Origin: Candidatus Poribacteria bacterium
Lineage (GTDB): Bacteria; Poribacteria; WGA-4E; WGA-3G
Length of the DNA stretch: 64,000 nt
Reading direction: 5' to 3'
Assembly (NCBI GenBank): GCA_028820845.1
Contig: JAPPII010000122.1
Coordinates: forward strand, 1-64,000
Position numbers and translations under genes: made by a program. The notes under the pieces were generated by a model. The model was given only the letters and a program-made list of their open reading frames with translations. It searched no databases and was not told where the DNA came from. Below are positions 1-64,000 of this stretch, piece by piece. Position 1 is the first letter of the stretch, and every line of letters begins with the position of its first letter.

Positions 1-10
1 CCATAGGATC

Positions 11-31
11 GGTGCGGTTAGAAACCGCACC
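11..31. repeat. Perfect intergenic palindrome (GGTGCGGTT family)
   Basis: Nine-base arms (11-19 and 23-31) separated by AGA form a perfect hairpin. There is no T-run after it, so it does not look like a classical terminator. A palindrome with a related CGGTT/AACCG core lies inside the coding region at 8704-8735, which suggests a dispersed repeat family. Confidence 0.6.
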
Positions 32-80
32 TACCGGTGGAGTGCGTAAGTCCTATTTAATATAATGAAAGGAGTTTTCC

Positions 81-536
81 ATGCGATTCACTGGCATTCT
101 CACACTGCTCTTTCTGCTCCCCTTTTCTGCCGCGGCGGGGACATTTATAGAAACTTTTGATGGTAAAGATATGGAGGAGTGGCGAGAGCTCGTTCAATTG
201 AATAAGGTTCCTGGTCTTTGGGAGACCGTTAATGGTGAACTTGAGGTCGTCAATCGTGAAACCTCTCTGTACTTTCTGATAACTGGAGATGAGACGTGGG
301 AAGACTATACCGTCGAATTTGATGTCAAGCCGACCAAAAAACACGGTATTGGCGGCATCGCGGTTGCTGCACGGGTGAACGGATCTTCGGTAGTTTACTG
401 CAGTGTTCGCGATGTAGTGGTTCTATTTGATAACATTATTGTCACCGGTGATAGCATTCCAAACAAGGGTAGGAGGTTGTCGGTAACATCCAGAGGAAAA
501 CTCGCGACAACATGGGGGAATTTAAAGCGGTTTTAG
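81..536 (+). CDS. Short exported DUF1080/LamG-like protein with TTWG tail
   Basis: This 151-aa protein has a signal peptide (residues 1-19, hydrophobic core then AAAG). A beta-rich segment starting TFIETFDGKD resembles the jelly-roll of DUF1080/concanavalin A-like proteins. The start is ATG with GGAG at 71-74. The domain is shorter than usual: it passes directly from a SVRD segment to the late-domain strand DNIIVTGDSIP, so an internal deletion is possible. The last residues, KLATTWGNLK then RF and stop, match the tail on four other exported proteins here. A sugar-polymer-binding role is inferred from the fold only. Confidence 0.65.
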   Translation: MRFTGILTLLFLLPFSAAAGTFIETFDGKDMEEWRELVQLNKVPGLWETVNGELEVVNRETSLYFLITGDETWEDYTVEFDVKPTKKHGIGGIAVAARVNGSSVVYCSVRDVVVLFDNIIVTGDSIPNKGRRLSVTSRGKLATTWGNLKRF

Positions 537-598
537 GAAGTGGCATTGGACAAAAATTCAGAATATTTTTATTTTTTTTAAATTATGCAACCTTTTTG

Positions 599-727
599 CC
601 TTAAGATGGTATCTTAAGGAGTAACAGGTCACCTTTATGTTGGAGCGCGATGCACATCGCATCTGGGCGAGTACGCCGCAAAACTTTTAGTTTGCGACAC
701 ACGGAGGCATAGCCTAACGGGCTATGC
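599..727. repeat. Cluster of three hairpins upstream of the sigma-factor fusion
   Basis: The gap 537-835 contains three inverted repeats. The first has perfect 9-bp arms at 599-607 and 611-619 (CCTTAAGAT, loop GGT). The second, near 677-698, pairs CGCAAAACT with AGTTTGCG with a one-base bulge. The third has 8-bp arms at 707-714 and 720-727 (GCATAGCC). None is followed by a T-run. Part of this resembles the intergenic repeats at 19441-19500. They could be dispersed palindromes or structure in the leader of the downstream operon. Confidence 0.45.
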
Positions 728-835
728 TACGGAAGAGCGTAAGGTGAAAAAGGTTTCGCAGATTGTCGCAGTCATGCTAAAATTAGGGGAATATAGCCAC
801 AATCGAATCTATTCGTTAAACCATGGAGTCTTCTG

Positions 836-3559
836 ATGGAAAGAGAAAACGATGTTCAACTGATTTATAAAATTTTGTCCGGAAACGATGAGGCGTTCGC
901 GACTTTAGTGCGTAGACATCAGAAGGGTGTTCATGCGCTTGCGTGGCGGAAAGTCGGTGATTTTCATGCTGCTGAGGAGATTACACAAGACACATTCCTT
1001 CAGGTCTATAGGAAACTCACGCAGCTCAAGAATCCCAAGCAGTTTTCGGGATGGATGTATGTCATTGCCAGTCGATTGTGCCTTAAATGGATTCGCAAGA
1101 ACAAAGTTGTCACGCAATCGTTCGACGACACGCACACCGGAGAAATGGAGAGAGCCTCTTATAACCGTTATGTATCCGATCAACGTGAAATGGAGGATAG
1201 AGAACATCGCCGCGAAGTTGTCAAAACACTTTTGTCAAAGCTGCCGGAGAGTGAACGCACAGTGGTTACGCTCCATTATCTCAGCGAAATGAAGGTAAAG
1301 GAAATTGGGAAGTTCTTGGGTGTATCGGCAAACACGATTAAAAGTCGGCTGCGCCGTGGGCGCAAACGCTTGCAGGAACAAGGGGAAGAAGTCCTGGTTC
1401 GCGAAACACTGCAAGGTATCCAATTCCCCACCGATGTAACCGCGCGCATTATGCGTCAAGTCGCTGACATGAAACCGGCTCCCGTTCCGGTTGGAAAGCC
1501 GTTGTTGCCGTGGGCAGCTCTCGGTACGGCTGCGGTTCTGGTACTGTTGATATTCGGGGCAAGCCATCAATATCTAACTCGATTTCAGAAACCTTACAGT
1601 TTCGAGGCGGAAGCTGAACCGACGATCGAAATTATTGATACACTGATTGTTCTTGATACGCCAGCGAAACCGGCTGTGCGAAATCAGGTCGGACACGATG
1701 CGACCCCCGGTAAAGACAGTAGCACGGGTACGCAAGCCGCTGATACAACCACGACATCTGCTGCATCAACGGATGCCAATACGTTTTCCAAGGCGCAGTG
1801 GACGCAGAGCAATGCACCACCAGCGGGTTATGTCCGTAATATCTTCGCCGCATCTGATGGGAATCTCTATACCGTTTCTCCCACAGGTATTTACAGAGCG
1901 TCAGTAGACGAAACGCGATGGACGCGCGTCAATACGAGTGTCCCATACACTTACGATCCGATGCCGATAGTAGAATATAATGGAGCCCTTTATATTGTTT
2001 CTGAGGATGAGATATTTACGTCAGTGGACAGAGGTGACACATGGCAGACTTTGGGGCCCCGACCAAAGGGCCGTACCGTTGGATTTGTAATCACTGATGC
2101 TTCTGAACAGCAAGGCGTTCCTATAGGTATGATAATGTATCTTGCTGTGAGAGATACGGGGATTTTTCGATCGACAGACAGAGGAACGCAATGGGATCCT
2201 CTTAACAGTGGCTTGGCAGACAGAATCATCACTGCAGCGGCGAATATTGACAAAACGGTGTTTGTTGGGACAGAGAGCGGTCTCTACCGTATTGAGTCAG
2301 AGACTTGGAAAAAACTACCTCTCGGCACTTCGGATGCTGTCTGTTCTTTGACGGTATCTGGTAAGAATCTTTATGCTGGTACATCTCCTGAAATTTTGGT
2401 TAGATACCCGCTCCCAATGGACGTATACGAGGCGGTGCAGGAGAAGGAGGATAGGGCGGTATATTCGGTTCGGAGTTTCCGCTCCGCGGATATGGGTGCC
2501 TCGTGGACTGAAATCATGCATGCCCATACATCTCGACCGATGATACTACCCTCGGGTGTAATGGTTTTGGATGTTGGCGAAACGCTTTTGGTGTTAAGTG
2601 CCTTCCCATCTCGATCAACAGATGGTGGGCAAACGTGGACAGAACTCAAAACCGATACGCATTTTATGACCGTTAGTAGTCTGGGAGTTGCGGCGATCAA
2701 CGAACGAACGTTTTACAAAGTCGGGGTCTTTGGAATTCAGCGCACTACCGATGCCGGTGAGTCGTGGCACCTATTTATGGACGGGATGCTGGGAACGAGA
2801 ATGAGGGAATTGGTTGCCTTCAACGACAAGTTATACGCATTTACGGGGTATGAGGTACATGAATCAACCGATAGCGGTGTATCTTGGAGGAAGGTTCGGA
2901 TTGATGGCGAGAATAACTCTGGTATTGGGCACAAGCATAATTCAAAACTGTTGGTCGATGGTAACACATTGTATTTTGCTTTCCTCGTAGAAGATGCGTT
3001 GCGAGTTTGCCGTTTATCTGAAGATGGTAGGACGCTGACCCCAATTCAGGGTGTTCCTGCTTTTGATGAAACCTTGTCTCTTAAGTTGTGGGAAAACGAT
3101 GAAAAAGTGAAGGATGCTCAGTCATCTGACGGCGTTGACATGAGACATATCGTTTTTGAAGAAGAGGTAAGAGGTCAAACGACTACTATCAGTGATGGGA
3201 CGTTTTATGTGGAATACAGACGCAGGCTTTTCAAATGGAAACCCGGCGATCCACAGTGGACCAATATGGGATTAATCGACACCAGTCGACTGCTCGGTGA
3301 CGATTTCAGAAACGGGTTCAAATTGGCGGTTTTGGGTGAAACCGTAGCACGTCCGGTCATCGTTAAATTCACTGTGGATGCGACTACGGTTTATGGTATA
3401 AGCGATGAAGGTACTTATCGTTTGGATGCACAGAATCAATGGGAAAAAATTTCTTCAGGAACGTTAGGCGAAGTTGCTGCGCTTGTTGTGATGAACGATA
3501 GGCTCTATAGTGCCAGCGCAAATGAGGGGATATTTCATATTTCGCTGGCAGAAGAATAG
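836..3559 (+). CDS. ECF sigma factor fused to membrane helix and BNR/Ycf48-like propeller
   Basis: This 907-aa protein begins as an ECF sigma factor. Region 2 spans about residues 20-90 and region 4 about 128-180, the latter with the helix-turn-helix VKEIGKFLGVSANTIKSRLR. A single membrane helix follows at about 224-243. After a Thr/Ala-rich linker (about 280-320) come some 580 residues of repeats with BNR-type S-T/A-D-x-G-x-x-W motifs, as in sialidase, Ycf48 and sortilin propellers. The start is ATG with GGAG at 825-828. The next gene starts 2 nt after the stop, so this gene appears to head the ABC exporter operon. I infer a membrane-held sigma factor with an extracytoplasmic propeller; whether it is released by proteolysis is unknown. 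Confidence 0.85.
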   Translation: MERENDVQLIYKILSGNDEAFATLVRRHQKGVHALAWRKVGDFHAAEEITQDTFLQVYRKLTQLKNPKQFSGWMYVIASRLCLKWIRKNKVVTQSFDDTHTGEMERASYNRYVSDQREMEDREHRREVVKTLLSKLPESERTVVTLHYLSEMKVKEIGKFLGVSANTIKSRLRRGRKRLQEQGEEVLVRETLQGIQFPTDVTARIMRQVADMKPAPVPVGKPLLPWAALGTAAVLVLLIFGASHQYLTRFQKPYSFEAEAEPTIEIIDTLIVLDTPAKPAVRNQVGHDATPGKDSSTGTQAADTTTTSAASTDANTFSKAQWTQSNAPPAGYVRNIFAASDGNLYTVSPTGIYRASVDETRWTRVNTSVPYTYDPMPIVEYNGALYIVSEDEIFTSVDRGDTWQTLGPRPKGRTVGFVITDASEQQGVPIGMIMYLAVRDTGIFRSTDRGTQWDPLNSGLADRIITAAANIDKTVFVGTESGLYRIESETWKKLPLGTSDAVCSLTVSGKNLYAGTSPEILVRYPLPMDVYEAVQEKEDRAVYSVRSFRSADMGASWTEIMHAHTSRPMILPSGVMVLDVGETLLVLSAFPSRSTDGGQTWTELKTDTHFMTVSSLGVAAINERTFYKVGVFGIQRTTDAGESWHLFMDGMLGTRMRELVAFNDKLYAFTGYEVHESTDSGVSWRKVRIDGENNSGIGHKHNSKLLVDGNTLYFAFLVEDALRVCRLSEDGRTLTPIQGVPAFDETLSLKLWENDEKVKDAQSSDGVDMRHIVFEEEVRGQTTTISDGTFYVEYRRRLFKWKPGDPQWTNMGLIDTSRLLGDDFRNGFKLAVLGETVARPVIVKFTVDATTVYGISDEGTYRLDAQNQWEKISSGTLGEVAALVVMNDRLYSASANEGIFHISLAEE

Positions 3560-3561
3560 TA

Positions 3562-5403
3562 ATGGACTCCAATTCTTCCGACTCCCCCAACACAGCATCC
3601 GTATCCCGTCCATCGGCGGTAAAGACGCTCCGTCGGTTCTGCTTCGTCGCGTGGCACGCCAGCCCGTTCGGCGCGATTATGCAGGCAATCATAACGCTCA
3701 TATACGGGTGTATTCCTGTTGGCATACTCTGGGCAAGTCGAGGGCTCGTGAACCTCATTGCGGCGATTCTTGCCAACGAAACAGTACCGAGTTTACGTAC
3801 CGCAGCACCGTGGGTGATCGCATTGGCACTTCTGGCGATCCTCAGAAATGTTACTGGCACTTATGATAGCTACTTGCGCTGGAAGATGCAGGGACGCATT
3901 AAACTCCACCAGCAGCGCGCCCTGATAGAAGCCGCGACGCATATCAATTTCGCGCTTTTTGATCAACCGCAGACCTATGATTTGATACAACGGGCGCGGC
4001 AAGCACTCGGCCATCGCCTCACCAATGTCTTGCGATTCGTCACAGAGATCGGACAACTCCTTGTAACCCTTGTCGGATATGGTGTGCTTTTGTGGATCGC
4101 GGATCCCCTGCTGGTGCTTGTGGTCGTGTTACCCGCCATTCCTTCCGCATGGCTCAAAGTCAGATCCGCCGAGAGCGGATATATTCACGATTACGATGCG
4201 ACACCGATCCGTCGCATGATGGCGTATACGCTCAGTTTATTGCTCGGTTCATCCTCTGGACAAGAAGTGCGGCTCTATGGACTGAAGGATCACTTTTTTG
4301 GACGCTGGCAAACGAATCACCAAAAATGGCGAAAAGAATCGCTTGCCAAAGCCTGGCTACAAGCAAGAGCTTCCATCGGTACAACCGTTGCTGAAGTGCT
4401 TGCCTATTCAGTCGCGATTTTCATACTTGCAGCTCGAATTGTGGATGGACAGTTAACCATCGGCGATTATGTCGTCCTTATCGGTGCAGCAGCGACTTTT
4501 CAAGGAAATCTTGAAAGTTTGCTTTCAGCGATAGAAGATACCCTGCAAGATTTGCCGTTGCTCCGAGATTTGCAGGCCTTCCTCGAACGCGCAAAGACCG
4601 ATCGCAGTCAGTCAGGAGATGAGACGTTTCCACAGGCCCTAAAACACGGACTGGAGGTGCGCAACCTTCGGTTCCGATACCCAGAAGGGGACGAGGACGT
4701 GTTAGAGGACATAAACTTTCAAGTGCGTCCGGGTGAGATCGTCAGCATCGTTGGTGTCAACGGTGCGGGAAAGTCAACGCTCATCAAATTATTGCTCGGT
4801 TTGTATCAGCCCGATGCGGGGACTGTCCACTATGATGGCGTGAACGTTACTTCGATAAACCCTGAACAGGTCGCACGGAACTGTGCCGCTGTTTTTCAGG
4901 ATTTCGCACGATTCCATAGACCCCTTCGGGAAGAATTGAATCCAGGGCCCCCGAACTTTCACATTGACGACGAAACGCTCCGGCGCGTTATCTATGAAGT
5001 CGGACTTGCGGATCGTTTTCAAACCTTTTCACGCGGTTTGGATACGTTTCTGAATCCGTCACTCGGTGAAGAAGGGACAGGTGTCGAGCTCTCTGGCGGT
5101 GAATGGCAGAAAGTCGCGCTCGCGCGCGCTTTGGTCCGAAACCCACAAGTCCTTGTGCTTGACGAACCGACTGCCGCCTTGGACCCACAAGCTGAGGTCG
5201 AACTCTACCAACGTTTCATTAAACTCGCAGCAGGACGCATGACATTCCTGATTTCGCATCGTATCGGATCCGCACGGCTTGCAGACCGTATCTTGGTATT
5301 AGATGCGGGTAAAATTGTTGAAGACGGCACACACGATGTCCTGCTTGCCAGAAATGGACGCTATGCCCAATTTTTCAGAGCACAGGCACAATGGTACCAA
5401 TAA
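3562..5403 (+). CDS. ABC exporter half-transporter (TMD-NBD), subunit 1
   Basis: This 613-aa protein has an N-terminal exporter-type membrane domain (residues about 30-330) followed by an ATPase domain. The Walker A is GVNGAGKS, the signature LSGGEWQ, the Walker B LVLDEPTAALDP and the H-loop ISHR. The Q-loop context AVFQDF is common in peptide and lantibiotic exporters. The catalytic glutamate and histidine are present. A paralogue of equal length follows 15 nt downstream and shares a Y-A-Q-F-F-x-A-Q-A-Q-W-Y ending, so the two probably form a heterodimer. The substrate is unknown. Confidence 0.9.
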   Translation: MDSNSSDSPNTASVSRPSAVKTLRRFCFVAWHASPFGAIMQAIITLIYGCIPVGILWASRGLVNLIAAILANETVPSLRTAAPWVIALALLAILRNVTGTYDSYLRWKMQGRIKLHQQRALIEAATHINFALFDQPQTYDLIQRARQALGHRLTNVLRFVTEIGQLLVTLVGYGVLLWIADPLLVLVVVLPAIPSAWLKVRSAESGYIHDYDATPIRRMMAYTLSLLLGSSSGQEVRLYGLKDHFFGRWQTNHQKWRKESLAKAWLQARASIGTTVAEVLAYSVAIFILAARIVDGQLTIGDYVVLIGAAATFQGNLESLLSAIEDTLQDLPLLRDLQAFLERAKTDRSQSGDETFPQALKHGLEVRNLRFRYPEGDEDVLEDINFQVRPGEIVSIVGVNGAGKSTLIKLLLGLYQPDAGTVHYDGVNVTSINPEQVARNCAAVFQDFARFHRPLREELNPGPPNFHIDDETLRRVIYEVGLADRFQTFSRGLDTFLNPSLGEEGTGVELSGGEWQKVALARALVRNPQVLVLDEPTAALDPQAEVELYQRFIKLAAGRMTFLISHRIGSARLADRILVLDAGKIVEDGTHDVLLARNGRYAQFFRAQAQWYQ

Positions 5404-5418
5404 AAAGAGGATGCCCCA

Positions 5419-7260
5419 ATGCAAAACACGAATGGGAAACTGAAAACTTGGGGATTAGCTGCTAAAGAAAGTTTCCTCGCTTATGTCCGAACGCTGGTTA
5501 TTATTTGGCAAAGCGGACCTTTCGCCGTCTTGGGCATGACGCTTCTTACCTTATCGCTTGGGGTTGTCCCGGCGTGCCAGTTCTTTGTAACAGAGCATCT
5601 CGTGAATGCAATAACTGCTGCGATAGGCGACGCAAACTGGTGGCGAATGGTCCTACCGTGGCTCATCGGATTGCTAAGTTTACGCATTCTTAGCGTCGCT
5701 GTTGACTTACTTCGCGAACCGTTGTATATCCACTTAGGCGAAAACATTGAAATCTGGATTAATGAGAGCGTTACTCGGAAAGTGGATACGACAGAACTTA
5801 TCGACTTACAGACCGGAGAATTTCAGAATGCCCTTGAGCGGGCGCGTGGTGTCTCCGGGCTTGCGCTTCAGGAAATCCTCTGGTATTTCGTTGACAGTCT
5901 TCAACAATTCATCAGTATTGTTACACTTGGGATTCTGCTCTGGCGGTACCATCCGTTGTTGGCACTGCTGCCCGCTTTAACGGGTATGGCTTCTTGGTGG
6001 AGCGATGCGCGTTTCACGGTAGACCTTTACGATTTTGATGTAGAGCAGACACCACAACGCCGAGAACGAGATGCGTTAGAAGGAACGCTGACCGACCGTG
6101 GCACCGGTAAAGAAGTTCGATTATACCAAGCGCAGGACTTATGGATAGAACGGTGGCATAAATTAGGACAGGGATTGATAGACGGACAAATGGGAATCCG
6201 ACGACGTAAATTTTCAGTCTGTCTCTCCCTTGACATGACTCGCGGGTTGTTATATGCCGCCTCACTTATCCTTTTGTTGTTTGAGGTCTTTCGTGGCGAT
6301 TTGACGGTTGGCACTTATATCGCTGCTGCCGCTGCTCTGGTTCAATTGGATGGTATTTGGAACGAGATAGCGGGTCGATTTCAAGGGATTGTAGAATTGA
6401 TGCGTCCATTGTTTGGGGACCTGTATCAGTTTTTAGATAGAAAGTCCGCGAAGATGACTCAGGAGCGTAAGGACCCATCGGACACGAATGGCAATGAATT
6501 AATTGGAAACAGGGCGGTTCAAGATATTGGGATAGAAAACGTTTCATTTTCGTACCCAAATTCGCAAGAACTTGTGCTAAACCATGTAAACTTAACATTG
6601 AAAAAAGGGGAGCGCGTCGCACTTGTTGGACCTAACGGTGCTGGGAAGACCACATTGGCACGCCTACTCTTAGGACTCTACCATCCGCGCACAGGCACGA
6701 TTCATATAGGGAATGTCCCTTTAAACGAAGAAAATCGTCAGGAGTGGTTGATGCAGTGCAGTGCTGTCTTTCAAGACTTCACGCAGTACCATCTCACCGC
6801 ACGTGAGAATATTATCTTTGGTGACTTGGAACACCCCGAACGCATGGAAACGGCATCTGTTGCTGGTGGTGCCGCTACAGTTGTTGACGGGCTTACAGAA
6901 AGCTATGAGACTGTCCTCGGCCCTACCTTTGGCGGACGCGATCTTTCTGGCGGTGAATGGCAACGTCTCGCAACAGCGCGGAGTTTTATGCGCGAAACAC
7001 CTTGGCTGGTTGTCCTTGACGAACCGACTGCTGCCCTTGATCCGCTCGCGGAACAGGCGGTTTATGAACGGTTTATTGAGCGGAGTGCCGGACGGACATC
7101 GGTGCTTATCTCGCACCGCCTCTCTTCTGTCCGCACCTGTGACAGGATCCTCGTCCTGGATAACGGCAGAATTGTGGAAGACGGGGACCATGAAACATTA
7201 TTGGCAGAAGATGGACTGTATGCACAGTTTTTTAAAGCACAGGCGCAGTGGTATGTTTGA
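5419..7260 (+). CDS. ABC exporter half-transporter (TMD-NBD), subunit 2
   Basis: This 613-aa paralogue of the preceding gene has a membrane domain at about residues 30-330. The ATPase domain carries Walker A GPNGAGKT, signature LSGGEWQR, Walker B VVLDEPTAALDP and H-loop ISHR. Both subunits keep consensus catalytic residues, so there is no obvious degenerate ATP site as in many heterodimers. GAGG at 5407-5410 precedes the ATG. It is followed by an FtsX-type permease gene, and all four genes from 836 to 8555 run on one strand with short gaps. Confidence 0.9.
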   Translation: MQNTNGKLKTWGLAAKESFLAYVRTLVIIWQSGPFAVLGMTLLTLSLGVVPACQFFVTEHLVNAITAAIGDANWWRMVLPWLIGLLSLRILSVAVDLLREPLYIHLGENIEIWINESVTRKVDTTELIDLQTGEFQNALERARGVSGLALQEILWYFVDSLQQFISIVTLGILLWRYHPLLALLPALTGMASWWSDARFTVDLYDFDVEQTPQRRERDALEGTLTDRGTGKEVRLYQAQDLWIERWHKLGQGLIDGQMGIRRRKFSVCLSLDMTRGLLYAASLILLLFEVFRGDLTVGTYIAAAAALVQLDGIWNEIAGRFQGIVELMRPLFGDLYQFLDRKSAKMTQERKDPSDTNGNELIGNRAVQDIGIENVSFSYPNSQELVLNHVNLTLKKGERVALVGPNGAGKTTLARLLLGLYHPRTGTIHIGNVPLNEENRQEWLMQCSAVFQDFTQYHLTARENIIFGDLEHPERMETASVAGGAATVVDGLTESYETVLGPTFGGRDLSGGEWQRLATARSFMRETPWLVVLDEPTAALDPLAEQAVYERFIERSAGRTSVLISHRLSSVRTCDRILVLDNGRIVEDGDHETLLAEDGLYAQFFKAQAQWYV

Positions 7261-7301
7261 GGATATGTTCCCCAACAGGTGCGGCAAGGAGGAACAGAAC
7301 A

Positions 7302-8555
7302 TTGAAATTCTACGAAGGATTTTCAACAGGACTCTCTGTTATTCGGCAGGAGAAATTGCGCTCAGCACTCACAATGCTCGGCATCGTCATTGGCGTTGCT
7401 GCCGTCCTCGCCATGCTCGCTATCGGTGATGGCGCGAAACGCATCGTCATGCAAGAATTTGAAAAATTTGGCGGTCACTTTACGGTGAGACGGAATCCTT
7501 GGATTTGGCGTGGTGACCGCGTCTTCCCAAACCGTAGTGGTGAGTATATCAAATACGAAGACATCCTTGCAATCGAGGCTGAATGCCCGTCTGTCGAATT
7601 TGTCAACCCCAGTGTGTCTTCTGAAATCCTTGCACAAACCAGTGATGGTGCCTCGAAATGGACAGAATGCGAGGGCGTTAGTTCCCACTTCCCAACTGGG
7701 ATGAAGTGGGAAATTAAACACGGGCGTTTCTTCTCCGAAAATGAGTTCAATAACCGCAGAAAAGTCTGTTTGCTTGGTTTAGAAGTCGCAACGGAACTTT
7801 TTGGAGATCAGAACCCCGCTGGCAAAGAGATCAAACTCTCGCTTCAAGGTGGCAGACCTAATCGTTTTCTCATCTTGGGCGTAATGGCTGAACGCGGCAC
7901 AAGCCTCCAATACGGCTTCAGCTGGGACGACATCGTTTTCGTCCCTTTGACGACTGCACAAGACAGGTTTAAAGGAAAGCACTATGTCAACTATATCAAC
8001 GTCAGGGCAATAGACGCTAATTCTATCGAGAAAGCCGCTGAAGAGGTCAAAGCCGTTCTCAGAAAACGCCATCGCAACCAAGACAACTTTTTCGATATTA
8101 GTTTCGCGACCGCAGCCGTCCAAGAACTCGATAAGATTAGTCGCATTATCAAAATTATGCTGAGCAGTATTGCTGCGTTTTCGTTGTTTGTTGGAAGCGT
8201 CGGCATTATGAACATGATGCTGGTATCAGTAAATCAACGCACCCGTGAAATCGGCATCCGTCGCGCCATTGGGGCAAAACGGAGAGACCTTTTCCTGCAG
8301 TTTTTGATTGAGGCGGTTGTGATGTGCGGTATCGGGGGTTTATTGGGTATAGGATTCGGCATCGGTATCGGATATGCTTGTTCACACATCGCTGTCAAAA
8401 TCGTTAAAGTGATTCCACACTGGCCCGTTGCGCTTTCACTTGAATGGATGGCGGTTTCTGTTGGCATATCAACCTTCATCGGTATTGCCTTTGGACTCTA
8501 TCCGGCAGTAAGAGCCTCACAAATCTCGCCTATTGAGGCATTGAGAACGGAATGA
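7302..8555 (+). CDS. MacB/FtsX-family ABC permease without its own ATPase domain
   Basis: The product (417 aa) has the MacB permease layout. It starts with an N-terminal membrane helix (LTMLGIVIGVAAVLAML), followed by a large periplasmic MacB-PCD-like domain. Three C-terminal helices follow, with the typical TREIGIRRAIGAKRRD loop. I chose the TTG at 7302 because GGAGG at 7288-7292 sits 9 nt upstream. An in-frame ATG at 7248 overlaps the previous gene and has no such site. Permeases of this kind need a separate LolD/MacB-type ATPase, and none is next to it. It may draw on an ATPase elsewhere or act with the upstream exporter. Confidence 0.82.
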   Translation: MKFYEGFSTGLSVIRQEKLRSALTMLGIVIGVAAVLAMLAIGDGAKRIVMQEFEKFGGHFTVRRNPWIWRGDRVFPNRSGEYIKYEDILAIEAECPSVEFVNPSVSSEILAQTSDGASKWTECEGVSSHFPTGMKWEIKHGRFFSENEFNNRRKVCLLGLEVATELFGDQNPAGKEIKLSLQGGRPNRFLILGVMAERGTSLQYGFSWDDIVFVPLTTAQDRFKGKHYVNYINVRAIDANSIEKAAEEVKAVLRKRHRNQDNFFDISFATAAVQELDKISRIIKIMLSSIAAFSLFVGSVGIMNMMLVSVNQRTREIGIRRAIGAKRRDLFLQFLIEAVVMCGIGGLLGIGFGIGIGYACSHIAVKIVKVIPHWPVALSLEWMAVSVGISTFIGIAFGLYPAVRASQISPIEALRTE

Positions 8556-8658
8556 GTTATTCGGCAACTGCCTCTTTTCCCTCTTAATGTAAACGCGCTT
8601 CCCTAAAAATTCGTTATACTCTACATAACAAGAATTTGATGAGGGAGCAAGAAAATAT

Positions 8659-9438
8659 ATGTATCCTATGAAGATTGATTTCAAAGCGAGGCGTAATGCC
8701 AACAAGCGCGGTTTCTGCGTAAAGAAACCGCGCTTCGTCGTTGCTATGGTTGTTGTTTTAAGTTTCATTTGCGTACAGAGCGTGCCAGCTCAGAAAATAC
8801 TCATAGAAACAGGGTTCGAGGACCATGTGCAACCCAATGCGGAGAGTCCATTTCAGCCCTCTACGAAGACTGTTAAAAATGGGGAAAAATCACTCGAAAT
8901 TTTCTCCGAGGTGGAGCATGAACTTCATATATCAGGGCACCCTTTGGAAACTAATGAATCTATCGTCTCATTTGAATTCTGGGTCTATATTGAGAGAGGC
9001 GAGCAGTCTTTTGCTGTCAGCATGCATGCTGCTGACAAATCGTTTGACAATAATGCTGGCGGTCCTTATATTGAATGGTATGACGGTGATATCCGCTACC
9101 ACGTCCATCAGGGGGATCCGTGGCGCGAAATTGTCGCCTACCCCGTCAATAAATGGCATTACGTTCGGATTGTTGCCAATTTTAGGGAAGATGTATTTGA
9201 TTTTTACACGGGCAGGGACAGAGACGCGGCTTTGGCTTCGCGACTGAAAAGAAATCTTGAATTTCAGGACCCTGCGACCGCACCCCGACCAAAATGGTTT
9301 CTTATTTTCGCATGGGCGATGGATGCTCGCGGTTATATGGATGATTTGCTCATCTATGAGGGCGATGAACCCATAAGTCTTGCTGTTGAACCGACTACAA
9401 AACTGACAACGCTCTGGGGACGACTTAAAAAAGAATAA
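8659..9438 (+). CDS. Exported LamG-like protein with TTWG tail and a palindrome in its N-terminal codons
   Basis: This 259-aa protein has an unusually long basic n-region (about 30 residues) before the hydrophobic signal core VVAMVVVLSFICV and a likely cleavage near VPAQ. The mature part is a beta-sandwich of concanavalin A/polysaccharide lyase-like type (strands around FEFWVYIE and KWHYVRIVA). It ends KLTTLWGRLKKE. Codons for the n-region lie on a perfect palindrome (8704-8735), which may have been inserted in frame. GGGAG at 8643-8647 supports the start at 8659; an ATG at 8668 is an alternative. The ligand is not known. Confidence 0.7.
   Translation: MYPMKIDFKARRNANKRGFCVKKPRFVVAMVVVLSFICVQSVPAQKILIETGFEDHVQPNAESPFQPSTKTVKNGEKSLEIFSEVEHELHISGHPLETNESIVSFEFWVYIERGEQSFAVSMHAADKSFDNNAGGPYIEWYDGDIRYHVHQGDPWREIVAYPVNKWHYVRIVANFREDVFDFYTGRDRDAALASRLKRNLEFQDPATAPRPKWFLIFAWAMDARGYMDDLLIYEGDEPISLAVEPTTKLTTLWGRLKKE
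8704..8735. repeat. Palindromic element inside a coding sequence
   Basis: Thirteen-base perfect arms (8704-8716 and 8723-8735) flank a 6-nt loop. The element encodes the basic stretch around NKRGFCVKKPR just before the signal-peptide core of the LamG-like gene. It resembles the intergenic palindrome at 11-31 in its CGGTTT/AAACCG core. Confidence 0.7.
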
Positions 9439-9541
9439 ATTGGAAATTATTCAATATGGCATTCCCCGGGAGTGTGGTCGCTTGCGGCACATTTTTCAGA
9501 CATCTGCCAAAATATTTACACATCCAATCCTTCCGTAACGT

Positions 9542-9571
9542 TTGACAGGAAAAACCTTCATCTGTTAAAAT
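9542..9571 (+). promoter_or_regulatory. Sigma-70-like promoter for the Omp85/PA14 cluster
   Basis: TTGACA at 9542-9547 and TAAAAT at 9566-9571 are separated by 18 nt. They lie 58 nt upstream of the GTG start at 9629, which has AGGAG at 9618-9622. Confidence 0.5.
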
Positions 9572-9628
9572 AGACAGGACCAGAGAAAGCGATTGCAAGT
9601 CGTTTCTACCCGTGAATAGGAGACCTCG

Positions 9629-11878
9629 GTGAAAGAGAATATATTCATTTTACTTCTGCTACTTTTAACCACGCTTCCACTCGCAGCAGCTGAATCTCCA
9701 AATGGAACAATCCCTTTCGATTGTCCTGATGTACCAAATCCCAAATTCCAATTCCATTTCACGCGTGAACTGATCTCACTTGCCGTTACGACCTTTCCGT
9801 TCAACACAGTCGAAAACATCTACATCCATATTTACGACGATAAAGCGGATATTTTTCACAAATTCGTTCAGTATTACGTAGAAACTTTGGAAGCAGAAAA
9901 CTGGCATAATTCGCATGAAGACAGTACGACGCGCCTCTATATTCTGGAGCGACCGACCACAGTCGAAAACCAACAGGCGGATAACGCCGTTTTAGGGCTC
10001 TTCGCGCTTGTCCAAAGCGACAATGATGTATATCTCCTAAACATTGTTGGCAATGTTCCACTGAGACAGGCGCGGAAACTCTTGACGGATTTGGGGGACA
10101 TCGGTATTGATATTTCTGCACTGAAGTCGATCGGCGAACTCTCACTCCCGAAACCTGAAGAGCCATCAGCAGGGATGCCGTTGCCTACGTTGTTTCGGAT
10201 GCGTAAAGACTCCGCCGGTGCCAACAAAACTGACAGTGCTCTGTTTTCTACTTCCTTTGAAGAGAATCATCAGGGGCATTGGACCTATCGTGGGCATCCA
10301 ATAGAGCGTATTCAAATTCGATCAAGCGACATAAAACACGTTACTGTGGTAAGTAGTGGGTTGAAAAATGGACCCGAAGACATCACCGGATTACTGGATG
10401 GTTTGTCGTCAAATACCGACTCCCGTGAAATACCGAAGTTCATTGTGCTGCCATCAGAAAAAACGATCACAATTACGGCAGGCAACATGTCAGATGAAAC
10501 GCAACCCACAACGCTTACGAAGGTATTTCAGACAGGAGACGGAGACCCAATCCATGAGATCGTAATTCGAGGGAACCAGTACACCGAGGCTAACACGGTT
10601 AGGGCAGCACTTGAAAAGGGACCTGCAAAAATTGGGGCAGCGGTTGACGCACTCTCTGACGCAGTGCCAACTTTTGAAAGGGTAGAATTCCTAATTGAAG
10701 AGGTAGATTCGCAACGGACAGCGATAATTACGGCAATCGAGAAACCACCTGCCTTGCGATTTTATACGGACGGAGCACCGCACCTTGGATTCAATCGCGT
10801 TACGGGATGGGAACTTGGCGCAAGCATCGAATCCGGTTTTCGGGTGAGGAAAGAACACAGTTCAGCCTTTACGTTCGGTTTTTCTTCTGAATCCGCTGGA
10901 GAGGATAACTCGAAATTGTTCGGACGGATCGGGTACGGACTCAGCGACAAACAACCCTACTACCGGGTTGGGGGCAGAGCTGTTTGGGAAGAACCCTATT
11001 CATGGCAGCTCGGGTTAACCGCCCAATTCCAGCGTGCGACGAGCATCACCGCTCCCGATCTTTTCTCTCACTATAACGATACAGCGACATTGCTTCTCCG
11101 AATGTTCGGAGTCCCAGATCATCAGGATTACTATTTGCGACACGGGGTTGAAGTCGAATTGGAATGGAAAGCGGTTTTCCCAATGCGTCCACTCCAATTT
11201 CTAAGACTCGATCATTCGTTTAAGTTGATTTTACTGGCTGAGTCACACGACAGTTTGCAAAAAAGCACAGATTGGCATCTTTTCAACTGGGGACCAAAAT
11301 CAGAGGTGCGCGAAAATCCACTGATAACACCGGGTCAAATGCGGAGTGCCATGTTCCGATACGATTTTGATACCCGCAACAATTATTTCGGTTCACACCA
11401 TACTTTTTTCGTTGAGCATAGCAATCCAGCATTCGGTTCCGATTTCAATTGGACGCGTTTTCAAGCGCATCTGCGGTATGCCTATCCGCTCGGAGACCAC
11501 CAAATCCGAGCCAGAGCAGTCGTCGGCTCCGCGACAGCACCACTCCCGATTCAGCGGCAATTTGTGATGGGGGGTATCGGAACGCTTAACGGCTATCCCC
11601 TTTATGCCTTTGCTGGTGATGCTGGATTTCTTTTTAACACGGAATTTATCTATCAGTTGTTTAGTTTTGGAAATCAGAGTCTCTCCGCCGCGTTCATCTT
11701 TGATGGCGGACAGGTCTGGAACCTCTCTGAAAATCAGCGGCGTTTTGACCCAAAAGGGAGTGTCGGTATCGGTTTACAGTTTGAGACAGACGTTGATATT
11801 TTCCGGTTCAACGTTGCGAAAGCTTTCGATGCTGAGCAAGAGGTTCGGTACAATTTCATGTTCTTCTACAGTTTTTAG
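9629..11878 (+). CDS. Omp85-like outer-membrane protein, paralogue A
   Basis: This 749-aa protein starts at GTG with AGGAG nearby and has a signal peptide (residues 1-20). Residues about 25-165 form a domain reminiscent of DUF4252. POTRA-like units follow, the clearest beginning PIHEIVIRGNQ. The C-terminal half is a beta-barrel with a terminal phenylalanine (FFYSF). The Omp85 loop-6 position reads GTLNGYPLY, so the usual Arg of the VRGY/F motif is Asn here. A paralogue (13070-15529) keeps the Arg. Likely roles are insertion or export of surface proteins, inferred from the fold. Confidence 0.78.
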   Translation: MKENIFILLLLLLTTLPLAAAESPNGTIPFDCPDVPNPKFQFHFTRELISLAVTTFPFNTVENIYIHIYDDKADIFHKFVQYYVETLEAENWHNSHEDSTTRLYILERPTTVENQQADNAVLGLFALVQSDNDVYLLNIVGNVPLRQARKLLTDLGDIGIDISALKSIGELSLPKPEEPSAGMPLPTLFRMRKDSAGANKTDSALFSTSFEENHQGHWTYRGHPIERIQIRSSDIKHVTVVSSGLKNGPEDITGLLDGLSSNTDSREIPKFIVLPSEKTITITAGNMSDETQPTTLTKVFQTGDGDPIHEIVIRGNQYTEANTVRAALEKGPAKIGAAVDALSDAVPTFERVEFLIEEVDSQRTAIITAIEKPPALRFYTDGAPHLGFNRVTGWELGASIESGFRVRKEHSSAFTFGFSSESAGEDNSKLFGRIGYGLSDKQPYYRVGGRAVWEEPYSWQLGLTAQFQRATSITAPDLFSHYNDTATLLLRMFGVPDHQDYYLRHGVEVELEWKAVFPMRPLQFLRLDHSFKLILLAESHDSLQKSTDWHLFNWGPKSEVRENPLITPGQMRSAMFRYDFDTRNNYFGSHHTFFVEHSNPAFGSDFNWTRFQAHLRYAYPLGDHQIRARAVVGSATAPLPIQRQFVMGGIGTLNGYPLYAFAGDAGFLFNTEFIYQLFSFGNQSLSAAFIFDGGQVWNLSENQRRFDPKGSVGIGLQFETDVDIFRFNVAKAFDAEQEVRYNFMFFYSF

Positions 11879-11893
11879 TTGAGGAATAGGAGA

Positions 11894-13069
11894 ATGCCGA
11901 AACGCACGAATCATGCCTTGATAATATCCCTTGGGATCCATATCGCAGTGATGTTAGCGGTCTCTCCATTTCTCGTGAATCACTTCGATGTAGAGAAAGA
12001 GCACATCTCAGCCGAGATACTAAAGCCAGAACCCGAGAAACAAATCAGAAAGCGGGTTTTACCCATACGTACGCCCTTAATACCGCAAGCGAGCGAAACG
12101 GAAGCGTCTGACGCTTCCCCTGCTTCACCGACATACTCGCCAGAGGTAAGCGTACCGAAGGCACCAGTTCATGCCGATGTAACCCCTGATGTTGTCACAC
12201 ATACCGATGTCCCGCAAACAGATGCCCCCAGTCCTGTGTCGAATGCCAGTTTCGGGGAAGATGGAACACTGGTGGGTCCCGTTGTCGTTGATGAACAGCG
12301 TGGTGCCGGTGTCGGTAGACCCGGACGCGGACAGGGAAGTGGAAACAACGGTATTGGAGATCGTTTCACTCACGGAACAGGCGCAGCAGATGCCGGACTT
12401 GGCGTGCTTGACGGTATAGATGTAGGACTCGGTATCTTTGGTACAGACGTAATGCCTGGACACGGTTTAATTGGACAGGTTTACGTTCCCGGTGGTGTAA
12501 TCCAGCAGATGCCTAATTTCGATCAGTTGACACCCGTCTATACCTTTTTTACGCCGAATCTTGATATATCGGAACGAGAGTATACCCAAGGATTTCCGAC
12601 CCCGGAAATGCAATCTGTTGTTGAGGATTTTGCAATCCGTTTTCGCGGTGAGTTAGCAATTGATACGCCCGGGGATTATGTCTTTGGACTCTTGTCAGAC
12701 GATGGGTCGAGGCTTTACATCAACGGGACACTGGTTGTAGATAATGATGGCATTCATCCGCCGATGGGAAAAAAAGGGAAAATAACCCTCGAAGCAGGCA
12801 TGCACCCTGTGGAAATTCACTACTTCCAGGGCCCGCGATACTCTATCGCGCTACAGTGGACCTATCAGCCTCCAACCGAACCCTCTTCTGGAATGGGTTA
12901 TCGAATCTCGGTAACAACACCCTCACGGCGTTGGAACTGGGAATCAAACATACCCGGAAGGATTGTCCCACCCGAGATTATATATCCTCCGGGCAAGCCT
13001 CGTATTCCAAAGGCACTGCAAAAATTGCAGCAGCGTTTGAAGAACATTGAAAACACCGGTGAACAGTAA
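11894..13069 (+). CDS. TonB-like N-terminal anchor fused to a PA14 domain
   Basis: The product (391 aa) begins with a TonB-like segment: basic start, one membrane helix (ALIISLGIHIAVMLAVSPF), then a Pro/Glu/Lys-rich stretch. A Gly-rich linker follows. The PA14-like beta-barrel spans about residues 210-340, with hallmark strands DYVFGLLSDDGSRLYINGT and GMHPVEIHYFQG. PA14 domains commonly bind carbohydrate. No TonB C-terminal domain is present. I chose ATG 11894 with GAGG at 11881-11884; a TTG at 11879 is possible. It lies 15 nt after one Omp85 paralogue and directly abuts the next. Confidence 0.78.
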   Translation: MPKRTNHALIISLGIHIAVMLAVSPFLVNHFDVEKEHISAEILKPEPEKQIRKRVLPIRTPLIPQASETEASDASPASPTYSPEVSVPKAPVHADVTPDVVTHTDVPQTDAPSPVSNASFGEDGTLVGPVVVDEQRGAGVGRPGRGQGSGNNGIGDRFTHGTGAADAGLGVLDGIDVGLGIFGTDVMPGHGLIGQVYVPGGVIQQMPNFDQLTPVYTFFTPNLDISEREYTQGFPTPEMQSVVEDFAIRFRGELAIDTPGDYVFGLLSDDGSRLYINGTLVVDNDGIHPPMGKKGKITLEAGMHPVEIHYFQGPRYSIALQWTYQPPTEPSSGMGYRISVTTPSRRWNWESNIPGRIVPPEIIYPPGKPRIPKALQKLQQRLKNIENTGEQ

Positions 13070-15529
13070 ATGCGATATGCCACTACAAAAATATTAATAC
13101 TGCTCCTGCTTTTCGCTATCCCTACAGTCCATTCACACTCAAACAACGGCACTGTCATTTTTGACGCGCCGAATGTGCCGTCATCTGAATTTCAGTTTGA
13201 TTTAGACAAACGCGTCATCGAACTTGTGCTGGAAGATCCAAACGCCCCTATTGCTCCGTTATTTCGTACAGTCGATAATTTGCGCCTCCGGAACTACCGA
13301 AGTCGATCTGTCAACTTTAAGGAGTTAGTCCAATATTACGACGAAACGCTAAAAGACCGAGGGTGGAACGCGTTAGGACAAGGATTTCAAGCAGATGTTG
13401 AAAGCGGCAATTTGTATCTCTATATTCTCCAAGGAAATGAAACTATTAAAGGAATCTTAGTCGCTGTTAGAAGCGGCGACGGTGTGTACCTGATAAACAT
13501 CGTTGGTGAAATCCCGAAAAAACGGCTCGGTGAACTCCTGCTAAATCTTGATCAACTCGGTATCGAAATCCCTGAATTGGGGTTAGTCAAACCTCAAGAC
13601 CTCGAACTCGCACTACCTCCACCACCCCCACCGTCTGAGATAACCCCATTAACACCAGAACCGCCGGTTACAACCGATGTTGATGGAAAGGCAACGCTGT
13701 CTTTACCCAGAACCCCAGAGCCTAAAAAGTCTTGGAATTGGAATTTAGACGGTAGACCAATTCACGATGTTCGACTTGTAGGTGTCAATGAAATTGAGGG
13801 TTCCAATATCATGAAGGTCCTCGAAAACGGCTCTGGCGACATTACAGCGGTTATGCCAATTCTTACCAACGTACTCCTCAATAGTTCCAAAAAAGTATCT
13901 TTACGCGTTGAAGAAGCGGATGCTGAGCAGATTGCAATATTTACTGTTGGAGATTTGCCTGTTACGCGGACAATTTCCGTCTTGGAATCTCTGACGATTT
14001 CTGGATCGCGTGGGGACCAAATTCAGAGATCAATAGCTGCCAAGTCGATTTCAGGGGACACAGACACGCCAGCAACACCGACCCGTTTTCTCGCTGCTGA
14101 TGCGCCAATCCATGAAATCCACATTCGAGGGAATCAGAAGGTTCCAGAGACACGCATTCGACAGACGCTTGAAAACGGTTCCGAAGACCTCGAGCAGGCA
14201 CTGAAATCTCTGTTTAAGGTGATGCCCTATTTTGAGGAGGTCCGTCTGCAAGTCGGTGAGGAAAGCGCAAAGTATATCGCGACAATTACCGTTGATGAAA
14301 AACTGATCTCTACCGACCTTTATCTCGGTCTCAACCCAAGGGCACGTCTGGGGTTTAACAGGGTGACGGGGTGGGAAGTCGGGACTGGCTTTGAAGTCGG
14401 AAAACGTAAAGACATTGGCCCGCTTTGGATGTGGAATATCAGAGGTTCTGAGACCGATCAGACCTCAAAACTCTTCGGGAAACTGAGTTATGCGTTCGGA
14501 AATCCGCATTACCATTACCGTCTTGGCGGCACGGCGAATTGGGGAACACCGTACGTCTGGAACCTCGGACTTACGGCACAAATTCACCGATTGACAGATG
14601 TCGTTGCGCCTGAGCATTTTCTTGATTACAACAACGGATACAGTATTTTGCAACGCGTTATTGGGGTCCCTGACTTTCAGAATTACTATCTACGACAAGG
14701 TACTGAAATCGCGTTGCAGTGGGCACCGATTATGCCGAACCACTGGTTCAGACTGGCAGGGGTTACGGAATCGCACGCCAGTCTACAGAAAAGCACGGAT
14801 TGGTTTATTGCTAATTTAACATCAAGCCTCAGCATCAGAGAAAACCCACCCATAACCCCCGGACGTATGCGGGGGGTCACCTTCCAATACGATTTTCATA
14901 ATCGAAAAAATACGCTCAGTTGGCACAATACGCTGTTCGTTGAACACAGCAATTCCGCTGTCGGTTCTGATTTTGATTTCACACGTATGCAATTACACTT
15001 TCGGTATGCCTTCCCGCTTGGATATAACCAAATCCGTACTCGGTTGCTATTCGGATTTTCCAATGCGTCCCTTCCAATCCAACGCCAATTTGTGATTGGG
15101 GGGATGGGTGGACTCAGAGGTTATCCTTGGTATAGACAAGAAAATGCGTCTGATGGTATAATAACCTATGAAAGTGGACATACGACTTCTCCATACCCAT
15201 TTACGGGAGACCGAGGCTTTCTGCTTAACGTTGAATATCACTATCGTTTGTCTAACCTATTCAGTTGGAACATTGCCAAAGACATGTTTGCTGTGGTCTT
15301 TCTTGACGAAGGGCAGGTCTGGGATGTATCCGATGGCGCGTATGCCTTTGATCCGAAAGGAAGTATCGGCATAGGTTTACAGTTTGCCAGGGCGAATTCT
15401 GTTACTGTTGTTAACATTAACGGTTTGAGTTCAAATGCAAACGATTTTATTCTCCGATTTAACGTCGCCAAAGCCCTTGAGTCTGGCAAAGGTATTCAAG
15501 TTACGACGGCTTGGTATCATAGTTTTTAG
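13070..15529 (+). CDS. Omp85-like outer-membrane protein, paralogue B
   Basis: This 819-aa protein has a signal peptide (about residues 1-22), a DUF4252-like region and a proline-rich linker (LPPPPPPSE). At least two POTRA-like units are visible (PIHDVRLVGVN and PIHEIHIRGNQ starts). The C-terminal barrel ends in phenylalanine. The loop-6 motif GGLRGYPWY keeps the canonical Arg. Its start codon directly follows the stop of the PA14 gene. It shares long blocks with paralogue A, such as the SLQKSTDW and VEHSN segments, so the two arose by duplication around or before the PA14 gene arrived. Confidence 0.8.
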   Translation: MRYATTKILILLLLFAIPTVHSHSNNGTVIFDAPNVPSSEFQFDLDKRVIELVLEDPNAPIAPLFRTVDNLRLRNYRSRSVNFKELVQYYDETLKDRGWNALGQGFQADVESGNLYLYILQGNETIKGILVAVRSGDGVYLINIVGEIPKKRLGELLLNLDQLGIEIPELGLVKPQDLELALPPPPPPSEITPLTPEPPVTTDVDGKATLSLPRTPEPKKSWNWNLDGRPIHDVRLVGVNEIEGSNIMKVLENGSGDITAVMPILTNVLLNSSKKVSLRVEEADAEQIAIFTVGDLPVTRTISVLESLTISGSRGDQIQRSIAAKSISGDTDTPATPTRFLAADAPIHEIHIRGNQKVPETRIRQTLENGSEDLEQALKSLFKVMPYFEEVRLQVGEESAKYIATITVDEKLISTDLYLGLNPRARLGFNRVTGWEVGTGFEVGKRKDIGPLWMWNIRGSETDQTSKLFGKLSYAFGNPHYHYRLGGTANWGTPYVWNLGLTAQIHRLTDVVAPEHFLDYNNGYSILQRVIGVPDFQNYYLRQGTEIALQWAPIMPNHWFRLAGVTESHASLQKSTDWFIANLTSSLSIRENPPITPGRMRGVTFQYDFHNRKNTLSWHNTLFVEHSNSAVGSDFDFTRMQLHFRYAFPLGYNQIRTRLLFGFSNASLPIQRQFVIGGMGGLRGYPWYRQENASDGIITYESGHTTSPYPFTGDRGFLLNVEYHYRLSNLFSWNIAKDMFAVVFLDEGQVWDVSDGAYAFDPKGSIGIGLQFARANSVTVVNINGLSSNANDFILRFNVAKALESGKGIQVTTAWYHSF

Positions 15530-15610
15530 CCGTTGTCAGTCAGTAAAGCGTAGACTGATTCAACCAATTCTCCAAAAGTCAGAATCCTTAATTGCATCTT
15601 CCTAAAAAAT

Positions 15611-16339
15611 ATGCGAACTCTCCTGTTATTAGTTATCTGCGTTCTGATATTCGCGCCCATTCAATTGTTGAATTCAGATGGAGATAGCGACCTCTTCACC
15701 TTCGTCCGATTAAGATATGGGGGACAGCTGACCTGGCGGAGCAGTTGGCGCGTCGATTGGCCCGCCTCCGACCGGAATTTCATCTGGCAACTCCGTAAAC
15801 AGACAAATATTAATGCTGCACCGCGTGAGAAGATTATCGACGTGGGCGCAGTAGAACTGTTTGATTATCCGTTTGCTTATATGCTGGAGGTCGGAAGTCT
15901 GAGGCTCAGCCAGAACGAGGCGGCAAACCTGCGCGAATATCTCTTACGCGGTGGATTTATCTTTATTGATGATTTCCATGGACAGCGAGAGTGGCGGCGG
16001 TTTTACACCGAATTTAAAAAGATCTTCCCGAAACGAGAACCCGTGGACATTCCTATATCGCACCCTATTTTCCGATGCTTCTTTAAAATTGATGAACTCA
16101 TCCAGATACCGGGACTCCGTTCATTTTTCAGTGGACGCACCTATGAGCGATTTGACGGCTATCCTGCATATTGTCGTGGGGTCTATGACGACAGAGGTCG
16201 CCTCATGATGATGATTAACTTCAATACCGATCTCGGAGACGCATGGGAACATGCCGCTGAGGCTTTCTATCCGCGCGAATACTCGGATATGGCACTCAAA
16301 ATGGGTATCAATGCGGTCATTTATGCTCTGACCCACTAA
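15611..16339 (+). CDS. DUF4159 domain protein
   Basis: This 242-aa protein has an N-terminal hydrophobic signal or anchor (residues 2-22). The rest is a DUF4159 domain, recognised from the opening FTFVRLRYGG, the YPFAYMLE segment, and the LREYLLRGGFIFIDDFHG block resembling a GATase-like fold. The domain's function is not established. It follows the Omp85/PA14 cluster by 81 nt on the same strand and may be co-transcribed. No strong ribosome-binding site is visible before the ATG. Confidence 0.75.
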   Translation: MRTLLLLVICVLIFAPIQLLNSDGDSDLFTFVRLRYGGQLTWRSSWRVDWPASDRNFIWQLRKQTNINAAPREKIIDVGAVELFDYPFAYMLEVGSLRLSQNEAANLREYLLRGGFIFIDDFHGQREWRRFYTEFKKIFPKREPVDIPISHPIFRCFFKIDELIQIPGLRSFFSGRTYERFDGYPAYCRGVYDDRGRLMMMINFNTDLGDAWEHAAEAFYPREYSDMALKMGINAVIYALTH

Positions 16340-16459
16340 GACCAATTCCGTTAAACTTTTTACATCCGTTCGTGTCTAAAATGTAACATCTTTTAGGGCA
16401 GATTTTCGTATCTACACCGATAGAACTCCGCTACAGAAAATCAGGGAGGCAATAAAGAT

Positions 16460-17233
16460 ATGCTAACGCGCAAGCAGAAGTTAGATTTCCATGAGAACGG
16501 TTATATTTCTATCCCAGGTGTTGTGCCGCAACTGATGGTGGACGCAGCACGGCAGGCAATCAACCACTCCATCGGTTCGGTTGGCATGCACCAAGGCGAC
16601 TTGGAGCGGTTCCGAGCGCAATCCTACTGCAACGAGATTCGGGAAGCCCCGGAACTTGTGGATCTCTTTGGTAGAACGCCGGTTCGCCAAATTGCCGAAT
16701 CGTTGATGGGTGAAGGGAACGTCCAGATCCCGAAATCTGCACAGATAGCACTCCGATTTCCTGGACCCTTACACACAGACCCGAACGAACCGGGCGGACA
16801 TCTTGATGGACTCGGAAGCGGGACAAATGGGATGGCGAAAGGGGTCTATCGACGCGGGTTTACGGCGCTTGCTGTTATCTACCTTGCGGATGTGCCAGAA
16901 CCGTATAGCGGAAACTTCACCGTCTGGCCGAAATCGCACAGTTTTTTTGCTGACTATTTCAAAAAGGAAGGGCATGAAATCTTAGCGAACGGGATGCCAA
17001 GACCGGAACTTCCTGAAGGACCCAAGCAGATCGTCGGTAAGGCGGGAGATGTTGTCCTAACGCATCATCAGATTGTTCATTCCGCAGCACCCAACGCCGC
17101 AGCGAATATTCGCTATGCAGCCATTTTCCGTTTGCGCCACGTTGATTGTGAGCAAAACGGTTACGATGCTTACACTGATATTTGGAGAGAGTGGCCCGGA
17201 ATTCAAGAGGTCGTGGCGGCATCTGAGGCATAA
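16460..17233 (+). CDS. Phytanoyl-CoA dioxygenase family oxygenase (PhyH 1)
   Basis: This 257-aa protein belongs to the PhyH group of Fe(II)/2-oxoglutarate oxygenases. The metal triad is visible as H114-x-D116 (GGHLDG) and H207 (QIVHSAAPN); R218 is the likely 2-oxoglutarate contact. GGGAGG lies just upstream of the ATG. The substrate cannot be deduced. It is one of four PhyH genes within 8.3 kb, and these share only the motif pattern, so they are old paralogues rather than recent copies. Confidence 0.85.
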   Translation: MLTRKQKLDFHENGYISIPGVVPQLMVDAARQAINHSIGSVGMHQGDLERFRAQSYCNEIREAPELVDLFGRTPVRQIAESLMGEGNVQIPKSAQIALRFPGPLHTDPNEPGGHLDGLGSGTNGMAKGVYRRGFTALAVIYLADVPEPYSGNFTVWPKSHSFFADYFKKEGHEILANGMPRPELPEGPKQIVGKAGDVVLTHHQIVHSAAPNAAANIRYAAIFRLRHVDCEQNGYDAYTDIWREWPGIQEVVAASEA

Positions 17234-17258
17234 AGTCGATATTCACAGAATGCAAAAA

Positions 17259-17286
17259 AATGGGCGGTGTTGTATCACCGCCCATT
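17259..17286. terminator. Bidirectional terminator between convergent genes
   Basis: Perfect 11-bp arms (17259-17269 and 17276-17286) surround a 6-nt loop. The hairpin is followed by GATTTTTT on the plus strand and by a T-run on the minus strand. It sits between the plus-strand PhyH gene and the minus-strand LamG gene. Confidence 0.85.
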
Positions 17287-17292
17287 GATTTT

Positions 17293-18117
17293 TTATCGAA
17301 TGTCCTTTAGATCCCCCCAAGTGGTGGTCAGTTTTTCCCTCGGGTCAATCTCAAAGGGATTCTCGGTTCCCTTAGCAAGATGTTCAATTTCTTTCTCAGT
17401 GAGTGCCCGATGGAACATGAGGTACTCGTCCATGATACCGTTAAATGCCCATGTCGGTCCCGTCGCTGCATCGAACGCTGCGGCTTCCGAACCGATTCCG
17501 ATGAACCCGAAGCGCGGGAGTCCTGCGCCGATAACCTTGGTCGTAGCGGCTACACTACCATCTAACTCACCATCAATATAGGTGCGTTTCTCATCTCCAT
17601 CAAACCATGCGACAACGTGATGCCACTCCTCGTCCGCAACCTCTGTTTCGCCAAACCAATCGTGTATCGGGCAACAATGATCGAAGGCAAGGAAGGTCGT
17701 TCCGATATTCGCACCGACATCATCCCCCACCGCGAATCGGAAGAATTCACTCCGATCCCAAGACGCAATCATGCCTCTTCCAGGGGCATTCACCCATGCT
17801 GCAATAGTCAGTTCTGGAAACGGGTCCTCGTACATGTGATCCCGTACAGAGATATAATCCGTTGCGACACCCGGAAACTCCAGACCTTCGGCGACCTTGC
17901 CTGGCACTATATCGATGTTGTTCCCCTTGATGAGTCCGTCATTTCCGTTCCCGGATACATCAAGCACATCATCACCTTTGATGGTATCTTTGTTGAAACT
18001 GTAGTAGATGATGAGATCTTCCTCACTGACCCCTTGGGCATTGACTGTCAACGTCGGACTCACTAAAATCAACGCTAAGGTCAAAAATCCTAACACAAGA
18101 ACGATTTTCATTGACAA
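17293..18117 (-). CDS. Exported LamG-domain protein with TTWG tail (tandem copy 1)
   Basis: This 274-aa protein has a signal peptide (about residues 1-27) followed by a single LamG/concanavalin A-like domain. Typical strands include LIIYYSFN, TIAAWVNAP and EWHHVVAWFDG, and a DHCCPIHDW loop carries two adjacent cysteines. It ends KLTTTWGDLK then DIR and stop. GGAGG precedes the ATG at 18117. It is closely similar to the next gene, so they are a tandem duplication. A carbohydrate or surface-binding role is plausible from the fold. Confidence 0.82.
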   Translation of the reverse strand: MSMKIVLVLGFLTLALILVSPTLTVNAQGVSEEDLIIYYSFNKDTIKGDDVLDVSGNGNDGLIKGNNIDIVPGKVAEGLEFPGVATDYISVRDHMYEDPFPELTIAAWVNAPGRGMIASWDRSEFFRFAVGDDVGANIGTTFLAFDHCCPIHDWFGETEVADEEWHHVVAWFDGDEKRTYIDGELDGSVAATTKVIGAGLPRFGFIGIGSEAAAFDAATGPTWAFNGIMDEYLMFHRALTEKEIEHLAKGTENPFEIDPREKLTTTWGDLKDIR

Positions 18118-18128
18118 CCTCCATCTGT

Positions 18129-18157
18129 AAAAAATGGGCAGTGTTATGTCACAGCCC
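18129..18157 (-). terminator. Terminator of LamG tandem copy 2
   Basis: Arms at 18136-18143 and 18150-18157 pair with one A-A mismatch around a TTATGT loop. Read on the minus strand the hairpin is followed by six T residues. It resembles the terminator at 17259-17286, as if duplicated with the gene. Confidence 0.7.
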
Positions 18158-18172
18158 GTTGGTTTCCTATTC

Positions 18173-19003
18173 CTATCTATTGGCTTTAATATGACCCCAA
18201 GTTGTACTCAGTTTGCCATTCGGATCAACAGCAGTAGTGTCTGCGAACGGATCTTCGGGACCAGTCGCGAGGTGTTGAATTTCTGCTTCAGAAAGGGGGC
18301 GGTGGAACATAAGGTACTCGTCCATGATGCCGTTAAACGCCCAATTCGGTCCGGTCGCTGCATCAAACGTACCCGCTTCTGAGCCAATTCCGATGAATCC
18401 GAAGCGGGACTGTCCCGCGCCGATAACTTCGGTCGTTGCGTCGGTACTCGCATCCAACTCACCGTCAACGTATATCCGCTTCTCCACGCCGTCAAAGACT
18501 GCGACAAGGTGATGCCACTCGTCATCCGCAACATCTGTCTCGCCATACCAATCGTGTATTGGGCAACAATGATCGAAAGCGACAAAAGTGGTCGCGGCAT
18601 TTCCACCAACGTCATCACCAACAGCAAAACGGAAGAATTCGCTCCGATCCCAAGACGAAATCATGCCTCTTGTGGGTGCTTTTACCCAGGCTGCGATGGT
18701 CAGTGCTGGGAATGGGTCAACGTACTCATGGTTCCGTACCGAAATATAATCTGTCGCGGCACCCGGAAAGGACAAGCCTCCGGCGACTACGCCGTCCACG
18801 GGCTCGATGTTGTTCCCCTTGATAAGTCCATCGTTTCCGTTTCCAGAGACATCTGCGACATCATCGCCGCTGAGCGTGTCTTGATTGAAACTGTAGTAGA
18901 TGATGAGTTCATCAGTACTAACGCTCTGGGCATGACTCGTTGCGATGACTCCTGTTAGCATCAAGCCTAACATCAGAAATCTGAACATAAACGCTGTTTT
19001 CAT
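18173..19003 (-). CDS. Exported LamG-domain protein with TTWG tail (tandem copy 2)
   Basis: The product (276 aa) is a close paralogue of the gene at 17293-18117. It has the same order of signal peptide, LamG domain and DHCCPIHDW loop, and it ends KLSTTWGHIK then ANR and stop. I use the ATG at 19003 because AGGAG lies 8 nt upstream; an in-frame ATG at 19024 precedes that site. Each copy has its own terminator, so they may be expressed separately. Confidence 0.82.
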   Translation of the reverse strand: MKTAFMFRFLMLGLMLTGVIATSHAQSVSTDELIIYYSFNQDTLSGDDVADVSGNGNDGLIKGNNIEPVDGVVAGGLSFPGAATDYISVRNHEYVDPFPALTIAAWVKAPTRGMISSWDRSEFFRFAVGDDVGGNAATTFVAFDHCCPIHDWYGETDVADDEWHHLVAVFDGVEKRIYVDGELDASTDATTEVIGAGQSRFGFIGIGSEAGTFDAATGPNWAFNGIMDEYLMFHRPLSEAEIQHLATGPEDPFADTTAVDPNGKLSTTWGHIKANR

Positions 19004-19538
19004 CGTTAAATCTCCTTCTATCAATCGTATCGGTTCAGCAAAAATTTAATAGAAAAACGAACTTTTTCCGAATAAACCCGTCAAAATAAACGAAAGCAAA
19101 CAGGAATATCCCTTGAGAATTTATAGGGTTCGATTTCCGATAGTCCAAAGTGCTATCTAAACAGATATAAGCACTTGGAAGTGTTGCTTCTAAATCCATG
19201 GGAACTGCTTTGTAGTGTTTCTATCCTACCACAGACCAGAACACTAAAAAGGGGTATCTCATGGATTTAATTATTGCCACAACTTATAGACTTTACGTTT
19301 ACCTTTTTATCACGTTCGTATAGAAGGACAAACCGCGAAGTTAATAACAACTACCCTATTTTGCTAAATAATAAATCAAGCCTCTATTTTTGTCAAGAAG
19401 AAATTCAGAATTATGAGTTGAGGGGCATTATTTGCAGGTATTTCGTAGCGTAGACTATTAGTCTGTGCCATAGTAGCCACAATCTAACAGATTATGCTAC
19501 AAAATCAGTTCAGCACCGCACGGAGGGTCACACCACGT
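19004..19538. other. Intergenic region with palindromic repeats, no gene seen
   Basis: No credible coding sequence was found. Three inverted repeats are present. Arms AAGTGCT at 19148-19154 pair with AGCACTT at 19170-19176, enclosing a smaller ATCT/AGAT hairpin. AGACT/AGTCT lies near 19452-19464. GTAGC/GCTAC at 19473-19477 and 19496-19500 encloses AATCT/AGATT. The last two resemble repeats upstream of 836 and of 56549. The promoter of the minus-strand LamG gene should lie at the low end. Confidence 0.5.
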
Positions 19539-20051
19539 TTAGGAGTCATCTGTCAGGAATTTTTCCAAATAGAACACATCACAGAATCTATCCTCAAATT
19601 TTACATGTTTTTTGGCGACACCAATTTTCTCAAAACCGAGATTGCCATAAAATCGGAGTGCCCGCGTATTATCTGCTAACACCTGAATCGAGATTTTCTC
19701 AAAGTTCTTCGTCTTGGCAAATGTGAAAGACGCTTCAGCCAGGGACCGTCCAATCTTATGCCCACGAAAGTTAGCATCTATCCACGTCCCGACTGTTGCT
19801 ACATGTTGCATTGAATCAGTATACTGTGCCAAACCGTCCAGTTCAATGACTTGGATGCCGACAATCTGAGTGTCTACTTCAGCGACAAACATCGCGCTCC
19901 GTGGACACAATCCGTTGATAAAGTTGCGCTCGTCTTCTTCTGTGAAGGTATTCGTTAGCGCAGTATATCTCGCTTCAAGGATAACTGAGTTAAGTACAGA
20001 GGCGACAGGTTTCGCATCCTCTGGAACTGCTTTTCTAATGATGATGTCCAT
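19539..20051 (-). CDS. GNAT-family N-acetyltransferase
   Basis: The product (170 aa) has the GNAT fold. Visible motifs are MDIIIRKAVPEDA at the N-terminus, a central VATVGTWIDANFRGHKIGRSL segment with the acetyl-CoA-binding R-G-x-x-I-G, and the C-terminal NTRALRFYGNLGFEKIG. The substrate is unknown. I use the ATG at 20051, 2 nt after the stop of the LamG gene. An ATG at 20078 overlapping that gene is an alternative. It is the last gene of a six-gene minus-strand run. Confidence 0.8.
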   Translation of the reverse strand: MDIIIRKAVPEDAKPVASVLNSVILEARYTALTNTFTEEDERNFINGLCPRSAMFVAEVDTQIVGIQVIELDGLAQYTDSMQHVATVGTWIDANFRGHKIGRSLAEASFTFAKTKNFEKISIQVLADNTRALRFYGNLGFEKIGVAKKHVKFEDRFCDVFYLEKFLTDDS

Positions 20052-20053
20052 TG

Positions 20054-20800
20054 TTATTGCGTTTTTAATCTCCCCCATGTCGTTGTAACTTTATCTGCCG
20101 GTTCAACGGAGAGTTGGATTCCGTTATCCATATCGCTTTGGATTTCATCCGCCGAGAGTGCAACACTCAAAATCTGAAGTTCATCGATGACACCGTCGAT
20201 ACCGTTGCCAATTCGGAGCGGCGCGTCATTGGTTTCAGGATCTTTCGCGAAATCGCCAGAGTTTTCTTCTTTGCCATTAACATACAACTTGAACGCTTTT
20301 TTGTCGTAAACTATTGCAACGTGATGCCACTTTTCGTCAACGACATTGGTCGTACTCTCCAATTCAACAGCATCCGTATTTCCATCACTCGCAAAGATAC
20401 CGTAGATTTTGCCGCCCCACATTTTCAAAGTGTAGTTTCGGGTAAGCCGATCATTTCCGACCTGTTTGTAGGCGATATTCTGCTCGCCACCGCCCGTGTC
20501 GTTCAGGAATTTTACCCATGCAGCGACTGTAAACATTTTCAGATTTAACGTGTCTGTATGTTCAACTTCAAGGTAAGTCCCGGGCTTGAAGCCGACCGCC
20601 TTTCCAAACTTACCATCAACCCATTCCAGTTTTCCATTAACAACACTCGCAGTATGCTCATGCCCTGAACTATCAACCGCTTCGTCGCCTGTTCCCTCAT
20701 CAAAGAACCAGATACCAACAGCATCTGGGTGTTGCGCAGAGACAGGCAAATAGATCGCGAAAATGGAGAGTAAAGTGATTAAAGATAAACAATATTTCAT
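20054..20800 (-). CDS. Exported LamG-domain protein with TTWG tail
   Basis: This 248-aa protein has a signal peptide (about residues 1-22, ending VSAQ) and one LamG domain. Strands include VGIWFFDEGTGDEAVDSSG, FTVAAWVKF and KWHHVAIVYDKKAFKLYVNG. It ends KVTTTWGRLK then TQ and stop. It lies inside an operon of cytoplasmic enzymes (PhyH, Nudix, SDR, GNAT), with gaps of 26 nt upstream and 2 nt downstream. That placement is unusual for a surface protein. Confidence 0.83.
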   Translation of the reverse strand: MKYCLSLITLLSIFAIYLPVSAQHPDAVGIWFFDEGTGDEAVDSSGHEHTASVVNGKLEWVDGKFGKAVGFKPGTYLEVEHTDTLNLKMFTVAAWVKFLNDTGGGEQNIAYKQVGNDRLTRNYTLKMWGGKIYGIFASDGNTDAVELESTTNVVDEKWHHVAIVYDKKAFKLYVNGKEENSGDFAKDPETNDAPLRIGNGIDGVIDELQILSVALSADEIQSDMDNGIQLSVEPADKVTTTWGRLKTQ

Positions 20801-20826
20801 CCAGTTATCCCTCCTATAATTTAGGT

Positions 20827-21663
20827 TTAAGAATATCCACCCACACCCAATAGCATCCGTTCTTCCAGATCCGCATCTTCAAGAAAAGCGTGGGTTAAAC
20901 CGTCTTTGGGTTGTGGACCACCGTGTGGCGATTTCCGGAGCCATGTCGGTGTATAACTCAAAATCAACATTCTCCGTTTGGCATTGAGCGTTGGCAATCC
21001 TCGGTGCCAGAGATTTCCATGGATTAGGACACCGCCACCGGCTTTCACCCGTAGTTCGACTTCCCCTTCTACCGGTCCATGAGTGTGCGGTGTTGCCTTG
21101 TCTAACCAGTTGTGTGAACCTGGGACGACGGCTACTGCGCCTGTGTCTTCGTTGAGATCGTCAAGATAGATAAGAGAATCCATACAGTGTGGACGTGAGA
21201 ACCACGGAGGCAACGGGTTGGAAACCACTCGTAGATGTTGATGCCACGGGGTTTGCTGTTCTCGATCCTCACCGGAATAAGTGATACGGGCACTCAAACC
21301 GCGCAAACGCACCAAGGGTCCCATCATTGCACGGGCAATTGATAAAGTCGGTTGAAACTTAAGGAGTTCTAAGAACACTTCATCTTTATCCATCAAGTGT
21401 CGCGGGATGAACCCCCAACCTTTCTTTCCAGCGATGGCACTGTCCCGTTTTTCCCACTCTCGTTCTTCCAAACGTTCAAGAGCATCTCGCAATTTTTCGA
21501 GTGTCTCACCTTGAAAGAGGCCTTCCCGAACGAGATACCCTCTCTCTGCGAAGGTCTCCAACTCTTCTGGCGTGGCATGCACGTCTATCTCCCAATCCTG
21601 GCCCGTTTCCCCGTTGGGATTGTGCTGGTTTAGGACTTGGTATTGGAGTTTGTGTCGTTCCAT
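20827..21663 (-). CDS. PhyH-family protein with His-x-His instead of His-x-Asp (PhyH 2)
   Basis: This 278-aa protein aligns with phytanoyl-CoA dioxygenases. The iron site reads W-H141-Q-H143, with the distal histidine likely H220 (GNLWHRG). The usual Asp of H-x-D is His, encoded CAT where GAT would give Asp. The other landmarks, such as the VPGSHNW strand and R231, remain. Loss of the carboxylate would change the metal chemistry (a three-His site) or abolish activity. AGAGGA lies just upstream of the ATG. Confidence 0.8.
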   Translation of the reverse strand: MERHKLQYQVLNQHNPNGETGQDWEIDVHATPEELETFAERGYLVREGLFQGETLEKLRDALERLEEREWEKRDSAIAGKKGWGFIPRHLMDKDEVFLELLKFQPTLSIARAMMGPLVRLRGLSARITYSGEDREQQTPWHQHLRVVSNPLPPWFSRPHCMDSLIYLDDLNEDTGAVAVVPGSHNWLDKATPHTHGPVEGEVELRVKAGGGVLIHGNLWHRGLPTLNAKRRMLILSYTPTWLRKSPHGGPQPKDGLTHAFLEDADLEERMLLGVGGYS

Positions 21664-21701
21664 ATTTTCCTCTTAAGTGTCAGTATTGATTTCGGATATA
21701 A

Positions 21702-22097
21702 TCAGTTACCTTCAAGACTTGTGAATAAATCGCGATAGACAGGCAAGGCAAGCTCCAATTTCAAGGTTTCGTTAATGCTAAACCATCCAATCCTTGCGTG
21801 CTCTTCTGGTTGTAAACACTCTGGTTCGCCTTTCCAGTCCTTTACCACAAACACATAGTAGGTGTGATCGTTATTGGAATCATATAGCGTTGAAATGTGT
21901 TCAAACCGAATAGGTGTAACCCCGATTTCTTCCTGCAATTCTCTGATGAGGGTCTGCTCCAGTGTTTCGTCACTTTCGCAGTGTCCACCGATCATGTCCC
22001 AGACGTTCGGATAGGAAGTCCTGCGCTTAGCCCTTTTGCCTAACAGTATTTTTCCGTTCCTGAACAAGATTCCGAGAGCGCAAACTTTTATTTCCAT
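21702..22097 (-). CDS. Nudix hydrolase
   Basis: This 131-aa protein contains a complete Nudix box, G-x5-E-x7-R-E-x2-E-E-x-G, in the segment GHCESDETLEQTLIRELQEE. It is a single-domain enzyme of normal length that would hydrolyse a nucleoside diphosphate-linked compound; the substrate is not predictable. It sits 12 nt after the SDR gene and 38 nt before a PhyH gene on the same strand. Confidence 0.88.
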   Translation of the reverse strand: MEIKVCALGILFRNGKILLGKRAKRRTSYPNVWDMIGGHCESDETLEQTLIRELQEEIGVTPIRFEHISTLYDSNNDHTYYVFVVKDWKGEPECLQPEEHARIGWFSINETLKLELALPVYRDLFTSLEGN

Positions 22098-22109
22098 GGA
22101 ATGAATTCC

Positions 22110-22868
22110 TTAAATTGTAGGCATCACATTCCCACCGCACACCGGAATATAAGCACCCGTGATGTAGCTTGCAAGGTCTGACGCGAGAAAAAGCACGGTA
22201 TTGGCGATTTCTTGGGCAGTCCCACGCCGTTGCATCGGCACTTTGCTCCAATAGTGTTCGTCGGCCGCTCTCGATTCACTCTTTTCGCTGATTGTCCATC
22301 CCGGCGCGACTTGATTAACAGTGATACCGTGCGCGCCTACCTCTTTAGCAAGGACTCGCAGGACACCGTCCATACCCCGCTTGCCCGATGTATACGCGCT
22401 CTGTCTCTCGAAATTCTGCATTGAGCATTCCGTGTTAATACTGATAACACGTCCCCACTTGGTTTCAATCATTGCAGGAACAAACGCTTGTGCCATATAC
22501 ACATTATGCAGAACGCACGATTGGAACTGACTTTCGTAGTCTTCTGCGGGCTGCTCTAAAACAGAAGTCCAACTGTACTGAATGACGGCGTTATTAACGA
22601 TGATGTCCGCCGTGCCTAATTCTTTGAAGACAGTATCACGCATAGCGTTTATCGATTCCTGATTGGTGACATCTGCCTGCACAGTGATTGCCTTTACACG
22701 TCTGGCAATAATTTCGTCTTGAAGGCGACGCGCTGTCTCGACATCCCTATGGTAGCAGATTGCAATATCCGCTCCAGCTGTCGCCAAGGTCCTGACCATA
22801 ACACGCCCTAACGCACCTGAGCCACCTGTAATCACGGCAACTTTCCCGCTCAGATCAATCGGAATCAT
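22110..22868 (-). CDS. Short-chain dehydrogenase/reductase (SDR)
   Basis: This 252-aa protein is a classical SDR. The NAD(P) glycine motif is TGGSGALG (about residues 14-21), the NNA motif is at 92-94, and the catalytic Y159-x3-K163 is in SAYTSGK. Length and the C-terminal SYITGAYIPVCGG are typical. GGAGG precedes the ATG. It lies between a PhyH gene (12 nt upstream) and the Nudix gene (12 nt downstream). It may act on the product of the oxygenase, which is an inference from position. Confidence 0.9.
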   Translation of the reverse strand: MIPIDLSGKVAVITGGSGALGRVMVRTLATAGADIAICYHRDVETARRLQDEIIARRVKAITVQADVTNQESINAMRDTVFKELGTADIIVNNAVIQYSWTSVLEQPAEDYESQFQSCVLHNVYMAQAFVPAMIETKWGRVISINTECSMQNFERQSAYTSGKRGMDGVLRVLAKEVGAHGITVNQVAPGWTISEKSESRAADEHYWSKVPMQRRGTAQEIANTVLFLASDLASYITGAYIPVCGGNVMPTI

Positions 22869-22880
22869 TTTTACCTCCGT

Positions 22881-23669
22881 TTATCTTTGCAAGAAATCGG
22901 TAGGAATGCGAGACATCGGGTAGTTTGCATCCTCGTCGCGATTGGCAATAGTTTCTGGTATCTCACGATCCCAGTAGTCCGGGACAGTGTTAGGGCGACT
23001 GTGCCAAGCAAGGATGAGAGTCCGTCGAACATCGGTATAGTTTTGGTGGGCAGAATGTAAAATCCGCGCGTCTGCCATTACCAACGAACCCGCTTTCGCA
23101 CAGACATCTACCTGATCCGGATGATCGCTGAACATCACCGGATGATCCGCATCAATGAACCGTGCCCCTTGTTCGTGTGCAGGCACTAATATGTCGTGTA
23201 AGTCGATGCGTTTACGATGTGTACCTGGGATTACTTTCAAACAGCCATTTTCCCGCGATGTATCGGTGAGATAGTAATTAAGAAAAATCGTCTGGGGCCA
23301 CGGCGCGCAGCTGAGTGGATCGTTCCAGCGCATCCAGTCTTGATGCCAATAGAGTGGGGGGCCTCCGGATTCCTTCGTCAGAATAATAATCCCGCCGGAC
23401 GTTACAAAATCTCCAAACCCGATCTGTTCAAGGGCATCACATGATGGCTGCCATTCCAACAATTTTTGAATATGTGGATTATCTTCACCGCGGACGTTGA
23501 CGTGCTGTCCTTGATAGATGACATCCTCCGGTTCCACGTGTCCTGCGATAAGCCGTTCTGACTCATCCCGAAGTTCCTGTAAGAACTCTTCTGTCAAAAC
23601 ATCGTCAACAACGCAGAACCCCTCTTCAATCATCTGCTCTCGTTTTTGTAGTGCGACTTCAGGGGTCAT
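22881..23669 (-). CDS. Phytanoyl-CoA dioxygenase family oxygenase (PhyH 3)
   Basis: This 262-aa protein has the canonical metal site, W-H109-Q-D111 with H205 (ARILHSAHQN); R215 or R216 is the likely 2-oxoglutarate ligand. AAGGAG lies 7 nt before the ATG. It is the first gene of the minus-strand operon running to 19539 and is divergent from PhyH 4. The substrate is not known. Confidence 0.87.
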   Translation of the reverse strand: MTPEVALQKREQMIEEGFCVVDDVLTEEFLQELRDESERLIAGHVEPEDVIYQGQHVNVRGEDNPHIQKLLEWQPSCDALEQIGFGDFVTSGGIIILTKESGGPPLYWHQDWMRWNDPLSCAPWPQTIFLNYYLTDTSRENGCLKVIPGTHRKRIDLHDILVPAHEQGARFIDADHPVMFSDHPDQVDVCAKAGSLVMADARILHSAHQNYTDVRRTLILAWHSRPNTVPDYWDREIPETIANRDEDANYPMSRIPTDFLQR

Positions 23670-23860
23670 CGCTCACTCCTTTGTGTATGAATACCGTTCT
23701 GAAGTTAATTCTATCCAATAGCCTGCTATATGCAAGTTTATGTTATTCTATACGAATTCGCACGAGAAAACAACAATTTTTCCAAAATCCCACAAATCCT
23801 TGAATCCTGAAAATCCTGATTCTGACAATTGAATGGCTCCGATTGCTTGGGTAATGAATC

Positions 23861-23890
23861 TTGACTTACTTCACTATTTTCTGCTATACT
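23861..23890 (+). promoter_or_regulatory. Sigma-70-like promoter of the PhyH 4 gene
   Basis: TTGACT at 23861-23866 and TATACT at 23885-23890 are separated by 18 nt, 23 nt before the ATG at 23914. The 244-bp gap 23670-23913 also holds the divergent promoter for the minus-strand operon, which I could not place. Confidence 0.6.
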
Positions 23891-23913
23891 TTCACAAACA
23901 GGAGGCAAGGCAG

Positions 23914-24732
23914 ATGAAAACGACAGGAAAAACAGTAAACATTCCCATACTGGAAATCTCTGCACAAGAGCGCGCTGAAAACAGACTCACACCCGAAAGC
24001 GTTGATGCCGGGGCGCGCCTCTTACGCGAGGCAGGATTGGTGGTCATCGAAAGTGTCCTTCCACGTGATTGGATAGCAAAACTCGATATTGCTATGGAAG
24101 AAGTGCTTAGTAATGAAGAGAACGGGCATGAGGGTGAACACCCGATGCTAAAGATGCCGTTCATGGACCCACGTATTATTGACAACCCGTTCGCAATGCC
24201 GATTCTGAAAGCTGCTATGGGTGAGAAAATTTTTGCGTATCTGCCTTATGGCTGTAACTCGACGCGTCCTGGTAGCGACATCCAGTGGATTCATCGAGAT
24301 TCAGGACAGCTCTTTCCTGAACTACCCTTCGCGCTCCCTGTTTCAACGATTGTGGTTAATATTCCGCTCGTCGATTTTACAGTAGAGAACGGGGCAACGG
24401 AGGTGTGGCCCGGTTCACATCTCATTATTGATGATCCTGCTGTCCGTAATTCTCCATACAACGTCTGCGATGAGGAACGCGCTGCACGACTTCCATCTTT
24501 TCAGTTAGAGATGCCCGCAGGTTCAGTCGTTGTCCGCGATATGCGGTGCTGGCATCGGGCAATGCCGAACCGTTCACAAACCGTCCGACACATGCTTGCA
24601 CTCGTCTATTTCCGAAAGTTTCACCACTCCCCGGACGCGCCAGGAATCTTCAGAGCACGTGTCCCAGAAGAGATATGGAGCAACATGTCCGAACAGACGA
24701 AAGAGGTATACCGGTTTCAAACGCACGATTGA
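23914..24732 (+). CDS. Phytanoyl-CoA dioxygenase family oxygenase (PhyH 4)
   Basis: The product (272 aa) carries H127-x-D129 (WIHRDSG) and H214 (RCWHRAMPN) as its metal ligands. I chose ATG 23914 because GGAGG at 23901-23905 is 8 nt upstream. An upstream in-frame ATG at 23833 lies before the promoter-like elements. The glycosidase-like gene starts 8 nt downstream, so the two are probably co-transcribed. The substrate is unknown. Confidence 0.87.
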   Translation: MKTTGKTVNIPILEISAQERAENRLTPESVDAGARLLREAGLVVIESVLPRDWIAKLDIAMEEVLSNEENGHEGEHPMLKMPFMDPRIIDNPFAMPILKAAMGEKIFAYLPYGCNSTRPGSDIQWIHRDSGQLFPELPFALPVSTIVVNIPLVDFTVENGATEVWPGSHLIIDDPAVRNSPYNVCDEERAARLPSFQLEMPAGSVVVRDMRCWHRAMPNRSQTVRHMLALVYFRKFHHSPDAPGIFRARVPEEIWSNMSEQTKEVYRFQTHD

Positions 24733-24740
24733 GGAGAAAT

Positions 24741-25634
24741 ATGGAACGCACGTTATTGATTCATCCTGAAATGCCTGAGCTTGATAGGGAACACGGCTTC
24801 TCGAACATCAATGGTCCCTCGCTGGTCCGTGTGCCGGAATGGGTAGAGAATCCGTTGGGGAAGTATTATCTCTACTTCGCCCACCATCGCGGTGCCTACA
24901 TCCGATTGGCGTATGCCGATGCGATTGAAGGTCCTTACACCGTCCACCCTCCGGGTGCTTTGCATCGCGACGATACTGTCTTTCGAGGATGTGACCATAT
25001 CGCTTCGCCGGATGTACACATAGACGAAGAGAATCGACGCTTCTTTATGTACTTCCACGGAAATCCCCGTGGTGGGCAAGTAACCTCTTGGGCTGTCTCT
25101 ACAGACGGTGTGGATTATACCGCCTCAGATACAATGGATAGACGCAACAGAGCCTATTTTCGTGTCTTTTGGTGGAACGGACACCCGTATGCGACGTATC
25201 ACGGTTGGATAAGCCGGGCAGAAACACCGGAGTGGACAGCATCGTTTATCGAGCGAGACACGCCGCTCTTTCCGCGCAAGTCTCCAACAAACAATACCGG
25301 TTTCCCGCGACACACGGCGAATCTCTTGGAAGGCGATACACTAACTGTCTATTATTCACTTTACGGAGACAGGCCAGAGCGTATCAAGAAAAGCACGGTG
25401 CAGTTAACAGACGATTGGAATGACTGGCAGCCATCTAAACCGATAGAGGTTATCGCGCCGAAACACGATTTCGAGGGAGTCGATCTGCCGATTAAACGGT
25501 CAACGGGTGGGTTAGATCGGGAACGTGTGCATGAACTCCGGGATCCGGCTATCTATTGTGAGGATGGAAAAACGTGGCTTCTTTATTCTGTCGCTGGGGA
25601 GCAGGGGATTGCGATTATGCAGATAACTGATTAG
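24741..25634 (+). CDS. GH43-like five-bladed propeller protein
   Basis: The product (297 aa) has the look of a five-bladed beta-propeller glycosidase-like protein (GH43/GH130 type): GPSLVRVPEW, GKYYLYFAHHRG, IASPDVHIDEENRRFFMYFHG and, near the end, LRDPAIYCEDGKTWLLYS. No signal peptide is seen, so it should be cytoplasmic. GAGGAG at 24731-24736 supports the ATG at 24741. Catalytic acids cannot be assigned with confidence. Position suggests a link with PhyH 4. Confidence 0.7.
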   Translation: MERTLLIHPEMPELDREHGFSNINGPSLVRVPEWVENPLGKYYLYFAHHRGAYIRLAYADAIEGPYTVHPPGALHRDDTVFRGCDHIASPDVHIDEENRRFFMYFHGNPRGGQVTSWAVSTDGVDYTASDTMDRRNRAYFRVFWWNGHPYATYHGWISRAETPEWTASFIERDTPLFPRKSPTNNTGFPRHTANLLEGDTLTVYYSLYGDRPERIKKSTVQLTDDWNDWQPSKPIEVIAPKHDFEGVDLPIKRSTGGLDRERVHELRDPAIYCEDGKTWLLYSVAGEQGIAIMQITD

Positions 25635-25658
25635 CTAATACCCCAATTAATGGGCATT

Positions 25659-26309
25659 TCATAACAAAGAACTTAACAATTCGTTCCAATAGTTTAAATG
25701 AGCTGTCTTAATGTCTGTGTTTCGGTCAAAATCCAACTGAAGATTTTTCGAGTAGCAATCTAAAAACAGTTTTGGATTGCTTAACAACCGCAGATAGTAT
25801 TTTAGTGAGGGAAGGATACCGTTGACAATCACTTCGCAACCGTGCTGCCTATGAATTTGTTGGACTAATCGGTCTATTGTCTCCGAGTCATCAACGTTTG
25901 GTTCTGCTGTGGTAAGTAGATAATAGCGACAGACAGAGGTATCAGCAAACTTCTGGTATGCACCTTGAACGAGGTCTGGTGAGATCGGAATGTTGTGTTT
26001 AATTTCAACCGCTTCAAAGAAATCCCCATTTTCGTCTAAAACTTCAATATCTCCAATTCCGCCAGATTTAATATCAGATGTGGTGTGGCTCTTTAGTGGT
26101 GCGAGCTCTTTTCCAATATATCGCTCGATACCCATAAACATTTCATAAACGGAGTACATTGCTAATATTGGAAGTCGTGAAATATTAGCAACGGAGAAGT
26201 GGCATTTTAGAATATTTACTGTATTTTCAATTGTTATCGTCCGTGATAGAATTTGGTCGATCGGGAGGGATTTATCAACATTTTGGGCATTTTCAGGTGT
26301 GTATGGCAT
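25659..26309 (-). CDS. Restriction-endonuclease-like protein, probably N-terminally truncated
   Basis: This 216-aa protein has a PD-(D/E)xK-like site: D87 in GIGDIEV and E102-I-K104 in FEAVEIKHN. Its central block resembles C-terminal parts of type II restriction enzymes found next to cytosine methyltransferases. No methyltransferase lies in the window. The ATG at 26309 has no ribosome-binding site. The frame stays open for only about 13 codons upstream before a stop, so the gene may be a remnant of a longer one. It looks more AT-rich than its neighbours, which would fit transfer. Confidence 0.55.
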   Translation of the reverse strand: MPYTPENAQNVDKSLPIDQILSRTITIENTVNILKCHFSVANISRLPILAMYSVYEMFMGIERYIGKELAPLKSHTTSDIKSGGIGDIEVLDENGDFFEAVEIKHNIPISPDLVQGAYQKFADTSVCRYYLLTTAEPNVDDSETIDRLVQQIHRQHGCEVIVNGILPSLKYYLRLLSNPKLFLDCYSKNLQLDFDRNTDIKTAHLNYWNELLSSLL

Positions 26310-26385
26310 ATTTTTTAAGACAAGACTTACGCGATTTATTGGAATTCAGGAGAATAAACAGATGCCGTAGGTCTCCCTATCAGGA

Positions 26386-27120
26386 TCAGTCCTTGGAGCC
26401 TGACCGGAGGCGTTCAATTTCAGCTAACGCCCGGGCAAGTTCGGCTTCGGCGTTTCGGCGTGCTTGTGCTTCTTGCTGGGCTTGGACTTCAGCGTTTCGG
26501 CGTGCTTGCGCTTCTTGCTGGACGTATTTATTCGCCTGCTTGACGCGTTCATCAGGTGTCAGCAACCACTGCTCAATATCTGGGTTATACAAACCAAGAG
26601 AACCCTCGCGCTCACCTAACTCCAATCCTAACACCGCCGAGGGCAGCCGCTCATTCACGGGCTCTATTTCCCGGTATGTACCATCTACGAGATGAAAACC
26701 GGTGAATGCCACCGCTATCTGACCGGAGGGATCGTAGATGAAATATTCTTGTACCGCAAGTGTTTCGGCGTAAAGGTGCTTTTTGCCTGAAAGGTTGTGC
26801 TGATACGTACTGCGACTTGATACTTCTAATACAAAATCCGGGGTGTGCCCTTCTTCCCATGTCTTATAGGTGTTCCTCGCTTTTTTCCCTACGCCGAATA
26901 CCACAAAGACATCGGGGGAGACACACTGCTTTGGGTCCCCTTGAACGTAATACATCATTAGGTTGCCTGATATATAGACATCTTTGTCATTCTGGAAATG
27001 ATCCTCGAGCATCTGAATGAAAGCCATCATGAATTTGCGGTGTGTGTCTGTTTCAGCCATCGGCTTACCATCCGTTTCAGGGTAGATGAGAGTGGGTGCT
27101 GCTTTTATGCTTCGCTGCAT
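26386..27120 (-). CDS. Uma2-family (DUF820) nuclease-like protein with coiled-coil tail
   Basis: This 244-aa protein has a Uma2 domain (residues about 10-190) of the PD-(D/E)xK fold, recognised by DGKPMAETDTH, the VSPDVFVV segment and PDFVLEVSS. Residues about 195-240 form a charged coiled coil built from a duplicated unit (QEAQARRNAE twice), visible as a short DNA tandem repeat near 26440-26520. AGGAG precedes the ATG. A second Uma2 gene lies at 60268-60927. The cellular role of this family is unclear. Confidence 0.82.
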   Translation of the reverse strand: MQRSIKAAPTLIYPETDGKPMAETDTHRKFMMAFIQMLEDHFQNDKDVYISGNLMMYYVQGDPKQCVSPDVFVVFGVGKKARNTYKTWEEGHTPDFVLEVSSRSTYQHNLSGKKHLYAETLAVQEYFIYDPSGQIAVAFTGFHLVDGTYREIEPVNERLPSAVLGLELGEREGSLGLYNPDIEQWLLTPDERVKQANKYVQQEAQARRNAEVQAQQEAQARRNAEAELARALAEIERLRSGSKD

Positions 27121-27147
27121 CGTTCATCTCCTTTTAATCGTTAATCC

Positions 27148-27330
27148 TTAAGAACGTTTCTCAATGAGTCTTCCAACAAAAAAGATTAAAACACCCAACG
27201 TCAGGAAGCCTATTTCAACGCTCATTGCTTTGGATTCACTGTAATTGAAGGGATTGGCACAACCTAAATAGAGTCCGGCGCCTAAGCATGCGATCCCCAT
27301 CAGTTCCAAAGTCTTACCGATATAATACAC
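27148..27330 (-). CDS. Small two-helix membrane protein
   Basis: This 60-aa protein has two hydrophobic segments, LMGIACLGAGLYLG and IGFLTLGVLIFFVGRLIE. The GTG start at 27330 has GGAG 5 nt upstream. It lies 27 nt upstream of the Uma2 gene on the same strand. Similar tiny membrane proteins occur widely without a known function. Confidence 0.65.
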   Translation of the reverse strand: MYYIGKTLELMGIACLGAGLYLGCANPFNYSESKAMSVEIGFLTLGVLIFFVGRLIEKRS

Positions 27331-27374
27331 AAATTCTCCAATACTCTTTGTATCGTGCTTTATTGACGGTAATA

Positions 27375-27395
27375 GGGGTTGGGTAACCCAACCCC
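27375..27395. repeat. Perfect GGGGTTGGG palindrome
   Basis: Nine-base arms (27375-27383 and 27387-27395) surround a TAA loop. It lies between two minus-strand genes. It has no adjacent T-run, so it is more likely a dispersed palindrome than a standard terminator. Confidence 0.6.
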
Positions 27396-27407
27396 TGCGT
27401 TAATGAC

Positions 27408-28118
27408 TTAGTAGAGACGCTTGACGTGTCCCCACTGGATTAATTTTTGGTGTCTGCTGGGTTCAATCCGGGCTGTAAAGATGAGATCCGGGATAAAATC
27501 GTTGTCCTCCGTGTAGCCTTCTGGAACCCAACCAATTTTATTTTCGAGATGCCCGCCATCAACATCGTGGTAAGCAATGTCGAATCCAATACTATTCCCT
27601 TTTCTCGCGAGATCGTCAAGTCGGAAACTCAACTCACACGTCTGTCCATCATTTCCCCATGCCACTCGCGTCAGTGGGTACTTTAACGTATCCATCTCCT
27701 TTTGAATCGGAATCTCAAAACGGTAGAGCGCATCCTTTCGTCCTGAGTGATGTGGGTCTATGTGGAGGATGAGGTGGTCTTCACGAAGGAGTTTGGTCTT
27801 ACGCGTTTCAAGTTGGTCGTCCAGTATTTTGATGGCGACATACAGGAAACCGTTCCGCCAAACCGCCGCAAAAGAGCCGCTGAAATCAGGAGACTCAGGC
27901 AAGTGTTCGCCAGTAATTAGATTTTTGTCTAATTTTCCAGGGATGACCTGCTCCCAAACCGGATCGTCGAGGTAGCCATCTACGATAGGCGCGACTGAAA
28001 CGAAGTCTGCATTGTATTGAAAATTTTGAAGATTCGCCCCCGTGATATGCCCTAATGCACAAGGCACTGTTAGGAATAGGAGGCTAACTACCGCAAGGAT
28101 AGGTCTATTAAAGTTCAT
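27408..28118 (-). CDS. Exported CBM9/DOMON-like protein with divergent TTWG-type tail
   Basis: The product (236 aa) has a signal peptide (about residues 1-22, ending CALG). Its sugar-binding-like domain resembles CBM9: PIVDGYLDDPVWEQV near the start, FLYVAIKILDDQ, and late LSFRLDDLARKG. It ends QKLIQWGHVK then RLY and stop, a looser form of the tail on the LamG proteins. The ATG at 28118 has GGGGGA nearby; an ATG at 28145 lies upstream of that site. Binding to polysaccharide is inferred. Confidence 0.72.
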   Translation of the reverse strand: MNFNRPILAVVSLLFLTVPCALGHITGANLQNFQYNADFVSVAPIVDGYLDDPVWEQVIPGKLDKNLITGEHLPESPDFSGSFAAVWRNGFLYVAIKILDDQLETRKTKLLREDHLILHIDPHHSGRKDALYRFEIPIQKEMDTLKYPLTRVAWGNDGQTCELSFRLDDLARKGNSIGFDIAYHDVDGGHLENKIGWVPEGYTEDNDFIPDLIFTARIEPSRHQKLIQWGHVKRLY

Positions 28119-28505
28119 GAATTCCCCCTTTTTAGGATAATTCATTGGATCGGGCTCGCTTAGATAAGAGAGCCGTATCCCTCATTTTCCCGCCCTCTAT
28201 AGTCAGAGGATTTCAATAGGTTTAACTTTGTATTATTTTATATTGGCAATGTGTGTTGGAGATTATCCGTTTTGATGTTGATTAACAGTTCTGTTGCATC
28301 TGTTTCTACGTTCCTTCGTTAAAAGTATACCGTAAATCCAATTATTTATCCAGTTAAAATTACACGATATGAGCGCGAAACCCTTAAAATAGTCGTTTTT
28401 TGTAAATTCGGTTGAAATTTGAAAAAAAATCTGTTATACTTTTAAACATGTTTTGAAATCACATTTTTGTCCGAGATCAGATTTTAAATAGAGAGGCACT
28501 TGGTT
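28119..28505. other. AT-rich divergent intergenic region
   Basis: This gap separates the minus-strand CBM9-like gene from ftsH. Beyond the ftsH promoter at 28412-28440 I see no gene and no strong repeat. Confidence 0.5.
28412..28440 (+). promoter_or_regulatory. Sigma-70-like promoter of ftsH
   Basis: TTGAAA at 28412-28417 and TATACT at 28435-28440 are separated by 17 nt. The leader to the start at 28506 would be about 60 nt. Confidence 0.6.
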
Positions 28506-30422
28506 GTGAACAAAAATACAAGAAGCATGGTGATTTGGTGGCTGATTATTGCGGGGATCGTTGTCTTCGGCATCTATCAGTTATTTAACCGCAGAGACCC
28601 CGTCTATCAGTTGGCGACCTCTGATTTTCACCAGTATATAAAGCGCGGACCAGATCTATTTGATGGGTATCTGCTGTTAGATCAGGAATGGGTTGAGGGA
28701 CGTTTTTACGCAGAGAGTGTGAACCAAATACGCAGTGACATCCTGAGTGCCGTGCCGCTTGAAGAACAGGAAACCCATTTTCCCCCGAATTGGGAAGGCG
28801 AATTTAGAGCAAGCCGTGATGCACTTGATGAATATGACATTCAGGCAAAACTTGATGAATATGGTATTGACTATAACGTCAAGCCGCCATCTAAGTTTCC
28901 TCAAGGGTTGATTATCTTCGGGACGACGATCATACCGCTTCTCATCTTTTTAGGGCTGATGATTTTCTTGTCACGGCAAATGCAAGGGAGCGGAAATCGC
29001 GCCCTCTCTTTCGGTAAAAGTCGCGCAAGGCTCCATTCCGAGAATCAAAACAAGATTACCTTTGAAGATGTCGCAGGGGTTGATGAGGCAAAAGACGCAC
29101 TTGAAGAGGTTATTGAGTTCCTTAAAGCACCGAAAAAATTTGAACGTCTCGGCGGTAGAATTCCTAAAGGAGTCCTACTGATGGGACCCCCAGGCACGGG
29201 GAAGACTATGCTCGCGCAAGCCGTCGCAGGCGAAGCGGATGTCCCCTTCTATAGCATCAGCGGGTCCGATTTCGTTGAGATGTTCGTTGGTGTTGGTGCC
29301 TCTCGTGTTCGGGACCTCTTTGAAACGGGAAAGAAAAACGCGCCGTGTATTATTTTTATTGATGAACTCGATGCAGTCGGCAGACACCGAGGAGCAGGTA
29401 TCGGCGGCGGACACGATGAACGTGAACAGACTTTAAACCAACTCCTCGTTGAAATGCAGGGGTTCGACGCATCAGAAGGTGTGATTCTCATCGCCGCAAC
29501 GAACCGTCCCGACGTCTTAGATCCAGCACTCCTACGTCCCGGTAGATTTGATCGACAAATTGTCGTCGACCTTCCCGATGTTCGCGGAAGAGAGGCAATC
29601 CTCAAAGTCCATACAAAACAGCCTTATAAACTTGCCGAAGATGTCAATTTGGATCTTTTAGCGAAGGCGACACCTGGCTTCTCCGGGGCTGACCTTGAAA
29701 ATATGGCAAATGAAGCCGCACTCCTTGCAGCAAGACACGACAAAGAACAGATTGACATGCTCTGCTTTGACGAGGCGAAAGACCGAGTCCTGATGGGACC
29801 AGAACGCCGAAGCCTCGTGATTAGTGAGGAAGAGAGGCGCGTTACTGCCTATCACGAAGCCGGGCATGCGCTTATGTTACATTTCGTGCCAGAGAGCGAT
29901 CCGAATTATAAGTGTACGATTGTTCCCCGCGGTAGAGCACTCGGTGTCACAGCAAAACTTCCACTTGAAGAACGCCATAACATGAGCAGAAAACGACTCC
30001 TCGCTCACATTATTTTTGCACTCGGTGGTCGGGTCGCTGAAGAAATTATTTTTGGTGAGCAGACGACAGGTGCGCAAAATGACTTTGAGCAAGCGACGAG
30101 CCTCGCACGTCGGATGGTTACCCAGTGGGGCATGAGCCACATGGGACCCCTCACTTTCGGCAGACGCGACGAACAGGTCTTTCTTGGCAAGGAATTGGCT
30201 GTCCATCAGGATTATAGCGAAAAAACTGCTATTGAGATTGATCAGGCTGTCCACGATATCGTCATGGAGTGCTATAAAAAGGCACGTGATATTTTGGAAA
30301 CCAATTTGGATGGATTGAAGTTACTCGCAGATGCGTTATTAGAACGTGAAACGCTTGTTACTGAAGAGATTGATGAAATCCTCGGACCCCGACCTCAACT
30401 TCCCGCGAAACCGATTATATGA
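28506..30422 (+). CDS. ftsH: ATP-dependent zinc metalloprotease FtsH
   Basis: The product (638 aa) is a complete FtsH. It has two membrane helices (about 8-28 and 135-155), then an AAA+ domain with Walker A GPPGTGKT, Walker [12 protein letters not shown] and the SRH segment with LLRPGRFDR. The zinc protease site is HEAGH. It degrades misfolded and regulatory membrane proteins from the cytoplasmic face. The GTG at 28506 has GAGAGG at 28491-28496 with good spacing; a TTG at 28500 is too close to it. The stop overlaps the folP start (ATGA). Confidence 0.96.
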
Positions 30423-31243
30423 TTTGTCGTGGGAAAACACTCACTTTAGGTAGAAATACGCATGTGATGGGCATCTTGAACGTCACGCCGGACTCTTTTT
30501 CCGATGGCGGACGCTATCTTGATGTCCAACAAGCGGTCGCGCATGCCGAGACGATGATTGCTGAAGGTGCTACCCTCATCGATGTCGGTGGCGAATCTTC
30601 ACGTCCAGGGGCATCACCAGTATCGGTTGATGAAGAATTAGCACGGGTCGTTCCGGTCATTGATGCACTCGCTGATACTGTGGACGTTTTCATTTCTGTT
30701 GATACGTCCAAAGCAAAGGTGGCGCAGTGTGCACTTGAGGCAGGCGCACATATTGTTAATGACATCACTGCCCTGAGTGGCGATCCTGACATGGCGGTAG
30801 TCGTCGCTGAGATGGAAGCCGGTGTTGTTCTGATGCACATGAATGGGACACCGCGCACAATGCAGCAGGCACCCGAATATGAAGATGTCGTTAACGAGAT
30901 TCACGCATGGCTAAAAAAAAAGATTCAGAATGCTGAGGCACACGGTATCGCTGCCGAACGCATTATTATTGACCCAGGCATCGGTTTTGGTAAAACGACA
31001 GCGCATAACCTTCAGCTCCTGAAGCGTCTTTCGGAGTTTCAAGTGCTAAACAGACCGCTGCTTATCGGCACTTCGCGTAAATCGTTTATCGGCAATATTT
31101 TAGATGTTCCGATGACGGAGCGCGTTGAAGGCACAGCAGCGACGGTGTGTTGGGCAATCGCACACGGAGCAGACATTGTCCGTGTCCATGATGTAAAAGC
31201 AAATGTTCGTGCTGCACAAATGACGGATGCCCTCTATAGATAG
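30419..31243 (+). CDS. folP: Dihydropteroate synthase
   Basis: This 274-aa TIM-barrel enzyme condenses dihydropterin pyrophosphate with p-aminobenzoate in folate synthesis. The signatures MGILNVTPDSFSDGG, ATLIDVGGESSRPGA and DPGIGFGKT are intact. Its ATG overlaps the ftsH stop by 4 nt, a known ftsH-folP arrangement that implies translational coupling. The C-terminal VRVHDVKANV segment is normal. Confidence 0.96.
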   Translation: MICRGKTLTLGRNTHVMGILNVTPDSFSDGGRYLDVQQAVAHAETMIAEGATLIDVGGESSRPGASPVSVDEELARVVPVIDALADTVDVFISVDTSKAKVAQCALEAGAHIVNDITALSGDPDMAVVVAEMEAGVVLMHMNGTPRTMQQAPEYEDVVNEIHAWLKKKIQNAEAHGIAAERIIIDPGIGFGKTTAHNLQLLKRLSEFQVLNRPLLIGTSRKSFIGNILDVPMTERVEGTAATVCWAIAHGADIVRVHDVKANVRAAQMTDALYR

Positions 31244-31247
31244 ATCG

Positions 31248-31640
31248 ATGCATCAGCAAAAAATTCAGGGAATCGGTATTGATATTGTTGAAGTGGAACG
31301 GATTCGAGAGGCATCTCGTCGATGGGGGGCGCGCTTTGAACAGCGGGTTTATACGCAACAAGAACTCGCGTATTGTGGAGACGCGCCGAGCCGATATTGG
31401 CGACTCGCTGCCCGTTTTGCTGCAAAAGAAGCAGCCCTGAAAGCACTCGGCACAGGTCTGATTGCCGGTATGCGTTGGAGAGACGTAGAGATCAAGGCGA
31501 ATGCTGTCGGGAAACCTGAACTTATTTTGCACGGCGAAGTCCGACGGTATGCCGACGCACGGAATATCAATTTAATATTCGTTTCTATGTCCCATACAAA
31601 TGTGTATGCTGTCGCGCAGGTAACCCTCTGCTCCGCTTGA
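31248..31640 (+). CDS. acpS: Holo-[acyl-carrier-protein] synthase
   Basis: The product (130 aa) transfers 4'-phosphopantetheine to acyl carrier protein. The Mg-binding motif GIGIDIVEVERI and the second motif FAAKEAALKALG are both present, and the C-terminal SMSHTNVYAVA block is typical. The ATG at 31248 lies 4 nt after folP; an ATG at 31227 would overlap folP by 17 nt. Neither has a strong ribosome-binding site, so coupling to folP is likely. Confidence 0.92.
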   Translation: MHQQKIQGIGIDIVEVERIREASRRWGARFEQRVYTQQELAYCGDAPSRYWRLAARFAAKEAALKALGTGLIAGMRWRDVEIKANAVGKPELILHGEVRRYADARNINLIFVSMSHTNVYAVAQVTLCSA

Positions 31641-31707
31641 TTCGGTGTGCGTTCCTATACCCAACTCCCGTATTTTTAGAAAGTTAACGTTTTGGTGTGA
31701 GGTAAAA

Positions 31708-32805
31708 GTGAAATACATTCACAGTTCAGTTGTCCTTGTCTTCTATTTTCTCGTTTGTAGTAGTGTCGCTTTTGCTGAGAACATGACCGCCACAACGAAT
31801 GGGTTTCTCAAGCAGCTCCTCGGTGCCGAATATCACGGAATGGGAGGCAGCTTCGCGGGTGTAACCCGTGGAGCAGACGCACTCGGGAACAACCCCGCGG
31901 GTATCAGTACCCCAGCCGGAAACAGGTTTGTCGTTCATACAATCCGTTTTCCACGCACGATTACCCTTCTCGCTAAACCGAATGACGACGCTACTTATGA
32001 GGACTACAGTCGGTTTGAACAGCGCGCCTCTGGCATTGAAATGCTCAACTGGGTCTTTCCAATGGGTAAATTCGGCGCATTTGGGTTCGCATTTGCTTTT
32101 GGGCAAGAAGGTTCCTTTCGACGCGTTGACTATCTTGGAAAAGCGGTCAATAGTTTTCCCGAAAATAATCTCGCTATCGGTTTCGGCTATGGGGTAAATA
32201 TCCTTCGCAACACTGTTATCGGGTTTGACGCGAAATGGCTGCGTTCAAAAGTTGTTGATGTTGACGCGAAAGAGCATCTCGGACACGGTTATGCCTATAA
32301 CGTCGGTATTATTCAGCAATTTGACAGTGGAATCCACATCGGTATTGCGGCGCGGAACCTAAGCAATGGGCTCTCCTTTTCTAATGTTGAAATTCCTGAT
32401 AGAATAGAACGCACAATTGTTGTTGGTATTGCCTATCACCGCGAATTGTCAAACGTATCATTACGGGTCGGTTTAGACACACATCCACCCTTCCGCGATG
32501 GCATTCGGGCAAATGTCGGGGCAGAACTGTGGTATAAAAATTGGATTGGTGGTAGGATTGGGTATCTCAGGCACACTGAAAAACGCTACGCCTCGGTCTT
32601 TCTACTTCAAGACGCTGCCTTTGAAACGCAGGAACGACTCTGGAAGGCGGAAGGGATATGTTTCGGGCTGGGTGTCCGAGTCGGCGGCATAACACTAAAC
32701 GCCGCTTATGTCCCGCAATTCAAACCTACGGTAGAAGAATCAGAACGCCTTCATGTCGTCCAAGGTGAAGCTGTTTATACCTTTTCACTTGGACAAACTT
32801 TTTAG
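31708..32805 (+). CDS. PorV/PorQ-like outer-membrane beta-barrel protein
   Basis: The product (365 aa) has a signal peptide (about residues 1-22) and the N-terminal GMGGSFAGVTRGADALGNNP motif of the PorV/PorQ (UPF0164) family. Alternating strands through to a C-terminal FSLGQTF, ending in phenylalanine, suggest a barrel. In Bacteroidetes PorV carries type IX substrates to the sortase. I chose GTG 31708 with GAGG at 31699-31702; an upstream in-frame ATG at 31645 adds a non-signal-like leader. Two proteases with type IX-like C-termini lie in the window. Confidence 0.75.
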   Translation: MKYIHSSVVLVFYFLVCSSVAFAENMTATTNGFLKQLLGAEYHGMGGSFAGVTRGADALGNNPAGISTPAGNRFVVHTIRFPRTITLLAKPNDDATYEDYSRFEQRASGIEMLNWVFPMGKFGAFGFAFAFGQEGSFRRVDYLGKAVNSFPENNLAIGFGYGVNILRNTVIGFDAKWLRSKVVDVDAKEHLGHGYAYNVGIIQQFDSGIHIGIAARNLSNGLSFSNVEIPDRIERTIVVGIAYHRELSNVSLRVGLDTHPPFRDGIRANVGAELWYKNWIGGRIGYLRHTEKRYASVFLLQDAAFETQERLWKAEGICFGLGVRVGGITLNAAYVPQFKPTVEESERLHVVQGEAVYTFSLGQTF

Positions 32806-32858
32806 CAACGCAAAGACGCGATTCTGACTTATGTCTGACGAATTCGGAGGGATTCGCG

Positions 32859-33299
32859 ATGAATAATATTGAGATAAAATATACAATAACACATGAGTGG
32901 GCTGAGATCCTTGATTCAAAGGAGTGTAGCGTCGGGATCACCGAGCGCGCCCAGGAAATCTATAGCAACATCATTTTTATTGAATTGCCGTCTCTTGGTG
33001 AATTTGAGCAAGACGAGATTATGGGACACCTCGAAACCTCTGATGGCAGAAATTTCTATATCCACGCACCTGTCAGTGGTGAGGTTTATGAGGTCAACAC
33101 CGCTCTTGAGGATGATATTGAACTCCTCAACCGTTTCCCTGAAGGTGACGGTTGGATTTGTAAACTCCGTATTGAGAATCCAAGTGAGATAGAAGCACTC
33201 CTCACACTCCCTGAATATGAGGCGTATGAGGAGGAAGAACTCAATGAAGAGGAGTACCTACCAGAAACTGATTTTTACGAAAATATTGAGGATTATTAG
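32859..33299 (+). CDS. GcvH-like protein lacking the lipoyl lysine
   Basis: This 146-aa protein matches glycine-cleavage H protein along its first 105 residues: YTITHEWAEI, VGITERAQE, IFIELPSLGE, and APVSGEVYEVN. The lipoyl hairpin normally reads E-S-V-K-A. Here residues 59-64 are E-T-S-D-G-R, with no lysine between K21 and K102. It therefore cannot be lipoylated in the usual way. The last 35 residues are an extra, very acidic tail. GGAGG lies upstream of the ATG. No other glycine-cleavage gene is nearby. Confidence 0.82.
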   Translation: MNNIEIKYTITHEWAEILDSKECSVGITERAQEIYSNIIFIELPSLGEFEQDEIMGHLETSDGRNFYIHAPVSGEVYEVNTALEDDIELLNRFPEGDGWICKLRIENPSEIEALLTLPEYEAYEEEELNEEEYLPETDFYENIEDY

Positions 33300-33327
33300 A
33301 CACAAATAAGTCTTGAGAAGGAACCCT

Positions 33328-34167
33328 ATGTCACAAACAGAAAAAATTCGGATTGGACACAGTCCCGATTCCGACGATGCATTTATGTTCTATGCTCTTG
33401 CCAAAGGGCTGATTTCAACTGGACCCTTTGAAATTGTTCATGTTATTGAAGATATTGAGACTTTGAATCAGCGGGCACTCGCTGCTGAACTCGAAGTCAC
33501 GGCAATCTCTGTTCACGCTTACGCCTATGTCGCCAAGGATTACGCACTGATGCCCTGCGGCGCAAGCATCGGAGACCGATATGGACCGCTTGTTGTTGCT
33601 AAGGCACCGATGGATACCCTTGAAGGGAAACGCATCGCTATTCCAGGCAAAATGACGACTGCTTACCTTACATTGAGCCTTTTCCAACCTGATTTTCAGG
33701 CAGAGACTCGTCCCTTTGATAAAATATTAGATGCCGTTCAACAGGACGAAGTGGATGCCGGACTCATTATTCATGAGGGACAATTGACTTATGCCCGTGA
33801 AGGGCTTCACAAGGTTATCGATTTAGGAGAGTGGTGGCACGAGGAAACAGGACTTCCCTTACCCCTCGGTGCGAACGTCATACGCCGCAACCTCGGCACT
33901 GAGAAAATTCGCCAAATAACAGCACTGCTCAAGCAGAGCATTCAATATTCACTTGAACATCGAGCGCGTGGGTTAGAATACGCTATGACCTATGCGCGTG
34001 ACATGGAGACCGCACTGGCTGATAAGTTCGTCGGGATGTATGTCAATGACTATACCCTTGATTATGGTGAGAAGGGGAGAGCTGGGGTCCGAGAATTGCT
34101 CCACCGCGGCAACGACGCAGGGATCATTCCGCATCGTGTGGAGGCAGATTTTGTCACACTTGAATAG
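33328..34167 (+). CDS. MqnA/MqnD-family protein (1,4-dihydroxy-6-naphthoate synthase-like)
   Basis: The product (279 aa) belongs to the MqnA/MqnD/periplasmic-binding-like family: IGHSPDSDDAFMFYALAKG at the N-terminus, then EVTAISVHAYAYV, YGPLVVAK and VDAGLIIHEGQLTY. MqnD acts in the futalosine route to menaquinone, and this is the closest assignment. No signal peptide is present, which argues against a transporter-binding protein. No other mqn gene is in the window. I use the ATG at 33328; the TTG at 33313 would place the GAAGGA site inside the gene. Confidence 0.75.
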   Translation: MSQTEKIRIGHSPDSDDAFMFYALAKGLISTGPFEIVHVIEDIETLNQRALAAELEVTAISVHAYAYVAKDYALMPCGASIGDRYGPLVVAKAPMDTLEGKRIAIPGKMTTAYLTLSLFQPDFQAETRPFDKILDAVQQDEVDAGLIIHEGQLTYAREGLHKVIDLGEWWHEETGLPLPLGANVIRRNLGTEKIRQITALLKQSIQYSLEHRARGLEYAMTYARDMETALADKFVGMYVNDYTLDYGEKGRAGVRELLHRGNDAGIIPHRVEADFVTLE

Positions 34168-34186
34168 TGAAGATTTTAATCTCCGT

Positions 34187-34202
34187 CAGGCGAGGTTCAC
34201 GC
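34187..34202. repeat. Short GCGAGG palindrome
   Basis: GCGAGG and CCTCGC arms flank a TTCACG loop just after the MqnD-like gene. It may act as a weak terminator or be another dispersed palindrome. The rest of the gap 34168-34480 holds the broken small gene described next. Confidence 0.4.
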
Positions 34203-34233
34203 CTCGCTACTTTCCTCACCTAAAGAAAGAACT

Positions 34234-34440
34234 ATGGACGCGAAACGCCGCAGATATTTCCATTTAGAAAATGCTGATGGTAAAAAACTTGTCTACGGTG
34301 TTCTCTATGATGAAGGAAATGTACAAGTCCTCTGGCGGGTAGACCAAGGCTACACGGCAGAGTAGTATTCATCTCTAACGCTCGTCCTTGGCTTGATGCC
34401 GGACATCGTTGCGCTTCGTTTTGAAGATAGCGATGGATAA
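34234..34440 (+). pseudogene. Small unknown gene interrupted by in-frame amber codon
   Basis: From ATG 34234 the frame reads 43 codons (beginning MDAKRRRYFHLENADGKKL) to TAG at 34363-34365. It then continues in the same frame for 24 codons (YSSLTLVLGLMPDIVALRFE and onward) to TAA at 34438. Both halves look protein-like and join without a frameshift, so a CAG or similar codon mutated to TAG is the simplest explanation. Amber readthrough is the alternative. The family is not one I can name. Confidence 0.5.
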
Positions 34441-34480
34441 AACGAAAAAATAGGTGTGCCGCTACAGGCAGACCGAGCGT

Positions 34481-35353
34481 CTAACGCAGCCTTCGATCGG
34501 CTAATTTAATAATCTCTCCATTTTCCTGAGCGATATACATATAGCCCAACCCATCCAATACAACGCCTTCTTGTTCATCACCGGGTAAGAGGTATTGCCC
34601 CAGGATTGTGCCTTCCTTTTTCAGTTCCACCAACAAGTTGCTTGCATCGCTGACTAAGACTAGGTGATCACCTTGTGAATCATAAGCCAACCCTGAAATA
34701 TCAATGAAATTCATCCGGTAGGCGTTAATAATAGTGCCTTCTGCCTTACGGGCTGTTCCCGAGCGAAGCGGAACACGCACTTCACATATAACCGAGGGTT
34801 CATCCTGCGGTTTGAGGCTAAACGATTGATTGCCAACCCAGAAGGTCCCTCCTTCGGGGTGCGAAGCATCTGGGACAAAGGCGATCGCTTCGATACCCAT
34901 ACCCCCTTTTTTCAAGAGCTGTTCGCCTTCAAAATTCCTGTCAATCCTGAATTCCCGCTGAATTGTCAGTGTCTCTGCATCCAATTCTAAGATTGCTTCG
35001 TCATCTTCAACCACAGCGTATAGCATACCCGTATCCGAGTTCACTGTAATGCCTTCAAGGTCGCGTTCGCTCAATCCTTTCGATTGAACCAGAGTACCGT
35101 CTAACCGAACTTCATGAATACTCCCAGAATCGTCGGCGATAAATAGGCTCCGCCGGACTGCGTGATAAGTAATACCTGAAGGCTCCGCAATTTGTGATTT
35201 TGTGATATTACCAACCCAGCTATACGGGAGCGCAACTGGACGGGACTCCGCCGTCTCTTTCGTCGCTGACTCTTCCAGCTGAGTAAGAAAGTAGACAAGA
35301 CCCGCACCGATACCTGTAATAAAAATGATTAAGAGCACTCTTTTATAGGACAT
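34481..35353 (-). CDS. SdiA-regulated-like propeller protein with N-terminal membrane anchor
   Basis: The product (290 aa) has an N-terminal hydrophobic anchor (about residues 5-23). A beta-propeller of the SdiA-regulated/esterase-like group follows, with AEPSGITYHAVRRSLFIADDSG, RDLEGITVNSDTGMLYAVVED and the late DISGLAYDSQGDHLVLVSD. It would face the periplasm. AGAGGG lies upstream of the ATG at 35353. The role is unknown; such propellers may bind metals or ligands. Confidence 0.75.
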   Translation of the reverse strand: MSYKRVLLIIFITGIGAGLVYFLTQLEESATKETAESRPVALPYSWVGNITKSQIAEPSGITYHAVRRSLFIADDSGSIHEVRLDGTLVQSKGLSERDLEGITVNSDTGMLYAVVEDDEAILELDAETLTIQREFRIDRNFEGEQLLKKGGMGIEAIAFVPDASHPEGGTFWVGNQSFSLKPQDEPSVICEVRVPLRSGTARKAEGTIINAYRMNFIDISGLAYDSQGDHLVLVSDASNLLVELKKEGTILGQYLLPGDEQEGVVLDGLGYMYIAQENGEIIKLADRRLR

Positions 35354-35544
35354 GTGGATCCCTCTTTCCAGTTGACGAGGTTTCCTAACCCCGTTTTTCA
35401 CAATCTCGTAACGACTGTAACTTTAACTATAAAAGCATTCTCTACAGGCTTTACAGGTACTTTATCATATTCTTTCTGACTAATTCAAGAGAAAACGTAA
35501 AACTTAAGAGCTGTTTGGTTTTCAAAAGGAAAAGTATTTTTTCC

Positions 35545-35574
35545 TTGACAAACTGTGTCTGCTAATTGTATTTT
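35545..35574 (+). promoter_or_regulatory. Sigma-70-like promoter of the crystallin-GATase gene
   Basis: A perfect TTGACA at 35545-35550 is followed after 18 nt by TATTTT at 35569-35574. The transcript would have a leader of about 150 nt containing the hairpin at 35684-35707. Confidence 0.5.
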
Positions 35575-35683
35575 AATTAAACTTGCAGTTTGGTTCACAA
35601 GCGACGCGATGACGCGCTACCGTCAAATTCGCGTGTTTTGGTTAGCTGATGTATGCGCTTTCTGAGAGCACTTGTGAAATCGA

Positions 35684-35707
35684 ACCGCTATGCTTTCGTA
35701 TAGCGGT
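35684..35707 (+). promoter_or_regulatory. Leader hairpin ahead of the crystallin-GATase gene
   Basis: Eight-base perfect arms ACCGCTAT/ATAGCGGT can be extended by one G-U and one C-G pair to leave a TTTC tetraloop. It ends 23 nt before the ATG at 35731, with AGGGA between them. It may be a regulatory or stabilising mRNA structure, or a dispersed repeat. Confidence 0.35.
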
Positions 35708-35730
35708 GATACCAGAAATAGGGATCGCTT

Positions 35731-37146
35731 ATGACTAACATGCCGAGGCTCGTCGTTGAAGTTTTTGAACATGTGAATTTTCAAGGACGCAAAGTAACGC
35801 TCATTGAATCGGTGCCAAATACAGGCGAAATCGGGGCACAAGACATTATCTCCTCGATCAAAATCTATAAGGGCCCTGGGTTCAACGCGTCTCCAAACTA
35901 TAAAGCTATCTTCCATGAGCATGAAGACTATAAGGGTCGCCGGTTGGTACTTCCACCCGGATTTTATCCGAATATCCACGATATCCCCTACAATTTCGGG
36001 GACGCAATCACGGCTATCAGTTTTAGTCCATCAGCGCATCCAACACCGCCTGAATATGGGGCTGTCCCAGTTATCATCGAAGTGTTTCGTAATGTAGACT
36101 ATAGCGGACAGCGGAGTGTTATCATGCGCGATGTCAGTTCAATGTTTGACATCGGTATGAATGATACGGTCTCCTCCATTCGTATCCAGCGCGGCCCGAG
36201 TTTTCCATTCAGCGGATGTCATGTTGTTTTTTATGAACACGTCAATTTTGAAGGACGTCGTTTGAATCTGAATTTAAGTTCACGAGAATTCCAGTTAGCA
36301 CTTCGCAATCTTAGGGATCTTCCACATTCGCAGTCATTTTCAGATATTATTTCCTCTATAAAGATTGTTCCATTAGGTGTATTCCGAGTCTTGGTTGTTG
36401 TTGGCGATAATAGATCGGGCGAGCCAGCAGTGTTAGAATCGCTTACCACAATCGAAGGATTAGAATTCCAATTCACTACTGTGCATATCAACGATAATCC
36501 TGACAATCATGGGGATGCCAATAATGCCGTCAAACTTTCAAGCATTGTGCTTTCAGATTATGATATCGTCTGGTTTACCTGGTTCGCAACCGGACACGAC
36601 GGTGAATATTTCCTTGAAGATGCTGATCAGGCGATTCAAGACTTTGTTCGTAAGGGTGGGATCGTCTGGGCTTCCGCAATGGATAATAATATCATACCGC
36701 CCGATGGAGTCCATACTACTGAACCGCAATGGCGTGGAGACTGGCTTCCTGTTGATCGACACCCGATACATGTTACGAACTCTAACGATAGCAATGTGCG
36801 GGTTACGGATGACGGGCAGAAAACCGGCATGTTTACTTGGCCCCATAAGGTTAATGTTGATACGCTCGTAACCGACGATCACTGGGTGACAAACGACAGA
36901 AGCTATCGGAAATTAGCAGTCAGAGAGGATAACGGGGACGCTGTGAGTCTACAGTTACAGTGGGGCGAAGGCTATTATGTCACTTTTGCTGTGGACACTC
37001 GCGATGCATATCGCACAACAATAGCGAAACCTCTTATTGAAAATACTTTGTGCTACTTAGCGAATCTCGCATGGCAGACTTCTCCGCGTCAACCGCTCAA
37101 GGGGCGTTACCGGACGCACCTCAGCAGCGATACAATCTTCCGGTGA
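35731..37146 (+). CDS. Two beta/gamma-crystallin domains fused to a GATase-like domain
   Basis: This 471-aa protein starts with two beta/gamma-crystallin domains (about residues 6-95 and 107-220), each with two Greek keys. Three of the four keys carry the calcium-site pattern [ND/x]-D-x-x-S-S (QDIISS, NDTVSS, SDIISS); the fourth reads GDAITA. Residues about 224-455 resemble a ThuA/GATase-like fold: FRVLVVVGDNRSG, LSDYDIVWFTWF, FVRKGGIVWASA. No signal peptide is seen. The function is unknown. Calcium binding is inferred from the motifs. Confidence 0.75.
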   Translation: MTNMPRLVVEVFEHVNFQGRKVTLIESVPNTGEIGAQDIISSIKIYKGPGFNASPNYKAIFHEHEDYKGRRLVLPPGFYPNIHDIPYNFGDAITAISFSPSAHPTPPEYGAVPVIIEVFRNVDYSGQRSVIMRDVSSMFDIGMNDTVSSIRIQRGPSFPFSGCHVVFYEHVNFEGRRLNLNLSSREFQLALRNLRDLPHSQSFSDIISSIKIVPLGVFRVLVVVGDNRSGEPAVLESLTTIEGLEFQFTTVHINDNPDNHGDANNAVKLSSIVLSDYDIVWFTWFATGHDGEYFLEDADQAIQDFVRKGGIVWASAMDNNIIPPDGVHTTEPQWRGDWLPVDRHPIHVTNSNDSNVRVTDDGQKTGMFTWPHKVNVDTLVTDDHWVTNDRSYRKLAVREDNGDAVSLQLQWGEGYYVTFAVDTRDAYRTTIAKPLIENTLCYLANLAWQTSPRQPLKGRYRTHLSSDTIFR

Positions 37147-37217
37147 AAATTTGTAGGCACGCTCGCACAAGACACACTAGTGCCTCTGTTCTATTCTATA
37201 CATTATAGGAGAATTGA

Positions 37218-39782
37218 ATGCGTTTCATTGCTGTTATTGTCTTCTTGATCGCCGTAGCCATTGCTGTTGGATGGTTTGCCTTCAAAAATCTCGACAGTTT
37301 TGGGCAGAGCGGAGTGATGCGTATACTCGGATTTACGCTACTCGTCCTGCTCGCTATCTTGGCGGCATTTGTTGCTATGGTCATCCGATACCGGATACCT
37401 AAAGCTGATGTCGCACTCGTACGGACGGGTGGTTCCAAAGAGAAAATCAGTATTACCGGCGGTCTCTGGGTTAACACTATCATCCATGAAATCAAGGAAA
37501 TTTCTCTTAATACCATGCGAATTGAGGCGATCCGTGAGGGACCAGAGGCGTTGATTACCTATGATTTCAACCGGGGTGATGTAGAAGTCGTTTTCTATCT
37601 TAAAGTTGAACCGAATCAAACCGATATTTTGCGCGCAGCTCAGGCACTTGGTGATAAATCTATGACCCCTGAAACTGTCCGTGAATTGATTGAACCTAAA
37701 CTTGAAGGTGCTTTACGGAGCGTCGCCGCCGAAAGCGAAATCCAAGATCTCCTCCAGAAACGTCAAGAGTTTGGGGATAAAGTTCAAGCAGCATGCGGCG
37801 AGGACTTGCAGATCCAAAACGGTTTGACGCTTGAGACTGTTTCGATTATCCGAGTAGATCAAACGCCTGTTGAAACGCTGGACGCTGAAAACCGGTTTGA
37901 TGCTGTCGGTATTCGTGAAATTACCGAAATTACAGCCGAGCAGGAACGAGAAAAAGAACGTATCGTTCAGGAAAAAGAGGTCGCTATCGTTCAAATTGAA
38001 GTTGATGCCCGTATCCAAAAACTTGAAGCAGAACAGGAACAGGCATGGGCTGAATCCGACCAACAAAAGAACATCGCTATCTATGCCGCTGAACGAGAAG
38101 CGGAAACTCTCAAATTCCAATTTGAGATGGAACAGGGTGTCCAAGAGCGCGAATACGAGATGAAGCAAGAAGTGGAGCGCGCCCGTATCACCCAAGAACA
38201 GATCGTCCAAGAACGCGAAATTGAGATGAATCGCGACATCCAAGTCGCTCAAGTCCAACAAGAGCAAGTCGTCCAAGAACGTGAAATTGAGAAAAATCTC
38301 ATCGTCGAAACACAACAGATTGAGCAGTCGAAAGTTGTACAACTTGCCGAAATCCAACAACATCTTACCGTCCAGATGCAGAAAATTGAACAGGAACAGA
38401 CGATTGCTGTTCGTGAGATAGAGAAGGAACTGGCGGTAGAGAAGGCGCGTATTGCCCAAGAAGAGGGTGTGTCTTTACGAGATATCGAGCGCGAATTAGC
38501 GGTGCAGACGGCGCGCTTCAGTCAAGAGCAACAAGTTCAACAGCGTGAGATTGAGAAGAATCTCGTCGTGGAAACCGCACAGATTGACCAGATGCGACAA
38601 GTTGAACTCGCTGAGATTGCGAAAGTGTTGGTGGTCGAAGTGACACGCATTGCTCAGGAACAACAGGTATCAATCCGGGACATTGAAAAGGAACTCATGG
38701 TAGAAAAGGCGCGTATTGCCCAAGAAGAGGGCGTGTCTTTACGCGATATCGAGCGCGACCTGCTGGTGCAGACGACCCGCTTCGGTCAAGAGCAACAGGT
38801 TCAGCAGCGTGAGATTGAGAAGAATCTCGTCGTGGAAACCGCACAGATTGATCAGATGCGACAAGTTGAACTCGCTGAGATTGCGAAAGTGTTGGCGGTC
38901 GAGGTGACACGTATCGCACAAGAACAACAAGTAGAAATTCGTGATGTTGAAAAGGAACTCATGGTAGAGAAGGCACGTATTGCCCAAGAAGAGGGTGTGT
39001 CTTTACGCGATATCGAGCGCGACCTGCTGGTGCAGACGACCCGCTTCGGTCAAGAGCAACAGGTTCAGCAGCGTGAGATTGAGAAGAATCTCGTCGTGGA
39101 AACCGCACAGATTGACCAGATGCGACAAGTTGAACTTGCCGAGATTGCGAAAACACTAACAGTCGAGCAGTCCCGAATCAATCAGGAATTACGTGTCGCT
39201 TTAAGCGATGAGGATCGGAAGATTGACGTTGCCAATAAGCAGCAGGTAACCGCACTTGCTGAGAAGGAGCAATTAGTTGCTGAAGCCGAACGTATGGGGG
39301 CGGAAGTGAATGTGACTGCCATGGAACAAGTCAAAGAGGCTGAATGGCAGCGTGAGGTTGCGATTATCGGTGCCGAGGCACAAGCACAGCCCATTGAACG
39401 TCTCGCCGATGCCGTACTTGCTGAAGCGAGAGCGAAAGCACAAGGCGAGATGGCTGAATATGAAGCCCGAAATGTTGCTGAACAACGCGTCCTTGTCCAA
39501 GAGGCTGTTATGGAACTCATTGACGAATTCCCAGATATCGTCGAACAAATGATGCGACCCGTTGAGAAAATTGATAGCATCAAAATTTTGGACATGGGAA
39601 ACAATGACGGCACAGGTGGCATTAATCGAAGCAATATGGGTAGACTCGCAAATGCATTACTCGATACAGGTGCTATCTCTCCGATGCTTAAAGAACTCTT
39701 TAACTTCGCCGATGTCGATGCGCAGCAGATTACTGATAAAATCGCTGAATATCTGGCGGACCTCGTTAATCGTCCCGATTGA
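37218..39782 (+). CDS. Flotillin/SPFH-like protein with long repetitive coiled coil
   Basis: This 854-aa protein has two N-terminal hydrophobic segments (about 2-20 and 32-55). An SPFH-like domain (about 56-230, with VALVRTGG and ISITGGLWV) follows, then some 470 residues of charged coiled coil. The C-terminal part (about 700-854) includes the EARAKAQGEMAEYEARN region typical of flotillins. The coiled coil contains an 88-residue repeat encoded by 264-bp tandem DNA units. Flotillins organise membrane domains. ATAGGAG just precedes the ATG. Confidence 0.85.
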   Translation: MRFIAVIVFLIAVAIAVGWFAFKNLDSFGQSGVMRILGFTLLVLLAILAAFVAMVIRYRIPKADVALVRTGGSKEKISITGGLWVNTIIHEIKEISLNTMRIEAIREGPEALITYDFNRGDVEVVFYLKVEPNQTDILRAAQALGDKSMTPETVRELIEPKLEGALRSVAAESEIQDLLQKRQEFGDKVQAACGEDLQIQNGLTLETVSIIRVDQTPVETLDAENRFDAVGIREITEITAEQEREKERIVQEKEVAIVQIEVDARIQKLEAEQEQAWAESDQQKNIAIYAAEREAETLKFQFEMEQGVQEREYEMKQEVERARITQEQIVQEREIEMNRDIQVAQVQQEQVVQEREIEKNLIVETQQIEQSKVVQLAEIQQHLTVQMQKIEQEQTIAVREIEKELAVEKARIAQEEGVSLRDIERELAVQTARFSQEQQVQQREIEKNLVVETAQIDQMRQVELAEIAKVLVVEVTRIAQEQQVSIRDIEKELMVEKARIAQEEGVSLRDIERDLLVQTTRFGQEQQVQQREIEKNLVVETAQIDQMRQVELAEIAKVLAVEVTRIAQEQQVEIRDVEKELMVEKARIAQEEGVSLRDIERDLLVQTTRFGQEQQVQQREIEKNLVVETAQIDQMRQVELAEIAKTLTVEQSRINQELRVALSDEDRKIDVANKQQVTALAEKEQLVAEAERMGAEVNVTAMEQVKEAEWQREVAIIGAEAQAQPIERLADAVLAEARAKAQGEMAEYEARNVAEQRVLVQEAVMELIDEFPDIVEQMMRPVEKIDSIKILDMGNNDGTGGINRSNMGRLANALLDTGAISPMLKELFNFADVDAQQITDKIAEYLADLVNRPD
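38421..39160 (+). repeat. 264-bp tandem repeat inside the flotillin-like gene
   Basis: Equivalent positions at 38427, 38691 and 38955 (each starting GAACT) are exactly 264 bp apart, giving about 2.8 copies. Copies two and three are almost identical at the DNA level and copy one is more diverged. The unit encodes 88 residues, so copy-number change keeps the frame. Confidence 0.9.
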
Positions 39783-39836
39783 TTTTTAGTGGCTATCGGC
39801 TGACCACTGGGAACCGACCCCCATAGGAAAAAGACC

Positions 39837-41141
39837 ATGCGACATCAGAAACAGTTGACATCAAGAAGGCGACCCAGACGCCAGCGATGTCGCACCTGCC
39901 GATCTGATAATGGTAAACGCTTATGTCCAGCACTCAACGGTATGTTGATCTGTCCAGAATGCTGTAGAGCCAAACGGGCAAAGATTCCGGGGTGCGACGA
40001 GAGATGTCAGTACTATTCACCCCTACTTGTGTCAAGTAAGACAAATCGACCCTTGGATTTTCCTGTCCATCGATGTCTTGTCAGCCGTTCTCAGGACACT
40101 GGTATGCTAATCGTGGTTGGGACTCGAAAACGTCCAGACGGAAATTTGAAGGCGATGTTTGTCTTGCTGGATCTGTGGAAAAAAGGGATTCGAGACTGTT
40201 TTTTTGATGCCAACCTTTCTGAGAAAGAGTTTGAACGTGTCTCGCGGAAAATCGCAAAGCACTATAATCTCTTAGAATCCACCGATCCTGAAGATGCGGA
40301 CGAACCCGAAGAACTCGTGCGGCTGCCGAAAGATACACTTGTCATTGAGGCGAATGCGGCAGTTCACTTAGATAAGGGTGTGAGAATTGTGGAGCATGAG
40401 GAAGCTTCCGAGGGCTTTGCTATTGACAGTATGCACGGTGCCCGCGCGATTCATGAGATTTACATCCCAAAGATTGGAAACTGGTACGTCTATCTTCGTG
40501 TTCTCTTTGGAAGAGGCGACGATTCTTATTGGATCGGTATGGACGACGCAATCGCGCACCCTTGGGATCGAGATGGGGGTCCAGGGGCAATCCGGGTTTG
40601 TCCAGAACCAGACGATACCACGAAATGGGGACGTTGGCTCTGGCATACCGGTCTCGAAAGCGTGGTGAGCAGCGGCGACAGGCAAGGGAACAGACCCGCC
40701 TTTTTCCGTGTTGAACGCACCGGCTACCATCGCCTTTGGTCGAAAGGTAGAGAGGACGGTTCGCGTCTCGACCAGATTTTGCTCACTCGCACCCGCGATT
40801 TTGATCCTGAAGTCGAGACAGACGGTAGATCGCTCCCCATTAGACATTCACAACAACTTTACGAGCCGGTTTCCATCTATGAATCCCAGAAATTAATTCG
40901 CCACGCCGTCCAAATTGCGACCGCTGTTAAGACCGAATTACCGTGGGAATTTAAATACGCGCTTCACGATGTTTGGGGCGACATCACCCAATTTCCTGAA
41001 ACAGAAGGATCGCTCTACAAATGTCCGAAATGCGAAGCGGATCTGCCACAGCAGGCGGTTGACCTCATGATACAACATGCCCAATCCGATGACATCCAGT
41101 TCTACATCTTATGCCGGAAGTGCGGGGGTGAGTTTGATTAA
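39837..41141 (+). CDS. Unknown protein with N- and C-terminal zinc-binding cysteine clusters
   Basis: This 434-aa protein starts with a basic stretch. A cysteine cluster at about residues 19-60 follows (CRTC, RLCP, ICPECC, GCDERC), like the Cys-rich motif seen before SEC-C-type or TPR proteins in other bacteria. A C-terminal zinc ribbon (CPKC and CRKC) ends the chain. The middle part has no family I can name. No signal peptide is present. AGGA lies 9 nt before the ATG. Zinc binding is inferred from cysteine spacing. Confidence 0.7.
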   Translation: MRHQKQLTSRRRPRRQRCRTCRSDNGKRLCPALNGMLICPECCRAKRAKIPGCDERCQYYSPLLVSSKTNRPLDFPVHRCLVSRSQDTGMLIVVGTRKRPDGNLKAMFVLLDLWKKGIRDCFFDANLSEKEFERVSRKIAKHYNLLESTDPEDADEPEELVRLPKDTLVIEANAAVHLDKGVRIVEHEEASEGFAIDSMHGARAIHEIYIPKIGNWYVYLRVLFGRGDDSYWIGMDDAIAHPWDRDGGPGAIRVCPEPDDTTKWGRWLWHTGLESVVSSGDRQGNRPAFFRVERTGYHRLWSKGREDGSRLDQILLTRTRDFDPEVETDGRSLPIRHSQQLYEPVSIYESQKLIRHAVQIATAVKTELPWEFKYALHDVWGDITQFPETEGSLYKCPKCEADLPQQAVDLMIQHAQSDDIQFYILCRKCGGEFD

Positions 41142-41184
41142 GTCTTTTGGAAAGCTCCTTTACATCTTTCTTCAGTTCATACCT

Positions 41185-43287
41185 ATGCAAATTTTTCAGA
41201 CCTTTATTGTTTGTGTCACAACCATTATCCTGTTTTCTACACCAAGTATAGCTGCACCACCGAACCCTTATCTCTATTTCCATGAAGATTCCACAAGTGG
41301 TGAGTTAGTCCCCAAAGCACCTCAAAGTCGGGACGAATTTCTTGAAGCACTTGATGGGTGTTGTTTGGCACGGGAGCAAGGCATCTTACAATCCGATGGC
41401 ATAGAATACGTTCTCGCCTTAAAGATAGATTTTGCCGACATGCCCGGAAGTAGAGAGGGCGCAGCATTTGACGCATATCTCTACGCCTCAGAAGGTATTT
41501 CCCTTAAGACCTATTATCGAGAGAACTCTTATGGGCAGATGGACATACAGCCCGGGCCTATGGGAGGCGTTGTCCCCACTGGTAATACGTGGGTTCGGGC
41601 TAAAAAACCGATGACATATTACGGCGAAGGTGCTAGAATCGTGGAACGCTACCGCGAATTGGTTCGAGAAGCATGCGAGGCGGTGGATTCAACCGTCGAT
41701 TTCTCGCAATATGATAGAGATAACGATGGAATTGTTGACCATGTTTTCTTAATTCATGCTGGTAATAATCAAGCGGCATCTGGTGTTACTGATGACATCT
41801 GGTCTATTCTAACAAAAGGTGTTAACGGGGTTTACGACGGTGTTCGCGTGGATACTGCTGCAGTCGTCGCGGAGGAACCCGATCTTGAGCATCCGCATTT
41901 GGGAATCTATTTTCACGAGTTTTTCCACGATTTCGGGGCACCCGATGTTTACGGATTTAGTTTCACGGACGCTCGCGATCACAAATGGGGCTTGATGGGT
42001 GCCTTCGGTCCCTATCAAGGTCCAGACGGTTTGGGGATTAGACCCAGTCATATCTCAGGATACCTCAAGTGGGATTTCGATGCCAGACCTGAAAACGGAC
42101 GCCTCGGCTGGATTCAACCGGTTCAGATAACACGGAATCAGAAAATTGACGTACCCAGTTTTGAACTGATGCCGGGATCTGATAAACTTTTTAAAATTGA
42201 TATTCAGTCATCAGCGCGGACGCTTCGCGGTGAAGCCACGGAATTCTTTCTCATAGAAAATAGAAACAAAGCCTCAGGCGCAACTTTTGATACCTACCTA
42301 CCTGAGTCTGGTCTATTAATCTGGCATATTGATGAAACTGAGACCTATCCGCTTGGAAGTTTCGATGCTTCTCAGCAGATATGGCTCGAAGACCCAACTG
42401 ATCCTGAGCATCTCGGCATCTCTCAGCAAGATGGTGATGAATTTATAGACTTACAAGCCATTACTGACGGGGCTGCTTATTCCGCAGACGATGGTCAGAC
42501 TGCCTTTACCCCAGGGACTCTCCCGAATAGTAATGCCAATGATGGCACTGTTACCGGTATCTCTATTACGAACATTGGACCGGAAGGGTTAACGATTCCG
42601 ATCTTAGTTTCGTTCGGTGATACTTACGAACCAAACGATACGTTCGCAAGTGCATTTCCAATCGCTTATGGAGAAACCTACGAATCCTTTCTCTTCAGTC
42701 TGACGGATACACGCGATGTATACAAACTCGAAGCCGTCCACGGCGTTACTATTTTGGTGACACTTGCTGACATCCCGCCAAACAAAAATTATCGTTTATC
42801 CCTTCAGGCAGAGACAGGCGAGGTGCGTGCTATAGCCGAAAACGCTACCGACATCGCTGGATTGAGAATCCTGTATCAACCGAATACGACAGAAATATTC
42901 TATCTTGTTGTAGAATCGGATGGGAGTTTCAGCAGCACCGATTCCTATCGGCTGCGTGTAGACCAACTTCAGGCAGAACCCTTTGCGCTTACAGAGATGC
43001 GCGTCTATCCAAATCCACTCCGTTCCGGTGAGGACGTGGTAACCTTTGCTTATCGTTTGTCTGCTTCCCAAGTTGCAGATAACGTCAACCTTGAGATTTT
43101 TATTCCGACGGGTGACCTCGTTTATAGTGAAACGCGCGAAAATGTAGCTGCGCAAGGGAAGTTTGAATGGCGCGGCACAACTCGCAACGGCACACCCCTT
43201 GCATCAGGCATCTATGTTTACCGTGTTTCTGCTCGGCAAGCGGATCTACTCGTTCAAGAAATTGGAAAGTTAAGCATTGTGAAATGA
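41185..43287 (+). CDS. Secreted M6-family metalloprotease with type IX-like C-terminal domain
   Basis: The product (about 700 aa) has a signal peptide (MQIFQTFIVCVTTIILF, ending IAA). The M6 protease domain carries zinc site HEFFHDFGAPD; the M6-type KWGLMG segment follows. A pre-peptidase-like beta domain is at about residues 480-600. The last 90 residues (VYPNPLRSG through GIYVYRVSA to GKLSIVK) resemble type IX/FlgD-like sorting domains. The start is uncertain: in-frame GTG 41128, TTG 41134 or ATG 41077 would overlap the preceding gene, and ATG 41185 has no clear ribosome-binding site. Confidence 0.82.
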   Translation: MQIFQTFIVCVTTIILFSTPSIAAPPNPYLYFHEDSTSGELVPKAPQSRDEFLEALDGCCLAREQGILQSDGIEYVLALKIDFADMPGSREGAAFDAYLYASEGISLKTYYRENSYGQMDIQPGPMGGVVPTGNTWVRAKKPMTYYGEGARIVERYRELVREACEAVDSTVDFSQYDRDNDGIVDHVFLIHAGNNQAASGVTDDIWSILTKGVNGVYDGVRVDTAAVVAEEPDLEHPHLGIYFHEFFHDFGAPDVYGFSFTDARDHKWGLMGAFGPYQGPDGLGIRPSHISGYLKWDFDARPENGRLGWIQPVQITRNQKIDVPSFELMPGSDKLFKIDIQSSARTLRGEATEFFLIENRNKASGATFDTYLPESGLLIWHIDETETYPLGSFDASQQIWLEDPTDPEHLGISQQDGDEFIDLQAITDGAAYSADDGQTAFTPGTLPNSNANDGTVTGISITNIGPEGLTIPILVSFGDTYEPNDTFASAFPIAYGETYESFLFSLTDTRDVYKLEAVHGVTILVTLADIPPNKNYRLSLQAETGEVRAIAENATDIAGLRILYQPNTTEIFYLVVESDGSFSSTDSYRLRVDQLQAEPFALTEMRVYPNPLRSGEDVVTFAYRLSASQVADNVNLEIFIPTGDLVYSETRENVAAQGKFEWRGTTRNGTPLASGIYVYRVSARQADLLVQEIGKLSIVK

Positions 43288-43314
43288 GTATTGCAAATTC
43301 TTCGCACATATTTC

Positions 43315-43343
43315 TTGACTAAAAATTGCAGTTGTGCTAATTT
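43315..43343 (+). promoter_or_regulatory. Sigma-70-like promoter ahead of the lipoprotein gene
   Basis: TTGACT at 43315-43320 and TAATTT at 43338-43343 are separated by 17 nt, with a TG upstream of the -10 box. The leader would be about 155 nt. Confidence 0.45.
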
Positions 43344-43506
43344 AGTCAATAAAATCAGTTTTAGGCACATCGTCTATCCTTATCCTGATGTGCTTGCAAT
43401 CAGCTGTAGGTGCTTCGCGCAAGAATGACTTGAATGCGCCACAGAGTAGGATATGAAATATAAACCTGCCATTTATAGGATGGTAGCCCAGGAGGCAATA
43501 TTATCA

Positions 43507-44559
43507 ATGAAATGGATGAATAAATTCACAGTACTCAATCTCCTCTTGCTATTTGCTCTCGCATTTAGCGTCGCAGGTTGTGGAACAGCACTGAGCAGCT
43601 TGTCACCCATTCAACCCGTCCATAACATAGCGGATGCCATGGCGGAACAAGCCGCAAAGCCGGACGAAGAGATAGTCGTTCCTGCTGTTCCCTCGGAGGA
43701 CCTCGCTAAACCTGTGTTGAACAAGTACGGTATGGATACAGTCGGATTCCGTGTTGGAAAAGCACGCAATGCCAATATGGAAGCGATAACCTATATTTTC
43801 GCATTTGACGAATACGCACACGCCAACGACCAGTGGAGCAGCTTCCTCAACGAATGGACAGAAACCCAAGTCCAAATCGAAACCGGAACCGGTGAAGATA
43901 GGAAGGTTGTTGACATCGTCATGATGTCTGATAAACCCGACCTGTTTGAAGTACAGTCCAGACAACCCATCCTGACGAAAACACGGGATGGTATTACCGT
44001 TTCTATCGCATATTGGCGGCGGACGGATCTCGACCGGAAATACAACCGTGGCAACGCTTTCTCGCCTTTTTATGAAACGGAGGCTCTTTCCCAAAGCGAC
44101 AAAACTGATGTGTTTTACGTCAAGATTACTAACAATCGAGAACAACACATCATCTTTGATGTGAAAAAATGCACGATTGTTGACCAGGGTGAGAACGTCT
44201 ATAGCGGGATGAATTATGACGACTTAGAGGAGCGTTTCACATACATGGCGCGCGCGACAGGCCTCTATGTAAAAAATGGTCTTGAAATAGCACGACGGAT
44301 CTTAATGGAGAAACGGATGCCTATCGTTGAGAAACAGGTGGGAACGCGCCGAACAGGTGTCCAACCGGGTGAAAGTGCTGAAGGTTTCGTGCCGTTCACC
44401 CAAATAAAGTTGAATGCTACTGATTTAAAGGTTATCCTACCCATCGAAAAGGCACCGCCGCCGGGAGGGGCACAGCGTTATCAAACGATAGAATTTGAAT
44501 TCCCTTTCATGCATGATAGAGGTATTCGCACTGCGCAGCCATCCCCGAGGCGTTATTAA
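43507..44559 (+). CDS. Unknown lipoprotein
   Basis: The product (350 aa) has a lipoprotein signal: basic start, hydrophobic LNLLLLFALAFSVAGC with lipobox V-A-G-C, then a Ser-rich linker. The mature part has no family I recognise; it contains GMDTVGFRVGKARNANMEA and several beta-rich stretches. The ATG at 43507 has GGAGG at 43491-43495; an upstream ATG at 43453 would bury the signal. The gene stands alone, with its own promoter and terminator. Confidence 0.7.
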   Translation: MKWMNKFTVLNLLLLFALAFSVAGCGTALSSLSPIQPVHNIADAMAEQAAKPDEEIVVPAVPSEDLAKPVLNKYGMDTVGFRVGKARNANMEAITYIFAFDEYAHANDQWSSFLNEWTETQVQIETGTGEDRKVVDIVMMSDKPDLFEVQSRQPILTKTRDGITVSIAYWRRTDLDRKYNRGNAFSPFYETEALSQSDKTDVFYVKITNNREQHIIFDVKKCTIVDQGENVYSGMNYDDLEERFTYMARATGLYVKNGLEIARRILMEKRMPIVEKQVGTRRTGVQPGESAEGFVPFTQIKLNATDLKVILPIEKAPPPGGAQRYQTIEFEFPFMHDRGIRTAQPSPRRY

Positions 44560-44600
44560 ATCGCTGAGATAAGTTGTGCTACGTGTTATCTACACATTTT

Positions 44601-44635
44601 AAGATGCCCGCGGTCCCTTGTGCTGTGGGCATCTT
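44601..44635. terminator. Bidirectional terminator between convergent genes
   Basis: AAGATGCCC (44601-44609) pairs with GGGCATCTT (44627-44635), with further inner pairing GCGG/CTGT. TTTTATTTTT follows on the plus strand. It separates the lipoprotein gene from the helicase gene, whose stop codon is at 44636. Confidence 0.8.
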
Positions 44636-46600
44636 TTATTTTTCAACAATTTCGCAGTTTGGCAGCGAGTCCAAAAACTGCTTTCCATAGTACCGCGTCT
44701 TAATTCGTGGATCAAGAATAACGACAATCCCTGTGTCTGTTTGCGTCCGGATGAGTCGTCCAAATCCCTGTTTTAGGCGTAATATCGCTTCCGGTAAGCT
44801 AAATTCAAAAAATTCGTTTCCACCGCTCTCCTTAATCTGTTTCACGCGTGCCTCCATTACTGGATGCGTCGGCACCTCAAACGGAAGTCTTGTAATGATG
44901 ACATTACTGAGTGCCTCACCGCGGACATCAACCCCTTCCCAGAAACTTGATGTTCCGAACAGCACCGAATCCGTATCCTCACGAAACGCTTGAAGCATAT
45001 CGGTCCGTGAGAGTTCCCTGCCTTGTTTGAAGCCGGTAATCCCAATCTCTTCAAGATCGGGAGCGACCGCATCGTATACTTCATCCATCATTTTGTAACT
45101 TGTAAATAGAACGAATGCTTTACCGTGCGTCAGTTCCAGATAGTGTTTGATTTTCTGGGTTACTATCGGTACAAATTCACTACTATTTGGATCCGGCATG
45201 TACCGCGGGATATGAATCTGAACCTGCTTTTTGAAATCAAACGGTGAGTGCACAAGTAGTTCACGACATTCATTGATTCCTATTCGATTTTTAAAGTAAG
45301 CAAAATTGCGGTTTGTGGAGAGCGTAGCACTCGTCATTACAACACTATTTTTTATGCTGAAAAGATGGTCCTCTAATATCTGCTTTACATTCGCGGGGGT
45401 GGCATTCAAGAGAACCCGTGGTGTTCGGCCACGCATCGATATTTCAGCCCAATAGACATAGTTTGGATCGTCCTGTCGGATTATCATATCTAATTCGTCG
45501 CGGAGCCGTTGACAGTAACTGTGATGCGCCGTGATTTCTTGTTCCTCATCCTCTGTGGAAGCACTGTTCTGAAGATCTTTCAATGTCCGTTCAAGGTCTG
45601 TGAGTGGTGTGTCAAGGGAATTTCTGACGAAGTTGCTTTCATGGATACGCTGTGTGAGGGAAGTACCGTAACCTTGATCATCAACTTCGTGAAGGGCATC
45701 AATAATTGTCTGAAAAAGAGTGTTGGCTTGCTCACGTGCTTCCTCGACTTGAGTCGTCAATTGTTTTGACTCGAAGAGTTTTGCCACACTGGAAAGCGAG
45801 TCGAGGAGCCACTTAACGCGGGTGTTACTAAAATTAACGCTCCCATGGTTAGTCGCTGTCGCTTCTAAATGGTGGGCTTCATCGATAATGAGGTAGTCGT
45901 ATTCAGGTAAGACACCCAGTGCTTCTGTGCTCTCTTTACGAATCGCGAGATCGCTAAAGAGGAGGTGGTGATTCACAATCAGTAAGTCTGCATCCTGCAT
46001 CTCTCTTCGAACATTAAAATAGAAACAGGTATTGTAGGTCTCACACTGCCGCCCGAGGCAGTTGTCTCTGTCGGATGCAACTTTATCCCAAACTTGAGAG
46101 TTTGGTTGCCACGGTAGATCTGCTGTGCTGCCATCTACCGTCCAATTCACCCATTCCTCAATTTCTGCAACTTCTTCGACTTCTTCCAATGTATCAAACA
46201 AACCCCGTTCATAATTGCGTAAGTTTTTAAGTCGTCTTCGCGAGAGATAATTACGCCGTCCCTTGGCAAGCACCACATTAAAATCGCGGGGGAGTATCCG
46301 CCGCAAAAATGGAATATCTTTTGTGACCAACTGTTCTTGCAGACTGATAGTATTCGTTGAAATAACGACTTTCTGCTCCGCTTTAAGCGCAAGAGAGATC
46401 GCCGGTATCAGATAAGCAAAACTCTTACCTACACCTGTCCCGGCTTCAACAATTAGGTGTTCAGCGTCTATGAACGCCCGAGCCACCTCGTGTGCCATTT
46501 GTAATTGTTCTTGGCGGAACTCATACCCGTCCAGGTGTTCTGAGATGAGTCCGCCCGGACTAAAGATTTTTCTGAGAGTAAGGGGGCTTGATGTTGTCAT
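44636..46600 (-). CDS. DinG/YoaA-type (XPD-like) DNA helicase
   Basis: This 654-aa superfamily 2 helicase has Walker A EAGTGVGKS, DEAH box IIDEAHHLE and the C-terminal helicase motifs GTSSFWEGVDV and QGFGRLIRT. An iron-sulfur cluster region is present (NCLGRQCETYNTCFYF). DinG-type enzymes unwind damaged or structured DNA. No N-terminal exonuclease domain is present, so it is the shorter YoaA-like form. It is the last gene of a three-gene minus-strand run. Confidence 0.9.
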   Translation of the reverse strand: MTTSSPLTLRKIFSPGGLISEHLDGYEFRQEQLQMAHEVARAFIDAEHLIVEAGTGVGKSFAYLIPAISLALKAEQKVVISTNTISLQEQLVTKDIPFLRRILPRDFNVVLAKGRRNYLSRRRLKNLRNYERGLFDTLEEVEEVAEIEEWVNWTVDGSTADLPWQPNSQVWDKVASDRDNCLGRQCETYNTCFYFNVRREMQDADLLIVNHHLLFSDLAIRKESTEALGVLPEYDYLIIDEAHHLEATATNHGSVNFSNTRVKWLLDSLSSVAKLFESKQLTTQVEEAREQANTLFQTIIDALHEVDDQGYGTSLTQRIHESNFVRNSLDTPLTDLERTLKDLQNSASTEDEEQEITAHHSYCQRLRDELDMIIRQDDPNYVYWAEISMRGRTPRVLLNATPANVKQILEDHLFSIKNSVVMTSATLSTNRNFAYFKNRIGINECRELLVHSPFDFKKQVQIHIPRYMPDPNSSEFVPIVTQKIKHYLELTHGKAFVLFTSYKMMDEVYDAVAPDLEEIGITGFKQGRELSRTDMLQAFREDTDSVLFGTSSFWEGVDVRGEALSNVIITRLPFEVPTHPVMEARVKQIKESGGNEFFEFSLPEAILRLKQGFGRLIRTQTDTGIVVILDPRIKTRYYGKQFLDSLPNCEIVEK

Positions 46601-46698
46601 GGCCTATCTCTTATTGGATATTACCGCTGCGCGAATCAGTTTCTGGTGAGAGAACAACAAAAAATTAAATTGTGTCTCGGGCGATCCGAGGACTCCAT

Positions 46699-48039
46699 TT
46701 AATCGCTGAGGGTCATTGTTACCTTATCTGTACCGTAACTATTTTTAATCTCAAGGATAACCTGTTCAAGATCAACACCTACTTTCTGGAGAAGGGCATC
46801 AAAATCCTGGGCACTCCTAACGTTTTCACCATTGACCTTAACGATGAGAGACCCTTGTGGAATTGGGCTATTTACCTGAACCCTGTCAACAATAACACCG
46901 CGATCCTCTTCGGTTAAATAAGTATATCTCTCGAAATCACCCTTTTCCAGCTTTCGGACTGTTAGACCGAGGCGGCGCCACGCCACGGAGTTGTTTTCAA
47001 AAGGTCTGCCCGCTTGTAAGGCAGGCATTTCTGCTATTGTTACGGTGAATATCCGCTCATGTCCCTCTCGGAGGACGGTAACCTGTGAACTCTTACCGAC
47101 TTGCGAATCAGCAATCCACATTTTGAATTCGTTGATATCGTCAACTTTCTTCCCATTGTACCCAACAATAATGTCGTTTCTCTGTAATCCACCGAGATGT
47201 GCAGGCATATCTCTTAGAACGCTCATAACCCGAATCCCTTGTGTTGCGGGTTGCATGCGAATGCCGAGAAAACCGCGAATGATTCTTCCGTTTGCAATCA
47301 ACTGCGTTCCAATCTTTTCCACAAGGTTGCTGGGAATAGCAAAGCCCGCACCTGCTCTAACGGCGTTCGTCGCGGGCGTATCGTCGGGGCGTCGTATTAA
47401 CGCATTGATCCCAATAACTTCGCCGTGGATATTCAGTAATGGCCCCCCACTGTTTCCCGTATTGATCCAAGCATCTGTTTGAATAAAATCTTGGTACCGA
47501 ATAAGACCGCGCTCCGGCAGAATAATACGTTCTTTCCCACTTACAATACCGGTCGTCACTGTATGGTTGAGCCGGAATGGGTTTCCGATAGCAATAGCGA
47601 ACTGACCAACTTGCACCTGCTCAGAATCTGCTAATTGAAGGATTGGAAGTTCTTCTTTTGCATCAATTTTTAAAACAGCAATATCGGTGTTAGGATCCGT
47701 CCCCGTTAATTTGGCTTCAAATGGGTTCCCGTCCAGCAATTGGACGTGAATGACTGCCGCATCCCTCACGACATGGTAATTCGTCAGAATATAACCGTCT
47801 TTGCGAAAAATAAATCCGGAACCTTCTTGTTGAAACCGGTTTCCTTCGCTCCAGCGTTCGACACTCACACCGACAATAGCAGGTTTGCTTTGTTTGGCAA
47901 TACTTACGAACGCATTTTCGATTGAACTGAGGAGTTCAACATTTGTAGGCTGTGTGGTGCTACTACAAGAAGAGATGATGACACTCACGCTAACAAGGAA
48001 AATTATCAAATGAGAATAGACACTGATATTTTTTTTCAT
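46699..48039 (-). CDS. HtrA/DegP-like serine protease, putative lipoprotein
   Basis: This 446-aa protein has a lipoprotein-like signal ending VSVIISSC. The trypsin-like domain carries the triad as NYHVV (His), NTDIAVLKID (Asp) and TGNSGGPLL (Ser). A first PDZ domain (RGFLGIRMQP) and a second, weaker PDZ near the C-terminus follow. It probably works in periplasmic protein quality control. GGAG lies 6 nt before the ATG. The lipid anchor is unusual for HtrA and rests on the lipobox I-S-S-C. Confidence 0.9.
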   Translation of the reverse strand: MKKNISVYSHLIIFLVSVSVIISSCSSTTQPTNVELLSSIENAFVSIAKQSKPAIVGVSVERWSEGNRFQQEGSGFIFRKDGYILTNYHVVRDAAVIHVQLLDGNPFEAKLTGTDPNTDIAVLKIDAKEELPILQLADSEQVQVGQFAIAIGNPFRLNHTVTTGIVSGKERIILPERGLIRYQDFIQTDAWINTGNSGGPLLNIHGEVIGINALIRRPDDTPATNAVRAGAGFAIPSNLVEKIGTQLIANGRIIRGFLGIRMQPATQGIRVMSVLRDMPAHLGGLQRNDIIVGYNGKKVDDINEFKMWIADSQVGKSSQVTVLREGHERIFTVTIAEMPALQAGRPFENNSVAWRRLGLTVRKLEKGDFERYTYLTEEDRGVIVDRVQVNSPIPQGSLIVKVNGENVRSAQDFDALLQKVGVDLEQVILEIKNSYGTDKVTMTLSD

Positions 48040-48114
48040 GGCATTCTCCTGTCCTATCTTTATCTCTCTATAGCGTATTTTAGCACAGTTTCTCGGAATT
48101 TGTCAAGCGTTTCA

Positions 48115-49719
48115 CTACCTCAGAATCGCCAATTTCTCCAGATAGGTATAGGTCTCACCTTTGGACGTAGCCGAGATATGGCACATATAAATTCCCGGAG
48201 ACACGGCTAATCCGTAAGAGGTCTGCTGGTTCCACCACGTTCGCCATACCCGCGGATCTAACCGGGCAGAAACCCCTTCAATCCGCTTTATCAGATTGCC
48301 ACCTGAATCATAAATCACCACCCGCAGGTCTGTTATAGCCGCGTTGGCTTCGACGCGAAATTCGGTTAAACCGTCTGAATACGCCGGATTCGGAAACACA
48401 ATGACCGTTTTCCACGAAAAGGCTTGCGTTAAAATAACGGATTCTGAAACTGAAACCGCGCCAAGTGGATAACGTGCTATGGCTTGAAGAACGTTCACCC
48501 CCGGTTGCAGTGGCACTGTAGCCGTATAGGTTTGCGTTTCTCGGTTAAGTGATGCTTCCGCGCGACTCGGATGGATAACAATGTCAATCGGAAAACCTGA
48601 ATGAAATGTCCCCGTAACCTCTAATTCACTCTCTTGGGTCGTTGGTGGCAGTCGTAGCGTTATCTGTGGCGGCTGCCGCGCCGGATGAAACGTATCCGTG
48701 AGAAGGCTATCCATTGTAACAAGCACGAGTTGTGCCACCTTTCTCACTAAATTGAAGTTCACTTTATCAGCAGTATCAGCAGATGTATGATAAAAGGGAT
48801 TGGCATCGTAATTCTGTGAATCTCGCCACGGTGTGGAGCTCTCAGTTAAAGTAACCGCATTGTAACCGCTATCCCAGAAAGGTTTATGGGAAGAAATATC
48901 AACGAATTCATCTTGGGTGCGACGAATCTTCAAGCCAATGTCGTACCACGCATTTGCGATTGTAAGGGCGCGCCCTATCCATGCTGAATCGTTATTGGTG
49001 ATAATTTCAACGAGATCGCTTTTCCAATTGAAACCCAGCATGTCTAAGTTAAAAACACCGACAATGTTTTCACGTTGACGGTCGGTATCTGCTCCAGTGC
49101 TTTGATCTATAGCAGCTGCCTCTTGAACATAATGACGGCTGCCAAGAAAGCCGAGTTCCTCACCGCCTAACGCGACGAATCTTATCTCGTGATCGTATTC
49201 ATATCGGCTTAAGAGGTGTGCAATCTCCAACATCGCTGCAACGCCTGTACCGTTGTCGTTCGCACCGGGTGCAGTAGAGGCTAATGGGTTCCAATTCGGC
49301 TCGCGCACCGCCTGCGTATCGTAATGCGCACAGATGATAAAGATGCGGTTACTGGACGAAAGTGGATGCCGAGGTAGGACAGCCACTATATTTTTAACGC
49401 CACCAAAAACCTGTTCTGTGACCTCTATGCGTGGTGAGCGGCGAAACGCATTGGTAATGTAACGCACTACGTTATCCGTCGCTTCACGGTGGTGTGTGCT
49501 GCGTGTTCGGAGTGCCCCTGAACGACCAATGTTCTCCTGCAGTGCTGTCACCCGCGCTTCAAGTTGCTCAGATTGCACCAGGGTGAGTAGTTCATCACCG
49601 CGGGACAAAAGGGGATCGTCCGCTGCTATTGTAGTGAAAATGGGGATAGAAAAAAAAACAAGAAAAATGGCGTATCTGCTTACTCGCGTTCGCCAGTAAT
49701 CTCTTAATTGACTTGACAT
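48115..49719 (-). CDS. Secreted M28-family metallopeptidase with type IX-like C-terminal domain
   Basis: This 534-aa protein has an N-terminal signal or anchor (hydrophobic YAIFLVFFSIPIF). The M28 peptidase domain shows zinc-site segments CAHYDTQ, GANDNGTGVAA, GGEELGFLGS, NLDMLGF and PFYHTSADT. A beta domain follows. The last about 90 residues (VFPNPAYSDGLTEF through SPGIYMCHISA to EKLAILR) match the type IX/FlgD-like sorting pattern, also seen on the M6 protease. No clear ribosome-binding site precedes the ATG. Confidence 0.87.
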   Translation of the reverse strand: MSSQLRDYWRTRVSRYAIFLVFFSIPIFTTIAADDPLLSRGDELLTLVQSEQLEARVTALQENIGRSGALRTRSTHHREATDNVVRYITNAFRRSPRIEVTEQVFGGVKNIVAVLPRHPLSSSNRIFIICAHYDTQAVREPNWNPLASTAPGANDNGTGVAAMLEIAHLLSRYEYDHEIRFVALGGEELGFLGSRHYVQEAAAIDQSTGADTDRQRENIVGVFNLDMLGFNWKSDLVEIITNNDSAWIGRALTIANAWYDIGLKIRRTQDEFVDISSHKPFWDSGYNAVTLTESSTPWRDSQNYDANPFYHTSADTADKVNFNLVRKVAQLVLVTMDSLLTDTFHPARQPPQITLRLPPTTQESELEVTGTFHSGFPIDIVIHPSRAEASLNRETQTYTATVPLQPGVNVLQAIARYPLGAVSVSESVILTQAFSWKTVIVFPNPAYSDGLTEFRVEANAAITDLRVVIYDSGGNLIKRIEGVSARLDPRVWRTWWNQQTSYGLAVSPGIYMCHISATSKGETYTYLEKLAILR

Positions 49720-49860
49720 AAGAATAAGAATCTTGTACCCTATTTAACAGTTTCTTTTATTTTAACAGAATTTATTGCGATTGTAAACAGAGATAACGTT
49801 TTACTCCTGTGAAACCGAGGTGTGCTAAGCCAACCCCTATGGCGATGGAGATAGACGAAA

Positions 49861-50814
49861 ATGCCAGCGAATCTACCCCCAACCTACTATAAACTCAAAC
49901 ACCAGCATGAAGCCGCCAAAACAGATGAAGAGCGACTCAGTTTGTTAGAGGAGATGTTGCGCATCATCCCTAAACACAAAGGCTCCGAAAAGGTTGTTTC
50001 TGACATACGCCACCGTATCGCGAAAATCAAAAAAGGACCAACCGCAGCAGGTGGCAAAGCAACTGGTAAGAGAAACTACAGTGAGCATATTCCTAAGCAA
50101 GGCGCGGGACAGGTCGTTCTCCTTGGACCTCCAAATGGTGGTAAATCGCAAATGCTCGCGAACTGGACAAACGCTAAAACAGAAGTTTCGCCGACACCCT
50201 ACACAACGACAATGCCGACGGTCGGAATGCTGCCCTATGAAAACATACAATTCCAGATCATTGATACCCCTTCGATTACGCCAGATTTTGTCTTGCCAAC
50301 AGTATTGACGCTCACCCGTAATGCCGATCTCCCTTTGCCTGTTATCAGTCTTGCAAGCGACAATCTCTTAGACGATCTTGATGTCGTGGTAGCACTCCTT
50401 GATGAGGCAGACCGTGAGATACCAGAGAACGGAACCCTTATTGTTGCTAATCAACTTGACGCTTCTGGCGCGGAGGAGAGGCTTGATATTCTCAAAGAAT
50501 TTTATGGAGACGTATATCGGATTTGTCCGATTTCTGCTGAAACTGACGAAGGCAAAGATGCCTTATTTCAAGAAATCTATACGGAATTAAACATCTTACG
50601 CGTCTATCCGAAGGCACCCGGGAAACCGATAGAACACGATGAACCCATTGTTCTCCCTACAGGGGCAACTGTCCTTGATGCCGCGCGCAATTTACACAAA
50701 GATTTTGCTGAATTTAAGTTCGCACGGATATGGGGACCCGAATGGCACGATGGACAATCTGTCAGTCGCAATGATGTCGTTTACGATGGAGATGTCGTCG
50801 AATTTCATTTGTAG
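49861..50814 (+). CDS. Obg/DRG-like GTPase with TGS domain and atypical G3/G4 motifs
   Basis: This 317-aa protein has an N-terminal helical region, a GTPase domain and a C-terminal TGS domain (about residues 240-317). The P-loop GPPNGGKS is normal. The G3 motif reads DTPS rather than D-x-x-G, and the G4 motif NQLD rather than NKxD. These changes suggest altered nucleotide handling. DRG/Obg proteins associate with ribosomes in other organisms; a similar role is only an inference. The next gene starts within 20 nt downstream. Confidence 0.78.
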   Translation: MPANLPPTYYKLKHQHEAAKTDEERLSLLEEMLRIIPKHKGSEKVVSDIRHRIAKIKKGPTAAGGKATGKRNYSEHIPKQGAGQVVLLGPPNGGKSQMLANWTNAKTEVSPTPYTTTMPTVGMLPYENIQFQIIDTPSITPDFVLPTVLTLTRNADLPLPVISLASDNLLDDLDVVVALLDEADREIPENGTLIVANQLDASGAEERLDILKEFYGDVYRICPISAETDEGKDALFQEIYTELNILRVYPKAPGKPIEHDEPIVLPTGATVLDAARNLHKDFAEFKFARIWGPEWHDGQSVSRNDVVYDGDVVEFHL

Positions 50815-50831
50815 TTATGTCGGTGGATATA

Positions 50832-52376
50832 ATGAGAAAACGAAGCAGAACACCCCTATATCTAATATATTCGCTCTGTATCCACTTTCTACTCCTGCTG
50901 GTAATATGGTGGACGGTTCCTGAGCAAGTCCCAACCCTGCCATTCCATGGAAAGATAGAGGCTTTGATAACTCACATTGAACGACCGCCTCTGCCACCCA
51001 AACCGCCTGTTGTTGAACCTGCTGTCCTTGTTGTGGTGGAAGAAGAAACCAAACCGCCACCGCCACCGAAACCTAAAGCCGGTTTAAATGCATCTTGGCA
51101 AACTGTAAATCGAGACGCAGCAGACCTTCCGAAACCCGAAACACGTAAACAAGAGGGATTAACCCGATCGCAGGAATCCGCCGGGAACGATTTGTTGCAG
51201 TCCAATCCGGTAGTTGGGAACCCTATAGCAGTGAATGCTTCCAATCACACGGTAGTTGTGACACCTACATCAGAAACGGAGTATGTCGCACCACAAGGCG
51301 AAACAAAACCTATTGCTTTAGGCACGAATGACACCTTAAACAGCAATTCGCCAACGATCAATGCCCCGAAGATTCACTATGGGAGTCGTCGTGGGGACGC
51401 ACTCCAAGCCACAGCCATGAGCAATTCTTGGGGTGGTGGCAGCTCCGCTAGTGGCAGTGTTGGTGGTGTTTTTGTTCAGATGATGAAGGATGTTGCCCGA
51501 ACACTCGCTGACGCAACCACAATGCAGAAAGTTGATGTCATTTTTGTTCTTGATGAAACCGAGAGCATGCGCGACAATATCCGAGGTATCCGTGCTTATG
51601 TCGATTTTCTTTTTGACGCATTTGCGCGTGAAGGTCGTGATGCGACTTTCGGATTGGTGACATTCACGGATAACGTAAGAAGAATTGGACACACCGACGA
51701 TCTCGGCGCCTTCAAAAATTGGCTCTTCCACATTGGCGTTGATGGCGGCGGAGACATTGCTGAGGCAGGTCTGGATGCGATTATGACCGTAGTGCAGGAG
51801 ATGGAATTCCGAAAAGGGGCACAACGCTTCATTGTGCTGGCGAGCGATGCTGCTTTCCATGATGCCGATTATGACGGTAGGTCGGCATATAGTTTGGATC
51901 AAGTCATTGAGGCATTACAAAATGAGCGGATTCGGGTTGATGTTATTGGACTTGATTATCTGCCAATCCGACAGATTGGATTGGCAACAGGCGGAACGTG
52001 GCGTGCCATCCCAGGTCGCGGGTACCTTGAGTATATTCCGCCGCTAACCTTAACTGTTAAATTGTTCTCCAAGTTAGGGACACTTAAACTTGAAAGCGAG
52101 CGGATTGACGATAAGATTACGGTCTACATCAACAACCCACCGCGTCCGAAACAACTTGCTTTAACGTGGAAGGTACTCAATCCTCTCGGAGAAAAGGTTT
52201 ACGGACCCATCACAGAAGAGAAAATTATACCAAATGACGGCTCAACCGAGGTGGAATTGACGCCTAATATTAACACCGAACTATTTCAGAGAATGCCGGG
52301 GGTTTATACCTTCATCTATCGTCTCGAAAATGAACACGGGCATCAAAGCATCTTGCGGCGTACATTGACATTCTAA
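50832..52376 (+). CDS. TonB-like N-terminal anchor fused to a von Willebrand A domain
   Basis: The product (514 aa from ATG 50832) has an N-terminal membrane helix (LYLIYSLCIHFLLLLVIWW), followed by a TonB-like Pro-rich segment (RPPLPPKPPVVEP, then TKPPPPPKPK). The VWA domain lies at about residues 225-410: VIFVLDETESM, a D-x-T-x-S variant of the MIDAS motif, then FGLVTFTD and FIVLASDAAFHD. GGTGG precedes ATG 50832; ATG 50817, 2 nt after the GTPase stop, is possible. No TonB C-terminal domain is present. Confidence 0.75.
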   Translation: MRKRSRTPLYLIYSLCIHFLLLLVIWWTVPEQVPTLPFHGKIEALITHIERPPLPPKPPVVEPAVLVVVEEETKPPPPPKPKAGLNASWQTVNRDAADLPKPETRKQEGLTRSQESAGNDLLQSNPVVGNPIAVNASNHTVVVTPTSETEYVAPQGETKPIALGTNDTLNSNSPTINAPKIHYGSRRGDALQATAMSNSWGGGSSASGSVGGVFVQMMKDVARTLADATTMQKVDVIFVLDETESMRDNIRGIRAYVDFLFDAFAREGRDATFGLVTFTDNVRRIGHTDDLGAFKNWLFHIGVDGGGDIAEAGLDAIMTVVQEMEFRKGAQRFIVLASDAAFHDADYDGRSAYSLDQVIEALQNERIRVDVIGLDYLPIRQIGLATGGTWRAIPGRGYLEYIPPLTLTVKLFSKLGTLKLESERIDDKITVYINNPPRPKQLALTWKVLNPLGEKVYGPITEEKIIPNDGSTEVELTPNINTELFQRMPGVYTFIYRLENEHGHQSILRRTLTF

Positions 52377-52464
52377 CTTTTGTGCGAAGCTGCTATCTTT
52401 ATAGCATAATTTTTTGAGATTGTGTCTCTGCGTGTGCAAACTGAATGAAGTTAAAAAAAATAAA

Positions 52465-52550
52465 TCGGTAATTGACGGGCAATGAATTGCCCTACTACAA
52501 ACGGACTGGTTCGTAGTAGTGCGATTTATCGCACGTTCAGAAATTACCGA
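52465..52550. repeat. 86-bp nested palindromic element (three hairpins within an outer inverted repeat)
   Basis: Outer arms TCGGTAATT (52465-52473) and AATTACCGA (52542-52550) enclose three hairpins in sequence. GGGCAAT/ATTGCCC lies at 52477-52483 and 52486-52492. CTACTAC/GTAGTAG lies at 52492-52498 and 52513-52519. GTGCGAT/ATCGCAC lies at 52519-52525 and 52528-52534. This clover-like fold fits a MITE- or REP-type mobile element or a structured RNA. No transposase is nearby. The surrounding gap 52377-52613 has no other feature. Confidence 0.7.
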
Positions 52551-52613
52551 ATTAAAAAATTAATCTTCATAAAGTTTACGCTACAAATCGCATTCATATT
52601 GGAAGAATTAAAA

Positions 52614-53810
52614 ATGAAAGACCTAATCTTTGAACAGTGTCGCTATCATTTTGACGACATCGTTGCTATTCGACGGGACATCCATCAGTACCCTGAATTA
52701 GGGTTTGATGTACACCGCACTGCCGGTATTGCTGCGGACGCACTGCGTGCACTCGATATTCCTGTCAAGACCGGTATCGGTAGAACAGGGGTCGTTGGGG
52801 ATTTGGAAGTAGCAGGCGCATCGAAACGTATCGCACTCCGCGCAGACATGGACGCGCTCCCGATTCAGGAACTCACAGATGTTCCTTATAAATCGAAGAT
52901 TGATGGTAAAGCGCACCTATGTGGACACGACGCGCATACTGCAATGCTCATCGGTGCGGCGCGAATCCTTTCGCACCTCCGAGATAACCTGAAAACACAC
53001 GTTAGGTTTATCTTCCAACCCAGCGAAGAAGTAGCACCAGGGGGCGCGCCTGCTATGATAAAAGACGGCGCATTGGAGGATGTAGACGAAATTTATGGAA
53101 TACACGTCTTTCCGCTCTTTGCCGTTGGGGAGTACGCCACCTGTGTCGGTCCGATGCTCGCACAATCGGACACTTTCCAAATTACGATCACCGGTAGCGG
53201 TGGACATGCCGCATTCCCACATATCACTGTGGATCCAATTGTGATTGGTGCGCAGTTCGTGACAGCCGTACAGTCAATTATTGCCAGAAATGTGAATCCC
53301 TTGGACGCTGCGGTCGTCAGTGTCACACAATTGCACGGCGGAGATGCCGACCTTCAGAATGGACTCGCCGGTGCTGCGCTGAATGTCATCCCGCCTAAAG
53401 TACTCATAGGCGGCACGGTGCGGACGCTCCAAACATCGGTGCAGAAAAATATTCGAGGACAATTGGAACGACTCCTCGCCGGAGTGGCGAACGCACACTC
53501 TGCATCTTACACATTCGACTATCACGAAGGCTACCCAGTGACGTACAATCATGAACCTTGCGTTGATACAGTCTTATCGGCAGCGAAGGGGTTAGTCAGT
53601 GAAGATAACCTCATATTCCCAATGTCTCCAGCATTAGGCGGTGAGGATTTCAGTTACTACTCACAAAAGATCCCGGCGTGTTTCGTAATGGTAGGTGCAG
53701 GTAATGAAGAGAAAGGGATTGTCAATATGTGCCATCATCCACAATTTGATATTGACGAAAACTGCATGATTTACGGCATGGCACTCCTTGTAAATCTCAT
53801 TACGCATTAA
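52614..53810 (+). CDS. M20-family metallopeptidase/amidohydrolase
   Basis: The product (398 aa) is of the hippurate hydrolase / N-acyl-amino-acid amidohydrolase type. Visible segments are HQYPELGFD, ALRADMDALPIQE, the metal-binding CGHDAHTAMLIGAA, FIFQPSEE, and the C-terminal LGGEDFSYYSQK. No signal peptide is present. I chose ATG 52614; a longer reading frame begins inside the palindromic element at 52482 and has no homology-like sequence. GGAAG lies upstream. Confidence 0.9.
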   Translation: MKDLIFEQCRYHFDDIVAIRRDIHQYPELGFDVHRTAGIAADALRALDIPVKTGIGRTGVVGDLEVAGASKRIALRADMDALPIQELTDVPYKSKIDGKAHLCGHDAHTAMLIGAARILSHLRDNLKTHVRFIFQPSEEVAPGGAPAMIKDGALEDVDEIYGIHVFPLFAVGEYATCVGPMLAQSDTFQITITGSGGHAAFPHITVDPIVIGAQFVTAVQSIIARNVNPLDAAVVSVTQLHGGDADLQNGLAGAALNVIPPKVLIGGTVRTLQTSVQKNIRGQLERLLAGVANAHSASYTFDYHEGYPVTYNHEPCVDTVLSAAKGLVSEDNLIFPMSPALGGEDFSYYSQKIPACFVMVGAGNEEKGIVNMCHHPQFDIDENCMIYGMALLVNLITH

Positions 53811-53901
53811 ACATTTATAGAAGGGATTTCCGAATCCCGACTCTTCGCTAAATAGCCCTGTCTACTATGTAGGTCACAGAATAGAATAAATAGGTCCCAC
53901 A

Positions 53902-56202
53902 ATGCAACGATTACTCAGTTTCCTTTTTCTTCTAACACTATCGCTTTCAATTATATCCCCCAACGCTTTCGCACAGATCGAGTTCACACCAAACAACCCG
54001 ACAGTAATTCCTATGTTGGATCCCGTTGAAGCCGCGCATGACCATTTCCACGAAAGACGGTACGCCGAAGCAATCAAGGCGTATGAAGAACTCCTTGAAA
54101 AGGGGATTCCAAAGGGTGGTGATACCTATACACCGCTTCGGCAGAGCCAGAAGGATTCTATCCGATTAATGCTCGGACAAAGCTACAGTAAAGTCGGAGA
54201 GGATCCGGCTGCACAACGAATCTTCAGAGAGATCGTTGATGAAAACCCCGATGGATCTTATGCTACTCAAGCCGTCCATCGTTTAGGAAACCTCTTTTGG
54301 CAACGTTATCAGTTTCGACAGGCGATTTTACAATGCAAGCAGATTTTGGATCAGCATCCTAATACGGCTGCCGCTGCGACAGCCGCCTATCTCGTTGGGC
54401 AATACCAACAGACAGAGGGTAAAACCGAGGAAGCGATGGAGAGTTACAAGTACTTCCTCGACAATTTTCCCGGTTCTCCGTATCGCACAAGCGCAGTAAA
54501 TAGTCTTATTCGGTTGTATATCGCCAATGCCCGTTACACAGAAGCCGAAGAGCTTATTCAAAAGCGGTTGCAAAGCTACCCAGGCGATCTTATGTTGTTA
54601 GAACAGTTAGCGGAACTATACCAGCAGCAAGGGGAACATCCGAGGGCAATCGAGCTCTATCGTCAGGCGATTGAAAGGGATCCGAGCAATACCAACCTTC
54701 GCAGAAAATTAGGTGATCTTTACGCTAAGATCGGTGAGACCACGCAAGCTGTAAATGAATGGAAGAAAATAGTAGCAAATGAGACGAACCAAACAGATCA
54801 GCATCAACGACTTGGGGCAATCTATCTTTCTCATAAAATGTATGGAGAGGCAATTGCAGCGTATCGTCAAGCTATCCGATTGAATCCTCAAAATAGTTAC
54901 CTCTATACACAGTTGGCAGCCGCATACAAAATTCAGGGGCAAAATGAAGATGCCGCCAAGGTTTATATTGACGGTTTGCAACACGTTGGACTCGCGGAGA
55001 GTCAGCGTGAACCGATTTGGGAGGCAATGTTTGAGATTTATGAAGGCGCACATCATAAAGCATTGCAAGACAAACTTATCGCGCAACTTCAGAAACAGCA
55101 TCTACGCGAATCAGAGAACCCGAACGTCACTATGACGCTCGGAGAACTCTTTTTCCACGCTGGTAGAACAACGCAGGCACTCGAAACGTTTAGGCAACTC
55201 CACCAAAATCATCCGACTCACATTGACATGACCTTGGAGAGATATGCCGAGGTGTTAGCACGCAACGCCAGCCCACGAGCTGCGGATTTCTACAAAGCAG
55301 TCATAGATGGCTCCCGCAATAGGACACGCATCAGAAATGCCTATTCCAAACTCGCGCTGCTCTACCAAAAGATGGAAAAATGGGGAGAGGCTATCGCGCT
55401 CCTGAAGGAACTCGTCGAAAATCGCCAAGCCTCTATCCAGAACAGGCTGCTACTCGGTCAGTTGCAATTGCACGGCACCCGAGAACCCAAAGCCGCTCAG
55501 ATAACCTTTCAACCCTTAATTACGCAACGTTTAGTGACTCGCCAATTGACGGAAGCGCAGTTAGGCTTAGGAGAATGCCATATTTTACTTAAACGCTACA
55601 CACTCGCCAGAGAAGTGCTTGAACCCATCGCCAATAGGATTAACCGCTACCAAGCGACGGCTCGAAAACTGATGGGTGATTCCTATTTCTTTGCTGTAGA
55701 CTTTGATCAAGCCCTCAAGGAGTACAATCAGGTCATCCAGATATCAAAATCCGACCGACTCACGAATGATGCGCTTGAGAAGATCGTCCTTATTCAAAAT
55801 CATCAGGACTATCTCAAAATCCCGCTTACAGATTACGCAACGGCTCTGCAGCTTCACCTGAGTGGTAAAACAGAAGCCTCGCTACAGCAGTGTGAAGGAA
55901 TACTCGAACTCTATCCCCAATCCAATATCATTGATGATATTTGGTTTCTTATGGGCAATATCTACCGTGAATCGGGAAAAAATACCGAAGCAATCAATGC
56001 CTATCAGCAGGTCATTGCACGCGAAAGCCCCATCGCCGCGAAAACACTCATAAATATCGCCGAAATTTATCGACAGCAGGATGATTTGGCTAACGCCACT
56101 GCTATCTACACAAAGCTTATTACGGACTATCCTGAGAGTGTCATTATTGTTCAAGCACGCCAACAACTTGATAAGATTAACAAGATGCAGCAGAAAAGGT
56201 AA
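53902..56202 (+). CDS. Exported TPR-repeat protein
   Basis: This 766-aa protein has a signal peptide (about residues 1-24, ending FAQ). Nearly all of the rest is tetratricopeptide repeats, for example RYAEAIKAYEELLEKG, HPRAIELYRQAIERDPSN and MYGEAIAAYRQAIRLNPQN. It probably serves as a periplasmic or outer-membrane scaffold. A 6-bp GGGATT/AATCCC hairpin lies upstream at 53823-53838. No specific partner can be named. Confidence 0.82.
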   Translation: MQRLLSFLFLLTLSLSIISPNAFAQIEFTPNNPTVIPMLDPVEAAHDHFHERRYAEAIKAYEELLEKGIPKGGDTYTPLRQSQKDSIRLMLGQSYSKVGEDPAAQRIFREIVDENPDGSYATQAVHRLGNLFWQRYQFRQAILQCKQILDQHPNTAAAATAAYLVGQYQQTEGKTEEAMESYKYFLDNFPGSPYRTSAVNSLIRLYIANARYTEAEELIQKRLQSYPGDLMLLEQLAELYQQQGEHPRAIELYRQAIERDPSNTNLRRKLGDLYAKIGETTQAVNEWKKIVANETNQTDQHQRLGAIYLSHKMYGEAIAAYRQAIRLNPQNSYLYTQLAAAYKIQGQNEDAAKVYIDGLQHVGLAESQREPIWEAMFEIYEGAHHKALQDKLIAQLQKQHLRESENPNVTMTLGELFFHAGRTTQALETFRQLHQNHPTHIDMTLERYAEVLARNASPRAADFYKAVIDGSRNRTRIRNAYSKLALLYQKMEKWGEAIALLKELVENRQASIQNRLLLGQLQLHGTREPKAAQITFQPLITQRLVTRQLTEAQLGLGECHILLKRYTLAREVLEPIANRINRYQATARKLMGDSYFFAVDFDQALKEYNQVIQISKSDRLTNDALEKIVLIQNHQDYLKIPLTDYATALQLHLSGKTEASLQQCEGILELYPQSNIIDDIWFLMGNIYRESGKNTEAINAYQQVIARESPIAAKTLINIAEIYRQQDDLANATAIYTKLITDYPESVIIVQARQQLDKINKMQQKR

Positions 56203-56548
56203 TTATCGTAGCACTATGTAACCTGGGCAAGAAAGCTCGAACTTGTTCGGGGCTGCGCACTTACTCCAAACAAGTAATGATTCTGATTATCGATTTTTTT
56301 CTTGTTGATTTGTCTATAGTGTGCTACACTTAACATAAAGAGGAAGCCCGGATTTAGTCTGGGAATAGACTGGATTTAGTCTGCGGATAGACTAAATCCA
56401 TAGCGCAAGTCGCGTGTGGACTTGCGGGACAATGTATTACATTTCCATTCCTCGTATTACATTCTTGTTCGGGAGTGTTTCACTCAGATACGTCCCAACA
56501 AGTTGGAGCATCCGAAAAAATACCGAATATTGTCGAGAGGACAATCAA
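56203..56548. other. Intergenic leader with repeats ahead of the anSME-like gene
   Basis: The region holds the hairpin cluster at 56350-56426 and a TACACT box near 56325 that could be a -10 element. No further gene is seen. Confidence 0.45.
56350..56426. repeat. Direct and inverted repeats upstream of anSME-like gene
   Basis: The unit GGATTTAGTCT followed by a related ATAGACT occurs twice in tandem (from 56350 and from 56372). The second copy forms a perfect 12-bp palindrome (56371-56382 and 56389-56400). A further hairpin CGCAAGTC/GACTTGCG lies at 56404-56411 and 56419-56426. The TAGTCT/AGACTA core resembles repeats in 19441-19500. Confidence 0.65.
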
Positions 56549-57838
56549 ATGGTTCAACCCAATACACCGCGCGTATTTCATGTGATGACAAAGCCGATCG
56601 GGCCGATATGCAACCTTGATTGCGAGTACTGCTTCTATCTTGACAAAGAAAAGCTCTACCCTGAAACACGCTCTTTCCGCATGACGGACGCAATTTTGGA
56701 GGACTACGTTAAGCAATACATCGAAGCACAACAGGTCAACGAAGTCACGTTCGCATGGCAGGGCGGTGAACCCACACTCATGGGGGTGGATTTTTTCCGA
56801 AAAGCCGTTAGGTATCAGCAGAAATACAGACGACCCGGCATGCAGATTCAGAACTCCTTCCAGACAAACGCGACGCTCCTTGACGACGAATGGGGAGAGT
56901 TTTTCAAGCGAAACAAATTCTTGATTGGCGTAAGCATCGACGGACCACCGGAAATTCACGATAAATATCGCTATGATAAACGTGGGCGGTCCTCCTCTGA
57001 ACAGGTCATCCGAGGATTGCGTATCTTACAGAAGCACAAGGTTGATTACAATGTGCTGTGTGTTGTTAACAAACATAATGCTGAATACCCCAAAGAGGTC
57101 TACAACTATTTCAAAGAGCTCGGGGCAGAGTTCATGCAGTTTATTCCTGCCGTCGAGCATTTCGGCGGGAAAAATGTATCCCCGCGCTCCGTCACAGCGC
57201 GGCAGTACGGCAAATTCCTGTGTGCAATCTTCGATGAGTGGGTCGTAAACGACATCGGAAAAATTTTCGTCCAGATTTTCGATGTTGCATTGGAAGCGTG
57301 GTTAGGCTATAACCCCAGCCTCTGCGTGTTCAATGAAACTTGCGGCGATGCACTCGCAATTGAGCATAACGGCGACCTCTACTCCTGTGACCATTTCGTT
57401 ACGCCTGACTATCATATCGGGAATATCGCAGATAGCACCATCGCCGAGATGGTGGACTCACCTTTCCAACGCAAATTCGGCACGGATAAACGAGACACCC
57501 TCCCAGAATACTGTCGCAGCTGCGAAGTGAAGTTCGTCTGCAATGGCGGCTGCCCAAAGAACCGTTTTATCAAAACGCCTACAGGTGAGGACGGCTTAAA
57601 CTATCTATGTGCCGGTTATAAACAATTTTTCAATCACATTGACGAACCGATGAAGATGATGGCTTCTGCCCTTCAGATGGGACGACCGGCGAATAGTATT
57701 ATGCCTCTCATTCGCCAGCGTCAGCAGGAAAAGACGCGCGCGATTCCCGTCGCAACTTCACAGAAAGTCGGGCGCAACTCACCGTGTCCCTGCGGAAGTG
57801 GACGAAAATATAAGCAGTGCTGCCTAAACAAGAAGTAA
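56549..57838 (+). CDS. Anaerobic sulfatase-maturase-like radical SAM/SPASM protein with SEC-C tail
   Basis: The product (429 aa) is a radical SAM enzyme with the motif C-N-L-D-C-E-Y-C and the anSME-type context KPIGPICNLDCEYCFYLDKE. The SPASM cysteine region (NETCGDALAIEHNGDLYSCD and the YCRSCEVKFVCNGGCPKNR block) follows. A SEC-C motif, PCPCGSGRKYKQCC, ends the chain. anSMEs convert Cys or Ser to formylglycine in sulfatases, but no sulfatase is in the window. GAGAGG lies 8 nt before ATG 56549. Confidence 0.87.
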   Translation: MVQPNTPRVFHVMTKPIGPICNLDCEYCFYLDKEKLYPETRSFRMTDAILEDYVKQYIEAQQVNEVTFAWQGGEPTLMGVDFFRKAVRYQQKYRRPGMQIQNSFQTNATLLDDEWGEFFKRNKFLIGVSIDGPPEIHDKYRYDKRGRSSSEQVIRGLRILQKHKVDYNVLCVVNKHNAEYPKEVYNYFKELGAEFMQFIPAVEHFGGKNVSPRSVTARQYGKFLCAIFDEWVVNDIGKIFVQIFDVALEAWLGYNPSLCVFNETCGDALAIEHNGDLYSCDHFVTPDYHIGNIADSTIAEMVDSPFQRKFGTDKRDTLPEYCRSCEVKFVCNGGCPKNRFIKTPTGEDGLNYLCAGYKQFFNHIDEPMKMMASALQMGRPANSIMPLIRQRQQEKTRAIPVATSQKVGRNSPCPCGSGRKYKQCCLNKK

Positions 57839-57842
57839 CCCC

Positions 57843-58124
57843 TTTATTTTTCTCAAATCTGCTGAAACAAGTGTTGCTCGTGTGCGAAATCGGGTAAGCG
57901 CAGGTGGGCATCATGTGCCAACAGAAGATGTCGTGCGCAGGTTTTATCGAAGCAAGCGTAATTTTTGGTATACTTATAGAGATTTAGTAGATCAGTGGCA
58001 TCTATACTACAATTCTGCAACGTATTTTCAGGAAGTTGCCGTTGGTAGGATCGATGATGTTACGGTGATAAACGAAGGTTTATTTGAACTTTTTGTGCAA
58101 GACATTAATAATGGAGGCACCTAA
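57843..58124 (+). pseudogene. C-terminal remnant of a zeta-toxin-like kinase
   Basis: The frame from 57843 reads FIFLKSAETSVARVRNRV and continues GGHHVPTEDVVRRFYRSKRN, WHLYYNS and so on. It matches the C-terminal third of zeta-toxin/COG4185-like kinases (about 94 residues). The P-loop half is absent. The resemblance starts five bases after the anSME stop codon. The first usable start codon is GTG 57882, already inside the homologous region. It is therefore likely a deletion remnant and inactive. The next gene overlaps its stop (TAATG). Confidence 0.7.
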
Positions 58125-58354
58125 TGCATCAAGACAAATCAGACCCTGTTGATATCTACGAAGAAACGCTCAAGTTTTCACGCATTGGCAATCGTGCAGT
58201 TAAAAGGGCACAAGAGGAAAACCGCAAAAAAGGGATTCCGAACGTGTACGATTTCAATGGACACCTTTACTATGAACTGCCGAATGGTAAACTGACAACG
58301 GAAGATCCGTATCCTTTATCAAGGGAAACGGATTCGGATGAGGAAAAATGTTAA
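58124..58354 (+). CDS. Small protein next to zeta-toxin remnant, possible antitoxin
   Basis: This 76-aa protein has a charged N-terminal part (NRAVKRAQEENRKKGIPNVY) and a C-terminal GHLYYELPNGKLTTEDPYPL. Short proteins like this sit beside zeta-like kinase genes in other bacteria, so an antitoxin or partner role is possible. It has GGAGG at 58113-58117 and its start overlaps the remnant's stop by one base. It appears intact although the toxin half is lost. Confidence 0.55.
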   Translation: MHQDKSDPVDIYEETLKFSRIGNRAVKRAQEENRKKGIPNVYDFNGHLYYELPNGKLTTEDPYPLSRETDSDEEKC

Positions 58355-59121
58355 CTATCTGTTACGACCCTTACTCCGGCACATTAGGCAGATTTACACG
58401 CGCAGAGATTTTTAATCTCGTTGCCGAAGCAGGCTATGAAGGCATCAACATCCCCGTAAATGCTGCGTTTCTCGGTGAACTCTCAATCGCCGAGATAGAC
58501 GATGCCATCCGTCTTGCAGAGAAGCATAATCTTGTTGCCCCAACAATCGGCTTTGGCAACCATATTTTGACAACCCCTGCCAGAAAAGACGAGGCATTAC
58601 AGCACTTTGAGATTGTCCTTGAAGTGGCACGCAGATTCAACGCTGAGATTATCGGCGTATGGGTGAATCCGTCAGAGGGTGTATCCCGACAGGAATCTCT
58701 GGACGCACTCGCCGACAACCTCTCGCAGATGATACCCCCTTGCAATGAGAACGGAATGAAAATCGCCCTTGAGTTTGAGAAAGGCTGCCCATTGGATAAC
58801 TATCGCGAAGGCGTTGCGTTTATTGAAGACACGGGATTGTCAGTCTATCTAACAGCCGACACATATCACCTTTTCAACGACAGCGCAGAACCGAAGACAG
58901 CAGCACACGCTATGAAAGCCTGTTTGGGTGATGTACATGTATCGGGAAGCAATCGCGGTGAACCCGGTGGCGGCGTTTTCGATTTTGAGACGTTTGCACA
59001 AGGTTTGAAAGAGGTCGGCTTTTCCGGTCCGTTGGTCGTCCAGTACAAGATGGAGGATGTCGCGAGCATCACCCGCAGCTGCGAATTTACCAAGAAGTTT
59101 CGGACAATGATACAGTCATAA
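58348..59121 (+). CDS. Sugar phosphate isomerase/epimerase-like TIM-barrel protein
   Basis: This 257-aa protein is of the xylose-isomerase-like TIM barrel (AP endonuclease 2) family: FNLVAEAGYEGINIP, GVWVNPSEGVSRQESLDALA, IALEFEKGCPLDN, LTADTYHLF and GDVHVSGSNRGEPGGG. Metal ligands are likely E, D, H and E in these segments. It starts inside the end of the preceding small gene (7-nt overlap). The substrate is not known. Confidence 0.82.
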   Translation: MLTICYDPYSGTLGRFTRAEIFNLVAEAGYEGINIPVNAAFLGELSIAEIDDAIRLAEKHNLVAPTIGFGNHILTTPARKDEALQHFEIVLEVARRFNAEIIGVWVNPSEGVSRQESLDALADNLSQMIPPCNENGMKIALEFEKGCPLDNYREGVAFIEDTGLSVYLTADTYHLFNDSAEPKTAAHAMKACLGDVHVSGSNRGEPGGGVFDFETFAQGLKEVGFSGPLVVQYKMEDVASITRSCEFTKKFRTMIQS

Positions 59122-59136
59122 GAGAGGAGTTGTGGA

Positions 59137-60246
59137 ATGAGAAAGATCGTCTTTTTATTTTTTGCTGTTACCCTAATAATTGGATCTGCTTATGCCCACG
59201 TGACAGATCACTCAGCAACGGAAACCAAAAGTTTTCAATTCGTCGCACATCACGAGACATCCCACGATACACAACTTACCAGTGGACAGGGCGCGCTTAA
59301 GTTCAAAGTCCTCTATACACGCGATCATTTTCCAACAGAAGTGGTTACTGCAATTGATAAAGCACACGGCGGTTTTGACGTAGACCGACGGGATGGAAAA
59401 GGGGAGACCTACTTCCAACTACCCGGTGTCGGTATCATCGAAATCAGTGCCGATCTGAAAACAACGCGGCTGATTGAGACGCCTGCTGCGCTGAAAGATG
59501 CCAACGCACATTATGTCACCGTCTGGTCAACAACTGACGGGATGCCCTACCTCTCTTTCCCAGCAAACGATGTCGGTAAAATCTTCACAACAACATTAGA
59601 CGGGAAGCTGGTGCATACATTGGAAGCCCCAGACGCAATGACGGATTTCGAGCATCAGGCAGTCAATACCTATTTTAGTGAAGGCGGAGCGTTCGTCCCT
59701 ACCGGCGTGACACATGTTGATGGTATGCTCTACATTACCACCGGCTACTCTGATTTGGATTACATCTTGGGAGCGAAACTCACAAGTCTTGACCCACTTG
59801 AAGCGAGTTGGTATCCTCTGGCGTTCGGTGGTAGAGGCGATGAACCCGGGCAATTCGGCACGGGACATCATATTACAGTACCTTATGGCACAAATCGATT
59901 GGACGCTTCTGACCGAGCAAATGCAGAGATCGAACGCTATGCGCCAGACGGCACCTATCTGGAGACGCTTCCACTTATCAAGGGCTCATTCCCATGTAGC
60001 ATTGATTATGAAGCAGGATATGCCGTTGTCGCGTGCCTCTACGGACCGAATAAAGAGAAAGGCGCGCCACTCTATATCCTCGACGGAAATAACCTCGTTT
60101 CAACTGTTATGTTAAAGGAGGAACTCGGTGTGGAGACTTTCCAGCATTTGCACGGCGCAGTGATTCGCAAGGTTGATGGCAAGTTTTACATCATCGCGCA
60201 ATCGTGGAATCCCGGGGATATTATCGTTTTGGAACAAGTGATGTAG
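59137..60246 (+). CDS. Exported beta-propeller protein
   Basis: This 369-aa protein has a signal peptide (about residues 1-20, ending AYA). Repeated beta-propeller-like strands follow, such as GVTHVDGMLYITTGYSDLDY and LHGAVIRKVDGKFYIIAQSW, as in NHL or six-bladed propeller proteins. The early HVTDHSATET and HHETSHDTQ stretches are His-rich. GAGGAG precedes the ATG, 15 nt after the isomerase gene. The function is unknown. Confidence 0.72.
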   Translation: MRKIVFLFFAVTLIIGSAYAHVTDHSATETKSFQFVAHHETSHDTQLTSGQGALKFKVLYTRDHFPTEVVTAIDKAHGGFDVDRRDGKGETYFQLPGVGIIEISADLKTTRLIETPAALKDANAHYVTVWSTTDGMPYLSFPANDVGKIFTTTLDGKLVHTLEAPDAMTDFEHQAVNTYFSEGGAFVPTGVTHVDGMLYITTGYSDLDYILGAKLTSLDPLEASWYPLAFGGRGDEPGQFGTGHHITVPYGTNRLDASDRANAEIERYAPDGTYLETLPLIKGSFPCSIDYEAGYAVVACLYGPNKEKGAPLYILDGNNLVSTVMLKEELGVETFQHLHGAVIRKVDGKFYIIAQSWNPGDIIVLEQVM

Positions 60247-60267
60247 GCTATCACAGCAATAGATTTT

Positions 60268-60927
60268 TCATCGTCCGCGTAAGCGTTCCAATTCCGCCAG
60301 TGCTTTGACAAGCTCGGTTTCTGCGGTTTCTGCGCGTGCTTCTGCTGTTGCTAACCCCTCCAGTGGCGGTTGCAGCCATACGCCAGTACTGGCATCATAA
60401 AGACGTAATCCTCCATCATGATCACCTATGTCCAACCCTAACACGGACGAACGCAACCTATTTTCCACAAACGCCAGGTGATCATATACGCCATTTACGA
60501 GACGATACCCTTGCAAACGGGGTACAACCGCTCCATACGGCACATAGATATAGTATTCCTGTACACCAAGCGTCGAAGCGTACAATGTTTTCTTATGGGT
60601 CAGATCGTGTTTGTAGGTACTGGAACTGGCGATTTCCAAGACAAAATCAATCGGGGCTTCTTCCCAAAGAAGATACGTCCGCCTCAGTTTCTTAGAAATC
60701 CCGCGAACCACAAACACATCCGGAGCAACAGACTTCTGAATATTGCCCTCTTCATAGTATACTAAGAGATTACCGGATACATAGACCTCCGGGGAATCCC
60801 GAAAATGATGTTTAAGTGTCAGAATCATATCCATCATCAAATCGCGATGGAGATCCGTTTCAGCCATAGGTTTACCGTCCGATTCGGGATAAACGACTGT
60901 CGGCACTCCTTGTATTCTTTCCCGCAT
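60268..60927 (-). CDS. Uma2-family (DUF820) nuclease-like protein
   Basis: This 219-aa paralogue of the gene at 26386-27120 has the same DGKPMAETDLH, VAPDVFVV and IDFVLEIASSSTY segments. A short helical tail rich in Ala/Glu ends the chain (residues about 195-219). AGGAG precedes the ATG. It lies convergent to the propeller gene with a 21-bp gap. The PD-(D/E)xK fold is a family property; activity is not established. Confidence 0.82.
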   Translation of the reverse strand: MRERIQGVPTVVYPESDGKPMAETDLHRDLMMDMILTLKHHFRDSPEVYVSGNLLVYYEEGNIQKSVAPDVFVVRGISKKLRRTYLLWEEAPIDFVLEIASSSTYKHDLTHKKTLYASTLGVQEYYIYVPYGAVVPRLQGYRLVNGVYDHLAFVENRLRSSVLGLDIGDHDGGLRLYDASTGVWLQPPLEGLATAEARAETAETELVKALAELERLRGR

Positions 60928-61134
60928 CGTTTTATCTCCTGAAAAATTTGATTTCTGTGGTATTTGGTACTATATATGTTAACAGAAGCAATGATACAAA
61001 TCAACTCATTCAGTATTGATTTTTAACATCTATACTATCATTTTTATTCTCGAACTCATGTAACCCCTGTCTTAGATGGCTTAATCTGCACGAAAACGGA
61101 CAGTTTTTAGCAACCGTGTGCACCGAAATTGGAC

Positions 61135-62382
61135 TTATGGGGCTTTGTCGGCATCTGTGCTAAAGAAGCGTCCTGCCTCCTTAAGCCGCGGTTTGCCTTT
61201 ATGGAAACCAAAGATTCCGAGGTTATTTTCCGTGCTGCTATCCATCTCGTGAATCTTCCACCCATCCTTCGCTTCTTTCATTAAATAGAGGTGGGTTTCG
61301 CCGGGGAACGCGCCTTTGTAGCAATTGTAGCCTATAGCACTGGCTTCAATTTTGCTCCCTTTATAGCGAATCCAAAAATCCTTCAACTGATCGTTTGGTC
61401 CCCATTTGGAACCTTTCGTGCCGATACCGATCCATAATCCTTCGATAGCGATTTCAACATTCCGCCAACCGAAGGCGATTGGCACCGGTTCATTTCCAGC
61501 AAAGATTGTGCCGAAGGCAACTTTGTTGTCACTCGTCCGAAAGGTCTCCCCAATGGCTCCCATATCGTTGTCGTTAAAGGCTTTGTAGAAGTCACTATAC
61601 ACCTTTTGAATCGCTGCTTTTTCTGCTGCGAAGTCAATAGGAGGTCTCGCAGCGGTTGAGGCGATGGGATTTTCTTCAGGATTGACAGGGATAACTCTGA
61701 CTTCAGTTTCTCCCTTATCAACTCTGACAATGTCAAGGTGTTGAGCAACCATGACCAAATCTAAAATATTGACAGATCCATCTTTATTCACATCCACGCG
61801 CGGAGGGGTTGGAGAAGCTCCTGTAAAATTACCGGCTACCAGCGTTAAATCCAGAATGTTTACCTTTCCGTCTTCATTAACATCTCCGATTGATGGTAAT
61901 TGGATTGTCGTAATATGTCCATCCCTAATTGCAACTGCTAATGGTACTCCTACACTATTGGAGAGTATCACGCCCATTAGTTTAATGGTTGAATCTTTGG
62001 TCTCAATCACTTCAAATGTTAATGTGGCGAGCGTCCCTTCGCTAGAGGAAACTGTCCCAAATAAGGATGTTGCTGCAATATAAACAGTATTGTTAGAGAC
62101 TATCGGAGATAAAGTGAAAGCACCTGCTGGAAGGTAATCCGCATTTGCTCCTTCAATATAGCGGAGTGCTGTTGGATCAAAACCAATAGTCAATTCATAT
62201 CCGGCAACATCTTGAGCATTCGATATTTGAATGTTTACATTCATCCGTTCGCCAACTGCAATAGGATCAGTTTTTGTGAATTCTACATGGACAAGAGACT
62301 CACTGTAACTCATCTTGCTAAATTCTTGGCATATCATAAGAGTTAAAAAGAAAAACAGAATCTTTCCAAAAAACTTCTTCAT
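61135..62382 (-). CDS. Exported cohesin-dockerin protein with SnoaL/NTF2-like domain
   Basis: This 415-aa protein has a signal peptide, then a cohesin domain (about residues 30-160: VNIQISNAQDVAGYELTIGF, GTLATLTFEV). A dockerin with two EF-hand-like calcium loops follows (about 165-218: GDVNEDGKVNILDLTLVAGNF-type and its repeat). A linker leads to an NTF2/SnoaL-like domain (about 262-390: QKVYSDFYKAFNDNDMGAI). Having cohesin and dockerin on one chain is unusual for cellulosomes. It may mediate self-assembly on the surface. No carbohydrate-active enzyme is fused. Confidence 0.8.
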   Translation of the reverse strand: MKKFFGKILFFFLTLMICQEFSKMSYSESLVHVEFTKTDPIAVGERMNVNIQISNAQDVAGYELTIGFDPTALRYIEGANADYLPAGAFTLSPIVSNNTVYIAATSLFGTVSSSEGTLATLTFEVIETKDSTIKLMGVILSNSVGVPLAVAIRDGHITTIQLPSIGDVNEDGKVNILDLTLVAGNFTGASPTPPRVDVNKDGSVNILDLVMVAQHLDIVRVDKGETEVRVIPVNPEENPIASTAARPPIDFAAEKAAIQKVYSDFYKAFNDNDMGAIGETFRTSDNKVAFGTIFAGNEPVPIAFGWRNVEIAIEGLWIGIGTKGSKWGPNDQLKDFWIRYKGSKIEASAIGYNCYKGAFPGETHLYLMKEAKDGWKIHEMDSSTENNLGIFGFHKGKPRLKEAGRFFSTDADKAP

Positions 62383-62507
62383 AAAAAATTACTTCCTTTC
62401 AGAATCAGATGTTACACACTAAAATCATATTTCGCTCAAACTTTGGTGTATTACTCAATTTATGTCGTCTGTAGACAAGTAGATTTTTCCTAAGACAACC
62501 GTTCAAG

Positions 62508-64000
62508 TTACTTAGTTTCATCATATAAAAGGGTTAGACTATTCTCACGCGGGACATACAAATACGCACTTCTGCCCGTAAAGTACTGCGCATACACATT
62601 TTCCCAATCACTGTTTGTCAGTTTCCAGCGCGGTGCGGGACCGAGTTTAAAATAGACAATATCTGCCTCTCCAAGACGCTGAAACGGATAGTCTCCAATC
62701 GGCGCACCGCGGTGCTGGGATACGAAAATCACGGCGTTGTGAACCTTCTGTTCTGCCACCATAGGTGGTAGTTTCTGATAGACAGGACTCCAATTCTGAT
62801 AGACCTGCCCGATGCGGACGTAACTCCACACAATATTAACGCTGAGTAACAAAAAGCAGACCCCAACACCAATCGCAAGTCTGCGCCTCTCGGGTAGTTT
62901 GAACCGCTCGTAGAGAATAATCATCCCTCGTGCTACCAATGGGATGAAGCCGAGGAATGTCGATTCAGTATAATAGCGAGCGTTTACCGGTGTGAACCCC
63001 CACGTTGAACCCTCAAAATAGAAAAACGCATAAAGCAGTAGATTGCCGACGAGCAGCGCGAGACATAGCACATCGTATCTATTGCGCGACGGATGGAAGA
63101 AGGGAACAAGGACGAGGCACCAAGGCAGAATTAATGGTACAAAAGCGACAAGCCATCCGACTGACAGTTCAACTTCTTTCAACAAATCGTGATGATAACT
63201 TCCCCAACCGAGCGCGTTGAAACTGATACACGGGAGAATGTGTCGCCATGTCCTTTCGATTGCCCACGCTGGCGTGAAAATAAACGCCTGTTCGATATTC
63301 GGTTCGTAACCTTCCATCCGAGCTCCGAATCCGATTTTGTCATGAGGCTGCGCAACGGTATGTGTGAACATAAACGGATCTTCAGTGAAATGCGCGTTCC
63401 ACGCCATACAGACACCCAGCAGCACAAGGAATGGAATAAAGAAGAAGCCAAAACGTTTCATTGTAGAGAAGAATGCTTGTCGATTTTGCCATTGGGTGAA
63501 AAGATGATAGATCGTTAATCCGCCGCCGACAACGCCGAATACGACCGCAGAGAGCGGACGTGTATTAAACGCATACCCCAACGCAAATCCTGAGAGCAGT
63601 GGATAGCCGATGCGAGCAAGGGGAGAAGCATCGCTTTGGCAATTCAAGGTCTTGAGAAGCGCGAATAGATAAACGGAGAGATAGAAACGACTCACAGGTT
63701 CACTGAACCACGTTGATCCCATACCGAGTGTCGCTGGTGAAATGAGTGCAAGCACTGCGGCAACAAGTGCAAGTCCGTTATGGATGTCTCCATATATCTC
63801 TTTTACAAACAGATAGAGAAACAGCAGCGCACCACCCGTTGCAAGCGCAGGAATCAGCCAAGGTGCGTTGATAAATACACCGAACATTAGCATCAATGCG
63901 TTGCCGAATGGATATTTTGAATACCATTTACCGTTGAGGACATTAATATGTGGGGAAGAGGAAAAGCCGTGTTCCGGTGGGGCAGGAAACGAGAGTTTGC
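62508..64000 (-). CDS. GT39/ArnT-like polytopic membrane protein (partial, continues past window end)
   Basis: At least 496 residues are visible; the frame stays open to the window edge (64000). Ten or more hydrophobic segments and the extracytoplasmic loops resemble GT39-type (ArnT/mannosyltransferase) lipid-linked sugar transferases. The visible edge reads APPEHGFSSSPHINVLNGKW. The catalytic N-terminal loop lies outside the window. The donor and acceptor cannot be deduced. The gene ends 125 nt upstream of the cohesin-dockerin gene on the same strand. Confidence 0.75.
   Translation of the reverse strand, partial: KLSFPAPPEHGFSSSPHINVLNGKWYSKYPFGNALMLMFGVFINAPWLIPALATGGALLFLYLFVKEIYGDIHNGLALVAAVLALISPATLGMGSTWFSEPVSRFYLSVYLFALLKTLNCQSDASPLARIGYPLLSGFALGYAFNTRPLSAVVFGVVGGGLTIYHLFTQWQNRQAFFSTMKRFGFFFIPFLVLLGVCMAWNAHFTEDPFMFTHTVAQPHDKIGFGARMEGYEPNIEQAFIFTPAWAIERTWRHILPCISFNALGWGSYHHDLLKEVELSVGWLVAFVPLILPWCLVLVPFFHPSRNRYDVLCLALLVGNLLLYAFFYFEGSTWGFTPVNARYYTESTFLGFIPLVARGMIILYERFKLPERRRLAIGVGVCFLLLSVNIVWSYVRIGQVYQNWSPVYQKLPPMVAEQKVHNAVIFVSQHRGAPIGDYPFQRLGEADIVYFKLGPAPRWKLTNSDWENVYAQYFTGRSAYLYVPRENSLTLLYDETK

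Follow-up and report, generated by a model that had tools for sequence, protein, structure and literature searches.

A lipoyl arm is what normally defines the H-protein GcvH. In the Escherichia coli protein this arm is locked or guided by residues Glu-12, His-13 and Glu-14 and, during its release, by Ser-67, Asp-68 and Tyr-70 (PMC7733448). Relatives of GcvH also occur outside glycine cleavage: in LbpA of the sHdr sulfur oxidation pathway, the lipoyl lysine is strictly conserved and two cysteines are conserved in most cases (PMC6067878), and GcvH-L, a paralogue encoded by the SirTM/macrodomain operons of Streptococcus and Staphylococcus, occurs in S. pyogenes in the absence of a glycine cleavage system, is lipoylated on Lys56 and belongs to a dedicated operon (PMC4518038). 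A chlamydial GcvH-related protein is represented by a model (TIGR03077) whose name, not_gcvH, says that it is not GcvH, and the eukaryotic Simiate/Abitram (FAM206A) has been described as H-protein-derived. A search of the open-licence literature found no earlier description of the lysine-less GcvH paralogue treated here.

This paralogue, termed here gcvHL, is encoded within the window, i.e. the whole analysed stretch of 64,000 nucleotides of Candidatus Poribacteria bacterium (assembly GCA_028820845.1, contig JAPPII010000122.1). The features of this locus are as follows:

28500–30422, + strand: ftsH, part of a conserved block
30419–31243, + strand: folP (pterin-binding enzyme), part of the conserved block
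31227–31640, + strand: acpS (holo-ACP synthase), part of the conserved block
31645–32805, + strand: PorV/PorQ-family gene (porV), a conserved upstream neighbour about 54 bp from gcvHL
32846–32850, + strand: GGAGG, a Shine-Dalgarno-like site 8 nt 5′ of the gcvHL ATG
32859–33299, + strand: gcvHL, an ORF with an ATG start encoding 146 aa (pI about 4.05)
33033–33056, + strand: hairpin that carries the lipoyl lysine in normal GcvH; residues 59–66 of gcvHL (ETSDGRNF), with the lysine replaced by D62 (33042–33044), followed by the conserved G63
33213–33296, + strand: acidic C-terminal stretch, residues 119–146, ending in Tyr; helical to about residue 132, the rest predicted to be disordered
33328–34167, + strand: mqnD-like gene (VitK2_biosynth) downstream of gcvHL; the real start is probably the ATG at 33328, behind AAGGAA

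The gcvHL product matches the Pfam family GCV_H (PF01597) with 86.9 bits (cut-off 22.2), and does not reach the equivalog level of the NCBIfam GcvH model TIGR00527 (91.8 bits, cut-off 115.85). It shares with GcvH, as defined by these two models, the fold, the core length and the HEW, G26, P71-x-x-GE, N80, N91 and GW motifs, but differs in the absence of the lipoyl lysine, in a hairpin longer by one residue (E59-T-S-D62-G-R-N-F versus canonical E-S-V-K-A-A-F) and in its acidic tail. The preliminary description of this DNA had reported E-T-S-D-G-R in place of E-S-V-K-A, a complete lack of lysines between residues 22 and 101, and well-kept fold motifs. All three observations hold: D62 occupies the lipoyl site, the only lysines of the protein are K7, K21 and K102, and the fold is recovered both by the GCV_H match and by the AF2 model (mean pLDDT 85.6), whose top PDB matches are H-proteins without exception (TM by target ≤0.93, rmsd mostly 1.2–1.6). 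In this model, strands 54–60 and 65–69 are connected by the hairpin turn, and a C-terminal helix extends to about residue 132, followed by an acidic segment (132–146) predicted to be disordered. The acidic character of the C-terminus, also noted earlier, is confirmed (14 D/E and zero K/R in residues 119–146), but not the 35 extra residues ascribed to it: the acidic stretch comprises about 28 aa, and the protein exceeds the canonical GcvH of its own genome by 18 aa (146 versus 128 aa). The gcvHL product thus belongs to the GCV_H fold family but lacks the function-defining features of GcvH.

Unlike LbpA, gcvHL lacks both the lysine and the conserved cysteines (score of 20 against 150 for NF045810). 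Unlike GcvH-L of the SirTM operons, it has no lysine, its neighbours are other than SirTM, macrodomain and LplA2 genes, and its match to the GcvH-L structure 5a35 is weak (26.9 bits). The chlamydial model TIGR03077 gives 64.3 bits, short of its cut-off of 144.05, and Simiate/Abitram, a eukaryotic protein, is a parallel only, likened to gcvHL by its description.

Normal glycine cleavage genes are present in the window genome, at sites separate from gcvHL. A search for a second, lysine-containing GcvH, as had been proposed, identified a protein of 128 aa with the motif ESVKAA, encoded behind gcvT (contig C9, 63715–64080; locus L032), and gcvP is located on contig C48. A further difference from GcvH is that gcvHL is linked to neither gcvT nor gcvP, and that it is kept in genomes lacking a glycine cleavage system, the P-protein or a confident GcvT (see below).

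The distribution of gcvHL was examined in Poribacteria, which are sponge-dwelling bacteria, with a profile built on the lysine-less protein and run on 85 genomes of the phylum. The matches fell into two score classes (150–226 bits and 107–126 bits), the higher of which, comprising the lysine-less proteins, was found in about 78 of the 85 genomes, a count that includes G015, where gcvHL is a fragment at a contig end. A lysine at the lipoyl position is present in none of 60 distinct gcvHL orthologues, as against 22 of 22 canonical GcvHs; orthologues with the same loss were thus found, acidic tail included, so that a chance feature is ruled out, and a search among these 60 for a lysine-bearing close relative at the locus gave not a single case. 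The tail is present in all 60, ending with Tyr or Phe in most, whereas none of the 22 canonical proteins has such a tail. The hairpin is longer by one residue in nearly all orthologues, and Gly occupies position 63 in 59 of 60. No invariant Lys, Cys or Ser was found across the 60 sequences; Ser61, which the window genus has at the tip of the hairpin, is replaced elsewhere by A, E, M, V, N or still other residues. The sequences show the tip as a tight turn with one additional residue and a near-invariant Gly, in which no conserved residue would be available for another group. Among the E. coli arm residues, the His and the second Glu are retained in the family (His12 in 60/60, Glu13 in 59/60, as in canonical GcvH), while Glu-12 is replaced by Thr or Asn and Asp-68 usually by Tyr, Pro or Thr.

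In a tree made without the hairpin and tail columns, for which no root was inferred, the lysine-less proteins form one side of a branch with support of 100/98; the opposite side is made up of the canonical GcvHs of Poribacteria and the GcvHs of Thermotoga, E. coli, pea and mouse. Since the canonical poribacterial proteins group with these distant homologs, the topology indicates that the split between gcvHL and canonical GcvH is ancient and not a recent duplication. Parsimony favours loss of the lysine as the direction of change, because the residue is common to all other GcvHs; this loss is ancient and dates from the base of the phylum or earlier. The earlier wording that the protein "has lost" the lysine is therefore acceptable as to direction, but not as an event in the window genome; a recent local mutation is ruled out by the phylum-wide distribution and the tree. 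A search of genome contigs with a single gcvHL sequence, which reaches close relatives only, gave matches in Poribacteria alone. N-terminal fusions hinted at by long ORFs in loci L067 and L070 were rejected, as Pfam shows GCV_H alone and the extra part probably results from a start placed 5′ of the true one. Genome G052 encodes further GCV_H-like proteins with longer ends and without the ESVKA motif (L076, 5300–6031 and 1370–2215, both on the – strand), which are a GcvH-related group different from gcvHL; the first of these also gives a weak match to the NqrA N-terminal barrel-sandwich domain.

Comparisons within the genus give a median dN/dS of about 0.07 for gcvHL (hairpin 0.075, tail 0.083) and of 0.045 for the canonical GcvH of the same genus, all figures being rough, with synonymous changes near saturation. 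These ratios indicate that gcvHL is under strong purifying selection, hairpin and tail included, and exclude decay. The gene is nevertheless dispensable in genus g18, because it has been cleanly lost there from the same locus: in both genomes (G062, G063) it is missing between the UPF0029 and methyltransferase genes, with the block otherwise intact. In the block of G062, folP and acpS are doubled in tandem (L142, 9345–11937).

The gene order ftsH-folP-acpS-porV-(UPF0029)-gcvHL is kept in families f1–f5 with some gaps (acpS is not seen in some loci and UPF0029 is absent in f5), and parts of this block also occur in f7 and the phylum's other classes; in family f6, gcvHL is at another location (L063). 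UPF0029 often lies directly 5′ of gcvHL, separated from it by anything from a few bases up to a few tens (some 10 bp, for example, in L123 and in L053), and an RlmKL-like methyltransferase gene lies 3′ of it, on the opposite strand, in many loci. The window locus contains neither of these two genes, and gcvHL is flanked directly by porV and mqnD. The mqnD-like gene is next to the block in f1 and f2 loci, and was not seen adjacent to gcvHL in the remaining families read. The PorV/PorQ-family protein of the window (31645–32805, + strand) scores below its family cut-off (65.5 of 90 bits).

Analysis of the partner genes revealed four genomes (G050, G051, G054 and G055; completeness 91, 95, 95 and 76%) in which gcvHL encodes the sole GCV_H protein found. 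Neither GcvP nor canonical GcvH, 2-oxoacid dehydrogenase E2 or an LplA/LipB-type protein was found in them, and GcvT and LipA gave no match over the cut-off. The same searches recovered GcvP, GcvT, LipA, E2 and LplA/LipB in the window genome. As regards lipoate, they covered the canonical proteins LipA and LplA/LipB; a non-canonical route runs through LipS1 and LipS2, reportedly the enzymes of a novel, published lipoate assembly pathway. Two further genomes (G060, G061) keep gcvHL without GcvP or canonical GcvH, with LipA, LplA/LipB and E2 present. The independence of gcvHL from glycine cleavage and from the lipoate machinery covered by these searches is thus well supported, and since the gene is kept in relatives without a detected lipoate system, it must have some other job. 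Its retention where these partners were not found argues that the product is neither a lipoyl carrier, a conclusion that is well supported, nor a decoy for glycine cleavage.

A role as a decoy had been raised in the preliminary description. A lysine-less decoy or regulator would act as a pseudo-substrate that binds GcvP, GcvT, LipA or lipoate ligase and tunes the pathway, and this would agree with the kept H-protein fold and some of the arm-cavity residues (His12, Glu13), as well as with the presence of the P-protein and canonical GcvH in most gcvHL-bearing genomes. It is contradicted by at least four relatives that keep gcvHL with no detected glycine cleavage or lipoyl partners, by G060 and G061, and by the position of gcvHL in the window genome, beside neither gcvT nor gcvP; the decoy reading is largely refuted by the lipoate-less genomes and we consider it unlikely. 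Non-covalent binding of a free small molecule in the old lipoyl-arm cleft, for which the conserved cleft-side His12 and Glu13 might speak, is a better candidate, though still a doubtful one: the counterparts of the arm-holding Asp-68 and Glu-12 (E. coli numbering; PMC7733448) are replaced, H-E-W may be retained for folding alone, and the conserved acidic tail would be left unexplained. Attachment of a different covalent group to another residue, e.g. phosphopantetheine to Ser, is suggested by acpS in the conserved block and by Ser61 at the hairpin tip of the window genus. The variability of this residue and the lack of any invariant Ser, Cys or Lys make such a carrier very improbable, and no other modification site is apparent in the family. 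As for a decaying, functionless duplicate, the clean absence of gcvHL from its locus in g18 is outweighed by the low dN/dS, which rules out a pseudogene, and by retention throughout the phylum, so that its probability is close to negligible.

Best supported is a cofactor-free module acting through binding of other molecules: the arm and part of its cavity no longer exist, some genomes have also lost all the detected partners of the arm, and selection nevertheless maintains the fold and the tail. The non-catalytic role proposed earlier is strongly supported by the lack of the lysine in all 60 orthologues, the kept fold, purifying selection and the second, lysine-bearing GcvH; the protein may also act as a scaffold, as was proposed with it. 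From the exclusion of other roles and from the look of the tail, we infer an adaptor function and a protein partner, and favour this over the small-molecule binder: there is about an even chance that the ancient GcvH paralogue, its barrel-sandwich fold kept, is a rigid, non-catalytic adaptor or scaffold of the cytoplasm. In such an adaptor, one protein surface would be displayed by the H-protein fold, and a basic pocket on the partner would receive the flexible acidic tail with its usual Tyr or Phe end. The acidic-aromatic tail resembles the SSB C-terminal tip in look. Candidate partners encoded in or near the block are ftsH, folP, acpS, porV, UPF0029 and the RlmKL-like methyltransferase. Against an adaptor it may be argued that the housekeeping genes of the block may be mere neighbours without a common function, that the gene is dispensable in g18, and that one of the four lipoate-less genomes is only 76% complete. 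A more tentative proposal is that, in the phylum Poribacteria, the H-protein has become a cofactor-free adaptor that docks by a C-terminal acidic-aromatic tail and would serve as a lipoate-independent core housekeeping factor of this lineage.

A bacterial phylum has conserved the H-protein fold after loss of the attachment site, even in members without a detected lipoate system, which makes gcvHL a clear instance in which a former cofactor carrier serves as a plain protein module. This has consequences for annotation: with their GCV_H match, the lysine-less proteins encoded at this locus would be labelled GcvH and would wrongly point to glycine cleavage in genomes such as G050, G051, G054, G055, G060 and G061.

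Two further genes were noted downstream of mqnD in the window. The first (35731–37146, + strand) encodes a protein with two beta/gamma-crystallin stretches followed by an unassigned region, and a gene for this protein is located near gcvHL-mqnD across the genus. The second (37218–39782, + strand) encodes a flotillin/SPFH-type protein (Flot, Band_7) and contains a 264-bp tandem repeat (38424–39152; 2.8 copies, 92% matches) that encodes a charged repeat.
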